DNA of 64,000 nucleotides from Fischerella sp. JS2. Lineage in GTDB: Bacteria; Cyanobacteriota; Cyanobacteriia; Cyanobacteriales; Nostocaceae. The translations under genes and the position numbers were made by a program. The notes under the pieces were generated by a model, which did no database searches, was not told where the DNA came from, and was given only the letters and a program-made list of their open reading frames with translations. Position 1 is the stretch's first letter. Every line of letters starts with the position of its first letter. The stretch spans positions 3,906,001 to 3,970,000 of the forward strand of contig NZ_CP135918.1 in the NCBI RefSeq assembly GCF_032393985.1, read 5' to 3'. Of this stretch, positions 1 through 64,000 are shown in pieces.

Positions 1-226
1 CACGCCAGTTAGTAATTTGATCTGGACATTCAACTACTAAAGTCAAAGCATTAGCATAGCTAAGAATGTACCAACGACAACTAGATAATAAATTTTGAAC
101 AGTGCGATCGCAAGCATTAAAAAAATAACTACTAATAGAATTTTCTAGTTGCTGACGCAATATAATATCTGCTGAAGTTAGCTGAATAGGGTGTAAATCA
201 TCCTTTGGTAAAAATTCCTTATTCAT
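1..226 (-). CDS. unidentified protein, N-terminal part only
   Basis: The first 75 codons of a leftward gene run off the left edge of the window. The visible N-terminus (MNKEFLPKDDLHPIQL...) shows no signal peptide, membrane segment or motif that I recognise; three cysteines lie near residues 39, 50 and 67. An AAGGAG-like ribosome-binding sequence directly abuts the ATG with no usual gap, so the exact start is uncertain. The reading frame is open to the window edge and contains a HIP1 site, as the neighbouring genes do. I do not know its function. Confidence 0.6.
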   Translation of the reverse strand, partial: MNKEFLPKDDLHPIQLTSADIILRQQLENSISSYFFNACDRTVQNLLSSCRWYILSYANALTLVVECPDQITNWR

Positions 227-976
227 CTCCTTATCTCTCTTAATTACTACATAGAATTTAGACTCACAAAGCTGGAAATTACAGTTTTTACTAGTCTAAC
301 TGATTCAACCTCCAGTAACTCTTCCATGATTAAAAGTAAATATATTAAGATTAACGTGAGTTTTTAGAATATGGTTTTACCTCTGATCAAACTTTTTTCT
401 ACGCTGTTAGAGGCTAACAAAACCAACTTGTATATTACTCCTTTCCTATGTTTTAGGAGAAGGAGAGCAAAGGGGAGAGGTTCGTTGTACTGACGTTAAA
501 ATTAAAAATTTATTTTAGGTTTATAACTGGATTAAAGCTGAAGTAGCAATTTTACTTATATGATTGATGTTTTCTATCTAAAAAGTAATACTTCAAGCTT
601 TTATAATTCCAGATAGATTTATAATAAACATAAATAATTTTAAAAAAGAATCCTTTGATACTATTGCTGTGTAAAATGGTAATCTCCAAGTTAATATCAA
701 TGAATTTTTATATTTATATTAGAAAATAATTCTCAATTTCTAAATTATAAAAGCAAACTGCTACACTGTCTATTTTTGAAAACAACACCTTAATCAGCTC
801 AGTAAAAAGCCTTTTGCTTATAAAAACTAACTATTAATTTCTAAAAACAGTTTTGAGAAAAGTTTTCAAAGATAATTACACTAAAAGTTAATTAATAAAG
901 TAAATCTTAAATTTATAGGGTGCGTTACACCGCGTTAACGCACCTCATAATAACTACATAGTTTAATACTTACGTA
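227..976. other. AT-rich gene-free stretch
   Basis: About 750 bases between the divergently placed left-edge gene and the convergent end of the CBS-CP12 gene. Both strands are strongly AT-rich and broken by stops. No RNA gene was recognised. Near 919-945 there is a fragment of the dispersed 'GGTGCGTTACACCGCGTTAACGCACC' type of hairpin (stem GGTGCGTTA / TAACGCACC). Confidence 0.5.
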
Positions 977-1573
977 TTAACCTACGTTCACTGGATGACG
1001 TCCATTAGAGAATAGCTGTCTTGCTGATTTTTCTAGCTTGGGTGCGCCATAAAAACATGCTTCTGCTTCGAGTTCGTCTACAAAATCCCAAGCTTCTACG
1101 GCTTTTTTAGAATCCGCGCCGTAGCTACTGGAAATTGAGCGAGCATTTGATACGGCTTTTTGGAGTTCTTTTTGCAAGAAAGCTAATTTGGGTTTTTCCA
1201 GGAAATCACCTTTGGTAATAATGTCGGTAACAGAAATAATGCCAAGTAATTCACCTTGAATGACAGGCGCACGCCAAACACCTGTATTTGCAAATAGCCG
1301 TGCGACGTATTCCACATCAAGATCGGGATTGACAACGATGCAAGGCTTACTCATGATTTCATAGACATATACCTTTTTGGGATCTTTTCCATAGGCGACC
1401 ACCTTAGATACAATATCTGTCTCAGTCACAATACCGTATGCATCTGCATCGTTTCGAGGTTCTACAATCAACGCCCGTAATTCTTTGAGCCTCATGAGTT
1501 TGACTGCTTCTGCTACAGTAGCCGAACCACGAATAGTGGCTACATCTTGAGTCATAATATGCTTGGCTCTCAT
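977..1573 (-). CDS. CBS-CP12 fusion protein
   Basis: A 198-aa protein with two CBS motifs (about residues 1-125: MRAKHIMTQDVATIRG... and IMSKPCIVV...GIISVTDIITKG) followed by a C-terminal segment carrying the CP12 core AWDFVDELEAEA. CBS pairs bind adenine nucleotides. CP12 proteins bind phosphoribulokinase and GAPDH to switch the Calvin cycle, and CBS-CP12 chimeras are a known cyanobacterial variant. The tail keeps the helical core but lacks the paired redox cysteines of classical CP12, so redox control is doubtful. I place the start at the ATG at 1573 because AAGGAG lies eight bases upstream; a TTG nine codons further upstream is the alternative. Its position beside the nif cluster suggests a link between carbon and nitrogen metabolism (inference). 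Confidence 0.8.
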   Translation of the reverse strand: MRAKHIMTQDVATIRGSATVAEAVKLMRLKELRALIVEPRNDADAYGIVTETDIVSKVVAYGKDPKKVYVYEIMSKPCIVVNPDLDVEYVARLFANTGVWRAPVIQGELLGIISVTDIITKGDFLEKPKLAFLQKELQKAVSNARSISSSYGADSKKAVEAWDFVDELEAEACFYGAPKLEKSARQLFSNGRHPVNVG

Positions 1574-2194
1574 AATTTCTGCTCCTTTTCCTTTATGCAA
1601 GGAAATAGATTCTTTGATTCTTTCCTAGCTGCGTAAGCGTCGAAGAGACACGCTTTATCTAAATAATTAGGCTCAATTGCAATTCCTAAAAATCACTGCT
1701 GTAGAAAGTGATTACTACTAAATTTAGTCAATTTTCGTTCTCTGATTTCTCAATTTCTTTGACTTTTTTAGAATAAGATTTACGCCTTCGCCCATTATTA
1801 ATGATCTGAAATATATTTTAAATTCTCTAGGATTGAGAATTTAGTCAAAGTTTCGGAAATCATTAATTCAAGAGAACATATCACTTTGTCCTACTGAATA
1901 TTTAGCTTTTTAGGAAACAATTTATCCTACATTCATATCTTAGTCTTTATCACAAACTTAAACAAAGAATTAGTTATAAAACTTTGCAGTAATATTAGTT
2001 AATCAAATGATTAAAACAAACTATATTTTGGATAAGTATTTTGATTCTTCTAGTAATTCGCCATACTTTTATTTAGAAAAATATTGTAGATACTATACTA
2101 AATTTATATAAATATAAAAAAAATCTAAAAAAACACAGGTACATTATATTAAATAGATAACATAATCTAGGAAAATAACCAAAAATACGAAAAA
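1574..2194. other. intergenic region, probable divergent promoters
   Basis: About 620 AT-rich bases between the leftward CBS-CP12 gene and the rightward mop gene, so both promoters should lie here. I found no open frame resembling a gene, no RNA gene and no convincing NtcA site (GTA-N8-TAC). Confidence 0.5.
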
Positions 2195-2404
2195 ATGAAA
2201 ATAAGCGCTCGTAATACTCTTAAAGCTACTGTGAAAAAAGTAGTACCAGGGTCTGTCAATACCGAAGTTATATTAGAATTAGCTCCTGGTGTAGAAGTAA
2301 CTGCAATCATTACAAAATCTTCAGCAGATAACCTTCAACTTGCTGAAGGTAAAGAAGCTTATGCTGTGGTGAAAGCAACAGATGTAATGGTTGCTGTTGA
2401 TTAA
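2195..2404 (+). CDS. mop: molybdopterin/molybdate-binding protein (Mop, TOBE domain)
   Basis: A 69-aa single TOBE/Mop domain (MKISARNTLKATVKKV... through the ...AVVKATDVMVAVD ending typical of the fold). Molbindins of this type assemble into oligomers that bind oxyanions such as molybdate and are thought to buffer molybdenum in the cytoplasm. Its location at the end of a nif cluster fits supply of Mo for FeMo-cofactor. The length is normal for a one-domain molbindin. An IS1-family element begins 20 bases after the stop, so any downstream co-transcription is broken. Confidence 0.85.
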   Translation: MKISARNTLKATVKKVVPGSVNTEVILELAPGVEVTAIITKSSADNLQLAEGKEAYAVVKATDVMVAVD

Positions 2405-2415
2405 AAAAATAGTTA

Positions 2416-2423
2416 GTTCTTTG
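2416..2423. repeat. target-site duplication, left flank of IS1 copy A
   Basis: GTTCTTTG here is repeated exactly at 3180-3187, directly abutting the two ends of the insertion sequence. An intact 8-bp duplication marks a simple, recent transposition. Confidence 0.85.
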
Positions 2424-2447
2424 GGCGTTGCTGAATAAAGGTATGTT

Positions 2448-2795
2448 TTAGGCAGGTAAGGGAACAGAACGATATTTGAGGTAGTGCAATAACAATCGAA
2501 CAGAGTATCTCAGCATTTCCTCGGTTTTGGAATAACATAAAGTTTTACGATGAAGACGAGCCAAATAATGTCTAAGCCTTGTGTTTTCATTTTCGACTCG
2601 TGTCATGTAGGTCTTACTCACAATTTGGTCACCATCAGGAACAAAACAAGGGTAAACAGGGTATCCATCTGTGACGTAAAAATAACTCTGCCAACACTGG
2701 ACAATGTTCCATAACTGTTGGAAAGTAGTCGAACTACGATCACCTAAAACCCAAGCAAGAATACCTTGAGTAAAGTGATTTACCGCCGTCCACAA
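2448..2795 (-). CDS. IS1-family transposase, catalytic part (InsB-like)
   Basis: The 115-codon frame encodes the C-terminal part of an IS1 transposase: TDGYPVYPCF contains the second catalytic aspartate, and ENENTRLRHYLARLHRK and YSKTEEML match the conserved IS1 end with the glutamate. The only apparent start is a TTG inside the overlap with the upstream frame. As in IS1, it is most likely made by a -1 ribosomal frameshift on the run of eight A residues just upstream, giving the InsAB fusion (...GSKKNKIWLWTAV...). Confidence 0.88.
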   Translation of the reverse strand: MWTAVNHFTQGILAWVLGDRSSTTFQQLWNIVQCWQSYFYVTDGYPVYPCFVPDGDQIVSKTYMTRVENENTRLRHYLARLHRKTLCYSKTEEMLRYSVRLLLHYLKYRSVPLPA

Positions 2796-3139
2796 CCAGA
2801 TTTTATTTTTTTTGAACCAATAAATGTTTCTAATTCATCTAGTTCTCCCACCTGCGGAATTTCCTTTGAATTTGGTGTATCCGCCAATTGTGTACCCACT
2901 CGTTTAACCCAATGAATAATGGTAGTATGATGAACGTTTTTCACCCTTTCAATTCCACGAAATCCCATACCATTGACGTACATTTTTAGGCATTCTTGTT
3001 TGATTTCATCCGAGTAGCCCCTGGGTGGTTTATAGACATCAATGAATTGACGACCACAATCACAGCAAATGTGATTCTGTTTACCTCTTTTCTTTCCATT
3101 CTTACGGTTATGACAAGATCCACAGCGTGGACATTCCAT
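2780..3139 (-). CDS. IS1-family InsA-like protein
   Basis: A 119-aa protein with a zinc finger (MECPRCGSCHNRKNGKKRG, then HICCDCGRQF; four cysteines) and a helix-turn-helix (GMGFRGIERV...HHTTIIHWVKR), the N-terminal DNA-binding part of IS1 transposases. Alone it would bind the element ends and act as a repressor. Frameshifted into the next frame it forms the active transposase; the first acidic catalytic residues lie in ELDELETFIG near its end. It overlaps the downstream frame by 16 bases. Confidence 0.88.
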   Translation of the reverse strand: MECPRCGSCHNRKNGKKRGKQNHICCDCGRQFIDVYKPPRGYSDEIKQECLKMYVNGMGFRGIERVKNVHHTTIIHWVKRVGTQLADTPNSKEIPQVGELDELETFIGSKKIKSGCGRR

Positions 3140-3248
3140 GATTAATTGACCTCAATTCATACCGCTATTATGCAACGCCGTTCTTTGTTGGTAGTTGGTG
3201 GTTGAGCGTCACAAAAAATAACTAACAACAACCAACAAATCACACAAT

Positions 3249-4193
3249 TTAATTAACTAATTTCATCATTGCTTGAGTAAAATTGTGGGTAATTTGCAAA
3301 CTATCAACTACCATAGCTGCACATAACAACATCATGTAAAGAATAGAGTAAAGAAAAAGCGATCGCGCAGATTGTTTATCCTCTGAGTATTGCAAAAGCC
3401 CCCAGGCTTTTTTAATCAAGATAGCTCCGATAATAAAGGCTGTACAGCCATAGACAGTACCTACTGCTTGTAGAGGATCGATCAACAAAAACGTAGCCGG
3501 GACAAGCATTAAAGTATATACCCAAATCTGCCGGGCGGCGGTGATATTATCAGTAACTACAGGCAGCATTGGTACACCTACCTTGGCATAATCTTCGCTA
3601 ATCATCAAAGCTAACGCCCAAAAATGTGGAGGTGTCCACAAAAAAACGATCACAAATAATAACCATGCTGTCCAACTCAGTGTACCTGTAACTGCTGCCC
3701 AACCCACCAACATGGGAACAGCCCCAGCCGCACCACCAATGACAATATTCAATGAAGTGTGGCGTTTAAGTAAATGAGTGTATACGCCTACATAAAATAA
3801 AATCCCAGACATTGCTAGTAAAGCGCTAAGCAAATTTACAAACCCTGTCAGCAATGTAAAAGAAATACAAGCCAAAGCGATCGCAAATATTAAAGCATGA
3901 GTAGGTTGGACACGACCAGAAGGTAAAGGACGATGGCGCGTGCGTTCCATTTCATAGTCGATATCGCGATCATAGACACAATTAAAAGTTTGAGCGCTAG
4001 CAGCAGCAAAAGTTCCACCAGCCAGAGTTACTAACATTAATATCGGATCTAAGTTTCCTTTAGATGCGATCGACATACTAGCAGCTGTCGTAATCAATAG
4101 CAAAGGAATAATTCGGGGTTTTGTGAGTTGATAGTAACTCTGAACTACTTGTAAAAAGTTGTGATAGTGGTGCGTGACGGTATTCCCAGTCAT
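3249..4193 (-). CDS. ctaB: protoheme IX farnesyltransferase (heme O synthase)
   Basis: A 314-aa UbiA-family polytopic membrane enzyme that transfers farnesyl to heme B to make heme O, the first step toward heme A for cytochrome oxidase. Both Asp-rich prenyl-diphosphate motifs are visible: NCVYDRDIDYEMERTRHRPL in the first half, and WTPPHFWALALMISEDYAKV in the second. About eight to nine hydrophobic segments follow the usual pattern and length is normal. It usually neighbours ctaA and cox genes; here it lies alone at the end of the nif block. Respiratory oxidases protect nitrogenase from oxygen, so the placement may not be random (inference). Confidence 0.93.
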   Translation of the reverse strand: MTGNTVTHHYHNFLQVVQSYYQLTKPRIIPLLLITTAASMSIASKGNLDPILMLVTLAGGTFAAASAQTFNCVYDRDIDYEMERTRHRPLPSGRVQPTHALIFAIALACISFTLLTGFVNLLSALLAMSGILFYVGVYTHLLKRHTSLNIVIGGAAGAVPMLVGWAAVTGTLSWTAWLLFVIVFLWTPPHFWALALMISEDYAKVGVPMLPVVTDNITAARQIWVYTLMLVPATFLLIDPLQAVGTVYGCTAFIIGAILIKKAWGLLQYSEDKQSARSLFLYSILYMMLLCAAMVVDSLQITHNFTQAMMKLVN

Positions 4194-4464
4194 ATTTTTA
4201 CTATTAAATGGGTGTGGGGGTGTAAGGGTGTAGGGGTGTAGGAAAAGTCATATTTCCATATTTGCTTGTGGGGATTTTCCCGTGATTGACTGTCTTGAAA
4301 ATATAGTAGAAAGCGTATCTACGTATTCTTTAGTCCGTTAAAACGGATCTTTGCTATAAGCCTAGAACTTTAGTTCCAAGCGTACTCAAGTTAAGGTGCA
4401 ATATCTAAATATTCTAAAAAGAATTAAAAATCAACCAATAACCTAACTAATAACAAACATATAA

Positions 4465-4716
4465 TTATCTTTTAACAATTCGGACATAAATTTTACCAGC
4501 AATTTCCTTACTAATCGTTAATCTTCCTTGTCTAACGTTGATAACAAGATTAGGAAATTGTTGTTCTACAGTGAAGTATATTCCTGGAGTTAGACCCAAA
4601 GATATCACTTGATTAAGAAGGTTTTCGTCCTGAGTGTTACAGAACTGAATAATTCCTTGCTCTCCTATTTTCAGTAATTCTAATGAAGAACCAGTGACAC
4701 TGAAAGCGTTAAACAT
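4465..4716 (-). CDS. feoA: FeoA-domain protein
   Basis: An 83-aa protein made of one FeoA/SH3-like domain (EQGIIQFCNTQDENLLNQVISLGLTPG pattern; the LGLTPG turn is characteristic). FeoA is a cytoplasmic partner of the ferrous-iron transporter FeoB. No feoB is nearby, and a stand-alone feoA at the fdxH end of the nif block is the usual arrangement in heterocystous cyanobacteria. It probably serves iron supply to nitrogenase. It is the most promoter-distal member of the block. Confidence 0.8.
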   Translation of the reverse strand: MFNAFSVTGSSLELLKIGEQGIIQFCNTQDENLLNQVISLGLTPGIYFTVEQQFPNLVINVRQGRLTISKEIAGKIYVRIVKR

Positions 4717-4961
4717 TTAGTAGTTAGTATTAAAAATACTAATTGTTTATTTGTAAAATAAAACTAAAGAATCAACCAAAATATATAAAATAAGGTTATC
4801 TTATAATTAACAACAATATTTGAAAAATAATTGTTACGAGCTACTCACTTCAGCCAGTATAAAATTATTCTTTATTAATAAAGAAGTCATAGCTGTATCA
4901 TAGCTATGACCTCGAAAATAGCTAAGGAAAGAACAATAAAAGGAAGAAAGAAATTAGAGAT

Positions 4962-5261
4962 TTAAACAAGATAAGGTTCTTGATGTGTTTTAATTGTGCA
5001 GTTAGAACGAGGATAGGTAACGCAAAGTAATGCGAATCCTTTAGACATCTGCTCATCATCTAAGAAGATTTGCTCAGACTGATCTACTTCACCTTCAACT
5101 ACCTTACCAACACAGCTAGAGCAAGAACCAGAGTGGCAAGAGAAGGGTAATTCAATACCATTTTCTTCTGCTGCTTCTAAGATAGTAGTATCTTCATCAA
5201 CTTCAATTGTGGCGTCAAGGTCTTCTTTTTTGTTGATTAATCTGACTTGGTAGGTAGCCAT
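4962..5261 (-). CDS. fdxH: heterocyst [2Fe-2S] ferredoxin
   Basis: A 99-aa plant-type ferredoxin with cluster ligands Cys42, Cys47, Cys50 and Cys80 ([11 protein letters not shown] ... LLC). Lysines at positions 10 and 11 (INKKED) match residues known in Anabaena FdxH to matter for contact with nitrogenase reductase, separating it from photosynthetic PetF. It carries electrons to NifH in heterocysts. It follows hesB by about 86 bases containing TTAGTTATTAG-type repeats. Confidence 0.93.
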
Positions 5262-5280
5262 TTTTGTGTTCTCCTCAAAA

Positions 5281-5345
5281 AAACTTAGTTATTAGTTGTT
5301 AGTTATTAGTTAATAGTTGTTAGTTGTTTTCTACTAACCACTAAC
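5281..5345. repeat. short tandem repeats (TTAGTTG/TTAGTTA)
   Basis: Degenerate heptamer repeats such as TTAGTTATTAGTTG fill the hesB-fdxH gap. The same kind of repeat fills 8108-8175, 11041-11140, 18262-18322 and 18735-18815 inside the nif block. They are typical of filamentous cyanobacteria. Confidence 0.75.
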
Positions 5346-5347
5346 CG

Positions 5348-5719
5348 TTAACTGCAAGGTACACCTGCTGATGAGCAATCACCCGTTTTAAATGATTTGC
5401 CACAACCACAAGTTTCTGTTGCATTTGGGTTAATAAATTTGAAGCCACCTTCCATTACACCGTCAATAAAATCGATGACGATTCCTTCAAGTAATGGCGC
5501 ACTTTTGGCATCAACGTAAAGAATTACTTTACCTTGCTGGATGACTAGATCGTCTGGTTTTGGCTGGCTAGTGACATCCATTGCATATTCATAACCACTG
5601 CAACCACCATCTTTAACAGATATGCGGATACCTTTTGTAGCACCATTGGCATCAGGAGCAGAACCTGCTAAAAATGCCCGTAGACGAAATTCTGCTTTTT
5701 CTGTCAAAGTAACAGTCAT
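5348..5719 (-). CDS. hesB: HesB, IscA-type Fe-S carrier
   Basis: A 123-aa A-type Fe-S carrier with the three conserved cysteines: Cys40 in GGCSGYEY, and Cys104 and Cys106 in ETCGCGKSF. Proteins of this type receive or deliver clusters during Fe-S assembly; HesB is the nif-linked form expressed with nitrogenase in heterocysts. It lies between hesA and fdxH in the canonical order, with its start at an ATG preceded by AGGAGG (AGGAGGTCTAATG). Confidence 0.92.
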   Translation of the reverse strand: MTVTLTEKAEFRLRAFLAGSAPDANGATKGIRISVKDGGCSGYEYAMDVTSQPKPDDLVIQQGKVILYVDAKSAPLLEGIVIDFIDGVMEGGFKFINPNATETCGCGKSFKTGDCSSAGVPCS

Positions 5720-5811
5720 TAGACCTCCTAACTTTTACAAATTTGTTGTTTGTTAGTAGTTGGTAGTTGGTTGTTCCAAACAACAAAGAACAAACAACAA
5801 ACAACAATTTT

Positions 5812-6600
5812 TTAATGACTAATGACTGTGGATTTTGTTTGCAAGTATCTCCAAGGTGCATTGTTACCGCATACTGGACAGCAGCGATCGCGATAAGAAC
5901 GGCGCTTAGCAAATTCCATGCGGGTCAAATCCATTGTCAGTAGTTGCGATAACAAAGGTTGACTATAACCAGTGATGAGTTTGATTGCTTCCAAAGCTGT
6001 CAAACAAGCAAGAGTACCAGACACAGCACCTAAAACTGAAAACCCGCGTCTATCCCAGTCTGGTTTCTCTGGAAATAGACAAGATAAACAAGGCGTCACA
6101 CCAGGAATAATCGTAGTTAGGTAAGCCTCCATCCCGTCCATCGCGGCTTCTACCATTGGTTTACGCCAACGTACACAAGCTGCATTTAGCAAATCGCGTT
6201 CCGTAAAATTATGGGCGCAGTCTAGTGCCATATCAGCAGATTGCACTAAGGAGTCTACATTCTCCTGATTAATATACTCATGAACCGCTTCCACCTTGAC
6301 ATCAGGATTGATAACTTCGAGAGTTTCCTTTGCCTTGAAAACTCTTGGCTGACCAACCCAATCGTGCGTCATCAAAATTTGACGATTCATATCATCCAGT
6401 CGCAAGTCACCACCCCGGACTAGGATCAGCCGACCAACGCCTGCTACTGCTAGGTAAAGCGCTGCCGTACCACCTAATCCTCCCACACCTGTCACCAAAA
6501 CAGTCGCTGACTTGAGACGCTTCTGCGCTACTTCACCAAAATTTGGGAGCATCATTTGGCGACGGTAACGTTCTAACTCGGTAGGCGTTAGGTCTATCAC
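5812..6600 (-). CDS. hesA: HesA, ThiF/MoeB-family adenylyltransferase
   Basis: A 262-aa E1-like protein: ATP-binding VTGVGGLGGTAALYLA near residue 35, the conserved DDMNRQIL and D-rich loops, and two zinc CxxC pairs (CLSCLF and CCPVCG). ThiF/MoeB proteins adenylate the C-terminus of a small sulfur carrier. HesA is required for full nitrogenase activity in cyanobacteria, with a proposed role in Fe-S or molybdenum-cofactor metabolism. It starts 10 bases after nifW ends, so the two are probably translated from one message. Confidence 0.92.
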   Translation of the reverse strand: MIDLTPTELERYRRQMMLPNFGEVAQKRLKSATVLVTGVGGLGGTAALYLAVAGVGRLILVRGGDLRLDDMNRQILMTHDWVGQPRVFKAKETLEVINPDVKVEAVHEYINQENVDSLVQSADMALDCAHNFTERDLLNAACVRWRKPMVEAAMDGMEAYLTTIIPGVTPCLSCLFPEKPDWDRRGFSVLGAVSGTLACLTALEAIKLITGYSQPLLSQLLTMDLTRMEFAKRRSYRDRCCPVCGNNAPWRYLQTKSTVISH

Positions 6601-6610
6601 TTTTTACCTC

Positions 6611-6928
6611 CTAATCAGAAGTGATTTCTGTCAGCGTGACTACATTTTTAGGCTTCTGTTTAAATACTTTGAACAGCTTTTGTTCTTGAGGTGTGGATTC
6701 CAGAAAAACCTGATAAGCTTTTTGCAAAGCCTCACAATATTTATTTAATCTATCTTCTGGACTGAGGTCAGTATAATTCTCATCAATTTCTTGAATATAT
6801 TCTGAGAACTTCTTCAAAATATGTAGACGATTTACACTTACAACTTTTTGGTCATAAGATAATCCAAAAAATTCAAAATATTCCTCCGCTTCTGTGAGCT
6901 TTTGGAATTTGTTCCAATCTTCGCTCAT
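6611..6928 (-). CDS. nifW: nitrogenase-stabilizing protein NifW
   Basis: A 105-aa NifW-family protein (MSEDWNKFQKLTEAEEYFEF, ...VVSVNRLHILKKFSEYI). NifW is needed for full MoFe-protein activity and is thought to protect or help mature it. Its ATG overlaps the stop of the upstream DUF683 gene by four bases (ATGA), showing translational coupling. Length is typical. Confidence 0.9.
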   Translation of the reverse strand: MSEDWNKFQKLTEAEEYFEFFGLSYDQKVVSVNRLHILKKFSEYIQEIDENYTDLSPEDRLNKYCEALQKAYQVFLESTPQEQKLFKVFKQKPKNVVTLTEITSD

Positions 6929-7125
6929 TTGCCTTGCTCCATGATTTTGAGTTGTTGCTTTAGTTCATCTAGCTGACGATAAATTTCATAAGTCGCAGCT
7001 GCAACATCCATAAGTTTTTGGTAATCTGTTGGCAACCCTTCCGCTAAATCATGCAGATCCATTTTCATTTGACCTGCTTTACTGTTGAGGCGTTTGATTT
7101 GAGTTTTTAGTTCTTCAACCTTCAT
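6925..7125 (-). CDS. DUF683 (CCE_0567-like) nif-associated helical protein
   Basis: A 66-aa almost entirely helical protein with heptad hydrophobics (MKVEELKTQIKRLNSKAGQ...), matching the small DUF683 family found only in nif clusters. Its biochemical role is unknown; family members form small helical bundles. It sits between the DUF269 gene and nifW, overlapping nifW by four bases. Confidence 0.82.
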   Translation of the reverse strand: MKVEELKTQIKRLNSKAGQMKMDLHDLAEGLPTDYQKLMDVAAATYEIYRQLDELKQQLKIMEQGK

Positions 7126-7215
7126 TTGTCATTTGTCATTTGTTATTTTTCATTTTTCATTTGTCATTTGTCATTTTCCTTTACCAATGACTAATGGCCA
7201 ATAACTAATGACGAT

Positions 7216-7692
7216 TTACAATCTTCCCACTTCAGGAAATTTTTGAGCTAATTCCACACCTTTTTGAACTAGCTTTTCTCCCTCTTCTGCTACTTTTTCT
7301 AGTGACTCAAAACCAAAACGATGAGCATCTCGTAATGTTTTTACTGCTAACAAAAGACGACCAGAAAAAACTAGTGCCCAGCCAAAACCCTCATGACTTA
7401 AATCAACTACAACCTGGGATAACAAACCAGTTTCTTGTTCAATCCGGGCAGCGACAGCACGATAAAATGCCATTATTCGCCCAATTGTTACTGGGTCAAC
7501 CTCGCCTTCTACAGAAATTTCGCGTTTCTTTTGTTTGCTAACTATAAAGGGTTTAAGGATTAATTCATCTGACCAATTTCGGTATACACCGTAACTATCT
7601 TGTCCACGAATTTGTTGAATGATCGCTTTCAAAAAAGGTGAATTTACAACTTCACTAGGGGCGGTTCCGTTGACACTATTAGTTGTACTCAT
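7216..7692 (-). CDS. NifX-associated nitrogen fixation protein (DUF269)
   Basis: A 158-aa DUF269 protein (SPFLKAIIQQIRGQDSYGVY, NWSDELILKPFIV, DLSHEGFGWALVFSGRLL). The family always follows nifX and is presumed to act in FeMo-cofactor assembly or transfer, but its reaction is not known. Its start overlaps the nifX stop by four bases, implying coupled translation. Length is standard. Confidence 0.9.
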   Translation of the reverse strand: MSTTNSVNGTAPSEVVNSPFLKAIIQQIRGQDSYGVYRNWSDELILKPFIVSKQKKREISVEGEVDPVTIGRIMAFYRAVAARIEQETGLLSQVVVDLSHEGFGWALVFSGRLLLAVKTLRDAHRFGFESLEKVAEEGEKLVQKGVELAQKFPEVGRL

Positions 7693-8105
7693 ACAGTTGT
7701 TTCTTCTTCCAGTTCTAAGTCATCAAAATTCAGGTTTTTTTGCTGCAAAGCTTTACGTAACCAAGGTGGTGGACTACCTTTGAGAGTTTCGACTAATTTG
7801 TTGAGGGTCTCAGCAATTTCATCTTGCTCTGAACGTGCTTTAATTGGAGTAACACCTGTTTTCAGTAATTTGGCAGCAGCACTACTACCAATTGCTGTAA
7901 CATACACAATTGTGCATTCTTTTAATGCATTGAGTTTAGGGACGAGCTTATCCTCATTACCATCTTCTTTGAGGTTTCCATTAAATTTGATAGTTTCTAC
8001 AAATTGATAACCATCTTGGGAAACTTCATAAACATCGATCATCTTTGCCCAACCAAAATGAGCATTGACATGAACTTGGTCAGTAGTTGTGAAGGCTATT
8101 TTCAT
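7689..8105 (-). CDS. nifX: nitrogenase cofactor carrier NifX
   Basis: A 138-aa protein of the NifX/NafY/NifB-C fold (MKIAFTTTDQVHVNAHFGWA, ...IVYVTAIGSSAAAKLL). NifX holds the NifB cofactor and VK-cluster between NifB, NifEN and the apo-MoFe protein. The His in NAHFGWA is the residue expected for cofactor contact. The gap to nifN contains TTAGTGG repeats and a 22-bp hairpin repeat (8126-8147). Confidence 0.92.
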   Translation of the reverse strand: MKIAFTTTDQVHVNAHFGWAKMIDVYEVSQDGYQFVETIKFNGNLKEDGNEDKLVPKLNALKECTIVYVTAIGSSAAAKLLKTGVTPIKARSEQDEIAETLNKLVETLKGSPPPWLRKALQQKNLNFDDLELEEETTV

Positions 8106-8125
8106 CTTTATTTGTTAGTGGTTAG

Positions 8126-8147
8126 AGACGCGATGTTCCTCGCGTCT
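8126..8147. repeat. dispersed 22-bp hairpin repeat, copy 1
   Basis: Perfect 8-bp arms AGACGCGA / TCGCGTCT around TGTTCC. Three more copies lie at 24189-24210 (opposite orientation), 43484-43505 and 56964-56985 (opposite), each beside GTACA or CTACT. This is a mobile-looking intergenic repeat family. Confidence 0.8.
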
Positions 8148-8235
8148 GTACATTAGTAGTTAATGGTTAGTAGTTAGTGGTTTACTCCCCACTGCCCCTA
8201 ATCCCCACCAGGGAACCCCGAGTTCCCCATTGCCC

Positions 8236-9558
8236 CTAATCCCCATGCACTTCTCTATCCCTGACTTTCGTTTCCTCTGCATGTAAAAAGAGGTTCCCGA
8301 TATCAAATAAGAGTTCCATAGTGCCTCTGTAGCCTACTTTGTTAAATTGACCATTACCTAAACGATCAAAAATGGGGATACCTTGGCGATAAAGGGGAAT
8401 TCCTAAACGTTTAGCGATCGCTTGAGTATGAGAATTACCAATTAGCAAGTCAGAACCCGCAGCTAAATTTTCAAAGTCTTCAAAATCACCAATGGTAACG
8501 CTATCAATCGCAAGTTTTTCCAATAGTGGCGATCGCGTTGTGGTGACGGCTGCTTGAATTTCTGCACCCATTGATTGCAAAAAGTATACCGTTGACCAGA
8601 GTAAATCTGGTTCTAGCGCCAAGGACACCCTTTTCCTACCAAAGTAAAAATGAGTATCCAACATCGCATCTTGCAGTTGGCGACGTTGACGGCGATATTT
8701 TTCTGGAACTGCGGTTCCACTCAAATTCGCCAAAAACTGCATAAATCTGTCTACCGCCTCTAATCCAGTCAGTTCGGTAAACACTTCGGAAGGTGTGCCA
8801 AATTTTTGTTCTAAAATTTTGGCTGCACCCCGCATACTTTCACCCAACGCTAGGGTATAAACAGAACTACCAATTTTATGTAGTTGTACTAAAGTTGTGC
8901 CACCCCCGGTAATGGGACTGTAGGAATCATCCAAGTGACCATCCAAGGAAGCAGAAAGGTCAGGGACAACAATCGGCATTAAGCCAAAAGTACTGACAAT
9001 TTCCTTGATTTGTTGCACATCCCCTGGAGTGAAGGCGGAACTCATCAAAATTGTCACCTGTTGCGCTTTTGGTTCGCCTGGTTGCGGAACTTCTTTGACA
9101 ATACTTTCTACTGCTGCGGCAAATCCATCTTGCAGTGCGCCTTTAAAATCCGGTGAGGAGACAAGTACAATTGGCAATTCATCCAATTCCGGATGACGTT
9201 TGCGGAAATCCTTGAGAATCCCGTCCATGTCATCTCCTCTGGTTTCCGTTAGTCCAGTTGTACACAAACCAATAATTTCTGGCTGAGACTTCTGCACCAA
9301 AGTCAAAATTGCTTGTTCCACATTCTCCTCACCACCCAAGATCGTGCTGACTTCCGTCATGGCTGTGGTGGAAAGGGGTATAGCTTCCCGGAAATGCCGC
9401 ACTAATATCACTTTCGCAAAAGCAGTACAACCTTGAGAACCGTGGAGTAAAGGTATCATCCCTTTCAAACCCAAAAAGGCCAAGGCTGCACCTAAAGTTT
9501 GGCTTTGTTTGAGAGGATTAACTATAACTGGCTTATTAGGACTGACAACTTTCGCCAT
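8236..9558 (-). CDS. nifN: FeMo-cofactor scaffold subunit NifN
   Basis: A 440-aa NifK paralogue: N-terminal NPLKQSQTLGAALAFLGLKG, GSQGCTAFAKV with the P-cluster-type Cys, and CTTGLTETRGDD. With NifE it forms the scaffold on which NifB cofactor is matured with Mo and homocitrate. Its ATG shares one base with the nifE stop (TAATG), so NifE and NifN are coupled and probably made in equal amounts. Confidence 0.95.
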   Translation of the reverse strand: MAKVVSPNKPVIVNPLKQSQTLGAALAFLGLKGMIPLLHGSQGCTAFAKVILVRHFREAIPLSTTAMTEVSTILGGEENVEQAILTLVQKSQPEIIGLCTTGLTETRGDDMDGILKDFRKRHPELDELPIVLVSSPDFKGALQDGFAAAVESIVKEVPQPGEPKAQQVTILMSSAFTPGDVQQIKEIVSTFGLMPIVVPDLSASLDGHLDDSYSPITGGGTTLVQLHKIGSSVYTLALGESMRGAAKILEQKFGTPSEVFTELTGLEAVDRFMQFLANLSGTAVPEKYRRQRRQLQDAMLDTHFYFGRKRVSLALEPDLLWSTVYFLQSMGAEIQAAVTTTRSPLLEKLAIDSVTIGDFEDFENLAAGSDLLIGNSHTQAIAKRLGIPLYRQGIPIFDRLGNGQFNKVGYRGTMELLFDIGNLFLHAEETKVRDREVHGD

Positions 9559-11018
9559 TAGTAGTCTTCCTCCTCAAAAGATACAGAGATCGGTAGGTGT
9601 GTTGAAGACGAAAACTTTCCTGTGTCTCCTTGTCCCCGTGTCTCTGAGTCGTCTTCCCAAGGTGCTGGTTTGCGGACTTGTTCCCACACGGGGCTGTAGA
9701 GGGCTTCATCTAATTCCCTGGCCATTTCTACCATGCCGCTATAACCTGCATAGGCGTGGTGACGTTCTTGGTTGATGTCGAGGAAAGGAATCCGGGCTTT
9801 TAGGGCTGTGTATTGGTTACGACCACCTGCAATCAGCATCTCTGCGTTAGTTTCGTTAATCACCCGTAGAATTTCTTGGGGATTACCTTTTTCTAGAGTA
9901 ATACCATCTTTGCCAAGTAATTGCTTGATGCGGGCTTTATCTTCTTCAGTACTTTTTTTGGTACTGGTAGCAACTACTTCCATGCCTAAGTCTTTAGCTG
10001 CGGAGATAATAGACCAGCTTTTCACGCCTCCAGTATAAAGTACAATACGCTTGCCCTTGAGGCGATCGCGATAAGGAGCAAGTTTGATATCGAGGGCGGC
10101 GGTTTCTTCGGCAATCAGTTTTTCTGTGCGTGCTTGTAAATCAGGGTCGCCCAACTTCGCTGCAATATTTCGTAAACATCGATTGATATCCTCAACACCA
10201 TAGAAAGATTCTTCGATGTAGGGGATGCCGTAGCGTTCCTCCATTTTCCGCCCCATGTTGATTAGAGCTTTGGAGCAAATCATCACGTTGAGTTTGGCGC
10301 GGTGGGCGCAGCAAACTTCTTTGTAGCGAGCATCACCAGTAATTTTAGCTAAAACACGAATACCTAATTTTTTAAATAAAGGTAATACATTCCACATTTC
10401 ACCAGCGATGTTATATTCACCGATGAGGTTGATGTCGTAAGGTGTGGTGTATTCTGGTTCTTGAGTACCAACGACGTATTCTAGTAGGGCTTCTCCACCG
10501 ATGCGGTTGCCAAGATTTTTGCTACCAATAAATCCCGGTGAATTTACGGGAATCACAGGAATGCCGATTTTATTGGTAGCGGCTTTGCAAACTGCATCCA
10601 TGTCCTCACCAATGAGAGCAGTAACACAAGTGGAGTACACAAAAACTGCTTCGGGATTGTAGCGTTTGTGAATGTCGAGGATGGCTTTATAAAGCTTTTT
10701 TTCACCACCAAAGATGACGTCATTTTCACTCAAATCTGTGGTGAAGCCGAATTTGTAAAGTTGAGGGCCAGAAGAGAAGCTACCACGACTACCCCAGGAA
10801 TTACCAGCGCAGGCGATCGGCCCGTGAACTAAATGAGCAGCGTCAGTGATGGGTACAAGGGCAATCATTGCACCGTCAAAGGCACAACCCCCTTGAGCGG
10901 CTCCCGGTTGAGCTTGTTGCGTGCAAGACTTGTTTTTCTTTTCCCCATTTTTGTGATGATTATGTTCGCATCCTGGCTCAGAGAGCAGCTCGTTAATTTT
11001 GCCTTGAGTGATGATCAT
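9558..11018 (-). CDS. nifE: FeMo-cofactor scaffold subunit NifE
   Basis: A 486-aa NifD paralogue with the cluster-binding cysteines in [21 protein letters not shown] and [11 protein letters not shown], and the cofactor-site region [10 protein letters not shown]. It acts with NifN in FeMo-cofactor maturation. The C-terminal ~25 residues (from [11 protein letters not shown] to STHLPIS) look encoded by a dispersed intergenic repeat of the 'GGGACAAGGAGACAC' kind, followed by an acidic FEEEDY end. The core is normal and the tail unusual. Confidence 0.95.
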
Positions 11019-11040
11019 CTGTTTCCTCGCGCTGGATGAA

Positions 11041-11140
11041 TTTTTTAGTAGTTAGTAGATAGTAGTTAGTAGATAGTAGTTAGTAGTTCATCGTTGTTTG
11101 TTGATTGTTTACCCACTAACTACTAATCAATAACCACTAA
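11041..11140. repeat. TAGTTAG tandem heptamer-type repeats
   Basis: TTAGTAGTTAGTAGATAGTAG and related units repeat through the gap between nifE and the upstream gene. They are of the short tandemly repeated class common in Nostocales; no coding capacity is seen. Confidence 0.75.
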
Positions 11141-11188
11141 CTAATTAGTAATGGATAATGAGTATTAATAATGAGTAATTTGTAACGA

Positions 11189-11515
11189 CTAGCAAATATA
11201 TTTCGAGACATCTTCTCCACATTCATCGCTGAGGTAAGATAATGCCCGAAAACGCAATCCGACAAAATTGTCATATAAAGGATTGAGTTTGCATAGCGCG
11301 GGAACGTGGAAAATACGCCCAAACACGTGAATATCTCGCTGAAAAGGACAACAGCAAGGAATAATTTGGCAAATTAAATGAGCAAGACGATAATTTTTGA
11401 TTTGGATGCTATCTACTAGCCGACGTAATGGACGTAGAAGATCAAAACCGCCAGATTTTTTATGATTAGGCGGGTGGTAATTAGGGTGAGAATGAGTGTG
11501 ATTGATCGATTCCAT
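11189..11515 (-). CDS. Mo-dependent nitrogenase-associated protein
   Basis: A 108-aa protein whose C-terminal 80 residues match the family named for the Mo-nitrogenase C-terminus: FDLLRPLRRLVDSIQIKNYR, LAHLICQIIPCCCPFQRDI, LCKLNPLYDNFVGLRFRAL. It has a run of three cysteines (PCCCPF) and a His-rich N-terminus (NHTHSHPNYHPPNHKK). Cyanobacterial nif clusters carry this gene between nifK and nifE. The function is unknown; metal handling is a guess from the His and Cys clusters. Confidence 0.8.
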   Translation of the reverse strand: MESINHTHSHPNYHPPNHKKSGGFDLLRPLRRLVDSIQIKNYRLAHLICQIIPCCCPFQRDIHVFGRIFHVPALCKLNPLYDNFVGLRFRALSYLSDECGEDVSKYIC

Positions 11516-11629
11516 AATTATATTTGAGGAAAAAGGAAAAAGTAAAAAGTAAAAAGTTAAAAGAATAATCTTTAGAGTTTTTACTTTTAACTTTTTACTT
11601 CATTGGCACGCCGCGAGTTGATGAGATTC

Positions 11630-13168
11630 TTAACGAATCAAGTCAAAGGAAATATCGGTTACACCGATGATGTTGGTGTTGCGATCCATTTCATCGAGAA
11701 TGGTGTTAACAACCCAGTTGAGGAGGTTGATACCACCTTGATAACCGATAGTTGAATAGCGGTGTAAGTGGTGGCGATCAAAGATCGGATAACCAATCCG
11801 TACCATTGGGATCTTAGTGTCACGCCACAGGTACTTACCGTAGGAGTTACCAACAAAGAAGTCTACAGGCTCAGTGAACAACAAGCTACGGAAATGCCAC
11901 AGGTCTTTACCAAGCCAGATAGTCGCTTGCTTACCGAAGGGACTTTCATCAAGAATAGCTTGCAGCTCTTTCTTGAATACTTCGTCACCATTGTGGCAAA
12001 GAATATGTACTGGTTCAGCACCCAATTCCAACAAGAAACTAACAACGCTGATGATTAAGTCTGGTTCGCCATAGATTGCAAACTTCTTGCCATGAATCCA
12101 AGCGTAGGAATCGGTCATCGCGTCAACTAAGCGACCGCGTTCGATTTCCAGTTCTTGGGGAATGGGCTTACCAGTCAATTCTGACAGTGTCATTAGAAAT
12201 TCATCTGTACCCTTGACACCGAAGGGACGCGAAACCTTAGTTTCCTGATTCCATTTGGTTTTAATGTATTCACGGGTTTTGGGAGTGGTGTAAGCTTGCA
12301 GAGCAACAGTAGCTTCAGCATTGCAGGCTTCAGCAGCATCTTCTAACTTAGTGCCACCTGGGTACATTTCGTATTCACCGTTGTTTGGTGAATCAAAGTA
12401 ATCACTGGTATCAGAAAGAATTGTGTAGTCTATATCCATCAAACCCAGCATCCGCTTGAGTTCGCGGTTGTTACCAACGTAGGTGTCGAAACCAGGGATG
12501 AAGTTGATTTTGCCGTTGGTTTTGTCTTTCTTCTTACCTTCACTCAGGTTAGATAGAATTCCCTTCATCATGTTGTCGTAACCAGTGATGTGGGAACCAA
12601 CAAAGCTAGGAGTGTGAGCAAAGGGTACAGGAAAATCTTGGGGAATAGAACCAGCATTCTTAGCGTTGGTGATAAATGCACCCAAGTCATCACCGATAAC
12701 CTCAGCCATACAGGTGGTGCAAACAGCAATCATCTTGGGCTTGTAGAGTGTATAAGCAACACTCATACCTTCAATCATGTTGTTTAAACCACCGAACACG
12801 GCTGCGTCTTCTGTCATCGAAGAAGAAACAGCAGAGCAAGGTTCTTTGTAGTGACGGCTAAGGTGAGTACGGAAGTATGCAACGCAACCTTGAGAACCTT
12901 GGACAAAGGGAAGAGTTCCTTCAAAGCCGAGAGCTGCAAACATTGCACCTACTGGTTGACAACCTTTGGCTGGGTTAACTGTTAATGCTTCACGGGCAAA
13001 GTTCTTTTCACGGTAGTCCCAGCCTTTTGTCCACTCAGAAACTCGTTCTACTTCTTCAGCAGAATGTGCGCCTTCAAATTGTTCGTGCTTATTCTTGAAG
13101 AGTTCGGTATACTCTGGCTGTTTAAATAGGTCTACGTGGTCTACGATTTTGTCAGGATTCTGTGGCAT
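11630..13168 (-). CDS. nifK: nitrogenase MoFe protein beta chain
   Basis: A 512-aa beta subunit holding half of the P-cluster. The P-cluster cysteines are visible in [30 protein letters not shown] and [12 protein letters not shown], with the following [14 protein letters not shown]-terminal [17 protein letters not shown] is typical of cyanobacterial NifK. It is uninterrupted at full length and is separated from nifD by a 152-base gap of low-complexity GGGAATTGGGG repeats. Confidence 0.97.
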
Positions 13169-13320
13169 TTTTGTATCTCTTTTGCTTGCTGGGGTGGGTA
13201 ATGGTGTTTACAGATCGCAGACCAGGGATTGGTGATTGGGAATTGGGGAATGGGAATTGGGGAAGAATTCTAACCTAATTCCTAATCCCCACCCCCTAAT
13301 CCCTAGTCCTCAGACTTTTT

Positions 13321-14811
13321 TTAGGCAACTTTAGCCTTAGCTTCTTTTTTGTTCCAAGGAGCATCAATTAATCCCCAAGTTGGGCTATTGAGTGCTATAT
13401 CCATGTCGCGAGCAAAGATGGCGAAACCGTCGTAACCATGATAAGGACCGGAGTAATCCCAAGAGTGCATTTGGCGGAAAGGTAAGCCCATCTTCTGGAA
13501 GACATACTTCTCTTTAATCCCAGAGGCGACTAGGCTTGGTTTCTTAGCTTTAACGAATTCCTCGAATTCGTAGGCGGTAACGTCGTCGTAAATAATTGTG
13601 GCGTTATCGATGTAATGGGTGGTGCGCTTGTAGTCGTCGTTGTGAGCAAACTCGTAACCTGTACCAATAACTTTGATACCCAGGTCTTCAAAAGCGGGTA
13701 CAACGTGACGAGGACGCAGACCGCCAACATATAACATAACGGTGTTACCTTCGAGGCGGGGGCGGTACTTCTCGACTACCGCATTCATGATTGGGGTATA
13801 CTTAGCGATCACCTTCTCTGCGTTTTCTTGGATCTTAGAGTCAAATTTAGCAGCAATCTCACGCAGAGATGCAGCAATCTTGGTAGGACCAAAGAAGTTA
13901 AACTCCATCCAAGGCATACCGTAAGCTTCTTCCAAAGCACGGCAGATATAGTTCATGGAACGGTAGCAGTGGATTAGAACTAACTTAGCTGCCAGACCAT
14001 TAACCAATTCGTTAACAGTACCGTCACCAGACCACTGAGCCACAACACGTAAGCCCATTTCTTCTAGTAACATCCGGCTTGCCCAAGCATCACCACCGAT
14101 GTTGTAGTCACCAATCAGGGCGACATCGTAGGGACCAGGTTCAATGGTGAGTGTGTTTTCCTTCTTCGCTTTGTCAAAGCGAGGGAACATGTGGTCACGG
14201 ATCGCATCGTTAGCAATGTGGTGTCCTAAAGACTGAGATACACCTCGGAAACCTTCACAACGTACAGGTACAACGGGCTTATTAATTTCTTTAGCAGCTT
14301 TTTTCGCTACAGCTTCGATGTCATCCCCAATCAAACCAATAGGACATTCAGACTGAACACTGATACCTCGGTTGAGAGGGAAGAGTTCTTCAATTTCTTG
14401 AATAATTTTAGCCAGTTTCTTGTCACCACCAAAAACGATGTCACGTTCTTGGAAGTCAGAGGTAAAGTGCATGGTGCCGAAGGAATCAACACCAGTTTTA
14501 CCAACATAGTAGTTACGACGACCAGACCAAGACCAGTAACCGCAACCAACAGGACCGTGGCTGATGTGAACCATGTCCTTAATCGGGCCCCAAACCACAC
14601 CTTTGGAACCTGCATAGGCACAACCACGAGCGGTCATTACACCGGGAACTGATTTGATGTTAGATTTAACACCGCAGTCTGATTTGCCTTCTTCGTGAAC
14701 GTTGAGGTGTTTTTCCCGCTTTTTGCGAGATTTTTCTGGGTACGCTTGGAGAACGTCTTTAATTAGTTCTTTATGTTCTTCTATGAGGTTCTTGTTTTCT
14801 GGAGGTGTCAT
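13321..14811 (-). CDS. nifD: nitrogenase MoFe protein alpha chain
   Basis: A 496-aa alpha subunit with P-cluster cysteines in [21 protein letters not shown] and [11 protein letters not shown], and the FeMo-cofactor ligands Cys in [10 protein letters not shown] and His in [11 protein letters not shown]. In several Nostocales vegetative genomes nifD is split by a programmed-excision element at GGATTACTCCG; that sequence is intact here (13449-13459), so the gene needs no rearrangement. Length is normal. Confidence 0.97.
13449..13459 (-). other. unoccupied nifD-element attachment site
   Basis: The minus strand reads GGATTACTCCG within the codons for WDYSG of nifD. This is the 11-bp core at which the XisA-excised nifD element sits in Anabaena-type genomes. 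Here a single copy lies in an uninterrupted gene, so no element is present in this DNA. Confidence 0.85.
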
Positions 14812-14949
14812 AGTCTGCCTCGGTTAGACTTATGGATTAGGGTAATTGCAGGTATATAAGGGAGGAATGGGGAGAAAGGGGAGATGGGGAGATGGGGAGA
14901 AATACTCCATGTCTCTGCATCTCCATGTCTCCTTTGACTACGGTATTAC

Positions 14950-15843
<894 letters not shown>

Positions 15844-15978
15844 TTATTCTCCTGCAATTGGTTGGTTTGGTGGGTCTAGAGGATTTGTGTTTAGGTTCAC
15901 TTTAGTTGGGTCAGCAGTGACCGCTTTATAGAACGTCACCAACGGTGGTGCTCGCTCTATCGCAAAAATGGTTGTCAT
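15844..15978 (-). CDS. candidate 44-aa small protein just upstream of nifH
   Basis: An open frame starting ATG ACA ACC at 15978 and ending TAA six bases before the nifH ATG. It encodes a proline-rich peptide beginning MTTIFAIERAPPLVTFYKAV and ending NPLDPPNQPIAGE. Its stop overlaps the nifH ribosome-binding region. There is no clear ribosome-binding site of its own. Two small stem-loops (15909-15922 GGTCA/TGACC; 15937-15950 CACCA/TGGTG) lie within it, so the stretch may instead be a structured leader where nifH mRNA is processed. I recognise no family. Confidence 0.4.
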   Translation of the reverse strand: MTTIFAIERAPPLVTFYKAVTADPTKVNLNTNPLDPPNQPIAGE

Positions 15979-16048
15979 AATTTTGGTGTTTGTTGTTTGT
16001 TGGTTGTTGTTTACTACTAACCAGCAACTACCAACTAGGAACTAATTA

Positions 16049-16942
16049 CTAAACTGCTTCAACTACAAGTTCTTTGCTCACACGATCGCGTAGTCTAGAT
16101 TCGATCGCAATCTTTAATGTGGCTGTGCTGCTAGAACAAGAACCGCAAGCACCTTGCAGAATTACTTTAACGCGATCACCTTCGACATCAAATAGTTCTA
16201 CATCTCCCCCGTCGGCGATCAAAACGGGTCTAACTTCTTCATCTAATACTCTTTGGATGAGTGCGATTTTTTGCACTGGTGTCAGTGGTTTTACGGCTGA
16301 CTTGCCATTGGTTTGATAGAGGGAATTACTTACAGGAGTGGCAGATACTTTTTCTTTTTGCACAGATGCAATAATATCATCAATATTTGCTAGACAAGAT
16401 CCGCATCCCCCACCAGCTTTGACGTAATGTGTAACTTCTTCGGCGGTGGTGAGGTTATTTTCAATAATCACCCGTCGGATTTTGACATCACTAATACCAA
16501 AGCAAGTGCAAACTATAGCTCCTTCGTCATCATCTTCATGACTGTCGAGAGGGATACCACGGTAGTTATAAATAGCTGCTTCTAGCGCTTCTTGTCCCAT
16601 TACCGAGCAGTGCATTTTTGCTTCCGGTAAACCACCCAAATAATTAGCAATTTCTTTATTAGTAACTTTCAGAGCTTCATCTAAAGTTTTACCCTTGATG
16701 AGTTCTACCAAAGCTTCAGATGAAGCGATCGCACTGGTACAACCAAAAGTTTGAAAACGAGCCTCAAGAATTTTCTCTGTATTTTCCTCAACTTTCAGGT
16801 GCAGTCTCAGGGCGTCTCCGCAAGCAATGCTACCCACATCACCAACAGCAACTTTTATTCCTGGTTCACCCTTGTCTTCTATTGCTCCCTGATGTTGGGG
16901 ATTGTAAAACAGTTCCAATACTTTATCTGTATAGTCCCACAT
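16049..16942 (-). CDS. nifU: Fe-S cluster scaffold NifU
   Basis: A 297-aa full-length three-part scaffold: an IscU-like N-terminus (residues 1-130; VGSIACGDALRL, FGCTSAIASS and KMHCSVMG cysteines), a central [2Fe-2S] BFD-like domain (VCTCFGIS ... GGGCGSCL), and a C-terminal Nfu domain (LQGACGSCSSSTATLK). It assembles clusters for nitrogenase with sulfur from NifS, which is encoded just upstream. Confidence 0.96.
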   Translation of the reverse strand: MWDYTDKVLELFYNPQHQGAIEDKGEPGIKVAVGDVGSIACGDALRLHLKVEENTEKILEARFQTFGCTSAIASSEALVELIKGKTLDEALKVTNKEIANYLGGLPEAKMHCSVMGQEALEAAIYNYRGIPLDSHEDDDEGAIVCTCFGISDVKIRRVIIENNLTTAEEVTHYVKAGGGCGSCLANIDDIIASVQKEKVSATPVSNSLYQTNGKSAVKPLTPVQKIALIQRVLDEEVRPVLIADGGDVELFDVEGDRVKVILQGACGSCSSSTATLKIAIESRLRDRVSKELVVEAV

Positions 16943-16987
16943 AGCCGATTTTGGATTTTAGATTTTGGATTTTGAATTAGAGATGTT

Positions 16988-18232
16988 TTAATTAGCAACG
17001 AGGGATTTGTTTTTCTCCCCATCTCTCCATTGCCCCATCTCCCCATCTCTTTGTTGCAGCCAACTTGCTTCGTCGTTCTTGAAGGGTGAGAGGGCGCGTA
17101 GGTGTTCAATAATACCAGGCATCACTGCTAGGACAGTATCAATTTCGGCGTCTGTGGTATAACGACAAAGACTGAAGCGAATAGAACCGTGCAAAATTGT
17201 GTAGGGTAAACCCATTGCTCTCAAAACGTGGGAAGGTTCTAAAGAGCCAGAACTGCAAGCAGAACCGGATGAGGCACAGATACCGTGTTTGTTGAGGTGG
17301 AGGAGAATTGCTTCACCTTCAATGTACTTGAAGCCAATGTTAGTAGTGTTGGGCAATCTCTGCGTAGAATGACCGTTGACTTGGCAGTCGGGAATAGTTG
17401 CAATAATAGTTTGTTCTAAGCGATCACGCAGTTTTCTTTCTCTAGCTGTCGCTTCTTCTAAATGTAATAATTCTAATTCGGCAGCTTTGCCAAGGGCGAC
17501 AACTCCTGGAATGTTTTCTGTTCCCGCCCTTCTACCGCGTTGTTGTCCGCCACCAATGAGCATCGGACGAAATCTCACACCACGTCGCACATATAAAGCA
17601 CCAATTCCTTTGGGTGCATGAATTTTGTGACCAGACATGGTTAACATATCAATGGTGCTAGTCTTCATGTTCATCGGAATTTTACCGACTGCTTGCACCG
17701 CGTCCACATGGAAGAGAGCGCCGCTTTCTTTAACTCTAAGACCAATCTGCTCAATGGGAAAAACTACGCCCGTTTCGTTGTTAGCATACATAATGCTGAC
17801 TAAGGCGGTGTTACCAGTAAGCGCAGCTTCTAGTTCATTTAGGTCTAACTGCCCTGCGTGATTTACTGATAAATAGGTAACACTGTAACCCTGATTTTCT
17901 AGCTGTTTGCACAGAGTTAGTACTGCTGGGTGTTCTACCTGGGTAGTGATAATGTGTCGCTTGTCTGGTTGCGCCAACAGTGCAGCGCGAATAGCGGCGT
18001 TATCTCCCTCTGTACCACCACTTGTGAAAATAATTTCTGATGCATCAGCGCCAAGGAGAGCAGCAATTTGTTCATGTGCTTTGTTAACTGCTTTTTTTAC
18101 TTGCCCGCCAAAGGTGTGCATACTAGAGGGATTACCATAATAATCCGTCAAGTAAGGCAGCATCGCCTCTACAACTTCAGGATCTACTTTGGTAGTGGCA
18201 TTATTATCTAAATAAATACAATCTTTCTGCAT
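16988..18232 (-). CDS. nifS: cysteine desulfurase NifS
   Basis: A 414-aa PLP enzyme that delivers sulfur from cysteine to NifU. Seen: YLDNNATTKVDPEV at the N-terminus, HVDAVQAVGK, the PLP lysine in TMSGHKIHAPKG, and the catalytic Cys in ASSGSACSSGSLEPSH. The last ~20 residues (RDGEMGQWRDGEKNKS) are encoded by the GGGGAGATGG dispersed repeat also seen near 14870-14905, so the C-terminal tail is probably a repeat-derived addition. Confidence 0.96.
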   Translation of the reverse strand: MQKDCIYLDNNATTKVDPEVVEAMLPYLTDYYGNPSSMHTFGGQVKKAVNKAHEQIAALLGADASEIIFTSGGTEGDNAAIRAALLAQPDKRHIITTQVEHPAVLTLCKQLENQGYSVTYLSVNHAGQLDLNELEAALTGNTALVSIMYANNETGVVFPIEQIGLRVKESGALFHVDAVQAVGKIPMNMKTSTIDMLTMSGHKIHAPKGIGALYVRRGVRFRPMLIGGGQQRGRRAGTENIPGVVALGKAAELELLHLEEATARERKLRDRLEQTIIATIPDCQVNGHSTQRLPNTTNIGFKYIEGEAILLHLNKHGICASSGSACSSGSLEPSHVLRAMGLPYTILHGSIRFSLCRYTTDAEIDTVLAVMPGIIEHLRALSPFKNDEASWLQQRDGEMGQWRDGEKNKSLVAN

Positions 18233-18327
18233 TGCTTCTAATTTTGTTTGACATTTTGTTATTTGTTGTTAGTAGTTAGTTGTTAGTAGTTAGTGGTCAA
18301 AAATTACTACTAACTACTAACCATTAA

Positions 18328-18672
18328 CTAACAGGCAACTTGGTGCTGACGTTTCTGTAATTGCTCGGAGAATCTTTGGGAATAGAAGTTAAACCAAGTC
18401 TCCCAATAATCTTGTTTTTTTGTTATTTTTGCTACCAAAGGGTAATAAGTATTAAACCATTTTTCCCAGTAATCGCTGGGGACTTTGACGCAACCGTTGC
18501 TTGTCGGACAACCAGCTTTGCATTGAGGTACAGTGTGAATACTGCCAACGCAATTTGTGCAAAGTTCAGGATCAATCCAGGGGCGATCGCCATCCATTTT
18601 GATTGCACCAGTCGGACATACAGATTGACAAAGATTACAGGAAATGCACTCGCTGGTAATTTGGTAAGCCAT
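18328..18672 (-). CDS. fdxN: bacterial-type 4Fe-4S ferredoxin FdxN
   Basis: A 114-aa 2[4Fe-4S] ferredoxin with CISCNLCQSVCPTGAI as the first motif, and CTNCVGSIHTVPQCKAGCP as the longer second motif typical of nif-linked FdxN. The C-terminal extension (DYWEKWFNTYYP ... DYWETWFNFYS) contains two related W-rich repeats found in cyanobacterial FdxN. It is probably an electron donor to NifB. The gene is uninterrupted, unlike Anabaena sp. PCC 7120. Confidence 0.94.
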   Translation of the reverse strand: MAYQITSECISCNLCQSVCPTGAIKMDGDRPWIDPELCTNCVGSIHTVPQCKAGCPTSNGCVKVPSDYWEKWFNTYYPLVAKITKKQDYWETWFNFYSQRFSEQLQKRQHQVAC

Positions 18673-18805
18673 GACTATCCTCCATTGAAGGGAGTAGATT
18701 GAGGATTGGGTTCTGGGTAATGAGTGCTGGGTAATGGTGATGGTTAGTAGTTAGTGGATAGTGGTTAGTGGTTAACTGCTAACTAATAACTACTAACCAA
18801 TACTA

Positions 18806-20248
18806 CTAACTAATAACTGTTTGTTGGAGGTATTGCTGGTAATATTCCAAAGCAGCTTTGTCAATCAGGTCGTAAGTTTCAACGGTTTGGATGCCTGCGG
18901 TGTGTAATTTTTCTTTGGGACAATCACCGATTTTGGCAACAAGTACTGCTTTGCAATCTGCGATCGCTTCGATGATATTTTCGAGAGTAGCTGTTTCGCC
19001 ATAACCACCTTGGCAATAGTGGTCTATTTTACGATGACCGATAAAACGTACTTCCCTACCATCGACTTCATACACCTGGAATTCCTTGGCGTGACCGAAG
19101 TGTTGGTTAACTAAGCCACCACCTTTGGTTGCGACTGCAACTAGAATTTTTGGCGCGTTTTGTACGGGTGTGGCTACAACCTGTTGTTTGGCAGCTTTGA
19201 GTTCTTCTCTAAATTTCTCAATACCTGCGTGAACTTCTTGGCGTTGAGCAAGGTCGTATTCTGGAGCCATTGCCATGAATTTATCTTTGGTAAATTCTTG
19301 GCTGCGGTCTTCTCCTAATAATCCTACCGCATCGGCACGGCACTGGCGACAGTGGCGCATCATCTTCATGTTACCAGCACAGCTGTCTTGTACTGCCTTT
19401 AATTCTCTGGGAGTAGGGCCACGCTGTCCTGTTAAGCCGAAGTGAGTGCCGTGTTCTGGAGCCGAAATCAATGGCATGATGTTGTGCAGAAATGCACCGT
19501 GGGAACGAATAACTTTATTAACTTCTACTAAGTGTTCGTCATTAATCCCCGGAATCATTACCGAGTTGACTTTGCAGAGAATATCAGCTTCTTTGAGCGC
19601 TTGTAATCCTTCCATTTGTTTTTCGTGGAGGATTCTTACGCCTTCGATATCTCTGTAACGTTTGCGTTTGTAGTGAACCCAAGGATAAATCTTTGCACCG
19701 ATTTCTGGGTCCACCATGTTAATGGTGATTGTAACGTGATCTATATTTAATTGTTTAATGCGATCAATATATTCGGGAAGCATTAAACCATTGGTTGATA
19801 AACAAAGTTTAATATCGGGTGCTTTCTCTGCTACCAACTCAAAGGTGCGAAAAGTCCTTTCTGGATTTGCCAGAGGATCGCCAGGACCTGCAATTCCTAA
19901 AACAGTCAGTTGAGGAATTTTGCCAGCAATCACTAAAACTTTGTGTGCTGCTTCTTCTGGCGTTAACAATTCGCTCACTACGCCGGGACGACTTTCGTTA
20001 GCACAGTCGTATTTGCGATTACAGTAGTTGCATTGAATATTACAAGCAGGAGCAACTGCCACATGCAACCTAGCATAGTGATGGTGAGCTTCTTCGCTAT
20101 AGCAGGGATGGTTAGCTATGCGCTGTTGAAGTTTTTCATCCATGTCCCCAGTGGCGCTGCTGCTGCATCCGCCGCAACCACTGGATTTCGATTCAATTAT
20201 AGTTTCCGTAATTGGGGAGGTGACGAGTCCTGTAAACGGTGGAGTCAT
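18806..20248 (-). CDS. nifB: nitrogenase cofactor biosynthesis protein NifB
   Basis: A 480-aa two-domain protein: a radical-SAM core ([16 protein letters not shown], then GIAGPGDPL) making the Fe8S9C NifB cofactor, and a C-terminal NifX-like carrier domain (about the last 120 residues; [20 protein letters not shown]). The extra cluster cysteines [11 protein letters not shown] are present. I prefer the ATG at 20248 ([11 protein letters not shown]); a GTG 12 codons upstream (20284) keeps the same frame, and neither has a clear ribosome-binding site. It heads the operon. Confidence 0.95.
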
Positions 20249-20284
20249 TGAATTTCGCAAGATGTCGATGGACTTGGCAGCCAC

Positions 20285-21542
20285 TGTGGGAGATGGAACA
20301 CTAGCCAGTTGTCAGTTATCAGTTTTGTGATCATTGTTTACTGTTCACTGTTCACTGATTTATAAGGAATGGAAGTCGCGTCTGTTTATAGCGCTGCCCA
20401 CCGGGGTTCGGGGTAGGCTATTAACCCTTGTTTTCTCGGCTGGTGTGTCATGCACAAGATGCGGGTGGAATTTGCGCTGACAGCCGCGACTTCTGTTCAC
20501 AGGGGCATGGTGCTATCTCATCCCTCCACTCACTCATCGCTCCTTGATTGGTGCGTCAAGTGATTGGCGATATATGTTTTATATCAGCCGTGAGATAGGG
20601 AGGCTGGATATGCAACTTGGATAAGATTTATTAGATTTATTAAGTTTGTACTCAAATTTCTCAGCCCTAATTATGAGGGCTTTGTGAAGAATTAAAAAAT
20701 TTTTTTGGGTAGGGGTACTAGTATTTTGGGGTGGAAGTACAAGTATTTATGGAGAAGGGGACAAGTGTTTTTGTACTCACCTCAAACCTAGTTACAGCAA
20801 TGCTTTGCCAATAAATTAAGTTTTTTTGAGCTTATTTTTAAGTTGCACTCATAGGCTCATGACAATCAGCCCAAAGTACTACTATTGATGCGGTTTTGGG
20901 GTTTAGAAATCTGGAGTAGATTACGGACAACTACTCCAGAAAGATGCGAAATTCAATTCTGTATCCAACATATCACTTTTTTTTTGATAATAAATGCGAT
21001 TTAAATTTTTTTAATTATTGGGAGGAAATCAAGGCTGAAGTATTGCAAAAGCCTTGCTGTGAGCGACTTAGAGAAAATCTTCCGACTGAAAAATGAGAAT
21101 AAATTGCAAAAACTCGTAACTAAAGTTACTGCTGAACTTTAATCGTCACTAAATGTTGCTTTCTCAGTTGCTCAAAATTGCTATTTGGTTTGATGATTGG
21201 TTGTTGCTGGTTGGTAGTTATATCAAGTTCGCATGATTACTTACAATTCCCTTTTACCTCACCCCGCCTTCGGCACCCCTGTTCTTGCTAAGGAGAGGGG
21301 ATGGGGGGGTCCCCTCTGGGGAACTCGGGGGCCCCACTCCCCTAAGGGAGTGGGGATTAGGGGTGAAGGGGCTGTTCTTGTGAGGTTTTTTATTCTAAGT
21401 GATTAACCGAACTTGATATTACTACCAACCAAATACCAACTTATTCTACATTACTATAAAAGCGATCGCACTACCATTTAGCTTGAAAATGGGTGTAGGG
21501 ATATAAAGGTTTAGGGGTGTAGGAAGATTCAGACAAATCTGT
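20285..21542. promoter_or_regulatory. structured gene-free region upstream of nifB
   Basis: No convincing gene in 1.26 kb. On the nifB-proximal side a long inverted repeat (arms 20372-20394 and 20474-20493; GAAGTCGCG / CGCGACTTC, then CTGT and AGCGC also pair) is followed by a second nested one (CTATCTCA 20513-20520 / TGAGATAG 20591-20598, enclosing CTTGA-N8-TCAAG). This fits a long folded nifB leader or a regulator site such as for CnfR. Farther out, 20700-20775 has three AAGTATTT-like direct repeats, and 21250-21400 is a GC-rich dispersed repeat. Confidence 0.55.
21251..21400. repeat. GC-rich dispersed intergenic repeat
   Basis: A mosaic of hairpin units: AGGAGAGGGGATGGGGGG, then GGGTCCCC, then CCCCACTCCCCTAAGGGAG with its complement GTGGGGATTAGGGG. 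Related blocks occur at 23296-23345, 26165-26245, 42380-42435, 47380-47420, 58370-58410 and 61255-61320, and one has entered the mannosidase gene (37185-37275). Confidence 0.7.
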
Positions 21543-22907
21543 TCAACTTAACCAACCTTTCGCCTGACGGTTGTAAGGACGTTCAAGGCGGGTTTTAACT
21601 TTTTGAGCGATAATTGCCAAAACTACAGCTACAACAGAAGTAGATACGGCTGCTAGTTGTATGGAAGAACTGTCTGTAATGATCGCTAAAGCTGCAAGTG
21701 CGATCGCTATTCCCACAAAAGTTTGTTTGAGGCGATCACTAACTCGATAGGCTTGATGACAAGAATTACAGATATGTATGTGTTGCGACAATCGGTCTAA
21801 AGTTGGGGTTTGTTGATGCCGATCGCTATTATTCCCGTGAATATTTTTTGATGTCGAATAGCCCTGATAATACGGCAAAGATAAACCAAACTTATCCAGC
21901 CACTTGCGATACTCAATTACCAAGGTGTCAGATGTTTTGAGAGGTAGAAATATTTCTTTGAGGCTGTTTCCCAAACGCTGGATTTCTGCTTGTTGTCCCA
22001 CAACAACCGACATGTCCTCTTCTAATATTCTGTTTTGGCGTAGGTGGTGGAACCAGCGAGGCATGAATTGCATAGGACAAGTCATAAAGTTACGATATCT
22101 TCTCAGGAGAATACGACATCGGTTTTTACCTAGTGGAAGTGAATATATTGCTAATCCTAATGACCAATCTGGGTTTTTAGCACTAAATTGATAATGAACT
22201 AAATTTGGGGCAATAAAATCAAGCTTTTGCCAATTTTGGAAAAACCCCCTGGATTCTCCTGCTATGCGCCACTTACCATAAATACCCCAAACTGAATTAT
22301 CCACCACCTCTATATCTAATGGTTGGGCATATTTGCGATTGCCATCGCTGCCATCGTGGGCGATAAAAACATGAGCCGGATCTATAATATTTTCTATTAA
22401 AAAGCTTTGCTCATAAGGGAGATCGCGCATATAGTCCATGCTGACAGTTTCAGGTTTGTCTAATTCTGCGATGGCTGGAATACGTTTTTCATCAGCAGTG
22501 ATTGTTGCACTGGCCCACATCCAAACCATGCTTTGATGTTCCACAACCGGAAATGATCGCACACAAGCATGAGCAGGAATTTTGGCATCTTTTGGTAACT
22601 GCGGAATATGCAGACATTCGCCATCACTACCAAACTGCCAACCGTGGTATAAGCATTCTATTTTGCCATCGATAATCTGTCCATCAGACAATTTGGCAGC
22701 ACGATGAGGACAGCGATCGCTTAAACAAACCAGTTGTCCATCTTGATTTTTAAATAAGACAAATGGTTCTTCGTATAAAGAAAAACTATAAGGGCGATTT
22801 TTTGGTAAATCTTGTACAAAGCAGATGGGATACCAGCATTCTTGCCAGTGAAATTCTTGTTCTTGCTCAGGTATGGCAGAATCCAGAGTATTGATTTCTA
22901 CTGTCAT
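21543..22907 (-). CDS. Rieske non-heme iron oxygenase (PaO/Lls1-like)
   Basis: A 454-aa oxygenase of the pheophorbide-a-oxygenase/Tic55-like class. The Rieske motif CPH-x16-CLYH lies near residues 65-90 (CPHRAAKLSDG ... CLYHGWQF) and the mononuclear iron triad is in IENIIDPAHVFIAHDG. A PaO-type C-terminal domain follows, then a CxxC (HICNSCH), then two hydrophobic segments at the very end suggesting thylakoid or plasma-membrane attachment. The natural substrate in cyanobacteria is uncertain; chlorophyll-derivative or other ring oxygenation is the family expectation. Confidence 0.85.
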   Translation of the reverse strand: MTVEINTLDSAIPEQEQEFHWQECWYPICFVQDLPKNRPYSFSLYEEPFVLFKNQDGQLVCLSDRCPHRAAKLSDGQIIDGKIECLYHGWQFGSDGECLHIPQLPKDAKIPAHACVRSFPVVEHQSMVWMWASATITADEKRIPAIAELDKPETVSMDYMRDLPYEQSFLIENIIDPAHVFIAHDGSDGNRKYAQPLDIEVVDNSVWGIYGKWRIAGESRGFFQNWQKLDFIAPNLVHYQFSAKNPDWSLGLAIYSLPLGKNRCRILLRRYRNFMTCPMQFMPRWFHHLRQNRILEEDMSVVVGQQAEIQRLGNSLKEIFLPLKTSDTLVIEYRKWLDKFGLSLPYYQGYSTSKNIHGNNSDRHQQTPTLDRLSQHIHICNSCHQAYRVSDRLKQTFVGIAIALAALAIITDSSSIQLAAVSTSVVAVVLAIIAQKVKTRLERPYNRQAKGWLS

Positions 22908-23089
22908 AGAAGTAAGTAAAATACGTTATTTTAGCCTAACGTGCCACATTAACTCGCAATGCGTTAGGCACTTATAATCTTCTCAAAAATTAAAATATGT
23001 GCTTAATACATCCTACGGCAATTTTATTTTTATTTTATAAATAAAGTCTCAAAAGTCATCATCAATTGCGATCGCATTTACTTGGGGAT
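22908..23089. other. upstream region of the Rieske gene
   Basis: AT-rich DNA with an inverted TAACGTGCCAC / GCGTTAGGC-type fragment near 22935-22970. No gene is seen. Together with 23248-23810 it makes an almost gene-free kilobase. Confidence 0.4.
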
Positions 23090-23247
23090 TTAGATAATTT
23101 GAGTGATCGCATTTCCCAAACTAGTAAGGTGACTGGGATTAAGCGTCAGGAGAACATTTATTTCTGTTTTAAAGCAGCTTGAGCAATTAAAGCATCAAAA
23201 ATACCATCATCAGGAAGATTTAAAGTTGCTATTTGAGCGATCACTCC
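23090..23247 (-). pseudogene. remnant of a PIN-domain (VapC-like) toxin, C-terminal end
   Basis: Read leftward from 23247, the frame gives VIAQIATLNLPDDG then IFDALIAQAALKQK and a stop. Shifting frame at about 23160 continues as VLLTLNPSHLTSLGNAI to a stop at 23090-23092. 'DALIAQAAL ... VLLTLNP.HF..LG' is the conserved end of PIN-domain toxins. The N-terminal two thirds are missing; the upstream DNA (23296-23345) is a dispersed repeat. This is a decayed toxin gene with one frameshift. Confidence 0.6.
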
Positions 23248-23810
23248 ATATTTAAAATTACTAATCACAAATCATATCAAAATCATAAAAACTTCACCTC
23301 GGCTACGCCATCCCTCTCCTTCCTAAGGAGAGGGGATGGGAGTGAGGTTAAACTAAAACTTCGCCTACCTTTTCCCCCGTTTTCTCTAACGCCTTGGTGG
23401 CGACTACAGATCCAATTGCGATCGCAGCAGTAGTAAAAGGTTCCATGTGCTACTTTGCATTTTACTTAATTTATGAACACACGAATTTGATCTGCAATTA
23501 CGCAATTTCAAGCAAAATTTTTGATTTCGTTAGGACATTAAGTTGTGTCGTTAGGACACTTAAATTTTAGGGTGGGTTATGGCAACGCTTAACGCATCAG
23601 CAGATTATACAATGCGTTAGGCTGAAGCCGTAACGCACCCTACTTAAATATTTACTTAATATTTACTTGCTAAATAGGTTCTAAGCAAAAACACTAATAC
23701 TAATTTCAGAAATATTGAACAAAAATCCAATTTAATGTCAAATTTGCTGATGCAGAATGGAATTTGATTAAGACAAACTAGCTCTAAAAGCATGTATAAA
23801 GAGTATAGCT
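23248..23810. other. gene-free region with dispersed repeats
   Basis: It contains the CTCCTTCCTAAGGAGAGGGG hairpin repeat (about 23310-23335) and an imperfect hairpin of the 'GGTGGGTTATGGCAACGC ... GCGTTAGGCTGAAGCC' type (23570-23640). No gene or RNA is recognised. The promoter of the next gene should lie in the last 100 bases. Confidence 0.45.
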
Positions 23811-24188
23811 ATGTCTCGTAAAAAACGCACGTCCCGCATTTTAGAAAAAGCCGAATTAAGAATTTCTGGACTTAAAGCAATTGATCCTAATATGGATTTT
23901 GGTGATGCTCGCACTTTGCAAAATATGATACAACTAATCGAGCAATACCGTACCAAGCTTGATGCTTATAATACTGCTTTAGCTGTGATTGACTCTGCCA
24001 AAACAGAAATGAAAGAGTTGGAAAAGAAATTAGGCGATCTTTCCGAAAAAATGCTAATCGGTGTTGCTTTTAAGTATGGCAAAGACAGCCTGGAATATGA
24101 AATGGCTGGTGGTGTTCGTAAAAGCGATCGCATCCACAGAAGTTCTGTCAGCCGTATAAAAGGTACTACTGAGGAAATGTCTGAGTAG
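23811..24188 (+). CDS. conserved-looking hypothetical, coiled-coil
   Basis: A 125-aa protein with a long helical middle (residues 40-85; QNMIQLIEQYRTKLDAYNTA ... IDSAKTEMKELEKKLGDLSE) of coiled-coil character, a basic N-terminus (MSRKKRTSRILEKAEL) and a basic C-terminus (GVRKSDRIHRSSVSRIK). No catalytic motif, signal or membrane segment is seen. It is the first rightward gene of the accessory island and lies 220 bases before the CHAT-ATPase; co-expression is possible but a repeat cluster separates them. I do not recognise the family. Confidence 0.75.
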   Translation: MSRKKRTSRILEKAELRISGLKAIDPNMDFGDARTLQNMIQLIEQYRTKLDAYNTALAVIDSAKTEMKELEKKLGDLSEKMLIGVAFKYGKDSLEYEMAGGVRKSDRIHRSSVSRIKGTTEEMSE

Positions 24189-24266
24189 AGACGCGAGGAA
24201 CATCGCGTCTGTACAATAGTGATTAATCGCGTCTGTACAATAGTGATTAATCGCGTCTGTACAATA
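24189..24266. repeat. hairpin repeat plus 24-bp tandem repeat
   Basis: The 22-bp hairpin family (24189-24210, AGACGCGA/TCGCGTCT) runs into 2.7 copies of a 24-bp unit (TCGCGTCTGTACAATAG followed by TGATTAA) at 24203-24226, 24227-24250 and 24251-24266. The tandem copies are identical, so the expansion is recent. It is too short and has no spacers, so it is not a CRISPR. Confidence 0.85.
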
Positions 24267-24409
24267 TCTTTGTGTCCCTCCTTGTTTCGCTTCCCTTATC
24301 CCCAATCTCCCTTCCCGATTTTCAAAAATATTTAGAAATAACCTGATAATGTGATGTAGTTAAAACTACTTGTTATCAAAATTTTCTATTTATAAAACTT
24401 AATCTAACC

Positions 24410-26131
24410 GTGAAAAGAATATTAATTATATCGGCAAACCCCAAAAATACATCTAAGCTCCGCTTAGATGAAGAGGTGCGGGAAATTGAAACAGGGCTGC
24501 AACGTTCTAAAGGACGTGATCAGTTTGAAATTATCTGCAAATGGGCAGTGCGTACTGACGATTTGCGTCGTGCTTTATTAGATTATGAACCACAAATAGT
24601 TCATTTTTCTGGACATGGAGCTGGCGCTCAAGGTTTGGCATTGGAAAATAATGCTGGGGAGATGCAACTTGTAAGTACAGAATCTCTAGCTAGGCTATTC
24701 AGATTTTTTCAAGATAAAGTCGAGTGTGTATTCTTTAACGCCTGCTACTCTGAAGCTCAAGCCCAAGCGATTCACCAACATATTAATTATGTGATTGGCA
24801 TGAACCAAAAAATTGGGGATAGGGCTGCAATTGAATTTGCGGTTGGGTTTTATGATGCTCTGGGCGCAGGTAGAACTTATGAAGAAGCATACGAGTTAGG
24901 TTGTGCTTCTATTGATCTAGAAGGAATTCCAGAGTCTTCAACCCCAGTATTAAAAAGCCCAGGTAATATTTACAAAGCTGGAAATTCTTATGCGTCCAAT
25001 GTTTCACCAGCACAAGAACGAGGTGAAATAGAAAATGGGAGCGATCGCAATGTCATTCGTCTATCGAAAAAATCAGAACAGGTAACACCTACCTCTACAA
25101 CATCTGTTTTTCCCCTAGAAGAACCAGAGGGACAAGTACCTCTAGATTCTGCCTTTTATGTCGAACGTCCACCCATTGAAACCGACTGTTACGAAGCAAT
25201 TGTGAGAACTGGTGCTTTGATTCGGGTGAAAGCACCCAGGCAAATGGGTAAAAGTTCACTGATGAGGCGAATTCTGCATCACGCTGAACAACAAGGTTAT
25301 CAGACTGTATGCATCAACTTCCAAGATGCAGATGCTGAATTTCTCAATAGTTCGGAGAAATTTTTACAGTGGTTTTCCGCTAGCATCACTTACGGGTTAA
25401 ATTTACCAGATAAGTTAGCTGATTATTGGAAAGGCATTTTAGGCAGTAAAAATAAATGTACTAATTATTTCCAACGTTATTTATTGGCTGAGATTGCTCA
25501 TCCTGTAGCTTTGGGTTTAGATGAAGTTGATGAAGTTTTTAAGCATCCCGAAATAGCCCAAGAGTTTTTTGGATTGCTGCGTTCTTGGCACGAAAAGGCA
25601 AAAAATGAACCTATCTGGCAAAAGCTACGACTGGTAATTGTACATTCTAAAGAAGTGTACATTCCTCTCAACATCAACCAATCACCTTTTAATGTTGGTT
25701 TGCCAATTGAATTACCAGAATTTACGCAAATTCAGGTGCAAAATTTAATACAAAAACATGGTTTAAATTGGAATAATTTAGAAGTAGAGCAGTTCATGCG
25801 CTTGTTTGGTGGTCATCCTTACTTAGTGCGAGTAGCATTGTATCAAATTGCGCGTCGGCGTATGACCTTAGAGAAACTACAACAAATCGCGCCCACAGAA
25901 GAAGGTCCCTACAGCGATCATCTGCGTCGCCACTTGCTGAATATCGAAAATGATGCCAACTTATTGGTAGCAATTAGACAAGTGATGACAGCAAATTCAC
26001 CAGTAGATGTAGGAACAACCGAAGCATTTCAACTCCGTAGCATGGGGTTAGTCAAACTGCAAGGCAATGATGTCATGCCGTTGTGTGATTTATATTGTCA
26101 ATATTTCAGCGATCGCTTGGGAATTAATTAG
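24410..26131 (+). CDS. CHAT-domain protease with AAA-like signalling ATPase
   Basis: A 573-aa protein starting at GTG. Residues 1-170 form a CHAT (caspase-like) domain: KRILIISANPKNTSKLRLDEE, catalytic His69 in HFSGHGAG and Cys112 in FFNACYSE. Residues ~245-570 form an AAA_35-type ATPase used as a signalling module: PLDSAFYVERPPIE, Walker [12 protein letters not shown] near 281, Walker B-like LGLDEVDEVF, and the family ending LRSMGLVKLQGNDVMPLC. CHAT proteases joined to NTPases are associated with programmed cell death or defence. No signal peptide is present, so it is cytoplasmic. The next gene has a related ATPase domain, suggesting a shared pathway. Confidence 0.85.
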   Translation: MKRILIISANPKNTSKLRLDEEVREIETGLQRSKGRDQFEIICKWAVRTDDLRRALLDYEPQIVHFSGHGAGAQGLALENNAGEMQLVSTESLARLFRFFQDKVECVFFNACYSEAQAQAIHQHINYVIGMNQKIGDRAAIEFAVGFYDALGAGRTYEEAYELGCASIDLEGIPESSTPVLKSPGNIYKAGNSYASNVSPAQERGEIENGSDRNVIRLSKKSEQVTPTSTTSVFPLEEPEGQVPLDSAFYVERPPIETDCYEAIVRTGALIRVKAPRQMGKSSLMRRILHHAEQQGYQTVCINFQDADAEFLNSSEKFLQWFSASITYGLNLPDKLADYWKGILGSKNKCTNYFQRYLLAEIAHPVALGLDEVDEVFKHPEIAQEFFGLLRSWHEKAKNEPIWQKLRLVIVHSKEVYIPLNINQSPFNVGLPIELPEFTQIQVQNLIQKHGLNWNNLEVEQFMRLFGGHPYLVRVALYQIARRRMTLEKLQQIAPTEEGPYSDHLRRHLLNIENDANLLVAIRQVMTANSPVDVGTTEAFQLRSMGLVKLQGNDVMPLCDLYCQYFSDRLGIN

Positions 26132-26480
26132 AAGGCAGTCCTGATGAAACAAGTTTCACCGCCATGCATGAAAAACCTCACAAGAACAGCCCCTCTGGTG
26201 AACTCGCAAAGAGGGGTGTCCTCTCTTGACGGGGTGAGGTTACTTTCAAGAAGGCAGAAGGAAAAGTAGGAGAAAAATAGAAAATACTAGGTTGGGTTAA
26301 GCGACAGCGAAACCCCACCTATGCCTAGCCTCCACAGGTTTTGCCCCACAATAAAGGAATAAAAAATCGACCACAGATGCACACCGATGAACACAGATAA
26401 ACATAGATGGGTTATGGCTTTGCTAACAAATTAATCTCCCTTGTCCTCTTTGTCCCCCTTCCCTTGTCCTCAATCCCCAT
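26132..26480. repeat. intergenic dispersed repeats
   Basis: About 350 bases without a gene. 26165-26245 is the GAGGGG / CCCCTC hairpin family, 26285-26345 a 'GGTTGGGTTAAGCGAC' type repeat, and 26365-26410 the 'ACCACAGATGCACACCGATG' type. A promoter for the next gene is not obvious. Confidence 0.55.
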
Positions 26481-29400
26481 ATGACCCAGTACCACTATCA
26501 AGTCGGAGGTAGTCTTCCCCAAGATGCCCCAACCTACGTTACCCGTCAAGCTGACAAAGACCTGTATGCAGGCTTGAAAGCTGGTGATTTTTGCTACGTT
26601 CTTAACTCACGGCAAATGGGTAAATCTAGCTTGCGGGTACAGGTAATGCGGCGTCTGCAGTCAGAAGGAGTAGCCTGTGCTGTGATTGATATTACTTCGA
26701 TTGGCACGGCAGATATTACACTAGAGCAGTGGTACGCTGGAGTAATTGATACTTTAATTGGTAGTTTCAATCTTTACACTACTTTTGATTTAGAAACTTG
26801 GTGGATAGAAAATAATTTAATCTCACCAGTCCAGAAGTTAAGCAAGTTTTTAGACACGATATTACTAGAAGCAATTACTACAGATATAGTTATTTTTATC
26901 GATGAAATTGACAGTATTCTGAGTTTGCCATTTCATACCGACGATTTTTTTGCTGTCATTCGGGATTGTTACAATCGTCGCGCAGATAAACCAGTTTATA
27001 ACCGTTTGACATTTGCAATTTTAGGCGTGTCTACTCCTTCAGACTTGATTCAAGACAAGCGACGCACACCATTTAATATTGGTAAAGCAATTGATTTAAC
27101 TGGATTTGAACCACAGGAAACAGAACCACTGGCGCGGGGATTCAAGGATTTTTGCGACCCGCAAGCGATGATGGCAGCAGTGCTGTATTGGACTGGAGGA
27201 CAGCCGTTTTTAACTCAGAAGGTTTGTAAACTGGTGTTGCAAGCAGCCCAAAGTTTATTGGAACACAAAGATCAAGCAAGCGAGAAATGTAAAGAACCAC
27301 ATCCTTATGCGGCGATGTCTTCTTTATCTGCTGTACCAAATCCCTCTAATTTTGTTAGTTGCGTAGTGCGGCAGCGCGTTATTGAAAACTGGGAAGCACA
27401 AGACGAACCCGAACACCTAAGAACTATTCGCGATCGCATCATGCGAAGTGGTGAACAGCGTACCGGGAGGTTGTTAGGATTATGTCAGCAAATTGTCCAG
27501 TCTCCCGATGGAATTCCCGCCGATGATAGCCCTGAACAAACAGAACTGCGTCTGACAGGATTAGTAGTCAAGCGCGACGGGAGGTTACGAATTTACAATC
27601 GCATCTATGCAGAGGTGTTTCAAGAAGAATGGTGCAATAAGTTACTAGCTAAGTTACGTCCCTACGCAGAAACACTGGATGCTTGGGTAGAATCTAACCG
27701 TGAGGATGAATCGCGTTTGCTACGAGGACAGGCTTTGCGATATGCGCAAGCCTGGGCAGCAGGTAAGAGTTTAAGTGATGTAGATTACCAGTTTTTAGCA
27801 GCCAGTCAGGAATTAGAACAGCAATATGTGCAGAAGCGGCTGGAAGTAGAAGCAGAGGCAAAAAAGATTTTAGAAGTAGCAAACCACAAAGCTAAGCGAC
27901 AGATTCAAATTGGTTCTGTGGTGTTAGGAGTAACTTTGGTAGGGGCGGTGATCTCAGGAGTACTTGCTGGATTAAATACTAAGAAATTGCAGCTAGCCCA
28001 GGAAGGAACACGGCTGGAACGGGCAGGAAACGCTGATATAGCGAGATTTGAATTTGATCGAGTGGGGGCTTTGTCCGCAGCACTCAAAGATGGACAGGAT
28101 CTAAAACTACTAGTTGAAAAAAATAACCTGCAAAAATTACAACAATATCCTGCTGCAAGTCCAGTCCTTGCTTTACAGACAATCTTAAACAAAATGTGGC
28201 AACAGAAGTTGTTACTTCAGCATCAGGGTAGTTTCAACAATGCCAGTCTTAGTCCAAATGGGCAATATATTGTCACAACTTCATCAGATAATACTGCCCA
28301 AGTGTGGGATTTGTCGGGTCGACTAATTGCTAGCTTGCGAGGACATCAAGGCATTGTTTGGAAAGCCAATTTTAGCCCGGATGGAAAACGTATAGTGACA
28401 GCTTCCTTTGACAAAACTGCCAAGGTGTGGGACTTATCAGGGAAACTTCTTACTACCTTTAAGGGTCATACGGGTACTGTCTGGAGTGCTAACTTTAGTT
28501 CGGATGGGAAACGCATCATCACCACTTCATCAGACAAAACTGCTCGAATATGGGACTTAGCAGGAAAGCAACTCACTATATTCAAGGGTCATACAGGTAT
28601 TGTCTGTAACGCTAGTTTTAGTTTAGATGGTCAAAGCATTATTACTGCTGGCTCTGATCAAACTATCCGAGAATGGGACTTGGAAGGGAAACAGCAAAAC
28701 TCACTCAGTGGTGATCAGGGACTTGTTTGTAGTGCTAATTTTAGTCCTGATGGGCAAAAAATCCTTACTATCTTATCTCCGCAAACTGTTTTAGTATCAG
28801 AATTGTCAGGTTCAGTATCAGAATTGTCAGTAAAGCAAATAGCGATTCTCAGAGGACATGAAGGCACGATCTACAGTGCTAATTTTAGCCCGGATGGGCA
28901 GCACATTGTTACGACTGCATCAGATCATACTGCTAGAGTATGGGACTTAACAGGACGGGAAATTGCCATTTTACAAGGACATCAAGATAGTGTTTATAGC
29001 GGCAGTTTCAGTCCTGATGGACAAAGGATTCTTACTGCTTCGTCTGATGGTACTGTTCGGATGTGGTCGGGGCAACAATTTGTCAAACAAGAGACTCAAG
29101 ATCCTAAACGCAAACAGCAGGAAATTTCTTCTTCTGATAGAAAACTCACTGTTACGCTTAACGATGACAAAACCACTTCGATATCAGATTTGTCAGGGAA
29201 AAAAATTGCTACTCTCAAAGGACATCTCGGCAAGGTTAATAATGCAACTTTAAGTCCTGATGGTCAAAAGATAGTTACTGCTTCTGATGACAACACTGCC
29301 CGCATATGGGATTTGTCTGGACAGGAAATTGCTACAATGTGGCATCAAGATAAAGTAAATAGTGCTAGTTTTAGCCCAGATGGTCAAAAGATAGTTACTG

Positions 29401-30332
29401 CTGCTGATGACAACACTGTCCGAATATGGGATTTGCTAGGACGAGAAATTGCTACACTGTGGTATCAAGATAGAGTCAAAAGTGCCAATTTTACCCAAGA
29501 TGGTCAGAAGGTAGTTACTGCTTCTGATGATGATACAAAGAAGATTTGGGAAATAAAAAATTTAAAGCAGCTAATAGTACAGGGCTGTGATTGGTTACAC
29601 AATTATTTAGCCTATACACCGAACTTGGGAGAAAGTTATAGTATTGACCCCCGTAAAGTGATTGATCGTGGGTTAGCTATTTCACAAGAGACTCGTAAAA
29701 TCTGTGGTATTGCCTCAGCACCAGCACCTTCTACATCACCAGCTACTACTCCACCCTTTCCAACTCCTAGCAAACCAGTAATAGTGATTGATCCCGGACA
29801 CGGTATTGTCCCGGACACAGGAAACAGTGGTTTTTTGCAAGAAGATGATTTAGTTTTAGCGATTAGCAAAAAGATAGCAGAAATTTTAGAGCGAAATGAT
29901 ATACAAGTTGTATTGACGCGAGATGCCAACAACATCAGTATCTCAGATGTAAATAGCGTATCACCAAGCTTGAGGTACAGAGTGAATATGGCAAAACAAG
30001 TTGACGCAAGTTTGTTTATCAGTGTTCATGCTAATGTGTTTAATGGAAAATACAAGGGGTTAGAAACTTTTTATGCCAGCGATCGCAACAAGCATTTGGC
30101 TGAAGTAGTCCACAATTATATTTTCCAAAGTGTTAATGACTGGTTCAATAGGGGAATCAAATCAGGTCAAGGTTTGTACGTCCTCAAAAACAATTCTGTG
30201 CCTGCAATTCTCATAGAAACAGGTTTTATTGATAATCCAGAAGATGCTGCTCGATTGAGAACCCCAGAGTATCAAGATAAAATGGCTGAAGCGATCGCTC
30301 AAGGTATCCTCAAGTATCTAGAAAAAAAGTAA
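26481..30332 (+). CDS. AAA-like ATPase / TM / WD40 / N-acetylmuramoyl-L-alanine amidase fusion
   Basis: A 1283-aa multidomain protein. Residues ~10-390: AAA_35-type ATPase (Walker [11 protein letters not shown] near 45, Walker [12 protein letters not shown] near 140). Residues ~475-497: one hydrophobic segment ([20 protein letters not shown]) preceded by KAKRQ. Residues ~580-1028: ten clear plus one degenerate WD40 repeats (FSPDGQ...VWDL). Residues ~1075-1097: a Pro/Ser/Thr-rich linker. Residues ~1098-1283: Amidase_3, with all four zinc residues ([25 protein letters not shown]). With the basic flank inside, the ATPase would be cytoplasmic and the WD40-amidase part periplasmic (inference). ATPase-WD40 fusions are common in cyanobacteria; the amidase ending is what is unusual. 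Confidence 0.9.
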
Positions 30333-30471
30333 CCACTTCTCAACAGCTTGGCAAAAAAGCGATCGCGTGAGTCACCGACGATGAATTTATTACCAAAGGA
30401 CTTTTGCAGGGATAGATAAACAAATATTGAGGCGATCGCTCTGAAAATTTATAATCGAGAATCTGACTAAC

Positions 30472-30750
30472 CTAAGCACTACGACTTAACTGATTATTGG
30501 GAATAGGCTGATTACTGATTATTGCATAGAGTACATCTGGGTCTAGATCGGCTCCTGATTGCCATTGGATCGTACCAACTTCATGGTTGACTTCAACCTG
30601 GGCAAAATATTCTCGATCTTGTAAAGGTGCAAAAACACCTGTGAATTTAACGATTTGACTGACATCAATTACTCCTTCAATACTATCTTCAAAGCGGATG
30701 TAAAGTTGGTAATTTTCTCTTGGCTCTACTGCAACAATATCTTTAAGCAT
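30472..30750 (-). CDS. DUF2442 protein
   Basis: A 92-aa DUF2442 protein (MLKDIVAVEPRENYQLYIRF, EGVIDVSQIV...VFAPLQDREYFAQVEV, and GTIQWQSGADLDPDVLY). DUF2442 genes are very often paired with DUF4160 genes, as here with only six bases between them. The pair has been suspected to be toxin-antitoxin-like but no activity is established. The C-terminus carries a short extra tail (NQPIPNNQLSRSA). Confidence 0.85.
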   Translation of the reverse strand: MLKDIVAVEPRENYQLYIRFEDSIEGVIDVSQIVKFTGVFAPLQDREYFAQVEVNHEVGTIQWQSGADLDPDVLYAIISNQPIPNNQLSRSA

Positions 30751-30756
30751 TTTTCA

Positions 30757-30978
30757 CTACTCTAGTGGTAAGACTGCGTTTAAAGTTTGATTTTCTCTAG
30801 CTAATTCCCAGTTTTCCATCAATTCTGTTTGATGTATTGTTGCCGATTCTGATACTAGTTTAAAAGCTCTAGAGCTAAGTTTACCTTCCAGTATTTCCAA
30901 GGTTTCAATACTGACTATGGCTTTTTGTTGGTTATACCTCACATAAAAGTGTGGTGGTGGGTGGTCATTATAATACAT
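30757..30978 (-). CDS. DUF4160 protein, usual start codon mutated
   Basis: A DUF4160 protein (NDHPPPHFYVRYNQQKA, ...SRAFKLVSESATIHQTELMENWELARENQ). Family members normally begin MPEISRFFGI. Here the frame continues 13 codons upstream of the first ATG and encodes PEISRFFGIIIT, but the codon where ATG is expected (31015-31017) reads ATA. Either translation starts at the internal ATG, giving a 73-aa truncated protein, or at a very weak ATA. It pairs with DUF2442 immediately downstream. Confidence 0.75.
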   Translation of the reverse strand: MYYNDHPPPHFYVRYNQQKAIVSIETLEILEGKLSSRAFKLVSESATIHQTELMENWELARENQTLNAVLPLE

Positions 30979-31332
30979 TGTGATGATAATTCCGAAAAAA
31001 CGGCTAATTTCCGGTATGTATTTTTTAGTTAGGCGATCGCTTGTAGACTATACCTCTGAATTGAATCATGCAAAACCTCAGCCAGTACAGCTTGGACAGT
31101 TGTATTTTATAGGCGACTCGCCCAATTTTAGGCGATCGCTCTACTTGTGTCAGTTTTTGAAATTTGTAGTAAATGCTTACAGCAGTTTAATTTTGTTTAA
31201 ATCACAATTATTTGTAGTAATGAACAGCTGTTTGCCACTGTAACAAAGCTGTATATTAACCGTATATTATTAAGCTGATTCCCTGAAAGTTCAGTTTCAG
31301 ACAAGCAATGATAAACTGCCAGTAAGCAATGT

Positions 31333-32346
31333 ATGTCAAACAATTTACTACCACCCCAACCTCTGCGTATTATCTTTGTTGCCTTCACTATTGGACTTGT
31401 TGGCTGTAATTATGCTGGTAATTTATTGGGGCCATCTTCTCCAACTACTGTATCCTCAAGTGAAGCAAGCAATAATCTACCTAAAGTGGTTGCTACCACA
31501 AGTGTACTTTGTGACCTAGTTAAACAGGTGGCAGAAAACACAATTAACCTAACTTGCTTGATTCCTCCTGGTGTCGATCCTGATCGCTACCAACCAAAAC
31601 CAGGCGATCGCCAAGCAATAGAACAAGCAAAGATTATTTTTTTCAATGGCTATAACTTTGAACCACGTTTATTCAAATTAATTAAAGCTAGTAAAAACGG
31701 TGCAGCAAAAATAGCAGTTGCTCAACGTGCTGTGCCTAAACCATTGAAATATCAAAAGAACGGCAAGTTAGTATCCAATCCTTATGTCTGGCACAATCCT
31801 AAAAATGGCATCAAAATGGCAGAGGTTATTAGTACTAACTTAAGTAAAGCTATACCTGAAAATTCTACTTCCTATGGCAGGAATACCCAAAAAATCAAAA
31901 AAGAATTAAACCAGTTAGATGTATGGATTAAATTACGTCTTGATAGTATCCCTGCTAATAATCGTATACTAGTTACGACTAATAATGCTATGGCTTATTA
32001 TGCCAAAGCTTATAATATTACATCTATAAATGCTTTAGATAGAATTAATACTAATTCTAAACCTACACCTGTGAGAGTAAAAGCAGCAGTTAGAGAAATC
32101 AGAAGATCAAGAGTGCCGACAATTTTTGTAGACACCACAACTAACTCTAATATTATTGATACAGTTGCTAAACAAGCAAATGTGAAAGTTTCAGAAAGGC
32201 AACTTTTGACTGATAATTTGGGGAAACCAGGTAACTATGGAGATACTTACCAAAAGATGTTAACTGCTAACACCCGCACAATTGTGGAAGGGTTGGGAGG
32301 AACGTATCTCATATTTGAACCGCAAGCTTTTGCCAATAAAATTTAA
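31333..32346 (+). CDS. ZnuA/MntC-like lipoprotein with altered metal site
   Basis: A 337-aa cluster-A-I solute-binding protein of the Zn/Mn family, with a lipoprotein signal (lipobox LVGC near residue 24) and the family pattern VVATTSVLCDLVKQVA, YQPKPGDRQAI, FFNGYNFEPRL, VPTIFVDTT. Compared with MntC, the metal ligands His-His-Glu-Asp appear as Asp (DPDRYQ), Tyr (NPYVWHNP), Asn (TTNNAMAYY) and Asp (LLTDNLG): three of four are replaced. No ABC or permease gene is adjacent. It may bind a different ligand or have lost transport function. Confidence 0.8.
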   Translation: MSNNLLPPQPLRIIFVAFTIGLVGCNYAGNLLGPSSPTTVSSSEASNNLPKVVATTSVLCDLVKQVAENTINLTCLIPPGVDPDRYQPKPGDRQAIEQAKIIFFNGYNFEPRLFKLIKASKNGAAKIAVAQRAVPKPLKYQKNGKLVSNPYVWHNPKNGIKMAEVISTNLSKAIPENSTSYGRNTQKIKKELNQLDVWIKLRLDSIPANNRILVTTNNAMAYYAKAYNITSINALDRINTNSKPTPVRVKAAVREIRRSRVPTIFVDTTTNSNIIDTVAKQANVKVSERQLLTDNLGKPGNYGDTYQKMLTANTRTIVEGLGGTYLIFEPQAFANKI

Positions 32347-32387
32347 GTTATCCAAATTCACTTTATTGATACTACAAATATATGAGA

Positions 32388-32412
32388 AGGGGCGTAATGT
32401 CATTACGCCCCT
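32388..32412. terminator. hairpin between convergent genes
   Basis: A perfect 12-bp stem (AGGGGCGTAATG / CATTACGCCCCT) around one T, lying 42 bases after the rightward gene and 28 bases after the leftward one. The plus strand has A7 after it rather than T, so it is not a classical intrinsic terminator in either direction, but its position suggests transcript-end protection. Confidence 0.5.
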
Positions 32413-32440
32413 AAAAAAATTAATATTTATCATTTATATT

Positions 32441-33181
32441 TTATTTAACTTCGCTATGACCTGCAAAAACAAAATGTTCACGGCGATTACCTTTACTACT
32501 GACAGGCCACTCGACTAAATAATGTCCTTCTTCAAAATGAGCATCTAAAATTGGATAAGTACCAGGTTCAATTTTTATACAACTTTCCTTTGGTAAATCT
32601 TTAACTTGTTCTGTGGAAGGCTTGAGGAAAGTAGAAGTTTTGATCATTAAAGTCTGGGGTTTTTTGTTTGTTTGAGAGTTACCAATTAAACCTTTTGTAA
32701 TTGCATCAGCCATTGTTTGGGCATGGTATTTTGTCATATCATTTGCCGAATCACAAAAACAACATTCAATTAAAATCGCTGGCATATCAGTATTTTTTAA
32801 AACATAATAGTTGGCGGTTTTAACTCCTCTATCTCTAAATCCTAATTCCACAATTTCATCTAAAACTTTATCGGCTACTTCACGGGCTTTTGGACTGATT
32901 GCGTAAACTTCTGTACCATTCGCTATACCATTAAATTTATTAAAGTGAATTGAAACGTAAAAATCTACATTTGCTTGGTTAGCTTTATTAACTCTTTTGC
33001 GAAGAGAGTCATCTACACTAGTAGCAGAACTAGGAGTACAATTAACAACCGTATAACCTGCTTTTTGTAAGTTTTGAATAACAATTTCGCCAACTGCTTT
33101 AGTTAAATCATCTTCTTGCTTAATTCCTGTAGCACCGATATCTGGTGGACAGTTGTGACCAATGTCAATTCCAAATTTCAT
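32441..33181 (-). CDS. N-acetylmuramoyl-L-alanine amidase (Amidase_3)
   Basis: A 246-aa zinc amidase that cuts the bond between N-acetylmuramic acid and the peptide stem. Zinc ligands are visible in DIGHNC, KQEDDLTK, SIHFNKF and LIECCF. The catalytic domain covers residues 1-165; the last ~80 residues (IKTSTFLKPSTEQVKDLPKE ...) form a different, possibly SH3-like domain. There is no signal peptide, so it should stay in the cytoplasm unless exported otherwise; phage-type endolysins look like this. The fusion protein encoded at 26481 has the same catalytic fold. Confidence 0.9.
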   Translation of the reverse strand: MKFGIDIGHNCPPDIGATGIKQEDDLTKAVGEIVIQNLQKAGYTVVNCTPSSATSVDDSLRKRVNKANQANVDFYVSIHFNKFNGIANGTEVYAISPKAREVADKVLDEIVELGFRDRGVKTANYYVLKNTDMPAILIECCFCDSANDMTKYHAQTMADAITKGLIGNSQTNKKPQTLMIKTSTFLKPSTEQVKDLPKESCIKIEPGTYPILDAHFEEGHYLVEWPVSSKGNRREHFVFAGHSEVK

Positions 33182-33314
33182 ACTATAAAACTCCTTAATT
33201 GTGTGAAGTGCGACAAATTTACTTGTTAAAGTCGGAATTGTGTAATTTGGCTTTGCTTTATCACTACTTCACATTCAATAAAGGAGATTTCGGAAAATTA
33301 AACAAAATTTGTTC

Positions 33315-33812
33315 TCACCACCCCCAACTACCAGGAATACCTTTGAAAGGCCCAACAATATCACTCGTGATCCAGCCACCATAAAAATTACCTGGTTGAG
33401 GCTGTACTTTTTCACCATCCACATAACAAGCATCCATAAAATGAGCATAAAATGCTACATAATTTTTGAGGGATGCAAAAGCAGGTGTGGGATTAGGATA
33501 AAACCAAGCAGCATTTTGCACTTCTTTATCGCCTACGCGAATTGTGTAGTAACTAGCACTTCCTTTCCACTCACAAAAACTAGATTGTGGTGATTGGATT
33601 AAGTATTCCATTTTGATATCTTCTGGAGGAATGTAGTAGACAGGTGGATGACTAGTTTCTAAAACACGTTTGGCGTGGTGAGTATCAGCGATCGCGACAT
33701 CATTAAATATTATTTGAATATGCTTATTTGTTTCCTCAAGACGAGGAGGACGGGGATAATCCCAAACTGATTCTTGTCCGGGACCAGGTTCAATGCGTTG
33801 AGGTTTAATCAT
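33315..33812 (-). CDS. DUF427 protein
   Basis: A 165-aa DUF427 protein (NDVAIADTHHAKRVLETSHPP, YYIPPEDIK, FCEWKGSASYYTI, AAWFYPNPTPAF). The family has a compact beta fold of unknown biochemical role. The extended end (DGEKVQPQPGNFYGGWIT, GPFKGIPGS) is common in cyanobacterial members. No signal or membrane segment is present. It is a lone leftward gene. Confidence 0.85.
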   Translation of the reverse strand: MIKPQRIEPGPGQESVWDYPRPPRLEETNKHIQIIFNDVAIADTHHAKRVLETSHPPVYYIPPEDIKMEYLIQSPQSSFCEWKGSASYYTIRVGDKEVQNAAWFYPNPTPAFASLKNYVAFYAHFMDACYVDGEKVQPQPGNFYGGWITSDIVGPFKGIPGSWGW

Positions 33813-33821
33813 GTTATTTTT

Positions 33822-33888
33822 TGTTAGTGGTTAGTGGTTAATGGTTAGTAGTTAGTGCTTAACAATTAGCTACTATCTACTACTAACT
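33822..33888. repeat. TTAGTGG/TTAGTAG tandem repeats
   Basis: Heptamer-type units (GTTAGTGGTTAGTGG, ATGGTTAGTAGTTAGTGC) fill the gap before the DUF427 gene. The same class recurs at 43396-43470, 45425-45505, 56920-56960 and within the nif block. Confidence 0.75.
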
Positions 33889-33891
33889 AAA

Positions 33892-35346
33892 TTATTTTCC
33901 ACGCCATAGACGCTGTAATAATTTAAATATTCTCACAATCATTTCTTCTAGCCACAGCATAGCACCATCTAACCATGCCAAAATTTGCTCTAATGGATGT
34001 TTTTCATAACCAATGACTTTGGCTTTTGTCTCGATCCAGTCTGGTTTTGCTTCTACACCTGTAGTTTGCTGGCGTTGCTGTTGAAAAATTGCAAATGCTG
34101 TTTTTGCTACAACAGATATTTTGTTAGATGTTGTGTAATTATAAGTGATATTGATAACTGGATTTTGCTTTATTACTAATTTCCCTTTAGGTTGTAATGT
34201 AAAACTTCTTAAGCGATGAATTAGGCTGTGCAAAGGATTATTTGCTGTTTGACTAATAGAAAGCGCGGAGGTAGAAATTGTAGTGCTGCTAATTATATTA
34301 TTTGTATTTTTTGGACGATCATTAGATTTCCTGATGACTTGAATATCACCAAAGACATCACTCTCACTCAGCCACAAATCTACTAGTTCATCACTTTGTA
34401 ACTTAGAAGTTTTCAGCCATTTTTGGGTTGTATAACCTTGTTTTTTGTTATGACTAATTGGTAAAGCTTGAGAAAAATTATTTGTGGATCTAGACTGATT
34501 TAATTTTTGACTCTGGCGTTCTCCAAAAAAGAAATTCAATGCTGCCCAAATTAAATTTTGAAGATTTGATGTTGGATTTTCGGGATTCTCTAGAGCGGTT
34601 GTAGTTTGTTTCCTAACTGATATCTGCTCTTTTCCATAAATAAATATTTGCAGTTGAGTTTGTAAGAGTTGGATGAGTTCACGGCTAGTATGAGAAATTG
34701 GTTCTAAAGCATTGGACTCTAACTTTGCAACAGTTGCATCTAACAAAGCTAGCGATCGCTTCGCATTTAATAAAGATAATTCCTCTGTTTTTTGTTCTGC
34801 ATTACCAGATGGTAGTGCTGCTGTTGTGGTTTCACCATTACTACCAGTCAACTTTGTCAGCAAGCGATTAATTTCAGTGACTAGCTTTTTTTCTTCCTTA
34901 AATTGGGATAAGCGCCATTGACGCCAATAATTAGCGATTTCTGTAATAATTCGCTCTTCTAATTTGTGCTTTTGCTGAGGGGTTAATATATCTAAAATTT
35001 CATTTTTGGAAGTCACGAGTACCAGTTGGCGATCGCATAACTGGCAGGCAATTCCCTGGATGGGTAATAGGTGGGGGGGTGAGGTGATGGGGAGGTGGGG
35101 CGAGTGTGTAGACGCGTAGCGGCTTAAGGTAAGGGTGGAGTAGGAGGAGTGTGAGGGGTTGATGCTTAGTCTTTCTACAACCTTTAACACTCGCTGAATG
35201 GGGATATCAGGTGCTGGCGGTGTTTCTGGTTGGAAATCGATATAGTTTGCTTGTAATTGTGGATTTTGTGTTTGCTGTCCAGTGGGGTGTAGTTGTTTTC
35301 CTGCTGACTCTCGCGCTTTTTGAAGCAGCATAAATACGGGGTACAT
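33892..35346 (-). CDS. large hypothetical protein, possibly N-terminally frameshifted
   Basis: A 484-aa protein I cannot assign. Seen: a Pro-rich region, a segment LCDRQLVLVTSKNEILDILT (~residue 115) followed by helices (QQKHKLEERIITEIANYWRQ), low-complexity middle parts, and an amphipathic C-terminus (LAWLDGAMLWLEEMIVRIF). Residues ~65-95 (HSSYSTLTLSRYASTHSPHL) are encoded by a dispersed GC-rich repeat also found near 45385 and 56870. Upstream, a 39-aa frame (35367-35486) ends in a stop, after which another frame reads WSLEALMYPVF into this gene, suggesting one original gene. Confidence 0.65.
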   Translation of the reverse strand: MYPVFMLLQKARESAGKQLHPTGQQTQNPQLQANYIDFQPETPPAPDIPIQRVLKVVERLSINPSHSSYSTLTLSRYASTHSPHLPITSPPHLLPIQGIACQLCDRQLVLVTSKNEILDILTPQQKHKLEERIITEIANYWRQWRLSQFKEEKKLVTEINRLLTKLTGSNGETTTAALPSGNAEQKTEELSLLNAKRSLALLDATVAKLESNALEPISHTSRELIQLLQTQLQIFIYGKEQISVRKQTTTALENPENPTSNLQNLIWAALNFFFGERQSQKLNQSRSTNNFSQALPISHNKKQGYTTQKWLKTSKLQSDELVDLWLSESDVFGDIQVIRKSNDRPKNTNNIISSTTISTSALSISQTANNPLHSLIHRLRSFTLQPKGKLVIKQNPVINITYNYTTSNKISVVAKTAFAIFQQQRQQTTGVEAKPDWIETKAKVIGYEKHPLEQILAWLDGAMLWLEEMIVRIFKLLQRLWRGK

Positions 35347-35366
35347 TAGTGCTTCTAAAGACCAAC

Positions 35367-35486
35367 CTAAGCAGCAACCTGTAGATGACGAAAGGTGCGT
35401 CCTACTCCTTCACTCCAACGTCGAGATTGTTTGTGAACGAAGTTAAAAAGTCTGCTTTGATAGCGTTCAGAGGAAGCAGAAGGCAT
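35367..35486 (-). pseudogene. 39-aa frame, likely detached N-terminus of the downstream gene
   Basis: MPSASSERYQSRLFNFVHKQ and then SRRWSEGVGRTFRHLQVAA, then TAG. The peptide is polar, basic and protein-like. The next gene's frame is open through the same junction as WSLEALMYPVF before its first usable ATG. A small insertion or deletion near 35365 would join the two, so I read this as the 5' end of a frameshifted gene rather than an independent small gene. Confidence 0.45.
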
Positions 35487-35707
35487 GGTAGTGAACAGTT
35501 GTTGGTTGTTGGTAATCCAAATACTTCGCCTGTACAGTAGTTAGTAATTGACTACTAACTACTATCTATTAACATTACAAGAGAAATACATTATATTTAC
35601 GCCATCAATAATAGCGAAAATTATGACATATATATCTTTGATGGTATAAGCCTCCAGATTTATCTGTGGAGTCAATCTAAAATCCAAAATCCAAAATCTA
35701 AAATCGA

Positions 35708-38700
35708 ATGACCTCTTCCGTATCACCATCCAATACCAAAATCATCTTAGCGGCAATTGAGAAATTGCGCTCTTTTTGCCAAGTGAATATTCTCCCACAA
35801 TGGTGCTGTTTTGCAGGTGATTTGGCTGTGACTAATGTCAATGCATCTTCGTTGTCTGAGTGGACACCTGCCCAGATTAATGCTAAGGGAAATATTGCTT
35901 GGGCTGGAGGGCAAAAAGTTTTGTGGTTAGTGCAGAAATTGGTGATCCCCCAGGATTTAGAAGGTTATGGACTACAGGGTTTGTCTTTGCGGCTGGCCTT
36001 GGTTTGGTGGGCGAATTCTGCCAAAATTTATGTGAATGGGGAGTTGGTGGGTGAAGGAGATTTGTTTGATTGTTCGCCTCGGATTTTAGTTAGTCAGGCG
36101 GTAACGCCAGGGGAAGAATTTTTAATCGCTATACGTTTGGTGAGTCCGGGACATTGCGATGGGGCGTTAATGCGATCGCTTTTGGTTTATGAATCAAATG
36201 ATGAGCAGTGTCCTGATCCTGGTTTTGTGGCTGATGAGTTGGCTGTAACGCAGCGTTTTTTGGAAAGGTTTGCGCCTGAGAGGTTGGATAGTTTAGCGGT
36301 GGTGGTGGGTGAGGTGATGAACCGCACAGACGCAGAGAACACAGAGGAAGAGAGGGGAGAGATTAATCGGAGGCTTTTATCTTTACGTAATCATCTACTG
36401 CAATCCAAAATTCAAAATCCAAAATCCAAAATATATTTGTTGGGTCATGCTCATTTGGATATGGCGTGGCTGTGGCGTGTGAGTGAAACTTGGGAGGCGG
36501 CGCAGAGTACTTTTGAGTCGGTTTTACAGTTACAGGCAGATTTTTCGGAGTTAGTTTTTTGTCATTCGACTCCAGCTTTGTATGCTTGGGTAGAGGAAAA
36601 TCGCCCGGATTTATTTAGAGCTATTCAAGAAAAAGTTGCAGCGGGAAGTTGGGAGGTTGTCGGTGGTTTTTGGGTGGAACCGGAATTAAATTTGATTGCT
36701 GGTGAATCGATTGTGCGGCAGTTATTGTATGGTCAGCGCTATGTGCAAGAAAAGTTTGGCAAGCTGGCGAATATAGTTTGGGTTCCTGATACTTTTGGTT
36801 TTTGTGCAACTTTGCCGCAGTTTATGCAACAGGGAGGAATTGAGTATTTTGTCACACAGAAGTTACGTTGGAATGATACAACAAAGTTTCCTTACGGTGC
36901 GTTTTGGTGGCGTTCTCCTGATGGCAGTGAAATACTAAGTTTAATGTCCGCGCCTGTGGGTGAAGGTATTGATCCGGTGAAAATGGCTGATTATGCGATT
37001 GAATGGCAAACTCAAACTGGATTTACAGACTCGCTGTGGCTTCCTGGTGTCGGTGATCACGGCGGCGGCCCCACCCGTGATATGTTAGAAACTGCCCAAC
37101 GCTGGCAGAAATCCCCCCTCTTCCCAGAGTTAGAATTTACAACCGCACAAAAGTACCTCCAACACCTTCGCTCAAAAGTCAATTCCCCCACCCCTCACAC
37201 TCCCCCCACTGCCCCTAATCCCCACTCCCCCAAGGGAGTGGGGGTCCCGAGTTCCCCACCTCCCCCTCTCCCCACCTGGGATGACGAACTCTACCTCGAA
37301 TTCCATCGCGGTTGCTATACTACCCACGGTGAGCAAAAACGTTGGAATCGTCGCTGTGAGAATTTGTTGTACCAAGCTCAATTGTTTGCAGCGATCGCCA
37401 CTATTCGCTGTGGAGTAAATTATCCAAAGGCGGAATTGGAAACTGCTTGGAAGCAAGTTTTATTTAACCAGTTTCACGATATTTTGCCTGGTTCCTCAAT
37501 TACTGAAGTTTATGAGGACGCTTTACCACAGTGGCAGGCAGTAGAAAAGGTTGGTGCGAAGATATTGGAAGATTCTTTGCGAGCGATCGCAACTCAAATT
37601 GCTTTCCCAACACCGCCACAGCCGGATAGTTTACCTGTGGTTGTCTTCAATTCCTTGAACTGGCAGCGTTCTGAGGTTGTTACTGTTCCCTTACCCTCTA
37701 CCACTGTACCTAATCAGACATGGCAGATTTATGATCATTCTGGGAACCAAGTCGTTTCCCAGTTAGGTGAAGCTTCCACACTGCTGTTTTTAGCTGGGAA
37801 TATTCCGCCTGTTGGCTACCGTATTTTTTGGCTGTGTCCTTGTCAGCATAAAAATGCCAATAACACAACCCAGTCTGGGAATACCAAATTGAGTTTGCAA
37901 AAGCAAGAACAATTTTCACTAGAAAGATTGACTTTGGAAAATGAATTTTTACGAGTAATTATTGACGAACAAACTGGTAATTTATCTACTGTTTTTGACA
38001 AGGTTAATAATAGAGAAGTTCTCGCTCAAGCAGGAGGGAATCTATTACAAGCTTTTCAAGATAGTGGTCAATATTGGGATGCATGGAATATTGACCCTAA
38101 TTATGTTCAGCACCCTCTACCATCAGCAACTCTGAAATCTATCCAATGGCTAGAACAAGGGCCAGTACAACACCGTTTGCGTGTGGTGCAGCAACTTGGT
38201 AAATCAGAGTTTTGCTGTGATTACATTCTGTCAACAACTTCACCTATGCTGAAAATTGCCATGAAGGTAGATTGGCAACAAGAGCATGTATTGGTAAAAG
38301 CAGCCTTTCCTCTCAATCTCGAAGCAGACTTTGCTACTTACGAAATCCCCTGTGGTGCAATTTGCCGCCCCACCAAACCCCAAACCCCAGCAGAAAAGGC
38401 AAAATGGGAAGTTCCCGCCTTGCGTTGGGCAGATTTGACAGAAGAAATCGGGAACATGGGGGACATGGGAGACACGGAAGAACTTTTCACTAATCCTCAA
38501 TTCTCAATCCAAAATCCTTACGGTGTGAGTTTGCTTAATGATTGTAAGTACGGTTATGATGCTCAACCAAATCAACTACGGCTAACACTTTTAAGAAGTC
38601 CTAACTGGCCTGATCCTCACGCAGACAGAGGTGTACATGAATTTACCTATGCTTTGTATCCCCATGCTGGTGATTGGAAATCAGCCCACACAGTCCAACG

Positions 38701-39070
38701 CGGGTATGAATTAAATGTACCTTTGCAAGTCATTGTGTGTCCTGCGAATCCTCCCCTTTCGGTGAATGGAGATGGATTAGAAGCAAGTTTCTTAGAGTTA
38801 TCAGCAGAAAATTTAATCTTAATGGCATTTAAACAAGCAGAAGATGAACCACAAAAATGGATTTTGCGTTGTTATGAATGTCATGGAGAAACAGCCGAGT
38901 TGTCTTTGCAGAATAATCTGGGGTTAAGTTTAGAGGAATCTGTTGATTTGTTAGAGCGTCCTTTATCTACTTCTGAATTATCATCTACAGCTATTGACCA
39001 AAAATTCACTATCAGACCCTGGAAAATTATTAATTTGAAGTTGATAATAAGTGATTCTGCAACAGCTTGA
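35708..39070 (+). CDS. alpha-mannosidase, GH38 family
   Basis: A 1120-aa glycoside hydrolase releasing alpha-mannose. The GH38 N-domain begins near residue 240 with zinc motif LLGHAHLDMAW, the nucleophile is Asp361 or so in VWVPDTFGFCA, and NQFHDILPGSSITEVYEDA carries the later zinc His. Middle and C-terminal beta domains follow (EQTGNLSTVFDKVNNREVL). Before residue 240 is a jelly-roll-like domain. Three low-complexity insertions (residues ~215-240, ~493-522 and ~915-940) are encoded by dispersed intergenic repeats. No signal peptide is present, so it is a cytoplasmic enzyme. Confidence 0.9.
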   Translation: MTSSVSPSNTKIILAAIEKLRSFCQVNILPQWCCFAGDLAVTNVNASSLSEWTPAQINAKGNIAWAGGQKVLWLVQKLVIPQDLEGYGLQGLSLRLALVWWANSAKIYVNGELVGEGDLFDCSPRILVSQAVTPGEEFLIAIRLVSPGHCDGALMRSLLVYESNDEQCPDPGFVADELAVTQRFLERFAPERLDSLAVVVGEVMNRTDAENTEEERGEINRRLLSLRNHLLQSKIQNPKSKIYLLGHAHLDMAWLWRVSETWEAAQSTFESVLQLQADFSELVFCHSTPALYAWVEENRPDLFRAIQEKVAAGSWEVVGGFWVEPELNLIAGESIVRQLLYGQRYVQEKFGKLANIVWVPDTFGFCATLPQFMQQGGIEYFVTQKLRWNDTTKFPYGAFWWRSPDGSEILSLMSAPVGEGIDPVKMADYAIEWQTQTGFTDSLWLPGVGDHGGGPTRDMLETAQRWQKSPLFPELEFTTAQKYLQHLRSKVNSPTPHTPPTAPNPHSPKGVGVPSSPPPPLPTWDDELYLEFHRGCYTTHGEQKRWNRRCENLLYQAQLFAAIATIRCGVNYPKAELETAWKQVLFNQFHDILPGSSITEVYEDALPQWQAVEKVGAKILEDSLRAIATQIAFPTPPQPDSLPVVVFNSLNWQRSEVVTVPLPSTTVPNQTWQIYDHSGNQVVSQLGEASTLLFLAGNIPPVGYRIFWLCPCQHKNANNTTQSGNTKLSLQKQEQFSLERLTLENEFLRVIIDEQTGNLSTVFDKVNNREVLAQAGGNLLQAFQDSGQYWDAWNIDPNYVQHPLPSATLKSIQWLEQGPVQHRLRVVQQLGKSEFCCDYILSTTSPMLKIAMKVDWQQEHVLVKAAFPLNLEADFATYEIPCGAICRPTKPQTPAEKAKWEVPALRWADLTEEIGNMGDMGDTEELFTNPQFSIQNPYGVSLLNDCKYGYDAQPNQLRLTLLRSPNWPDPHADRGVHEFTYALYPHAGDWKSAHTVQRGYELNVPLQVIVCPANPPLSVNGDGLEASFLELSAENLILMAFKQAEDEPQKWILRCYECHGETAELSLQNNLGLSLEESVDLLERPLSTSELSSTAIDQKFTIRPWKIINLKLIISDSATA

Positions 39071-39201
39071 TAGCAACTCAATTTCTAGATTAGATGAATA
39101 GCGATCACACAGTAAGTAAGAAACTAGCCAACTTTCTAGGAACGGCGTCGTGGTAAATTTGCTAGTGTTGTAAAAATCCTAACCAAAAGGAGAGCAAATC
39201 A

Positions 39202-39951
39202 ATGGTCAACGGCGAATCGAACGGCAAAGTTGCCTTGATTACAGGTGCAAACAAAGGACTCGGATTTGAAATGAGCCGCCAACTTGCACAACATGGATTA
39301 ATGGTTCTGATTGCAGCCCGCAAACTGCAAGCCGCAGAAGAAGCTGCAACGATACTCAAAAATGAAGGATTGAAAGCTCAAGCGATCGCCCTTGATGTGA
39401 ACGATAGCACTCAGATTCAAGCAGCTGTTCAAGCAATTGGCGATCAGTTTGGCAAGCTGGATGTTTTGATCAATAATGCTGGGGTGATGCTTGATGGCGA
39501 ATGGTTAATTAGTAATGCGAGTTCCGTTTCAATGGACACCCTTCGCAAGACATTTGACACCAATTTTTTTGCCTTGGTTGAAGTGACTCAGGCATTATTG
39601 CCGTTGATTTTGAAAAGCCCAAGTGGCCGGATTGTCAACATGGCAAGTATTGAAGGGTCATTAGCTCTCCATGCTGATCCAAACTCTCCTATTTATGATT
39701 CCAAACCTTTTGCTTATAATGCGTCTAAAGCTGCTGTCAATTCCTTTACAGTTCATCTCGCCCATGCCTTAAAAGATACACCTGTGAAGGTAAACAGCGC
39801 CCATCCCGGTTGGGTTAAAACCGAATTAGGAGGTGAAGGTGCAATGATGGACATTACTGAGGGAGCAAAAACAGGTGTGCAGTTAGCAACCCTTTCCGAT
39901 GATGGTATAAGTGGTGGCTTTTTCCATCTCGGTCAGCCTGTACCTTGGTAG
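39202..39951 (+). CDS. short-chain dehydrogenase/reductase
   Basis: A 249-aa classical SDR: nucleotide-binding TGANKGLGFEMSRQLA at residue ~14, NNAGVM, and catalytic Ser in NMASIEGSLA with YNASKAAV (Tyr-x3-Lys). The Arg in ARKLQAAEE after the second strand suggests NADPH. The substrate is unknown; it resembles carbonyl-reductase-like SDRs. AAGGAG lies 11 bases before the ATG. It is a single gene. Confidence 0.88.
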   Translation: MVNGESNGKVALITGANKGLGFEMSRQLAQHGLMVLIAARKLQAAEEAATILKNEGLKAQAIALDVNDSTQIQAAVQAIGDQFGKLDVLINNAGVMLDGEWLISNASSVSMDTLRKTFDTNFFALVEVTQALLPLILKSPSGRIVNMASIEGSLALHADPNSPIYDSKPFAYNASKAAVNSFTVHLAHALKDTPVKVNSAHPGWVKTELGGEGAMMDITEGAKTGVQLATLSDDGISGGFFHLGQPVPW

Positions 39952-40220
39952 GTGAATAAAAGTATTATTGCTCCTAAACTTTTAATTAGAAACTAAGTAA
40001 AAAATTGCATAAATTCATAGCGAAATTATGGCAACAACACTCCGCGCCCCTGGTGCGTTTACCTTTGCGTCCCTTTGCGTTTTAAATCGCCACGCTTTTA
40101 TGCAAAGCTGTACTAAGAAATAGGAAGTGACTAGTTGTGAGTTAAATTTTTTACTAGTCTATAGTCAGTAGCCCCTAGTCACTTACCTCTAACCCCTAGT
40201 TTCTAGTCCCTTGTTTTTAG
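39952..40220. other. gap between the SDR gene and psbN
   Basis: Convergent gene ends. It contains a fragment of the 'CCCTGGTGCGTTTACCTTTGCG' dispersed repeat (40045-40085) and TAGTCACTTACC/CCTAGTTTCTAGTCC repeats (40160-40215). No RNA gene is seen. Confidence 0.4.
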
Positions 40221-40352
40221 CTAATCTTCATGGTCTTCAAAAGGATCGCTCAATTGCTTAGAGGGAGGGCCAAAAGCAGTATAAATAGATAGCGCTGTGA
40301 TCACGATCACAATCGCACCAACGGAAATGCTAAGAACTGTTGCGGGTTCCAT
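40221..40352 (-). CDS. psbN: photosystem II protein PsbN
   Basis: A 43-aa protein beginning MEPATVLSISVGAIVIVITA with one membrane helix and the conserved end YTAFGPPSKQLSDPFEDHED. PsbN is needed for assembly or repair of photosystem II reaction centres and is not a subunit. It is divergent from psbH with an 85-base shared promoter region, the standard cyanobacterial and plastid layout. I chose the second of two adjacent ATGs, which gives the family N-terminus. Confidence 0.95.
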   Translation of the reverse strand: MEPATVLSISVGAIVIVITALSIYTAFGPPSKQLSDPFEDHED

Positions 40353-40437
40353 CATAAAAGGATAGATTATGAGTGCTATTCTTATAGAATATTACAGAAG
40401 ATTAAAAAATGCTTTGGCAACTATCTTAAGGTGAGAT

Positions 40438-40641
40438 ATGGCACAACGGACGCGGTTAGGAGATATTCTCAGACCCCTGAACTCTGAATATGGTAAAGTT
40501 GCCCCAGGTTGGGGTACTACTCCCCTGATGGCTGTTTTTATGGGCCTATTTTTCGTGTTTCTGCTGATTATTCTGCAACTCTATAACAAGTCAATAATTA
40601 TCCAGGACGTCAGTGTGGATTGGCGGAGTTTAGGACGTTAA
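40438..40641 (+). CDS. psbH: photosystem II protein PsbH
   Basis: A 67-aa thylakoid protein: [36 protein letters not shown], then a single membrane helix and the lumenal end SVDWRSLGR. It stabilises the QB site and binding of bicarbonate and CP47 in photosystem II. It is followed by an intrinsic terminator 40 bases after the stop. Confidence 0.97.
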
Positions 40642-40681
40642 TTGGGAAAGAACCTTTACACTTGTATCAAAACGCTTCCCC

Positions 40682-40705
40682 ACCCGGTCACTCCGGGTTT
40701 TTTTG
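40682..40705 (+). terminator. intrinsic terminator after psbH
   Basis: Stem ACCCGG / CCGGGT with loop TCACT followed by TTTTTTT. Classical Rho-independent form, 40 bases downstream of the psbH stop. Confidence 0.9.
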
Positions 40706-40839
40706 TTAAGTTTGTTGTTAGTTACTCCCACAACCATGAACAACCAATAAAGAACTATCAACCACTAACCAGTAACTTATGTCTAAACTAAACTTATGGG
40801 TTTCTGTAACAGTTTTTAAGTTGACAGGAGAAAGCACAA

Positions 40840-41088
40840 ATGAACGTATTTGGTATTGGTCTGCCGGAAATGGCTTTAATTATGATAGTGGCACTGTTAA
40901 TATTTGGCCCGAAGAAATTGCCAGAAATTGGTCGTAGCATGGGAAAAGCAATTCGCGGTTTTCAAGATGCTTCTAAGGAATTTCAAAATGAGTTTCAAAA
41001 AGAAGCAGCTCAGATAGAAGCAGCTGTAAAAACTACTGCTGAACTGGAACCAAAGCAATTAGAAGCACCTCAAAAGGAAGAAGTGTAA
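40840..41088 (+). CDS. tatA: twin-arginine translocase subunit TatA/TatE
   Basis: An 82-aa protein with N-terminal FGIGLPEMALIMIVALLIFG (membrane helix), the hinge GPKKLPEIGRSMGKAIRGF, an amphipathic helix and a charged tail. TatA rings form the pore for folded proteins with RR signals. The F-G-P motif and the length separate it from TatB only by small features; TatA is the usual assignment in cyanobacteria. AGGAG lies before the ATG, and pth follows 85 bases later. Confidence 0.9.
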   Translation: MNVFGIGLPEMALIMIVALLIFGPKKLPEIGRSMGKAIRGFQDASKEFQNEFQKEAAQIEAAVKTTAELEPKQLEAPQKEEV

Positions 41089-41173
41089 GTCAGTGATCAG
41101 TTACCAGTTATCTGTTATTTGTTTATAACTGTTTACTATTTGCTCATTTTACACTTCATCCTTCATACTTCAA

Positions 41174-41824
41174 ATGACAGAAGCTACTGCCAAAACAACT
41201 TTGGTGATTCCCCAATTAATTGTTGGCTTGGGGAATCCAGAACCAAAGTATGATCAAACACGCCATAATATTGGTTTTGCCGCTTTGGATGTTCTATCCC
41301 GTTCTTGGCAGATTCCTCTGGTAGAAAATCGCAAATTTCAAGGTGAGTACGGTGAAGGTATTGCACCTACCAACGACAAAATTCGTCTGTTGAAACCACT
41401 CACTTATATGAATCGATCTGGACAAGCTATACAAGCTGTCACTAGTTGGTATAAATTACCGCCCGAATCTGTATTAGTTGTTTATGATGACATGGATTTA
41501 CCTCTTGGGAAAACTCGTCTGCGCTTGTCAGGTTCGGCTGGTGGACACAATGGTATGAAAAGTGCGATCGCACATTTAGGCACACAAAATTTTCCTCGCC
41601 TACGTATCGGCATTGGTAGACCCAAAGGTGTTAGTAATGGTGATGAAAATACTGTGTCTTATGTATTGGGAAAATTTTCGGTAACTGAAACAAAATTTGT
41701 TGCTGAGGTATTAAACTTTGTCTGTGAATGCGTAGAATTATGCCTCAAACAAGGAGTGGAAAAAGCAATGAATCGTTGTAATAACAATGGTCTTGTCTAT
41801 CCTGAACCTGGAAATATTAAGTAA
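41174..41824 (+). CDS. pth: peptidyl-tRNA hydrolase
   Basis: A 216-aa enzyme that frees tRNA from prematurely released peptidyl-tRNA. Motifs: VGLGNPEPKYDQTRHNIGF with catalytic His, LKPLTYMNRSGQA, VVYDDMDLPLGKTRLR with the catalytic Asp, and GSAGGHNGMKS. Length is slightly above the bacterial norm because of a C-terminal tail (CLKQGVEKAMNRCNNNGLVY). Confidence 0.96.
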   Translation: MTEATAKTTLVIPQLIVGLGNPEPKYDQTRHNIGFAALDVLSRSWQIPLVENRKFQGEYGEGIAPTNDKIRLLKPLTYMNRSGQAIQAVTSWYKLPPESVLVVYDDMDLPLGKTRLRLSGSAGGHNGMKSAIAHLGTQNFPRLRIGIGRPKGVSNGDENTVSYVLGKFSVTETKFVAEVLNFVCECVELCLKQGVEKAMNRCNNNGLVYPEPGNIK

Positions 41825-42142
41825 AAAATACGTAATAATTACGACTTACTTTTACGTATGTTTCCAGAATAAGCTCCAAATATTTTTATTAATTAATCTT
41901 AAAAATATTAGACTGTGCTACACACAGTCTTTGTTAAATAATTAGGTTGATGGGCTAGCAATTTGGCTTGCTCCATCTAACCATGATCGGACACTCGGCG
42001 CGCTCCGTAACTTGGCAAGGGAATTATTTTACACCCCTATTTGAGGGGTGGTTATTCTTGCTTATTTTTTTTCAAAATGATAACGGAGGCTCTGTAGCTG
42101 TTTTAACATTAATCTTGTCAAGCAACGTCAGTGCCGATTTTT
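41825..42142. other. intergenic region with hairpins
   Basis: 318 bases between convergent pth and rpsU. The likely pth terminator is AGACTGTG / CACAGTCT (41910-41930, loop CTACA, followed by TTGTT). A second hairpin CACCCCT / AGGGGTG (42032-42050) stands nearer rpsU and could end its transcript. No gene is seen. Confidence 0.6.
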
Positions 42143-42322
42143 TTATTTAAAACGCCGCTTACGTCTAGCAGCCACTGCTTTGCGTTTGCGCTTTTCTAAT
42201 GGTGTTTCAAAATGCCGATGATACTTAACATCAGCTAAAATGCCAGCTTTAGAAACCTGACGCTTAAAGCGCCGTAGAGCTGACTCTATTCCTTCATTCT
42301 CTCCTAAAACCACCTGGGTCAT
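42143..42322 (-). CDS. rpsU: 30S ribosomal protein S21
   Basis: A 59-aa basic protein beginning [20 protein letters not shown] and ending in a very basic tail ([15 protein letters not shown]), the cyanobacterial S21 form. S21 binds near the mRNA exit platform and aids initiation. A second, diverged S21 gene lies at 49365-49559 behind the rbp gene. It is 212 bases downstream of rsmI on the same strand. Confidence 0.93.
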
Positions 42323-42534
42323 TCTTTGTCCTCATTATCAATCATGATCCATTGTAATGGGAATTGGGAATTGGGATGATAAGGGAGGTGGGGAACTCAC
42401 CGGCTCCCGCTCCCACAAGGAGTGGGGATTAGGGGCAATGGGGAGTGTGAGGAGTGAAGATGTTCTCCCTTGTCTTCCTTGTCTCCCTTGTCCCCCTTCC
42501 CCATTTTGAATTTTGAATTGATTATGTCTCCCTT

Positions 42535-43389
42535 CTATTCCCCAATCTCTATACTAAGAGTCAGTTGATAAAGTTGGCGGCGGGGTAGGGAAGTTACTTT
42601 TGCTAATTCTCTGCTGGCTTGCGATCGCGACATTCCTTGAGTAATGAGTTTTGTTAACTCAGCTTTTAATTCTACTTCTGATAGTACCAGTTCGCTGGGT
42701 GGACTTCCTGCCACAACTAAAGTGTATTCTCCTTGAGGTTCCTTAACACTACAATAAGCAAGCGCCTGTGCTAAGGTTCCCCGCCAGAATTCCTCATACA
42801 ATTTAGTTAACTCCCGTGCCAAGACAATTTGGCGATCGCTACCAAAGATATCTGCTAAATCTTGTAACGTCTCTGGCAAACGGTGGGGAGATTCGTAGAA
42901 AATTAAAGTACGGGGTTCTGTCTTCAAAAATTCTAAATGTTCTCGTCGCCCTTGAGCTTTTGCTGGCAAAAATCCTTCAAACACAAATCGATCCGTTGGT
43001 AATCCTGCTGCACTCAATGCCGTAATTGCCGCATTCGCACCAGGAATTGGCACTACAGAGATTTTAGCTGCAACACACGCTTTCACTAATTCATACCCAG
43101 GATCAGAAATACCTGGCATACCTGCATCCGTCACCAAAGCGATCGCTTTACCCTCACCCAATAGCTTTAATAATTCTGGGATACGGCTGCTACGATTATG
43201 TTCGTGGTAACTAATTTGTGGTGTCTTAAGTTGAAAATGCTGTAGCAACTTACCCGTATGACGTGTGTCTTCCGCCGCAATCAGATCCACTGTTTGTAAA
43301 ATTCGCACTCCTCGGAAAGTCATATCTTCCAGATTTCCAATTGGTGTAGCGACGATATAAAGTATTCCTGGTTTTGGATCAGTTTGCAT
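42535..43389 (-). CDS. rsmI: 16S rRNA 2'-O-ribose C1402 methyltransferase
   Basis: A 284-aa tetrapyrrole-methylase-fold enzyme: LYIVATPIGNLEDMTFRGV, AEDTRHTGKLL, ALVTDAGMPGISDPGYELV, VPIPGANAAI, FYESPHRLPETL. RsmI methylates the ribose of C1402 in 16S rRNA. Length is normal and the start ATG begins the family pattern. It probably belongs with rpsU as a translation group. Confidence 0.95.
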   Translation of the reverse strand: MQTDPKPGILYIVATPIGNLEDMTFRGVRILQTVDLIAAEDTRHTGKLLQHFQLKTPQISYHEHNRSSRIPELLKLLGEGKAIALVTDAGMPGISDPGYELVKACVAAKISVVPIPGANAAITALSAAGLPTDRFVFEGFLPAKAQGRREHLEFLKTEPRTLIFYESPHRLPETLQDLADIFGSDRQIVLARELTKLYEEFWRGTLAQALAYCSVKEPQGEYTLVVAGSPPSELVLSEVELKAELTKLITQGMSRSQASRELAKVTSLPRRQLYQLTLSIEIGE

Positions 43390-43395
43390 GAAAAT

Positions 43396-43529
43396 TAAAA
43401 TTTGTTAGTAGTTAGTAGTTAGTAGATAGTAATTAGTAGTTTGTAATTGGTTTATAACCATTAACCACTAACTACTAATGTACAGACGCGATGTTCCTCG
43501 CGTCTCTACTAACTACTAACCACTAACCA
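43396..43529. repeat. tandem heptamers and 22-bp hairpin repeat
   Basis: TTAGTAGTTAGTAGTTAGTAG units (43404-43445) and their complement (ACCACTAACTACTAA) flank the AGACGCGA-TGTTCC-TCGCGTCT hairpin at 43484-43505. The divergent promoters of rsmI and the PfkB gene must lie in or around these repeats. Confidence 0.75.
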
Positions 43530-44399
43530 ATGACCAATTATGGCTTATTTGTCGGTTTAGTAACCCTCGATCTAATTTACCTCGCCCAATCTCCCCCGAG
43601 AAACAATCAAAAAGTAGTTGCTACTGACTATACTGTTGCCGCAGGTGGCCCTGCAACCAATGCTGCTGTTGCTTTTAGCCATTTGGGTAATCAAGCTGAA
43701 GTTTTAGGTGTAGTAGGTTCTCACCCAATGACACAATTAATTCGTGGAGACTTACAAAAATATCAAATAGAAATCACTGATCTTGATCCCACTAAAACCG
43801 ATCCACCGCCAGTTTCTTCTATTATTGTTACCCAAGCCAGTGGCGAACGGGCAGTAATTTCCATCAATGCTGTCAAAACTCAAGCCGACAGCCAAGCTAT
43901 CCCAGCAGACATTTTACAAAATGTTGATATTGTCCTAATTGATGGACATCAAATGAATTTAGGGATAGAAATAGCTCAAACAGCAAAAACAAATAATATC
44001 CCAGTAGTCATAGATGGTGGTAGCTGGAAACCTGGTTTTGATAGAATTTTACCCTTTGTAGATTACGCCATTTGTTCTGCCAATTTCCATCCTCCCAATT
44101 GCCAGACTCAGGAAGAGGTCTTTACCTATCTCAGTGAATTTGGTATTCCTCACATCGCCATTACCCACGGTGAACAACCGATCCAGTATCTCATACAGGA
44201 AACGGGTACAAGCGGCTTTATAGACGTGCCAAAAACTACTGCTGTTGATACACTGGGGGCTGGAGATATTTTTCACGGTGCTTTTTGTCATTACGTATTA
44301 CGGGAAAATTTCCTTGATGCACTAGCATCAGCAGCAAAAATAGCTGCTTTTTCCTGTCAATTTTTTGGCACACGCCTTTGGATGGAGTCTTTTCAATGA
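43530..44399 (+). CDS. PfkB-family sugar kinase
   Basis: A 289-aa ribokinase-like kinase: N-terminal GLVTLDLIYLAQSPP, substrate-side AAGGPATNAAVAFSHLG and the catalytic C-terminal signature DTLGAGDIFHGAFCHYV with the base Asp. The sugar substrate cannot be read from sequence. The DTLGAGD Asp and anion-hole glycine are intact, so it should be active. A phosphatase gene follows closely. Confidence 0.88.
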   Translation: MTNYGLFVGLVTLDLIYLAQSPPRNNQKVVATDYTVAAGGPATNAAVAFSHLGNQAEVLGVVGSHPMTQLIRGDLQKYQIEITDLDPTKTDPPPVSSIIVTQASGERAVISINAVKTQADSQAIPADILQNVDIVLIDGHQMNLGIEIAQTAKTNNIPVVIDGGSWKPGFDRILPFVDYAICSANFHPPNCQTQEEVFTYLSEFGIPHIAITHGEQPIQYLIQETGTSGFIDVPKTTAVDTLGAGDIFHGAFCHYVLRENFLDALASAAKIAAFSCQFFGTRLWMESFQ

Positions 44400-44488
44400 T
44401 AGGGTTTAGGGGTATAGAAAACTTAAAATACTTACACACTCTTACACCCTTATCCCCTTACACCCCTAAAAAATATAGGACAAAATTA

Positions 44489-45349
44489 ATGCCAGACTTA
44501 CAAAATATACTCGAAATCACTCGTTCTGTTGGTTGGGGTGCAGCAGAGATACTGCGATCGTACTACAATGGGACTTGCAAAAATCTCGATGTCCACTATA
44601 AAGATAATGACCCTGTTACGGCTGCTGATTTAGCTGTCAATCACTTTATTTTGGAGAAATTGCAAGCAGCTTTGGGTAATGAAGACTTTGCTTATATTAG
44701 TGAAGAAACCTATAAAGAAGAACAAGCCAAGCATCCAAGTTGTCAATGGTCATGGATTATTGATCCTCTAGATGGTACGCGGGATTTTATCGAAAAAACA
44801 GGTGAGTATGCCATTCACCTTGCGCTAATACAAGAACATCGTCCAGTGTTAGCTGTGGTAGCAGTTCCCGAAGCAGATAAATTATACTATGCGACTAAAG
44901 GTAACGGGGCATTTGTAGAAACTCGCGATCGCCAAACTACTCCCCTAAAAGTATCATCACGAGAACGCATTGAAGATTTAACTCTCGTTGTCAGTCGTTC
45001 CCACCGCAACGATAGACTCGAATATTTGCTGCAACATCTACCTTGCCAAAATCAAAAAGCTGTTGGTAGTGTCGGCTGTAAAATTTCCACTATTGTTGAA
45101 CAACAAGCAGATATTTATATTTCTCTTTCTGGTAAATCTGCACCTAAAGATTGGGATATGGCCGCGCCTGAATTAATCCTGACAGAAGCTGGTGGTCAAT
45201 TTACCCACTTCGATGGTAGACCATTACAATACAACACCGGAGATATTAATCAGTGGGGTGGTTTATTAGCTAGTAACGGTCAATTTCATGAAATACTTTG
45301 TCGGGAAGGAGAAAGGATTTTAGCAGAGTGGGATAGAGTTAAGAGTTAG
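44489..45349 (+). CDS. inositol-monophosphatase-family phosphatase (CysQ-like)
   Basis: A 286-aa Mg-dependent phosphatase: SEET metal ligand, WIIDPLDGTRDFI, GSVGCKISTIVEQQ and PKDWDMAAPELILTEAGG. The closest type is 3'(2'),5'-bisphosphate nucleotidase (CysQ), which clears PAP from sulfate assimilation, but inositol phosphatase activity is possible. An upstream in-frame TTG (44378) would add a repeat-encoded, unnatural N-terminus (YLHTLTPLSPYTPKK), so I chose the ATG at 44489. Confidence 0.88.
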   Translation: MPDLQNILEITRSVGWGAAEILRSYYNGTCKNLDVHYKDNDPVTAADLAVNHFILEKLQAALGNEDFAYISEETYKEEQAKHPSCQWSWIIDPLDGTRDFIEKTGEYAIHLALIQEHRPVLAVVAVPEADKLYYATKGNGAFVETRDRQTTPLKVSSRERIEDLTLVVSRSHRNDRLEYLLQHLPCQNQKAVGSVGCKISTIVEQQADIYISLSGKSAPKDWDMAAPELILTEAGGQFTHFDGRPLQYNTGDINQWGGLLASNGQFHEILCREGERILAEWDRVKS

Positions 45350-45376
45350 GATGATGGGGAGGTGGAGTTTGAGGGG

Positions 45377-45426
45377 TGTGAGGGGTGTGTAGACGCGCTT
45401 TGCGCGGCTTAAGGTAAGGGTGGGGT
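45377..45426. repeat. dispersed GACGCG repeat
   Basis: A ~47-base block containing GTGTAGACGCGC, then TTTGCGCGGCTTAAGG and TAAGGGTGGGG. A near-identical copy lies at about 56862-56908 and a variant is embedded in a reading frame at 35101-35150. Confidence 0.75.
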
Positions 45427-45501
45427 GGAAAATAACCACTAACTACCAACTACTAACCACTAAACACCAAAAAGCAACCACCAACCACCAACCACTAACC
45501 A

Positions 45502-46470
45502 CTAAATTATTTGAGTGGCTAATTTCATAATGTGGGCATGATATTCAAAAGGTAAATTATCAACAGAAAGACTTGGCACGCCTTTAATCCCATCAATTGC
45601 AGGACCATGTTTAACAATTGATTCTAAAATATAAAACTCTGCTTGTGAATTTAATCCAGAAAGAATTGCTATTTTCCAATCAGGACGCAGTAAAGATAAA
45701 GCTGTTAATAAACCAGTTGCCCCCCAATTAGAAACGCCACATACGATTAAATAATCACAACTAACAATACAAGCTATTTTTGCGCCATGTCGAATATGTT
45801 GACGAATTACATCTTGAGGAATTTTGCCCATACCTAACTCATTTCCACCATCACCAATTCCTACTGTGATGATATTTTGAGATGCAAATAAAAGATGTAA
45901 AGGTGCAGTATATGCTGTGATATCTTGTCCTCGCATATTGCGGACAATGCCATCATGACTAGGGCCTGGTCTTTCTATGGAAATGAGGTGAGAAATAGGT
46001 GTTTCTAAAGATTCCCATAAGGTCAGCAGTGAAGAAATCGCTTGCTGATTTTTTGTCGTTTCTACTGGCACAATATCAAAAGGAATTTCAGCTGTTATTC
46101 CTGCTGCTTGCACTGCTACTTTGACTGTACGAAAGCAAAGAGAATCTGTAATAATTCTTACAGGAATACCTGCCCTCAGCAAACCTGCCGCTAACAGCGC
46201 ACAACCAATCGGACCATCGGTTTCCGGTGCTGGAGGTTTACCGTGGGGCAAAAAGAATCCTGTCATAATTGCCACATGTGGAGTAGGATGCTGGGCGATC
46301 GAACGAGCAGTTTTTAGTAGTCCTCCCCTTGTTGCTGCTACTAATGGTTGAATGCCTCTACCAACATCTTGCCCACAAATAGATTCTAGTTGAGCGATTT
46401 TGTGAATGATTTCTTGCCCTTTTCCTGTACTTGTTAATCTTTCCCCGATTTTGATAGAAGATTCATTCAT
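45502..46470 (-). CDS. DUF4392, D-glutamate cyclase C-terminal-type protein
   Basis: A 322-aa DUF4392 protein: MTGFFLPHGKPPAPETDGPI, IERPGPSHDG, NMRGQDITAYTAPLHLLF, VGIGDGGNELGMGK, and VCGVSNWGATGLL. In animals this domain is fused behind a DUF1445 domain in mitochondrial D-glutamate cyclase. Here the DUF1445 gene is immediately upstream and its stop overlaps this ATG by eight bases. The two probably act together in converting D-glutamate to 5-oxo-D-proline (inference from the animal enzyme). Confidence 0.85.
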   Translation of the reverse strand: MNESSIKIGERLTSTGKGQEIIHKIAQLESICGQDVGRGIQPLVAATRGGLLKTARSIAQHPTPHVAIMTGFFLPHGKPPAPETDGPIGCALLAAGLLRAGIPVRIITDSLCFRTVKVAVQAAGITAEIPFDIVPVETTKNQQAISSLLTLWESLETPISHLISIERPGPSHDGIVRNMRGQDITAYTAPLHLLFASQNIITVGIGDGGNELGMGKIPQDVIRQHIRHGAKIACIVSCDYLIVCGVSNWGATGLLTALSLLRPDWKIAILSGLNSQAEFYILESIVKHGPAIDGIKGVPSLSVDNLPFEYHAHIMKLATQII

Positions 46471-47236
46471 CTTTAATATCCGTGAGGAACATATGACCAG
46501 GAGCATGAGTAATCGCTATCTCTGGTTTCGCCTGAACTATTGCAGTTTGCGTCGTCACACCACAAGCCCAGAATACAGGAATTTCCCCCTCACGAATAGT
46601 AACTGGATCACCGAAATCAGGAGAATTGATATCTGCGATCGCGATCGCGCTTGGATCACCTAGATGTACTGGCGCGCCATGCGATTTCGGAAAATGACTG
46701 GTAATTTGTACAGCACGAATAGCATCAAGGGGCGACAAAGGACGCATGGAAACCACTAAAGGCCCAGAAAAAACCCCACCTGACATACAATTTACGCTAG
46801 TTTTATACATCGGTACATTTTTGTTTTCCTCGATATGTCTCACAGGAACACCTGCATTTACTAGCGCTGCTTCAAAGGAAAATGAACAACCAATCAAAAA
46901 GCCAACAAAATCATTACGCCACAATTGTTTGATATCTGTAACTTCTTCTACCAGTTCACCATAGCGAAACACATGATAACGAGGTAAGTCTGACCTCAGA
47001 TCAGCACCTGGTGCAATCATACGGGGTTCGGGATTGCCGACTTCAGTTACATCCAGCAATGGACAAGGTTTGGGGTTGCGATGACAAAACAACATAAAGT
47101 CAAAGGCAACAGACAGAGGCAAAACGACTAAATTAGCCTGTACATATCCAGATGCAACTCCAGGAGTTGGGGCTTGATATTTTCCTTGGCGACACAGTTG
47201 CCGAATTTCGCTGGCTGTCAGTAGTTTGTTCATCAC
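46463..47236 (-). CDS. DUF1445, D-glutamate cyclase N-terminal-type protein
   Basis: A 257-aa DUF1445 (putative hydro-lyase) protein: ASEIRQLCRQGKYQAPTPGVA, GYVQANLVVLP, CHRNPKPCPLLDVTEVG, GCSFSFEAALVNAGVPVRH, and VFWACGVTTQTA ... HAPGHMFLTD. In vertebrates this domain forms the N-terminal half of D-glutamate cyclase. Two adjacent ATGs start the frame; either is possible. It is translationally coupled to the DUF4392 gene downstream. Confidence 0.88.
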   Translation of the reverse strand: MMNKLLTASEIRQLCRQGKYQAPTPGVASGYVQANLVVLPLSVAFDFMLFCHRNPKPCPLLDVTEVGNPEPRMIAPGADLRSDLPRYHVFRYGELVEEVTDIKQLWRNDFVGFLIGCSFSFEAALVNAGVPVRHIEENKNVPMYKTSVNCMSGGVFSGPLVVSMRPLSPLDAIRAVQITSHFPKSHGAPVHLGDPSAIAIADINSPDFGDPVTIREGEIPVFWACGVTTQTAIVQAKPEIAITHAPGHMFLTDIKDE

Positions 47237-47563
47237 TATGTAGTGGCTGGGCTTTATTTTGCAAAGAAAGTTAAGTAGGTGGGCATTATTAAAATTAAAA
47301 TACTAAACAGTAAAATTAGTTTATTGAGTAAAATTTCCCTCCTAAGTTGAAAGTAAACTCACTTCGTCCTATCACACACCCCTCTCCTTGCCAAAGAGAG
47401 GGGTAGGAGGTGAGGTTTTCATGATATTTTGGCAAAAACAGTTCATAATGAATACCTAAATATCTCCAGCCCCTAGTATGAGTTTGGTGTCGATATTAGG
47501 TAATCTAAATTTTTTCCTATTTTTTCAGTTGTGGTTGTAACTTTACTTGGTTGAGCAAGGCAC
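47237..47563. other. divergent intergenic region
   Basis: 327 bases between the leftward DUF1445 gene and the rightward PstS-like gene. It holds the CACCCCTCTCCTTGCCAAAG / GAGAGGGG hairpin repeat at about 47380-47415. No gene is seen; promoters for both genes must lie here. Confidence 0.45.
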
Positions 47564-48433
47564 ATGAAAACGAAAAGCTTATTTATATTTGCAATGGGAG
47601 TTGTACTTTTAGGACTTCCTAGCTGTGGTATTAATACTAATGCGACTATATCCAATTCTGCCATAAACACTCAAGCAGAGCAAGAAATTAAAATTGCTGG
47701 TTCTAATAGTGTTTATCCAGCTTTGAAGGTGTTAGCTAGTGCTTATGAGGTGAAAAATCCCATGACCAAAGTTTCCATACTCACACCTTTTTCATCAAAA
47801 GCAAGTATTGCTGGAGTTAAAGATGGATTGTTAGACATTGGAACTCTCAACCGAGAATTGCAGCTAGAGGAAAAAGCAGATAACTTAGAATATTACTTAC
47901 TTGCTAAAGACGGTTTTTTAGTTGCTACTCATCCCAGTGTTAAAAATATAATTAATGTGACTACCAAACAACTCAAAGGAATATATAGTGGTAGTATCAA
48001 GAACTGGCAAGAGTTAGGCGGTCCTGATGCCAAGATTGTTGTTTTCAATAGACCAGAAGAAGAATCTGCTGAGCATTTATTGCGAAAATATTATCTTGGT
48101 CAAGATCTCAAAATTTCTTCAGAAGCTGTTGTTCTGGGTAGAGAAAGTGAATTAATTGCAGCCATTCAAAATACACCTTATAGTATTGGTGCTTTTTCTT
48201 TAGCATATGCGATTTCTTACAATTTACCAGTCAACCATCTTAGCCTTAATGGTGTAGAACCTAGCTTTGAAAATATCAAAAATAACAAATATCCAATGGT
48301 TACACCGATTGGAATTTTTATCAAAAAATCACCCGCAAACTCTGTACAAGAATTTGTGAATTATGCCACAAATAAAACTGGGAAAGAAGAATTAGCCAAA
48401 CATAGCTTTGTTGTCTTTACACAGAAAAACTAG
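47564..48433 (+). CDS. PstS-like substrate-binding lipoprotein
   Basis: A 289-aa phosphate-binding-protein-like lipoprotein: a signal with lipobox LPSC near residue 21, then IKIAGSNSVYPALKVLASAY, NRELQLEEKAD, QLKGIYSGSIKNWQELGGPD and IGAFSLAYA. The family captures phosphate for the Pst transporter, but no pstCAB is adjacent and the phosphate-contacting TGS motif is changed to AGSNS. It may be a sensor or an orphan binding protein. A second paralogue is encoded at 55753. Confidence 0.85.
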   Translation: MKTKSLFIFAMGVVLLGLPSCGINTNATISNSAINTQAEQEIKIAGSNSVYPALKVLASAYEVKNPMTKVSILTPFSSKASIAGVKDGLLDIGTLNRELQLEEKADNLEYYLLAKDGFLVATHPSVKNIINVTTKQLKGIYSGSIKNWQELGGPDAKIVVFNRPEEESAEHLLRKYYLGQDLKISSEAVVLGRESELIAAIQNTPYSIGAFSLAYAISYNLPVNHLSLNGVEPSFENIKNNKYPMVTPIGIFIKKSPANSVQEFVNYATNKTGKEELAKHSFVVFTQKN

Positions 48434-48923
48434 GGCAGAAGCTAGCGTTGATTGTTAGTAGTTTTTGTCTGTTGGGGAGAAGTATATCCGGTGTAGCAGG
48501 TTTTTGGTGAATGTGCTTGTATTAGCTGTTCTTATGACAAAGTAATGATACTATCGTTTGTAGGATCAAGTCTGGCTAATTGTTTACTATATTATGCTTC
48601 GATATGGGGCATTGGTTTTTCCTATTACCCATGACCAGCCTACGCAACAATATTAGTTATTCAAATAGATACAATATAATTCACCTACCCATAAGTCAGA
48701 TAAATATGCTTAAATTAGCTTAAGCCAATTAAGCAGCTTTATTTGCTTGAGCCAAAATAGATTCTATTTGAAGACACATTCATTTATTGAGCGATGTGGT
48801 CAAAGAATTTTTTTGCTATACTCCCAGTAACAGGATTTATTTTCGGTTGAGAATTTCGTTTTAATTTTAAGAAGCGTCTCTCCGAATCTAACTCTCTACA
48901 GCAATTGATTTGGGAGATGCCCT
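48434..48923. other. long upstream region of the rbp gene
   Basis: 490 bases with no gene seen. rbp genes of this type have long, cold-responsive 5' leaders in Anabaena, and the last 150 bases before the ATG could be such a leader. A short inverted repeat (TTAAATTAGCTTAAGCCAA / TTAATT ... near 48713-48732) is visible. Confidence 0.4.
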
Positions 48924-49244
48924 ATGTCTATTTACGTCGGTAACTTATCCTACCAGGTTAGAGAAGAAGACCTGAGGGAGGTTTTTGCTGAATATGGCAC
49001 AGTCAAGAAAGTTCAGCTACCTACAGACCGTGAGAGTGGACGTCTACGTGGTTTTGCCTTTGTAGAAATGCAGTCAGACGCAGAAGAAGAGAGTGCTATT
49101 GAAGCGCTAGATGGTGCTGAATGGATGGGGAGAGATTTAAAAGTTAACAAAGCTAGACCTCGTCCAGAAAGAAACAGTCAAAGAAGTTACTCTTCTGATG
49201 GTGGAAATTGGGGTAATAGTGGCCGCAATAATCGCCGTTACTAA
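48924..49244 (+). CDS. rbp: RNA-binding protein, RRM family
   Basis: A 106-aa protein with one RRM (RNP2 IYVGNLS at residue 3, RNP1 RGFAFVEM at residue ~42) and a short Gly/Ser/Asn-rich tail (GGNWGNSGRNN). Cyanobacterial Rbp proteins are cold-induced and bind U-rich RNA. The gene is followed by rpsU, the known rbp-rpsU arrangement. GGGAG precedes the ATG. Confidence 0.93.
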   Translation: MSIYVGNLSYQVREEDLREVFAEYGTVKKVQLPTDRESGRLRGFAFVEMQSDAEEESAIEALDGAEWMGRDLKVNKARPRPERNSQRSYSSDGGNWGNSGRNNRRY

Positions 49245-49364
49245 GTTTATATAAAAAATTTTAAATCTTAGAGTCTCCAGCAGATCTAATAAATGACTGT
49301 ACTCTGCTGGAATATTTTTTCCTTTGTTGATGTAAAGTATCCACTCATACCAGGAGTAATAACA

Positions 49365-49559
49365 ATGGCGCAAGTAGTATTGGGAGAAAACGAAGGGATT
49401 GAATCAGCCTTACGACGATTCAAGCGCCAAGTCTCTAGAGCTGGTATATTCCAAGATATGAGGAAAAAGCGTCACTTTGAAACTCCATTAGAAAAAGAAA
49501 AGCGTAAAGCTGTTGCTAGACACAAACAGCGCCGCAACGGCGGTTTTCATTCCAGGTAA
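49365..49559 (+). CDS. rpsU: 30S ribosomal protein S21, second copy
   Basis: A 64-aa S21 starting [20 protein letters not shown], with a middle ([15 protein letters not shown]) and a tail ([13 protein letters not shown]) that differ from the copy at 42143-42322. It lies 120 bases after rbp and ends in a strong terminator. The in-frame codons upstream of 49365 are poor, so I start at this ATG (AGGAG lies nine bases before it). Confidence 0.92.
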
Positions 49560-49734
49560 AATTTTTCAACTTACAACTCATATTATGTTCGCTTGAATAC
49601 TTATACTGTCGCGTAGGCTGGTAATAGGTAATGGGTAATGGGTAACGGGTAATGGGAAAAACCAATTACCCATTACCCCCAAACAAGCATAATATCGTAA
49701 GCAATTAGCCGAAGTTGATATTATAGTCAAAATC

Positions 49735-49760
49735 AAAAAAGCCTGCATAAGCAGGCTTTT
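49735..49760. terminator. bidirectional intrinsic terminator
   Basis: Stem AAAAGCCTGC / GCAGGCTTTT around ATAA. A-rich on the left and T-rich on the right, so it can end both the rightward rbp-rpsU transcript and the leftward transcript of the large membrane-protein gene that ends at 49779. Confidence 0.88.
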
Positions 49761-49778
49761 GTTGAGTGATAGGATTTT

Positions 49779-52700
49779 TTAAGAAACAAATAAGCCAGAA
49801 CTAGTTACTGCTAAAGCACCAGCGATCGCAGAAGCAACTAGAGAAGCAAAAGCAGTATTAAATAACCACCACGCAGCATCCGCTACTGCTTTTCTTGTTT
49901 CTCTTGCTTGCTTTTGAGTTTGTTGTTTGAGAGTAACAAGACGTTTGTTAACTTCCTCTTGGATACGTTCGATACGCTGAAGCACACTATCTCTTGCTGC
50001 TTCAATTCGATCAATAATCCTATTAGCTTGTTCTTGGGAAATATCTTCACGAGAGCTGAGGATAGCAACTAGGGTATCACGATCAAATTGACTAAGGCGA
50101 TCGCGTAAGGCTTCCAATCCTAATTGGGGATCGTCAAACAACTTGGCAAAGTCTTGCTGGATACCTTCATAATTAAGTTCAGGACGATCCAACGAGTTGA
50201 GATAGTTGCGGATTCTAGCAAAAATTCCATCAATCACCGATTGCAAGGAGTGCTGGAGTTGCTGGTATTGTTCGCCAATTGAGTTACGCACAGATTCGAT
50301 TTGATCCACAATCCGATTCGCTTCCGCTTCTGAGATATCCTCCCGTTGAGACAGTAGCGCCACAATTGTCGAACGATCAAATTTGGCTAGGCGATCGCTT
50401 AAACTACCAATTCCAGTGCGGGGATCTTGCAGCAATAATTGCAAATCTCGTTTGATACCTTCTGGATTGAGTTCTTCTTTATGAGTGTTCCGCAGATAAT
50501 TTTCAAGATTGGCTTCAAAATCCAGAACTTGTTTAGTAGTGCGGCTTGCCAAGCGTCGCGGTACTCTGGCAATATTACCAATAGCTTGTTGCACCTGGTC
50601 AATAATGCGATTTACATCCTCTTGACTCAAATCTCCTCGCTGAGTCAGCAACTTCACCAGAGTTTCCCGATCTACCTGCGATAGGCGATCGCGCAACGCC
50701 AAAGCACCCTCTTGAGGATTCTCCAGTAATTTTTCTAAATCTCGCTGGATACCTTCTGGGTTAAGTTCTTCCAAATTAGTATTGCGAAGATACTCGGCGA
50801 TCGCTTTGGCAGTTTGTTCGTACTGTTGTTTTGCTTGATCAGCTACTTTTTGTGGTGTTTGTAGAATGTTATCGCGTACTTGTTCTAAATTATCGAGGAT
50901 TTGGTTGACCTGTTCTTCACTCAAATCTTGCCGTTGACTCAACAATTGTACCAGCGTATCACGATCAAACTGCGATAACCTTGCTCGTAAAGCAGAAATT
51001 CCTGCTTGCGGATCTTCTAGCAGCATTCTAAACTCGCGCTTGATATCCTCAGGGTTTAGTTCCTCTTGATTAGTATTGCGCAGATACTCTTCTACCCTTT
51101 GTCGCAGTTGTGCAGCTTGAGTTGTGGCTTGTTCTTGCAGTTCTCTAGTACGATGCAAAACGCGATCGCGCGTACTTTCGAGTTGGCTAACAATATCATT
51201 AGCTTCCTCTTGGTTGATATCTTCACGTTGCTGGAGTAACTGCACCCATGTATCACGATCAAATTGAGAAAGGCGCTGACTTAATTCTTCAAAACCAGCC
51301 TCCGGATCTTCCAACAGCGTAGCAAAATCTCGTTCAATACCTTCTGGATTTAACTCTTCTTTACCAGTAGAACGCAAATAATTTTCAATGCGCGTACGCA
51401 AGTCTTGGGATTTTTCCCGTGCTTGGGCTTGGCGGACAGTTTCTAAAACTTCCTGGCGAATGCTTTCCAATTGTTCGGAAATTTCTTTTTTCCTTGCTTC
51501 ACTGATATCATCCCGTCGTGACAGCAAACTAGTAAGATATTCTTTGTTGATTTCCTCTAATTCGCGGCGGACTGTTCTGGGATCTGCATTCTGATCATAG
51601 ATGACATCTTTGAATTCATCTTTGATAGTAATACGGTTGAAATGCCAGGGTAAAGAATAGAGTATGTAATCTTCAACATCTGCCTTAATAGTGTTGTAAG
51701 ATAGTCCCGGCAATCTTTGGGCTACTTGTACATTTGCCTGATCTCTAAGCTGTTTTAATTGCGAAGTAATTTTCTCAACATCTACTTCCTGAACTTTGTC
51801 TTTTAACTCTTCCAATTGATGGGTAATTTTGTCCACATCTAAGGTAGAGAAATCTACCTTATTAATTACAGCAGGTACAGCAGCGCTTAAGCCATATTGT
51901 ATAGCTTGCTTAATCCCACCATTACTTTGTTTGCCATTACCTCCTGTGACTGTCACTAACTCCTGAAGTCGTTCACCTAAATTCTCAGATTTCAGTTCTT
52001 CAGGACTAGCTTTCTTAAGTAAATTAATTACTTGCTGCGTTGGATTTCGGCGCTGCAAAACTTGTTGCCAAGCTGCTTCCAATTGATCAGCAATTTGATT
52101 AATTTCTGCTTTAGAAAAATCTGTGCGACTACTAATTAAATCGACAAAAGTCTGGCGATTGATATTTTGCAGCAAGTCACTATCAGCAATAGATTGTAAA
52201 TCAGATTCACGCAGCAGTTGCTCAAATTGACTGCGAATCTCTTTCAGATTCAGCTTTGGTAATTGTATAGAAGCTAAAGAACTTTGGAGTGTATTGCGGA
52301 TACCTTCTGAGTCAAAACCTAATGTTAATTCCCGACGCACTGCGGCTGTAATATCTTCCGCAGTAGAAATCATCTGTTTTTGCGCGATGTTAGAACCAAC
52401 AGCAGCACCTGCTACACCTATCAGTCCTTGCAATCCAGAAGTAGCAGTGCTGACAACAGAACCAATTAAAGAACCGACTGCATTTGAACCTAGCCACATT
52501 AAAATTGCAAAGTAGGCAGACCAAATGACTACACCAATAATAGCTCCAACAAATGCACTGCTAATAAAGCTAAGTTTCACTGCTAAAAAACAAGCACTAA
52601 ATAATGCAATACTTGCAGTTATTAGTGCCCAAATACCAACTTTAGCTTCTACTTTACGAATCGCACCTCCCAAACTTCTTGACTCATCAGCGTCTAAATC

Positions 52701-52919
52701 TATTCCTGATGAGATACCTACAGCTACAGACAAGTTTGTTAATAGTAGTTGGAAGGCAAATGCCATAACCAATCCTGCTAAGAATGCCACCAAAAATTTT
52801 GTTCCAGAAAAAGCAAGACTAGCTTCTTCTGGGATGACAAGAACCTGAGCAAAATTAGTAGGTAGTAAACCAAAATCCAAGGGATACCATTTCAGAGCTA
52901 ATTCTGCAATGGCTAACAT
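49779..52919 (-). CDS. membrane protein with seven ~100-aa helical repeats
   Basis: A 1046-aa protein. Residues ~25-180: about four hydrophobic segments (FLVAFLAGLVMAFAFQLLL, WALITASIALFSACFLAVKL, GAIIGVVIWSAYFAILMW, and a Gly/Ala-rich stretch). Residues ~205-1000: six regular copies plus a diverged one of a helical repeat with the pattern NYLRNT-EELNPEGI-RDL-LL-DP, then L-DRLSQFDRDTLV-LLSQREDIS-E-ANRIID-E. The C-terminus has a further hydrophobic segment (WWLFNTAFASLVASAIAGAL). The family is unknown to me; it looks like a cyanobacterial envelope or scaffold protein. ATG at 52919 is preferred over GTG five codons upstream, since AGGGA precedes it. Confidence 0.85.
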   Translation of the reverse strand: MLAIAELALKWYPLDFGLLPTNFAQVLVIPEEASLAFSGTKFLVAFLAGLVMAFAFQLLLTNLSVAVGISSGIDLDADESRSLGGAIRKVEAKVGIWALITASIALFSACFLAVKLSFISSAFVGAIIGVVIWSAYFAILMWLGSNAVGSLIGSVVSTATSGLQGLIGVAGAAVGSNIAQKQMISTAEDITAAVRRELTLGFDSEGIRNTLQSSLASIQLPKLNLKEIRSQFEQLLRESDLQSIADSDLLQNINRQTFVDLISSRTDFSKAEINQIADQLEAAWQQVLQRRNPTQQVINLLKKASPEELKSENLGERLQELVTVTGGNGKQSNGGIKQAIQYGLSAAVPAVINKVDFSTLDVDKITHQLEELKDKVQEVDVEKITSQLKQLRDQANVQVAQRLPGLSYNTIKADVEDYILYSLPWHFNRITIKDEFKDVIYDQNADPRTVRRELEEINKEYLTSLLSRRDDISEARKKEISEQLESIRQEVLETVRQAQAREKSQDLRTRIENYLRSTGKEELNPEGIERDFATLLEDPEAGFEELSQRLSQFDRDTWVQLLQQREDINQEEANDIVSQLESTRDRVLHRTRELQEQATTQAAQLRQRVEEYLRNTNQEELNPEDIKREFRMLLEDPQAGISALRARLSQFDRDTLVQLLSQRQDLSEEQVNQILDNLEQVRDNILQTPQKVADQAKQQYEQTAKAIAEYLRNTNLEELNPEGIQRDLEKLLENPQEGALALRDRLSQVDRETLVKLLTQRGDLSQEDVNRIIDQVQQAIGNIARVPRRLASRTTKQVLDFEANLENYLRNTHKEELNPEGIKRDLQLLLQDPRTGIGSLSDRLAKFDRSTIVALLSQREDISEAEANRIVDQIESVRNSIGEQYQQLQHSLQSVIDGIFARIRNYLNSLDRPELNYEGIQQDFAKLFDDPQLGLEALRDRLSQFDRDTLVAILSSREDISQEQANRIIDRIEAARDSVLQRIERIQEEVNKRLVTLKQQTQKQARETRKAVADAAWWLFNTAFASLVASAIAGALAVTSSGLFVS

Positions 52920-53302
52920 AGATATTTCCCTCACTCTTGTTCAATTACACACTTCCTTTTTGTCCAGAAATGTGTTTACTTATTCACCGTAGCTAGCAGA
53001 TTTTGGACATGGCACTTCCTCAGGTTAGAAACACTTCTATCGTAAGTATGATTACAAATAAACATATTTATTTTTTTAAGTAGATAGACCTAATAGAATA
53101 TTTCCTCTCCTCGTTGTGTGATTTATCACATAACTGTTTGGCTTCAAAACGCTTAGTGCCTTTGTGCCTTGTTGGTGAAAAAATACCAACCACCAAGACT
53201 CTAAGACACAAAGAATATTCATTCTTTCTAAATGTTAAATTTATACTGATTCACTGACAGCAAAAGCGAATTTAGTAAAAGAAACTAGAGGCTAAACTGA
53301 AG
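52920..53302. other. divergent promoter region with a dispersed repeat
   Basis: About 380 bases. 53145-53215 carries the 'TTTGTGCCTTGTTGGT ... ACCACCAAGACTCTAAGACA' inverted repeat family, also seen around 61163-61230. No gene is seen. Confidence 0.5.
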
Positions 53303-53878
53303 ATGAACAAAATTATCAACACTAGGAAAAAATATATTTTCTCTGGCATATTTTTGGCCATAGCTGCCAGTCTCAGCAGTTGTAGTTCTAACCCTACTTA
53401 TGAAGGTAAATTTAACATTACAACATCGCCAACACCAAATAATGAAACTCCTGCATCGGCTACCCAATCACCAACTCAAAGCACAGCCAGGCTCAACGTT
53501 CAACCCAGGAGTGAATCACCTACCACAGATAAAACTGTGAATGTCACACTATACACAAGTGATACACAATGTCAAGAGTTAGTTCCGCAAACAATTATAG
53601 TACCAGCACAGGAACCCGTGACAGCTGCGGTGGGGAAAATCTTGGAACAACGGGATAACGGTGACTTTAGCTTTTCTGGATATCGAGTTAATATCAAAAA
53701 TGGTGTTGCAACAGTAGACTTCCGCCTAGATCCCAATTCCCAACGGCAAATCACTTCCCTATCAAGTTGTGAACAATTTGCTTTATTTGGTAGTCTCCGT
53801 AAAACTCTCACAAGTAACCCACAATGGGGAATTAAAGATGTTCGCTTTACTGAACAAGGCAAAGAGATAATCTTATAG
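53303..53878 (+). CDS. GerMN-domain lipoprotein
   Basis: A 191-aa lipoprotein: signal with lipobox LSSC near residue 27, a Ser/Thr/Pro-rich linker (TSPTPNNETPASATQSPTQS) and a GerMN domain (PAQEPVTAAVGKILEQRDNG, ...VATVDFRLDP, EQFALFGSLRKTL). GerM-type domains occur in spore germination and in many envelope proteins; here it is probably a cell-envelope lipoprotein of unknown partner. Confidence 0.85.
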   Translation: MNKIINTRKKYIFSGIFLAIAASLSSCSSNPTYEGKFNITTSPTPNNETPASATQSPTQSTARLNVQPRSESPTTDKTVNVTLYTSDTQCQELVPQTIIVPAQEPVTAAVGKILEQRDNGDFSFSGYRVNIKNGVATVDFRLDPNSQRQITSLSSCEQFALFGSLRKTLTSNPQWGIKDVRFTEQGKEIIL

Positions 53879-53891
53879 AAGAATTTGAGAT

Positions 53892-54128
53892 TCACCATTT
53901 GACTACAATCGGCAGTGTCGGTTCAAAACGATGTACCTTATCTTGCTTGCCATGATCAAATTCCAATTCTAGTTGATAGCGATCGCTCCAGGAAAATTGC
54001 ACTAATCCTAACTCAATTAGCTTGATAACTTCACTAGATAAATTTTGATCTCCAGGTAAACAAACTTGCACAGCCGTAATTTCATTTACTGGAGGCTGAT
54101 GGACTTTAACTTGCAGCCCAGACTTCAA
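53892..54128 (-). CDS. small hypothetical protein, TTG start
   Basis: A 78-aa frame from TTG, convergent with the GerMN gene. The sequence is protein-like (VKVHQPPVNEITAVQVCLPG, SSEVIKLIELGLVQFSWSDR, FEPTLPIVVKW) and includes a HIP1-related GCGATCGC codon run, as real genes here do. I recognise no family; the start could be further upstream if a rarer codon is used. Confidence 0.6.
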   Translation of the reverse strand: MKSGLQVKVHQPPVNEITAVQVCLPGDQNLSSEVIKLIELGLVQFSWSDRYQLELEFDHGKQDKVHRFEPTLPIVVKW

Positions 54129-54520
54129 TTCAAGTCGTACTTAGGACTAGGTGCAAGACCTGAGTTATTTTTGATTCCTGCTTAGCAGCAAAGCAAACTG
54201 AGCTGTTTTTTGACAATGAGATTGGTGTTAAATTTACTTAAGTTCAGAGTTCAAAATTTATTCTTACTATATTAATATTATTCAATAAACTAAATAAAAT
54301 TAGGACGTATAAAAGTATAACTTGTATAAATTGTCATCTTACAAACTAAGGGGAAATTTGCCGAAATTGATTTGAAGAAAATACACATCAAGTAACATCA
54401 TCTTTAACATTCCTGTATCTACTTATTACATTTGTATGTATAAATAAAAGAGTATAAATAAAATATCACTTATTAAAAATAATACTAATAAAATTCACTG
54501 GTTTTTAATTTAGCATCAAG
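54129..54520. other. AT-rich upstream region of the kinase gene
   Basis: About 390 bases of very AT-rich DNA with no open frame or RNA gene recognised. The promoter of the kinase should lie here. Confidence 0.4.
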
Positions 54521-55627
54521 ATGCATCGTATGACTCAGTATCTCCTCTCCTTAATTGGGATAACGCTTCGGAATCGCTATAAAATTATTAAACTTTTGGG
54601 AAGCGGAGGTTCTGGCGATACATACTTGGCTGTTGATTTAGATTTACCAGGGCAGCCTTATTGTGTAGTTAAACATTTCAAGCCCAAAGATCTAAATCCG
54701 ATTTATGTGCCGATCGCTAAAAGTTTATTTGCAAAAGAAGCAGAAGTTTTATATCAACTAGGTGACGCTCACGACCAAGTTCCCCGCTTATTTGCCCACT
54801 TTGATGAAAATGGCGATTTCTATTTAGTCCAAGAATTTGTTGATGGTCATGACTTAACTAAAGAAATTTCTCCAAGCATATGTCTAAATGAAGATGTTGT
54901 TTTTAACCTATTAAAGGAAATTTTAGAAGTAGTAGTTTTTGTTCACCAAAATAACATTATTCATCGGGATATTAAGCCCCAAAATTTAATGCGACGACAT
55001 AATGACGGCAAAGTTGTGCTAATTGATTTTGGCAGTATTAAAGAAATTGGCACCTTGGGAGTCAATCAACATGGACACACTAGTGCCAGGGTTGCTGTGG
55101 GTACTTTTGGCTATATGCCCAGTGAACAGAGCAAGGGTAAGCCAGAACTTTGTAGCGATGTTTATGCAGTGGGTATCATTGGTATTCAAGCTTTAACAGG
55201 TTTAAAACCTGATGAAATATCAAAAGATCGCAATACAGGAAAAATTATCTGGCGCGATCGCTCAAGGGTAAGCGATAGCCTAGCAAATGTCATAGATAAA
55301 ATGGTTTGCGTGCGCCCTAGCCAGCGTTACCAGTCAGCATTAGAAGCGCTAGAAGCACTCATGGCTGCTAGGGATTTATCACTGTCTTCCTTACGTGTAA
55401 TCAAAGACAAAACTACTCATAATGATTATTCTGTTTCCAACAAAAAAATTATTTTATTAATGGGGATGGGCTTTGGTGCTAGTACTAGTTTATTGCTAAT
55501 ATTTATTCTTTATATATTTTTACAAACGAGTATATTCAACCTGCATCAACCTCAACACTCATTCAAGTTTATCAGACAATTTTTTGAACCAGTTAAAGAT
55601 AATTTACATCTTCAACAACGAGATTAA
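54521..55627 (+). CDS. membrane-anchored Ser/Thr protein kinase
   Basis: A 368-aa Hanks-type kinase: Gly loop LLGSGGSGDTYLA near residue 26, ATP lysine in YCVVKHF, catalytic HRDIKPQN with LIDFGSIKE, and FGYMPSEQSKGKPE. A hydrophobic segment near residues 308-330 (IILLMGMGFGASTSLLLIFI) is followed by a short outside tail. All catalytic residues are present. The PstS-like gene 125 bases downstream may form a unit with it. Confidence 0.92.
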   Translation: MHRMTQYLLSLIGITLRNRYKIIKLLGSGGSGDTYLAVDLDLPGQPYCVVKHFKPKDLNPIYVPIAKSLFAKEAEVLYQLGDAHDQVPRLFAHFDENGDFYLVQEFVDGHDLTKEISPSICLNEDVVFNLLKEILEVVVFVHQNNIIHRDIKPQNLMRRHNDGKVVLIDFGSIKEIGTLGVNQHGHTSARVAVGTFGYMPSEQSKGKPELCSDVYAVGIIGIQALTGLKPDEISKDRNTGKIIWRDRSRVSDSLANVIDKMVCVRPSQRYQSALEALEALMAARDLSLSSLRVIKDKTTHNDYSVSNKKIILLMGMGFGASTSLLLIFILYIFLQTSIFNLHQPQHSFKFIRQFFEPVKDNLHLQQRD

Positions 55628-55752
55628 TAAAAATTTTTGGTCTTCTGCATCTACCACTTCATTGCTTCTGGCTTTATGCCATAAATAGCACACAATATCA
55701 CTAAATACACGACTGCTAACCTGTAAGTTACAAAAGAAATCAAACAATCGAT

Positions 55753-56829
55753 ATGGACAATACAAACCGAAGAAAAATACCTTTTAATGGAGAAATTGCA
55801 CTCTTTCTTAGAGGTTTGATTATTGGCAAAATATTGACAATTTTGGTTCTTGGTGGGGTAGCTTGGTGGCTGTTAAGACCATACACATTGGTTCGTAAGA
55901 ATACTGTTGCTACCTCTAGTCAAAATTCCAATCCAGCCTCACCTGTTGTATCTAACTTTCAAAGTGTTGCTAATGTTCCAGTTGCATCAGTCAACTATGG
56001 TGGTAGTACAGCTTGGGCCCCGATTCGCCAACTAGTAGATTCACAAATCCAAAGCGATCGCCCAGAATTACAGTTGCACTACCAAGACCCCAACAACGGC
56101 AATCCTAGTTCTAGTTCTGGTATACGTATGTTACTAGACGGGCAACTAGATTTTGCTCAGTCCTCACGTCCCCTCACAGAATCAGAACATTCTCTAGCTA
56201 AACAAAGAGGCTTTACCCTTGAACAACGACAAATTGGCACTGATGGTATTGCAGTGGTAGTCAATCCATCTTTGCAAGTGCCAGGTTTAACGGTTGATCA
56301 GTTGCAGCAGATTTATTTGGGACAGATTACTAATTGGAAACAAGTAGGTGGGCCAGATTTACCCATTACCCCTTTGTCTGAGCGCTTAGAAAAGGCAGAT
56401 TCTGTGATCTTCTCTCGTAATCAAAACTTGCAGAACATACAACTTGGTTCTCATGTCAAGTTTATATCTTCAACTACAGAAGCTTTACGCCAAGTCAGTA
56501 AAATTCCTGGCAGTCTATATTACGCCTCAGCTCGTGCAGTAGTTCCTCAATGTACTGTCAAGCCTTTACCATTAGGTCTGACTTCCACTGAATTAATTTC
56601 GCCTTATCGTGACTCATTAGTCACACCAGACCAATGCCCGCGTCAGCGTAACCAAATCAACACTGAAGCCATCAAAAACGGCAGTTATCCAATCACTACC
56701 AACTTGTTTGTAATTATTAAGCAAAACAATGGACAGGCACAGCAAGTTGGTGAAGCTTACGCTCAACTTTTACTTACCGATCAAGGGCAAAAGGCAATTG
56801 AGCGAGCTGGGTTTGCTGGAGTTCGCTAG
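55753..56829 (+). CDS. PstS-like binding protein with N-terminal membrane anchor
   Basis: A 358-aa protein with one N-terminal hydrophobic segment (IIGKILTILVLGGVAWWLL) and a periplasmic phosphate-binding-like domain (NYGGSTAWAPIRQLVD, FAQSSRPLTESE, GTDGIAVVVNPS, QLQQIYLGQITNWKQVGGPD). It resembles membrane-attached PBP-like proteins of cyanobacteria rather than secreted PstS. It follows the Ser/Thr kinase, so ligand sensing upstream of phosphorylation is possible (inference). Confidence 0.85.
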   Translation: MDNTNRRKIPFNGEIALFLRGLIIGKILTILVLGGVAWWLLRPYTLVRKNTVATSSQNSNPASPVVSNFQSVANVPVASVNYGGSTAWAPIRQLVDSQIQSDRPELQLHYQDPNNGNPSSSSGIRMLLDGQLDFAQSSRPLTESEHSLAKQRGFTLEQRQIGTDGIAVVVNPSLQVPGLTVDQLQQIYLGQITNWKQVGGPDLPITPLSERLEKADSVIFSRNQNLQNIQLGSHVKFISSTTEALRQVSKIPGSLYYASARAVVPQCTVKPLPLGLTSTELISPYRDSLVTPDQCPRQRNQINTEAIKNGSYPITTNLFVIIKQNNGQAQQVGEAYAQLLLTDQGQKAIERAGFAGVR

Positions 56830-56861
56830 TGAGATGGGGTGATGGGGAGTGTGGGGAGTAT

Positions 56862-56985
56862 GAGGGGTGTGTAGACGCGCTTTGCGCGGCTTAAGGTAAG
56901 GGTGGGGTGTGAGAAGTGGTAAACAACTAACCACTAACCACTAACTATTAACTACTAATGTACAGACGCGAGGAACATCGCGTCT
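56862..56985. repeat. composite intergenic repeats
   Basis: The dispersed GACGCG repeat (56862-56908), then ACCACTAACTATTAACTAC heptamer-type units, then the 22-bp hairpin (56964-56985). They together fill most of the 285-base gap. Confidence 0.75.
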
Positions 56986-57114
56986 CTACTAACCACCAAC
57001 CACTAACAAACAACAAACAACTAAGATTGGATCGGTTTTCCTCCCATCACCTTTCCCCTAATTTGAGAATAATTTCGCCAGAATTTAAGTAGGCTTTGAT
57101 TTGGAAAGGTAGTT

Positions 57115-57306
57115 ATGTTTCCCTTTAATTTCTGGTATAACTCTTGCTATGATATGGAGCCTGTTTCTCGGAAAAATCGTTTGGAGCGCAAGCTAAGATT
57201 TCTCAAAGCAATGCGTGATGACCTAGAAACAAAGCTTGCTGGTTTAAATGGTGCTATCACTAATTTGGAACAGCAAATCAATCAGGAAGATGCTACTCAA
57301 GTTTAA
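57115..57306 (+). CDS. small coiled-coil hypothetical protein
   Basis: A 63-aa protein; the last 45 residues form one amphipathic coiled coil (RLERKLRFLKAMRDDLETKL and AGLNGAITNLEQQIN). GGAAAGG lies five to six bases before the first ATG, supporting this start; an internal ATG at 57154 would give a 50-aa form. The family is unknown. Confidence 0.65.
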   Translation: MFPFNFWYNSCYDMEPVSRKNRLERKLRFLKAMRDDLETKLAGLNGAITNLEQQINQEDATQV

Positions 57307-57528
57307 CTAGGTTGATTGCAAGCAGTTTCGTGTTGATAGAAATTTCCTAAACTGTGTAACTATACGGGTGAAATATTGTGTTAAACAATACATGTTCACC
57401 CATTTTTTTGACCAGACCTACACAATAAAAGCGATCATAAAATACCAAAAAAGTCTGGTTTGTTTCCGGATCGAGGTACAACAGAGTTGGTGTTATTTTT
57501 CAGTACTACAGTTTTTAAATTTATATTT

Positions 57529-58197
57529 ATGCGTCGATTTTTAAGTATTCTTACCTTAGTAACATTAATACAATCTTTTCCAGTGGTGGGTTCTGCTCAA
57601 GTTCAACCACAAGCCAAGCAATCATCCGATCCAATTCAAATGGTGTTAGCTGCGAACTGGATGACTAACTATCCAGATAACAACTTTCATCCAGAAAGGA
57701 TAATCAGTAGAGCAGATTTAGCCTCTATCATGGTGAAAGCATTTCGACTAGATAAACGACAAGCAGCCAACAAAGAAAATATTGTCGTTCCAGATGTACC
57801 ACCCTCTCATCCGACCTATAAAGATATTCAAACTGTTTTAAAAACAGACATAATGAAAGGCTATCGGGGTAACTTGTTTTTCCCCAACCAAAGAGTAACA
57901 AGAGCAGAAGCTTTAGCAATTTTTGCTCAAGCCTATGGTGTTTTTCAGTTTCCCGATGATACTGTCAATGAAATTCTTGCTCCCCATCCAGATGCAGCAT
58001 CTATTCCTCCTTGGGCCAGAAAAGCGATCGCTACAGTAGTAGCCGAAGCATTTGTCAATAAAGACACTCAAGGAAATATTTACCCACTAAAACCCATGAC
58101 TCGTGGTGATATGGCTTACGTATTGAGTAAATATCTGCAAAGACAAGCACAAGATGCAGAAATCCCAGATGCACCCCCTGCGCCTCCTCAGCCTTGA
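57529..58197 (+). CDS. SLH-domain secreted protein
   Basis: A 222-aa protein with a Sec signal (MRRFLSILTLVTLIQSFPVV, GSAQ cleavage) followed by S-layer-homology repeats (NWMTNYPDNNFHPERIISRA, GYRGNLFFPNQRVTRAEALA, IYPLKPMTRGDMAYVLSKYL). SLH modules hold proteins to pyruvylated wall polymers. A TTG-start frame begins 23 codons earlier, but the signal peptide sets the ATG at 57529. Confidence 0.88.
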   Translation: MRRFLSILTLVTLIQSFPVVGSAQVQPQAKQSSDPIQMVLAANWMTNYPDNNFHPERIISRADLASIMVKAFRLDKRQAANKENIVVPDVPPSHPTYKDIQTVLKTDIMKGYRGNLFFPNQRVTRAEALAIFAQAYGVFQFPDDTVNEILAPHPDAASIPPWARKAIATVVAEAFVNKDTQGNIYPLKPMTRGDMAYVLSKYLQRQAQDAEIPDAPPAPPQP

Positions 58198-58805
58198 TTG
58201 GTAGGATCGATAATTGGTAATTAAGATACTAATGATTTTCCAATGCCCAAGTTTTGTATCATAAGCAATTAGTCGGACATAATATTACACATACATCAAT
58301 ATGATTTAGCCAACAGTAGTTATACCAATTCAAATAATGTTTACGATAGATAACCCCACCCGCCTAACAGCATCCTCCCCTAGCAAGGGGAGGGTTGGGG
58401 TGGGATCTTATATAATCCATGTGTTGTATTCTTTTTTCAAATTGGTATGAAATTTTTTTTGCAAATCTAAGGTTGAAAACACTGGATTTTTTATCTTTGC
58501 ATACTAGGTATGTTTTTCCAGGATGACTTTTACACTTAGTAAGTTGATGAATTGCAAACTGAGTTTGATTGCCAAATGATGAAGTTTTACTGGATCAAAA
58601 TTAGGCAAATCTAAATTTCAGACTCATCTGTTGCAAAGTAAGTTAAGTGCAATGATAAGTAAAAATAGATATATAAATAAAAATTTATATTTGCTAAGAA
58701 AAAAATTAATAATGTTAAAATTTAACAAATTTAGATACAGCAAATTACACTCTATATCTAGTTAGCATAATTTAATAATCAAAATGTGAGGAGAATTGAA
58801 ACTTT
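58198..58805. other. 608-base gene-free region
   Basis: It contains the CTCCCCTAGCAAGGGGAG dispersed hairpin (about 58374-58392) and an 'ATAAGCAATTAGTCGGACAT' repeat shared with 49690-49715. The last 200 bases are AT-rich and probably hold the promoter of the radical-SAM gene. No RNA is recognised. Confidence 0.5.
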
Positions 58806-60392
58806 ATGCGAGTTTTACTCGTCTATCCGGTATTTCCCAAAACCTTTTGGTCATACGAAAAGATATTGGCATTAGTAAATCGAAAAGTTTTGCTACCGCC
58901 CTTGGGCTTAGTAACTGTAGCAGCGATTTTGCCCCAGGAATGGGAATTTAAATTAGTAGATCGCAACATTCGTCCCGTTACAGAAGCAGAATGGGCTTGG
59001 GCAGATTTAGTCATCTTCTCGGCAATGATTGTGCAAAAACAAGATTTGCTCGAGCAAATTCGGGAAGCAAAAAAACGTGGTAAGTTAGTTGCAGTCGGCG
59101 GTCCCTATCCCACTTCTACACCTAGCGAACCAAAGGCAGCTGGTGCAGATTTTCTCATTCTGGATGAAGGAGAAATTACCCTACCGATGTTTGTCCAAGC
59201 AATTCAACGGGGAGAAACATCTGGTACTTTGCGCGCTACAGAAAAACCAGATGTCACCTCAACCCCCATACCCCGCTTTGATTTGCTAGATTTTGATGCC
59301 TACGACATGATGTCAATTCAATTTTCGCGCGGTTGTCCCTTCCAGTGCGAATTTTGTGACATTATTGTTCTTTATGGTCGCAAACCCCGTACCAAAACTC
59401 CCGCTCAACTATTAGCAGAATTAGATTACCTCTATGAATTAGGTTGGCGACGGGGTGTTTTCATGGTAGATGATAACTTTATCGGCAACAAACGCAATGT
59501 GAAGTTGTTGCTCAAAGAGTTAAAAGTTTGGATGCAGCAACATAATTATCCCTTCCGCTTTGATACCGAAGCATCCGTTGATTTAGCCCAAGATCCAGAA
59601 TTAATGGAATTAATGGTAGAGTCTGGTTTTGCGGCGGTGTTCTTGGGAATCGAAACACCAGATGAAGAAAGTCTGCAATTGACGAAAAAATTTCAAAATA
59701 CCCGCAGTTCCCTAGTTGAATCTGTGCAAACCATCATCAAAGCCGGGTTGCGACCAATGGCTGGATTTATTATTGGTTTTGATGGCGAAAAAGCAGGTGC
59801 AGGCGATCGCATTGTCCGTTTTGCCGAACAAGCAGCAATTCCTTCCACCACCTTTGCCATGTTACAAGCGCTACCAGATACCGCCTTATGGCATCGCCTC
59901 AAAAAAGAAGGACGATTACGGGAAAACAAAGACGGTAACATCAATCAAACCACTTTAATGAACTTTATCCCTACCCGTCCTCTGGAAGAAATTGCCAGAG
60001 AATATGTTGAAGCGTTTTGTGCTTTATATGACCCAGTGAGATATTTAGACCGCACCTATCGTTGTTTTCTAATGATGGGTACGCCGAAATGGAAAGCACC
60101 CTTCAAAATGCCAGAGTGGGTAGTTGTCAAAGCCTTATTAATTGTAATTTGGCGACAAGGAATCAAACGGGAAACTCGCTGGAAATTCTGGCATCATCTC
60201 TTTAGCATTATTAAGCATAACCCTGGTGTTGCCGAACATTACCTGGCTACCTGCGCACACAACGAACATTTTCTCGAGTATCGCCAAATTGTTCGTGATC
60301 AAATTGAATCCCAATTGGCAGAATATCTCGCCCAAGGTGCAGAAAAGCCCTATGTACCAAAACAAGAAAAAACAGAAGTGCTAGCTGGTTAG
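58806..60392 (+). CDS. B12-binding radical SAM protein (DUF4070, HpnP-like family)
   Basis: A 528-aa enzyme with an N-terminal cobalamin-binding-type domain (VLLVYPVFPKTFWSYEKIL, PPLGLVTVAAILP, VAVGGPYPTSTP), a radical-SAM core with SRGCPFQCEFCDI near residue 178 and VDDNFIGNK, then a DUF4070 C-terminal domain. The family includes hopanoid C-2 methylases (HpnP) and other uncharacterised methyl or ring enzymes, so the substrate is not fixed by sequence. An IS1 copy inserted seven bases after the TAG. Confidence 0.85.
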   Translation: MRVLLVYPVFPKTFWSYEKILALVNRKVLLPPLGLVTVAAILPQEWEFKLVDRNIRPVTEAEWAWADLVIFSAMIVQKQDLLEQIREAKKRGKLVAVGGPYPTSTPSEPKAAGADFLILDEGEITLPMFVQAIQRGETSGTLRATEKPDVTSTPIPRFDLLDFDAYDMMSIQFSRGCPFQCEFCDIIVLYGRKPRTKTPAQLLAELDYLYELGWRRGVFMVDDNFIGNKRNVKLLLKELKVWMQQHNYPFRFDTEASVDLAQDPELMELMVESGFAAVFLGIETPDEESLQLTKKFQNTRSSLVESVQTIIKAGLRPMAGFIIGFDGEKAGAGDRIVRFAEQAAIPSTTFAMLQALPDTALWHRLKKEGRLRENKDGNINQTTLMNFIPTRPLEEIAREYVEAFCALYDPVRYLDRTYRCFLMMGTPKWKAPFKMPEWVVVKALLIVIWRQGIKRETRWKFWHHLFSIIKHNPGVAEHYLATCAHNEHFLEYRQIVRDQIESQLAEYLAQGAEKPYVPKQEKTEVLAG

Positions 60393-60399
60393 AAAAGTT
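60392..60399. repeat. target-site duplication, left flank of IS1 copy B
   Basis: GAAAAGTT is repeated exactly at 61156-61163 on the other side of the element. Confidence 0.85.
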
Positions 60400-60439
60400 G
60401 GCGTTGCATAATAGCGGTATGAATTGAGGTCAATTAATC

Positions 60440-60799
60440 ATGGAATGTCCACGCTGTGGATCTTGTCATAACCGTAAGAATGGAAAGAAAAGAGGTAAAC
60501 AGAATCACATTTGCTGTGATTGTGGTCGTCAATTCATTGATGTCTATAAACCACCCAGGGGCTACTCGGATGAAATCAAACAAGAATGCCTAAAAATGTA
60601 CGTCAATGGTATGGGATTTCGTGGAATTGAAAGGGTGAAAAACGTTCATCATACTACCATTATTCATTGGGTTAAACGAGTGGGTACACAATTGGCGGAT
60701 ACACCAAATTCAAAGGAAATTCCGCAGGTGGGAGAACTAGATGAATTAGAAACATTTATTGGTTCAAAAAAAATAAAATCTGGTTGTGGACGGCGGTAA
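60440..60799 (+). CDS. IS1-family InsA-like protein
   Basis: Identical in sequence to the protein of copy A: zinc-finger cysteines (CPRCGSC, CCDCG) and helix-turn-helix. It ends in GCGRR after reading past an A8 run near 60767-60774, where -1 slippage would join it to the next frame. Confidence 0.88.
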   Translation: MECPRCGSCHNRKNGKKRGKQNHICCDCGRQFIDVYKPPRGYSDEIKQECLKMYVNGMGFRGIERVKNVHHTTIIHWVKRVGTQLADTPNSKEIPQVGELDELETFIGSKKIKSGCGRR

Positions 60800-61131
60800 A
60801 TCACTTTACTCAAGGTATTCTTGCTTGGGTTTTAGGTGATCGTAGTTCGACTACTTTCCAACAGTTATGGAACATTGTCCAGTGTTGGCAGAGTTATTTT
60901 TACGTCACAGATGGATACCCTGTTTACCCTTGTTTTGTTCCTGATGGTGACCAAATTGTGAGTAAGACCTACATGACACGAGTCGAAAATGAAAACACAA
61001 GGCTTAGACATTATTTGGCTCGTCTTCATCGTAAAACTTTATGTTATTCCAAAACCGAGGAAATGCTGAGATACTCTGTTCGATTGTTATTGCACTACCT
61101 CAAATATCGTTCTGTTCCCTTACCTGCCTAA
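60784..61131 (+). CDS. IS1-family transposase, catalytic part (InsB-like)
   Basis: Identical to the copy A protein, with TDGYPVYP and the conserved C-terminal ENENTRLRHYLARLHRK. Expected to be made only as a frameshift fusion, since its sole candidate start (TTG) lies in the overlap. Confidence 0.88.
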   Translation: MWTAVNHFTQGILAWVLGDRSSTTFQQLWNIVQCWQSYFYVTDGYPVYPCFVPDGDQIVSKTYMTRVENENTRLRHYLARLHRKTLCYSKTEEMLRYSVRLLLHYLKYRSVPLPA

Positions 61132-61155
61132 AACATACCTTTATTCAGCAACGCC

Positions 61156-61525
61156 GAAAAGTTTGTGTCTTTGTGTCTCGTGGTTTAAAAAGAAATTTTA
61201 TTTACCACCAAGACGGTAAGACACCAAGTTATGGCAATTTGCAATTGTACAAAACCTCACCCTGTCCTATCGGACACCCCTCTCCTTTCCAAGGAGAGGG
61301 GCAGGGGTGAGGTGTATTATACAACAGGGGCAGGGGTGAAGTGTATTATACAAGCGATCGCGCCTTTAAATTTTCTAGAATTGCGCGATCGCTTACCGAC
61401 AGAAGAGAGAAATTCTAAAGTAAAAGCACGCAAATTTGACTCGGATGCACTGAAACATTAAGAATTACCGACTCGTTGCAAATATTTATTTTTTCAAGCT
61501 AAGTGAAGTACGATTACAAAACTAT
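61156..61525. other. repeat-rich gap with a possible gene remnant
   Basis: It holds the TTTGTGTC / ACACCAAG inverted repeat family (61163-61230), the CTCCTTTCCAAGGAGAGG hairpin (about 61282-61300) and a tandem GCAGGGGTGAGGTGTATTA duplication (61302-61350). The frame 61369-61461 (FLELRDRLPTEERNSK ... DSDALKH, stop) looks like the end of a lost gene, but I cannot identify it. Confidence 0.4.
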
Positions 61526-61795
61526 TTACATATCCTCATCATCCTCTTCCTCATTCTCTATTTCCTGTTCTCTATCCGTAGGGTCTTTTTGTTCTTCTAC
61601 CCATTCTAAAAGTTCGCTCGGTTGAACTTTGTATGTGTCACAAATAACTTCTAGAACACGGACAGAAGGCAAGTAGCTAGACTTTTTAGCCAACTTATAA
61701 CCAGTAGCAGGAGCTATACCAGTATCTTTAATGAACTGGTATGCAGATAAATCTCTGGCTTCTAAGAAGCTTTTGACTCGATTTTGTATAGGCAT
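61526..61795 (-). CDS. XRE-type helix-turn-helix regulator with acidic tail
   Basis: An 89-aa protein: a Cro/CI-type domain (NRVKSFLEARDLSAYQFIKD, TGIAPATGYKLAKKSS, VLEVICDTYKVQPSELLEWV) and a highly acidic end (QEIENEEEDDEDM). Such small XRE proteins often repress their own and a facing gene; the intergenic region to the right has two tandem CTCTA-N4-TAGAG sites. The ATG at 61795 gives the family start; an upstream in-frame codon would add five residues. Confidence 0.82.
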   Translation of the reverse strand: MPIQNRVKSFLEARDLSAYQFIKDTGIAPATGYKLAKKSSYLPSVRVLEVICDTYKVQPSELLEWVEEQKDPTDREQEIENEEEDDEDM

Positions 61796-61845
61796 TTTTA
61801 TTAAAATCATACACTTATTATTAATAATAATTTATTAATGATATA

Positions 61846-61875
61846 TTGACAAGAGTAATAAATTAATATTACTAT
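61846..61875 (+). promoter_or_regulatory. probable promoter of the 62000 gene
   Basis: TTGACA (61846-61851), 18 bases, then TACTAT (61870-61875). The -35 is perfect and the -10 matches four of six positions. Transcription would begin near 61883, so the following hairpin would be the very 5' end of the RNA. Confidence 0.5.
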
Positions 61876-61883
61876 CAAAACAT

Positions 61884-61923
61884 AGAAGAGGCGGTACCGC
61901 CTGGAAAACGAACCGCCTCTTCT
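61884..61923 (+). promoter_or_regulatory. 12-bp stem-loop at predicted transcript start
   Basis: Perfect arms AGAAGAGGCGGT (61884-61895) and ACCGCCTCTTCT (61912-61923). The left arm also overlaps a local palindrome GGCGGTACCGCC (61889-61900), giving an alternative fold. There is no clear U-tract, so it is more likely a 5' stabiliser or regulatory fold than a terminator. Confidence 0.6.
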
Positions 61924-61938
61924 TCCCAGTAAATCACC

Positions 61939-61989
61939 AGAGCAGTTACTAACTCTATCACTAGAGATTTAACTGCTCTATTACTAGAG
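61939..61989. promoter_or_regulatory. tandem operator-like inverted repeats
   Basis: Two copies of CTCTA-N4-TAGAG at 61953-61966 and 61976-61989, spaced 23 bases start to start (about two helical turns), each within a CTCTATnACTAGAGATTTAA direct repeat. A perfect 10-bp pair AGAGCAGTTA (61939-61948) / TAACTGCTCT (61970-61979) overlaps them. The layout fits a dimeric repressor, probably the facing XRE protein. Confidence 0.6.
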
Positions 61990-61999
61990 ATTTAAATCT

Positions 62000-62215
62000 A
62001 TGACACAACCGATAATTTGTCAAACACGTAAAGGCTGGATAAATTTAGTTTACGTTCGTAAGGTTTGCCTCCACAAAGTATATATTAATATGTGCAAACA
62101 ACAACCAGCCTGCGTGATCACTTGGTGTAATGGCGATACAGAAGCTTTTTTTGGCAAAGACGCTGAAGTAATAGCCCAAACTTGGAAAGACCGATTCAGT
62201 AATCCTAAAACTTAA
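62000..62215 (+). CDS. small hypothetical protein opposite the XRE gene
   Basis: A 71-aa protein (MTQPIICQTRKGWINLVYVR, ...ACVITWCNGDTEAFFGKDAE, VIAQTWKDRFSNPKT) with four cysteines and no membrane segment. It may be a small beta-strand domain (a W-C-N-G-D-T-E-x-F turn). No family is recognised. No clear ribosome-binding site precedes the ATG. It lies behind the operator-like region and is followed by a hairpin. Confidence 0.65.
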   Translation: MTQPIICQTRKGWINLVYVRKVCLHKVYINMCKQQPACVITWCNGDTEAFFGKDAEVIAQTWKDRFSNPKT

Positions 62216-62237
62216 CTTTTGTATCATTCTTAAAAAT

Positions 62238-62261
62238 AGCCAAGGGTTTTAATCCTTGGCT
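62238..62261 (+). terminator. hairpin after the 62000 gene
   Basis: Stem AGCCAAGG / CCTTGGCT with loop GTTTTAAT, 22 bases after the stop. The downstream sequence TATAGCAG lacks a T-run, so termination strength is doubtful. Confidence 0.6.
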
Positions 62262-62381
62262 TATAGCAGTTCTAATGAAAAACCTCATAATAAAAACTTT
62301 TTCCTCCGCTACACAGCCGCATACCTACAGAAGCAAAATATCACATAATTACAGAACACCAACCTCCAGTAAAACCCATCC

Positions 62382-63125
62382 ATGTTCCAGGATATTGCTG
62401 TTGAACTTCGTAATGTGACATTTAGCCGCAACCAGCGCCCTTTGGTATCAAATTTGAATTTCAGTATTCCTCAAGGAGAAGCGCTGGTATTACTCGGACG
62501 TAGTGGTAGCGGTAAAACTACGACGATGAAATTAATCAATCGCCTGTTTACACCCACTCACGGAGAAGTGCTATTTTATGATATTCCCACAACCCAGTGG
62601 GATGAAATTAAATTACGGCGCAAGATTGGTTATGTAATTCAAGAAACTGGTTTATTTCCCCATTTTACTGTTGAGCGTAATGTGGGTTTGGTTCCCTCCT
62701 TGGAAGGTTGGAAGCCCACACAAATCAAAAGCCGTGTTTATGAACTGTTGCAGTTAGTGGGATTAGAACCAGAGAAATTTGCCAATAGATATCCCCACGA
62801 ACTGTCAGGAGGACAAAGACAACGAATTGGTGTAGCAAGGGCATTAGCAGCCGATCCGCCAGTGTTGTTGATGGATGAACCTTTTGGCGCCCTCGACCCA
62901 ATTACACGACTGGAATTGCAACAAGAGTTTAAACGCTTACAAAGGGAATTAGGCAAAACGGTTGTTTTTGTGACTCACGATATTCAAGAAGCTTTTGTTT
63001 TGGCATCAAGAATTGGTTTAATGCATGGGGGAAAATTGGTAGTGTTGGAAACACCAGCAGAATTTATGCGTTCCCAACATCCAGAAGCCCTTGCCTTTTT
63101 GCAATGTCTGAAACCAGCCCTATGA
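62382..63125 (+). CDS. OpuCA/ProV-type ABC transporter ATPase
   Basis: A 247-aa ATPase: Walker A LLGRSGSGKTTTMKLINRLF near residue 36, Q-loop VIQETGLFP, signature LSGGQRQRIGVARALA, Walker B VLLMDEPFGALD and H-loop VTHDIQEA. The sequence belongs to the quaternary-amine/osmoprotectant uptake group, though without the C-terminal CBS pair of OpuCA. Its stop overlaps the ATG of the permease gene (ATGA), giving coupled synthesis. Confidence 0.9.
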   Translation: MFQDIAVELRNVTFSRNQRPLVSNLNFSIPQGEALVLLGRSGSGKTTTMKLINRLFTPTHGEVLFYDIPTTQWDEIKLRRKIGYVIQETGLFPHFTVERNVGLVPSLEGWKPTQIKSRVYELLQLVGLEPEKFANRYPHELSGGQRQRIGVARALAADPPVLLMDEPFGALDPITRLELQQEFKRLQRELGKTVVFVTHDIQEAFVLASRIGLMHGGKLVVLETPAEFMRSQHPEALAFLQCLKPAL

Positions 63126-63754
63126 ACTTCAATGACTTTTTTTTAATTAAATATGCACCAGAAATTTGGGAACGTACTTTAGAACACTTATTATTAGTGG
63201 CGATCGCCATTGCCATTGCGATCGCGATCGGTATACCACTAGGGATATTAATCACCCGCCAAAAATCTCTGCGTCAACCGATTTTGGGTGTTGCCAATAT
63301 TTTCCAAACTATTCCCAGCTTGGCATTATTTGGCTTACTCATCCCTGTACCGTTCATTGGTGGTATTGGTGCTAACCCTGCTATTTTTGCCTTGGCTTTA
63401 TATTCTTTGCTACCAATAATTCGCAATACTTACACTGGTATTACTGGCGTTGATGCAGCGATTCGAGAAGCAGGGCGCGGTATGGGAATGACAGATAGAC
63501 AGTTGTTGTTACAGGTAGAGATTCCTTTGGCAATGGGGGTAATTTTAGCTGGAGTACGAGTAGCAATGGTCATCAGTATAGGTGTTGCCACTGTTGCTGC
63601 TGCTATTGGTGCGGGTGGTTTGGGTGAGTTGATTTTTCGCGGTATCAGTACAGTCAATAATCAATTGATCTTAGCAGGTGCAATTCCGGCAGCAATCATC
63701 GCTTTACTTGCCGATTTGGGTATAGGGTGGTTGGAGAAAAGATTGCACTTTTAA
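63122..63754 (+). CDS. OpuCB/OpuCD-type ABC transporter permease
   Basis: A 210-aa membrane protein with about five to six helices and the permease EAA-like loop (DAAIREAGRGMGMTDRQLLL). It matches choline/betaine-type permeases (ILITRQKSLRQPILGVANIF, QTIPSLALFGLLIPV). The solute-binding partner would be expected farther on but is not in this window. The start ATG overlaps the ATPase stop. Confidence 0.9.
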   Translation: MNFNDFFLIKYAPEIWERTLEHLLLVAIAIAIAIAIGIPLGILITRQKSLRQPILGVANIFQTIPSLALFGLLIPVPFIGGIGANPAIFALALYSLLPIIRNTYTGITGVDAAIREAGRGMGMTDRQLLLQVEIPLAMGVILAGVRVAMVISIGVATVAAAIGAGGLGELIFRGISTVNNQLILAGAIPAAIIALLADLGIGWLEKRLHF

Positions 63755-63877
63755 GAAGACAGAGTCCCCTGCATTTGGTGTCTTAACAACCAACAATTAA
63801 CTGCATCATAGCGACACAAAATCTGTCAGAATCAACCACAATGGTATGCAGTGGTTGAGAACTGGAGTTGATTTGCA

Positions 63878-64000
63878 GTGCTTATCGTTATTGACAATTA
63901 CGACAGCTTTACCTATAACTTAGTGCAGTATTTGGGAGAACTGGCAGTAGAATTCCCTGTAGCGGCACAGATCAAAGTTTTTCGTAACGATAAGATTACC
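63878..64000 (+). CDS. glutamine amidotransferase TrpG/PabA-like, N-terminal part
   Basis: 41 codons from a GTG start: [20 protein letters not shown] then [10 protein letters not shown] and [11 protein letters not shown], cut by the window edge. This is the start of the amidotransferase component of anthranilate or aminodeoxychorismate synthase. GGAG lies 11 bases before the GTG. TrpG and PabA cannot be told apart from this part. Confidence 0.9.

Follow-up and report, generated by a model that had tools for sequence, protein, structure and literature searches.

The 1283-residue protein studied here is encoded by the second gene of a two-gene unit. The gene (gene B) lies in the window, a 64,000-nucleotide stretch of DNA from a filamentous cyanobacterium, and the gene upstream of it (gene A) encodes a CHAT protease fused to an AAA_35 ATPase. 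This neighbour supplies a caspase-like protease, which gives the pair the look of a switch for immunity or cell death; the switch would be in contact with the cell wall, probably to sense it. We propose a membrane-spanning, NLR-like switch made by the two genes, in which protein B would act as an outside-in wall sensor for a cytosolic death protease and not as a lytic end effector. We assign this reading a probability of about 50%. Every signalling step of the switch is one that we infer. Protein A would be cytosolic. Protein B would keep its AAA_35 domain in the cytosol, cross the membrane with one helix and place its WD40 repeats and Amidase_3 domain in the periplasm. The periplasmic WD40-amidase part would engage peptidoglycan, either the intact wall or fragments arising from phage or wall damage, and the signal would pass through the helix to the ATPase of protein B and set the state of the AAA_35 ring. 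The AAA_35 domains of A and B would assemble as a hetero-oligomer, and activation of the CHAT protease would then kill the infected or damaged filament cell or send it into dormancy. In this scheme the wall-recognising input would be the amidase, whether or not it cuts. To our knowledge, no experiment links an AAA_35 pair to death or defence.

The two proteins of the locus

Protein B is encoded by an intact frame at 26481..30332 on the + strand, as are all features described below. Its AAA_35 ATPase domain (residues 10-259, 26508..27257) matches PF14516 over the cut-off with 98.8 bits and carries Walker A and Walker B (IFIDEID) motifs. Hydropathy gave a single membrane segment at residues 480-498 (27918..27974). 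It is followed by WD40 repeats at about residues 580-1040 (28218..29600), which are predicted to be periplasmic, and by a Cys...Ser motif (C1075 and S1079, 29703..29717) that is conserved in all seven fused amidases described below. The Amidase_3 module occupies residues 1101-1277 (29781..30311); its Pfam score (PF01520) is over the cut-off and it has the Amidase_3 fold. The combination of AAA_35, a membrane segment, WD40 and Amidase_3 in one frame, as read in the earlier note, is therefore confirmed. The amidase domain, which that note had called complete with four zinc residues, has an intact active site, its four residues being three zinc ligands, His1107 (29799..29801), Glu1121 (29841..29843) and His1183 (30027..30029), and the catalytic Glu1246 (30216..30218), with roles assigned from the available part of one source (PMC9929850). 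The Asn of the HAN motif is also present, and the window amidase keeps 43 of the 57 columns that are near-invariant in 78 AmiC rows. Since the active site is intact, it is possible that the window protein cuts the wall, and even that it causes lysis.

Gene A (24410..26131, 573 residues, no membrane segment) ends 349 bp upstream of gene B on the same strand, and 398 bp separate the two AAA_35 matches. The CHAT domain of protein A (24431..24889, 40.9 bits) contains His69 (SGHG) and Cys112 (NACYS), which we take to be the expected CHAT dyad. Its AAA_35 domain (25124..26110) scores 480 bits, and Walker A and B motifs are found in both partners. Upstream of gene A, a 125-residue ORF (23811..24188) could encode a small co-component, although its membership is uncertain; its HBM match of 21.9 bits is under the cut-off of 29.8, and tblastn on the retrieved loci returned its own copy and no other homologue. 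Promoter and terminator scans at the locus were near chance level. PADLOC matched protein A with a general CHAT model (82.6 bits) and weakly with SAVED_CHAT, and gave a partial match to protein B in the WD40 region. No PADLOC system matched the window genes, which counts against the proposed switch.

Pairing and topology of the AAA_35 proteins

The arrangement seen in the window recurs. AAA_35 proteins were classed by their PF14516 scores, with class A at or above 200 bits and class B at 55-140 bits. They came from the window genome and ten others, mostly of few contigs, two of which (G005 and G151) were picked for their fused amidase; 17 weak AAA_35 rows, all under 51 bits, were left out before counting. 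A class-A gene lies less than 2 kb upstream on the same strand for 35 of the 60 class-B genes in these 11 genomes. The reverse order, B followed by A, was found in four cases within 5 kb and in one within 2 kb. Gaps were measured between AAA_35 matches, and the 5-kb count is the fairer comparison because the C-terminal half of B falls in the reverse-order gap. The remaining 25 class-B genes have no adjacent class-A gene, which is a point against a switch that works as a pair. An A gene precedes each of the three AAA_35-amidase genes, and it carries CHAT in the window, trypsin-TIR on plasmid pNsp_e and patatin in G005. In the 25 pairs with both proteins retrieved, similarity of A and similarity of B to the window pair co-vary (Spearman 0.91); the sample is not independent, as it consists of related pairs and includes one short A frame.

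The two classes differ in their relation to the membrane. Hydropathy detected no membrane segment in 32 of 33 class-A frames and a weak peak in one. A segment is present in 38 of 42 class-B frames and absent from the other four; in whole proteins it nearly always lies within residues 375-535, with one exception at 819. Ten A proteins were scanned for domains. CHAT was found in six, one of them also with TIR, and TIR without CHAT in two, one of them with trypsin; the last two showed a weak HTH match and AAA_35 alone, respectively. Behind the membrane segment, the 19 B proteins scanned carry WD40 (10), GUN4 (5), Peripla_BP_6 (1) or nothing recognised (3), counts that are not frequency estimates because mainly B genes of unusual length were chosen. 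Most of the proteins scanned are consistent with a division of labour in which A carries effector-type domains, and B carries one membrane segment and a swappable outer module, which may be WD40, GUN4, a periplasmic ligand-binding domain or an amidase. The A-B pairing offers a testable layout, a cytosolic effector half and a membrane-spanning sensor half, for a large set of cyanobacterial ATPase-WD40 proteins, whichever reading of the amidase holds.

The earlier note had raised the case of AAA_35 facing the cytoplasm and the WD40-amidase part the periplasm, and this orientation is likely. The 37 of 43 class-B proteins with a clear hydrophobic peak were counted and the rest dropped; an excess of Lys and Arg lies before the segment in 28, after it in three, and is equal in six. 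In addition, Peripla_BP_6, a periplasmic ligand-binding family, fills the amidase slot in a paralogue. The C-terminal part of class-B proteins is therefore probably periplasmic, and the periplasm is where a wall amidase would meet its substrate. The amidase fusion itself offers a way to tell on which side of the membrane the WD40 repeats lie. However, the window protein is one of the three with the opposite bias (three Lys/Arg before the segment and four after), and this slightly wrong-way charge speaks against the outside-in arrangement.

Hosts, phylogeny and evolution of the amidase module

At least seven fused-type amidase domains were found in 217 genomes of the family (E below 1e-57, with the next best listed at 1e-45), and at least five in 388 genomes drawn from the order, all from the same family; in both searches 8-12 candidates were scored per genome and members may be missed. 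At an E of 1e-60, a sample of 388 genomes from the class gave the window amidase alone. Two of the seven hosts are AAA_35-WD40 proteins, namely the window protein and one on plasmid pNsp_e of Nostoc sp. ATCC 53789. The plasmid protein has the same architecture as the window protein, an amidase that is 57% identical to it and all four active-site residues; gene A at this locus encodes trypsin-TIR-AAA_35 and is preceded by a Trypco1 gene. The host in G005 has EAD8 (27.3 bits, cut-off 27) and AAA_35 with no WD40, and its gene A encodes patatin-AAA_35. The other four hosts (G136, G149, G170 and that of Goleter apudmare, G004) combine a caspase-type domain with a membrane segment. In Goleter apudmare (locus L086) the caspase match is PF00656 with 71.8 bits. 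G136, G149 and G170 are orthologues with a Pepco gene adjoining the caspase gene; Pfam, which was run on G170 and G004 only, matched Pepco in G170, and similar ORFs are present in G136 and G149. One caspase-amidase gene adjoins an FGE/CLec module. Conflict-type domains among the genes of the window and its relatives comprise CHAT, TIR, trypsin, patatin, EAD8, Trypco1 and Pepco.

Two other class-B paralogues in the window genome are broken, one by a stop and the other split by a transposase-like ORF, as judged by eye. Such decaying AAA_35-WD40 paralogues, together with the rarity of the module (at least 7 of the 217 family genomes), would fit a recent neutral capture of the domain with no function at the locus. 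We consider this very improbable, as the frame is intact, the active-site residues are kept, and the same architecture persists on the plasmid of another strain.

The seven fused amidases form one clade (bootstrap 100, SH-aLRT 99) in a tree of 85 rows, from which 12 long or odd rows of the original 97 had been left out; in the first tree, with all 97 rows, they did not fall on one side of a branch and two changes were needed. The hosts tell a different story. The three AAA_35 hosts are scattered over the AAA_35 tree: three changes were counted, the starred branches force two, and a single change occurred in 0 of 200 bootstrap trees. Window protein B has as its closest neighbour in that tree a WD40-only paralogue from the same genome (87/94). 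Because the seven amidases form one clade while the AAA_35 domains of their hosts are ungrouped, the trees indicate that the module has a common origin and has moved between AAA_35 and caspase hosts.

Other sources of the module were considered and rejected. For a viral origin of the full protein, viral contigs gave five stretches with the pattern, none of which is a relative by tblastn. For a viral origin of the amidase, phage records and viral contigs gave relatives at most 39% identical among the matches listed; many phage and viral amidase relatives are annotated as endolysins. A role as the housekeeping septal amidase was rejected, because the genome also encodes an AmiC-like tandem pair and the fused amidases form a clade apart. 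Kinship between the fused amidases and the second Amidase_3 gene of the window, as placed in the first tree, was set aside as presumed long-branch attraction; this gene forms a long-branch group with two other genes of the same genome (support 100). A phmmer screen of 80 genome contig loci, taken from among the matches listed, and 80 viral loci found no Amidase_3 in frame with AAA_35, WD40, caspase or CHAT, and is too insensitive for a claim of absence because it missed the caspase of L086.

Whether the module acts as an enzyme or a sensor bears directly on the mechanism. All seven fused amidases keep the zinc ligands. Five have the catalytic Glu, whereas G170 has Asp and G005 has Asn at this position; three, including the window protein, keep the HAN-motif Asn. 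The caspase dyad is present in G170, and the patatin serine motif is present in the partner of G005. Strong purifying selection acts on the caspase half of the three caspase-amidase orthologues (dN/dS 0.08-0.12) but not on the amidase half (0.42-0.85; Fisher p 3e-5 to 9e-4). The AmiC amidase domains of the same three genomes, used as a control, gave 0.08-0.12 and differ from the fused copies (Fisher p 5e-7 to 7e-4). The ratio is lifted by a low dS in the fused amidase half (0.09-0.17; the caspase half has 0.11-0.40 and AmiC has 0.15-0.59), for which recombination may be the cause. In every pair, dN is highest for the fused amidase (0.069-0.102, compared with 0.009-0.041 for the caspase half and 0.017-0.048 for AmiC). 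The linker between the caspase and amidase halves has an equally high dN/dS of 0.53-0.94. A similar contrast was found in all seven class-B pairs compared, where dN/dS is higher past the membrane segment (0.15-0.57 compared with 0.07-0.18). These pairs carry other outer modules; dS approaches or exceeds 1 in some, identity past the segment is only 37% in one, and in one pair both members come from a single genome. The search found no close orthologue of the window protein, and the dN/dS figures for the amidase describe its caspase-hosted relatives and not the window copy. Fast evolution behind the membrane combined with a conserved cytosolic engine is the pattern that a recognition module shows, though relaxed constraint would look similar.

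These data do not support the earlier proposal that the amidase is the terminal effector. The upstream CHAT-AAA_35 protein already supplies an effector-type protease; in most relatives scanned, the slot is filled by a binding or sensor-like domain; the module evolves fast in three relatives compared with the conserved caspase and AmiC; and two of the seven fused amidases have another residue in place of the catalytic Glu. The same four observations make it unlikely that a cytosolic cue, acting through AAA_35 and perhaps CHAT, switches on the periplasmic amidase to cut the wall for lysis or remodelling. This inside-out route does draw support from the four intact active-site residues of the window and pNsp_e proteins, and from the shortness of the module, which is about the size of the AmiC2 catalytic domain (5emi, 180 residues) and lacks the extra length of E. 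coli AmiA-C. This extra part in the E. coli enzymes holds a blocking helix. Caspase-Amidase_2 fusions are also discussed as lytic death proteins in the accessible text of PMC3501461. 

A third possibility is that the amidase neither triggers nor executes the response and instead localises the A-B complex to the wall or septa, or removes peptidoglycan to give the large periplasmic WD40 part access to its ligand. The position of the module would suit such an anchor or trimmer, as it lies past the WD40 repeats in two proteins and after a membrane segment and a Pro/Ser-rich linker in five. The Cys...Ser motif ahead of the domain is common to the fused amidases, and peptidoglycan-associating domains occur behind membrane segments in iSTAND systems, as described in the part of PMC7159879 available. 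However, simple binding needs no active site, yet the window copy keeps one, and such fast evolution is unexpected for a plain anchor. We regard this role as improbable.

Some observations speak against the outside-in wall sensor. The window amidase retains the HAN Asn and all four active-site residues expected of an active enzyme, and the high ratios rest partly on low amidase dS and are matched by the linker. Published views of comparable modules point in both directions. The same kinds of outer module (WD40/ANF) on membrane orthocaspases are read as outside-in receptors in the excerpted text of PMC7475262, and FGE/CLec modules are described as diversified sensors in STAND systems in that of PMC10907252. 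Against the outside-in direction, Kaur et al. 2020 (PMC7159879, available part) interpreted the variable C-terminal parts of their caspase system as effectors. A broader version of the sensor reading may be put forward tentatively. An AmiC-like amidase may have become a periplasmic wall sensor that is handed on as a cassette between NLR-like AAA_35 switches and orthocaspases, with wall damage answered by CHAT or caspase inside the cell. The damage envisaged is phage entry or lysis, or lytic neighbours, and the receptor would occur in catalytic and non-catalytic versions, as in animal PGRPs.

Comparison with known systems

AmiC proteins are exported and carry AMIN-type domains. The AmiC-type septal amidases have the same fold and zinc site as the fused module, and the nearest solved structure is that of AmiC2 from Nostoc punctiforme (PDB 5emi). 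In contrast to AmiC, the fused amidases sit on a signalling ATPase or a caspase; they form a separate clade (100/99 with long branches dropped) and depart from the 78 AmiC rows in six columns that are near-invariant, two of these being gaps.

The cyanobacterial membrane orthocaspases, with WD40, GUN4, ANF/Peripla_BP_6 or FGE C-termini, likewise combine a cytosolic protease, a membrane segment and a swappable outer module, and caspase-type proteins host four of the seven fused amidases. The window protein differs in having no caspase; its protease is the CHAT domain in a separate gene. The word amidase is absent from the available part of a paper on orthocaspase accessory domains (PMC8283722).

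The nSTAND2 two-gene system likewise consists of two adjacent STAND-type ATPase genes for which a mixed ring was proposed; one ATPase is eroded, the modules vary and the effectors are mostly GT4 or HEPN, according to the sections of PMC8195603 available. The window pair differs in having Walker A and B in both partners and a membrane-spanning B, and no GT4 or HEPN appeared among the Pfam matches listed for it (for protein B, the best 25 of 49). In the class-B frames, the [RK]Q.GK[ST] pattern is present in 40 of 42 (the misses are one late start and one fragment) and the Walker B pattern in 40 of 42. GK[ST] is present in 32 of 33 class-A frames, and 13 of the 33 (two of them cut at the end of the stretch) have no Walker B pattern; other A-B pairs may thus resemble nSTAND2 in having one weakened ATPase.

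The EACC1-caspase and iSTAND systems, as presented in part of PMC7159879, are membrane-associated conflict systems with variable C-termini, some of them extracellular or peptidoglycan-associating. The ATPase of the window pair is instead AAA_35, and no EACC1 or caspase family was found on the three window genes among the matches listed (for protein B, the best 25 of 49).

The earlier note had called the combination unfamiliar, which holds for its exact form. The open-licence literature searched, including the available parts of PMC12419801, PMC2853523 and PMC5587647, yielded no report of the AAA_35-WD40-Amidase_3 architecture, and likewise none of module sharing between AAA_35 and caspase hosts or of the A-B pairing. 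The idea of joining a death protease to a wall amidase is not wholly new, because four caspase homologues with Amidase_2, which has another fold, were reported in 2012 (PMC3501461, in the part available).

By its domain content, the window pair belongs to the NLR-like proteins of conflict and cell death found in multicellular prokaryotes. If the outside-in switch is correct, a multicellular bacterium would sense its own wall via an enzyme turned receptor that is coupled to a cell-death protease. Animal PGRPs recognise the wall with an amidase-derived domain, have catalytic and non-catalytic members and are wired to immune signalling. Their fold is of the Amidase_2 type and that of the window amidase is Amidase_3, so the likeness is an analogy, one of logic and not of descent. 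If correct, the switch would parallel, in its logic, the way animal immunity senses peptidoglycan.

A second amidase gene and direct repeats in the window

A second Amidase_3 gene (32441-33181, minus strand; 246 aa) lies 2.1 kb downstream of the class-B gene, which encodes the AAA_35-WD40-Amidase_3 protein, and is convergent to it. No signal peptide was seen in its product. In the tree, this gene clusters with two further genes from the same genome, one of which carries a repeat tail resembling peptidoglycan-binding domains. It seems to be endolysin-like. With 8 Amidase_3 places in the 7 Mb of this genome, its nearness to the class-B gene may or may not be due to chance.

Short direct repeats of ~24 nt, of the CGCGTCTGTACAATAGTGATTAAT type, are located at 24200-24265, downstream of the 125-aa ORF and upstream of gene A, which encodes the CHAT-AAA_35 (class-A) protein.

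Class-A ATPases and disrupted class-B paralogues

In some class-A frames, Walker A is present and a pattern search did not find the Walker B acid pair (e.g. L263, L264, L278-L280, L282, L283, L287, L291, L301 and L302). Judged from these motifs, some A-B pairs would seem to have a weakened A ATPase.

Two class-B paralogues in the genome of the window (G000) are disrupted. One (L265, G000:C1:4279000-4290000) is interrupted by a 229-aa ORF, judged by eye to be transposase-like, with the AAA_35-membrane part on one side of the break point and the WD40 part on the other. The other (L269, G000:C1:1841000-1852000) has an in-frame stop.

Caspase-type neighbours and common outer-slot modules

In L051 (8580-12857) and L054 (7672-11922), the caspase-amidase gene, which joins a related Amidase_3 module to a caspase-type domain, has another caspase-like gene as its head-to-head neighbour. 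This neighbour has caspase and FGE-sulfatase domains in L051 and was called from similarity only in L054.

The outer slot, the swappable module behind the membrane segment of class-B proteins, is occupied by GUN4 in five of L275, L277, L278, L281, L283 and L300 and by Peripla_BP_6 in one. Cyanobacterial orthocaspases with Peripla_BP_6 and GUN4 modules are also reported (PMC8283722). Since these modules occur on both, class-B AAA_35 proteins and orthocaspases are suggested to draw on a common sensor pool.
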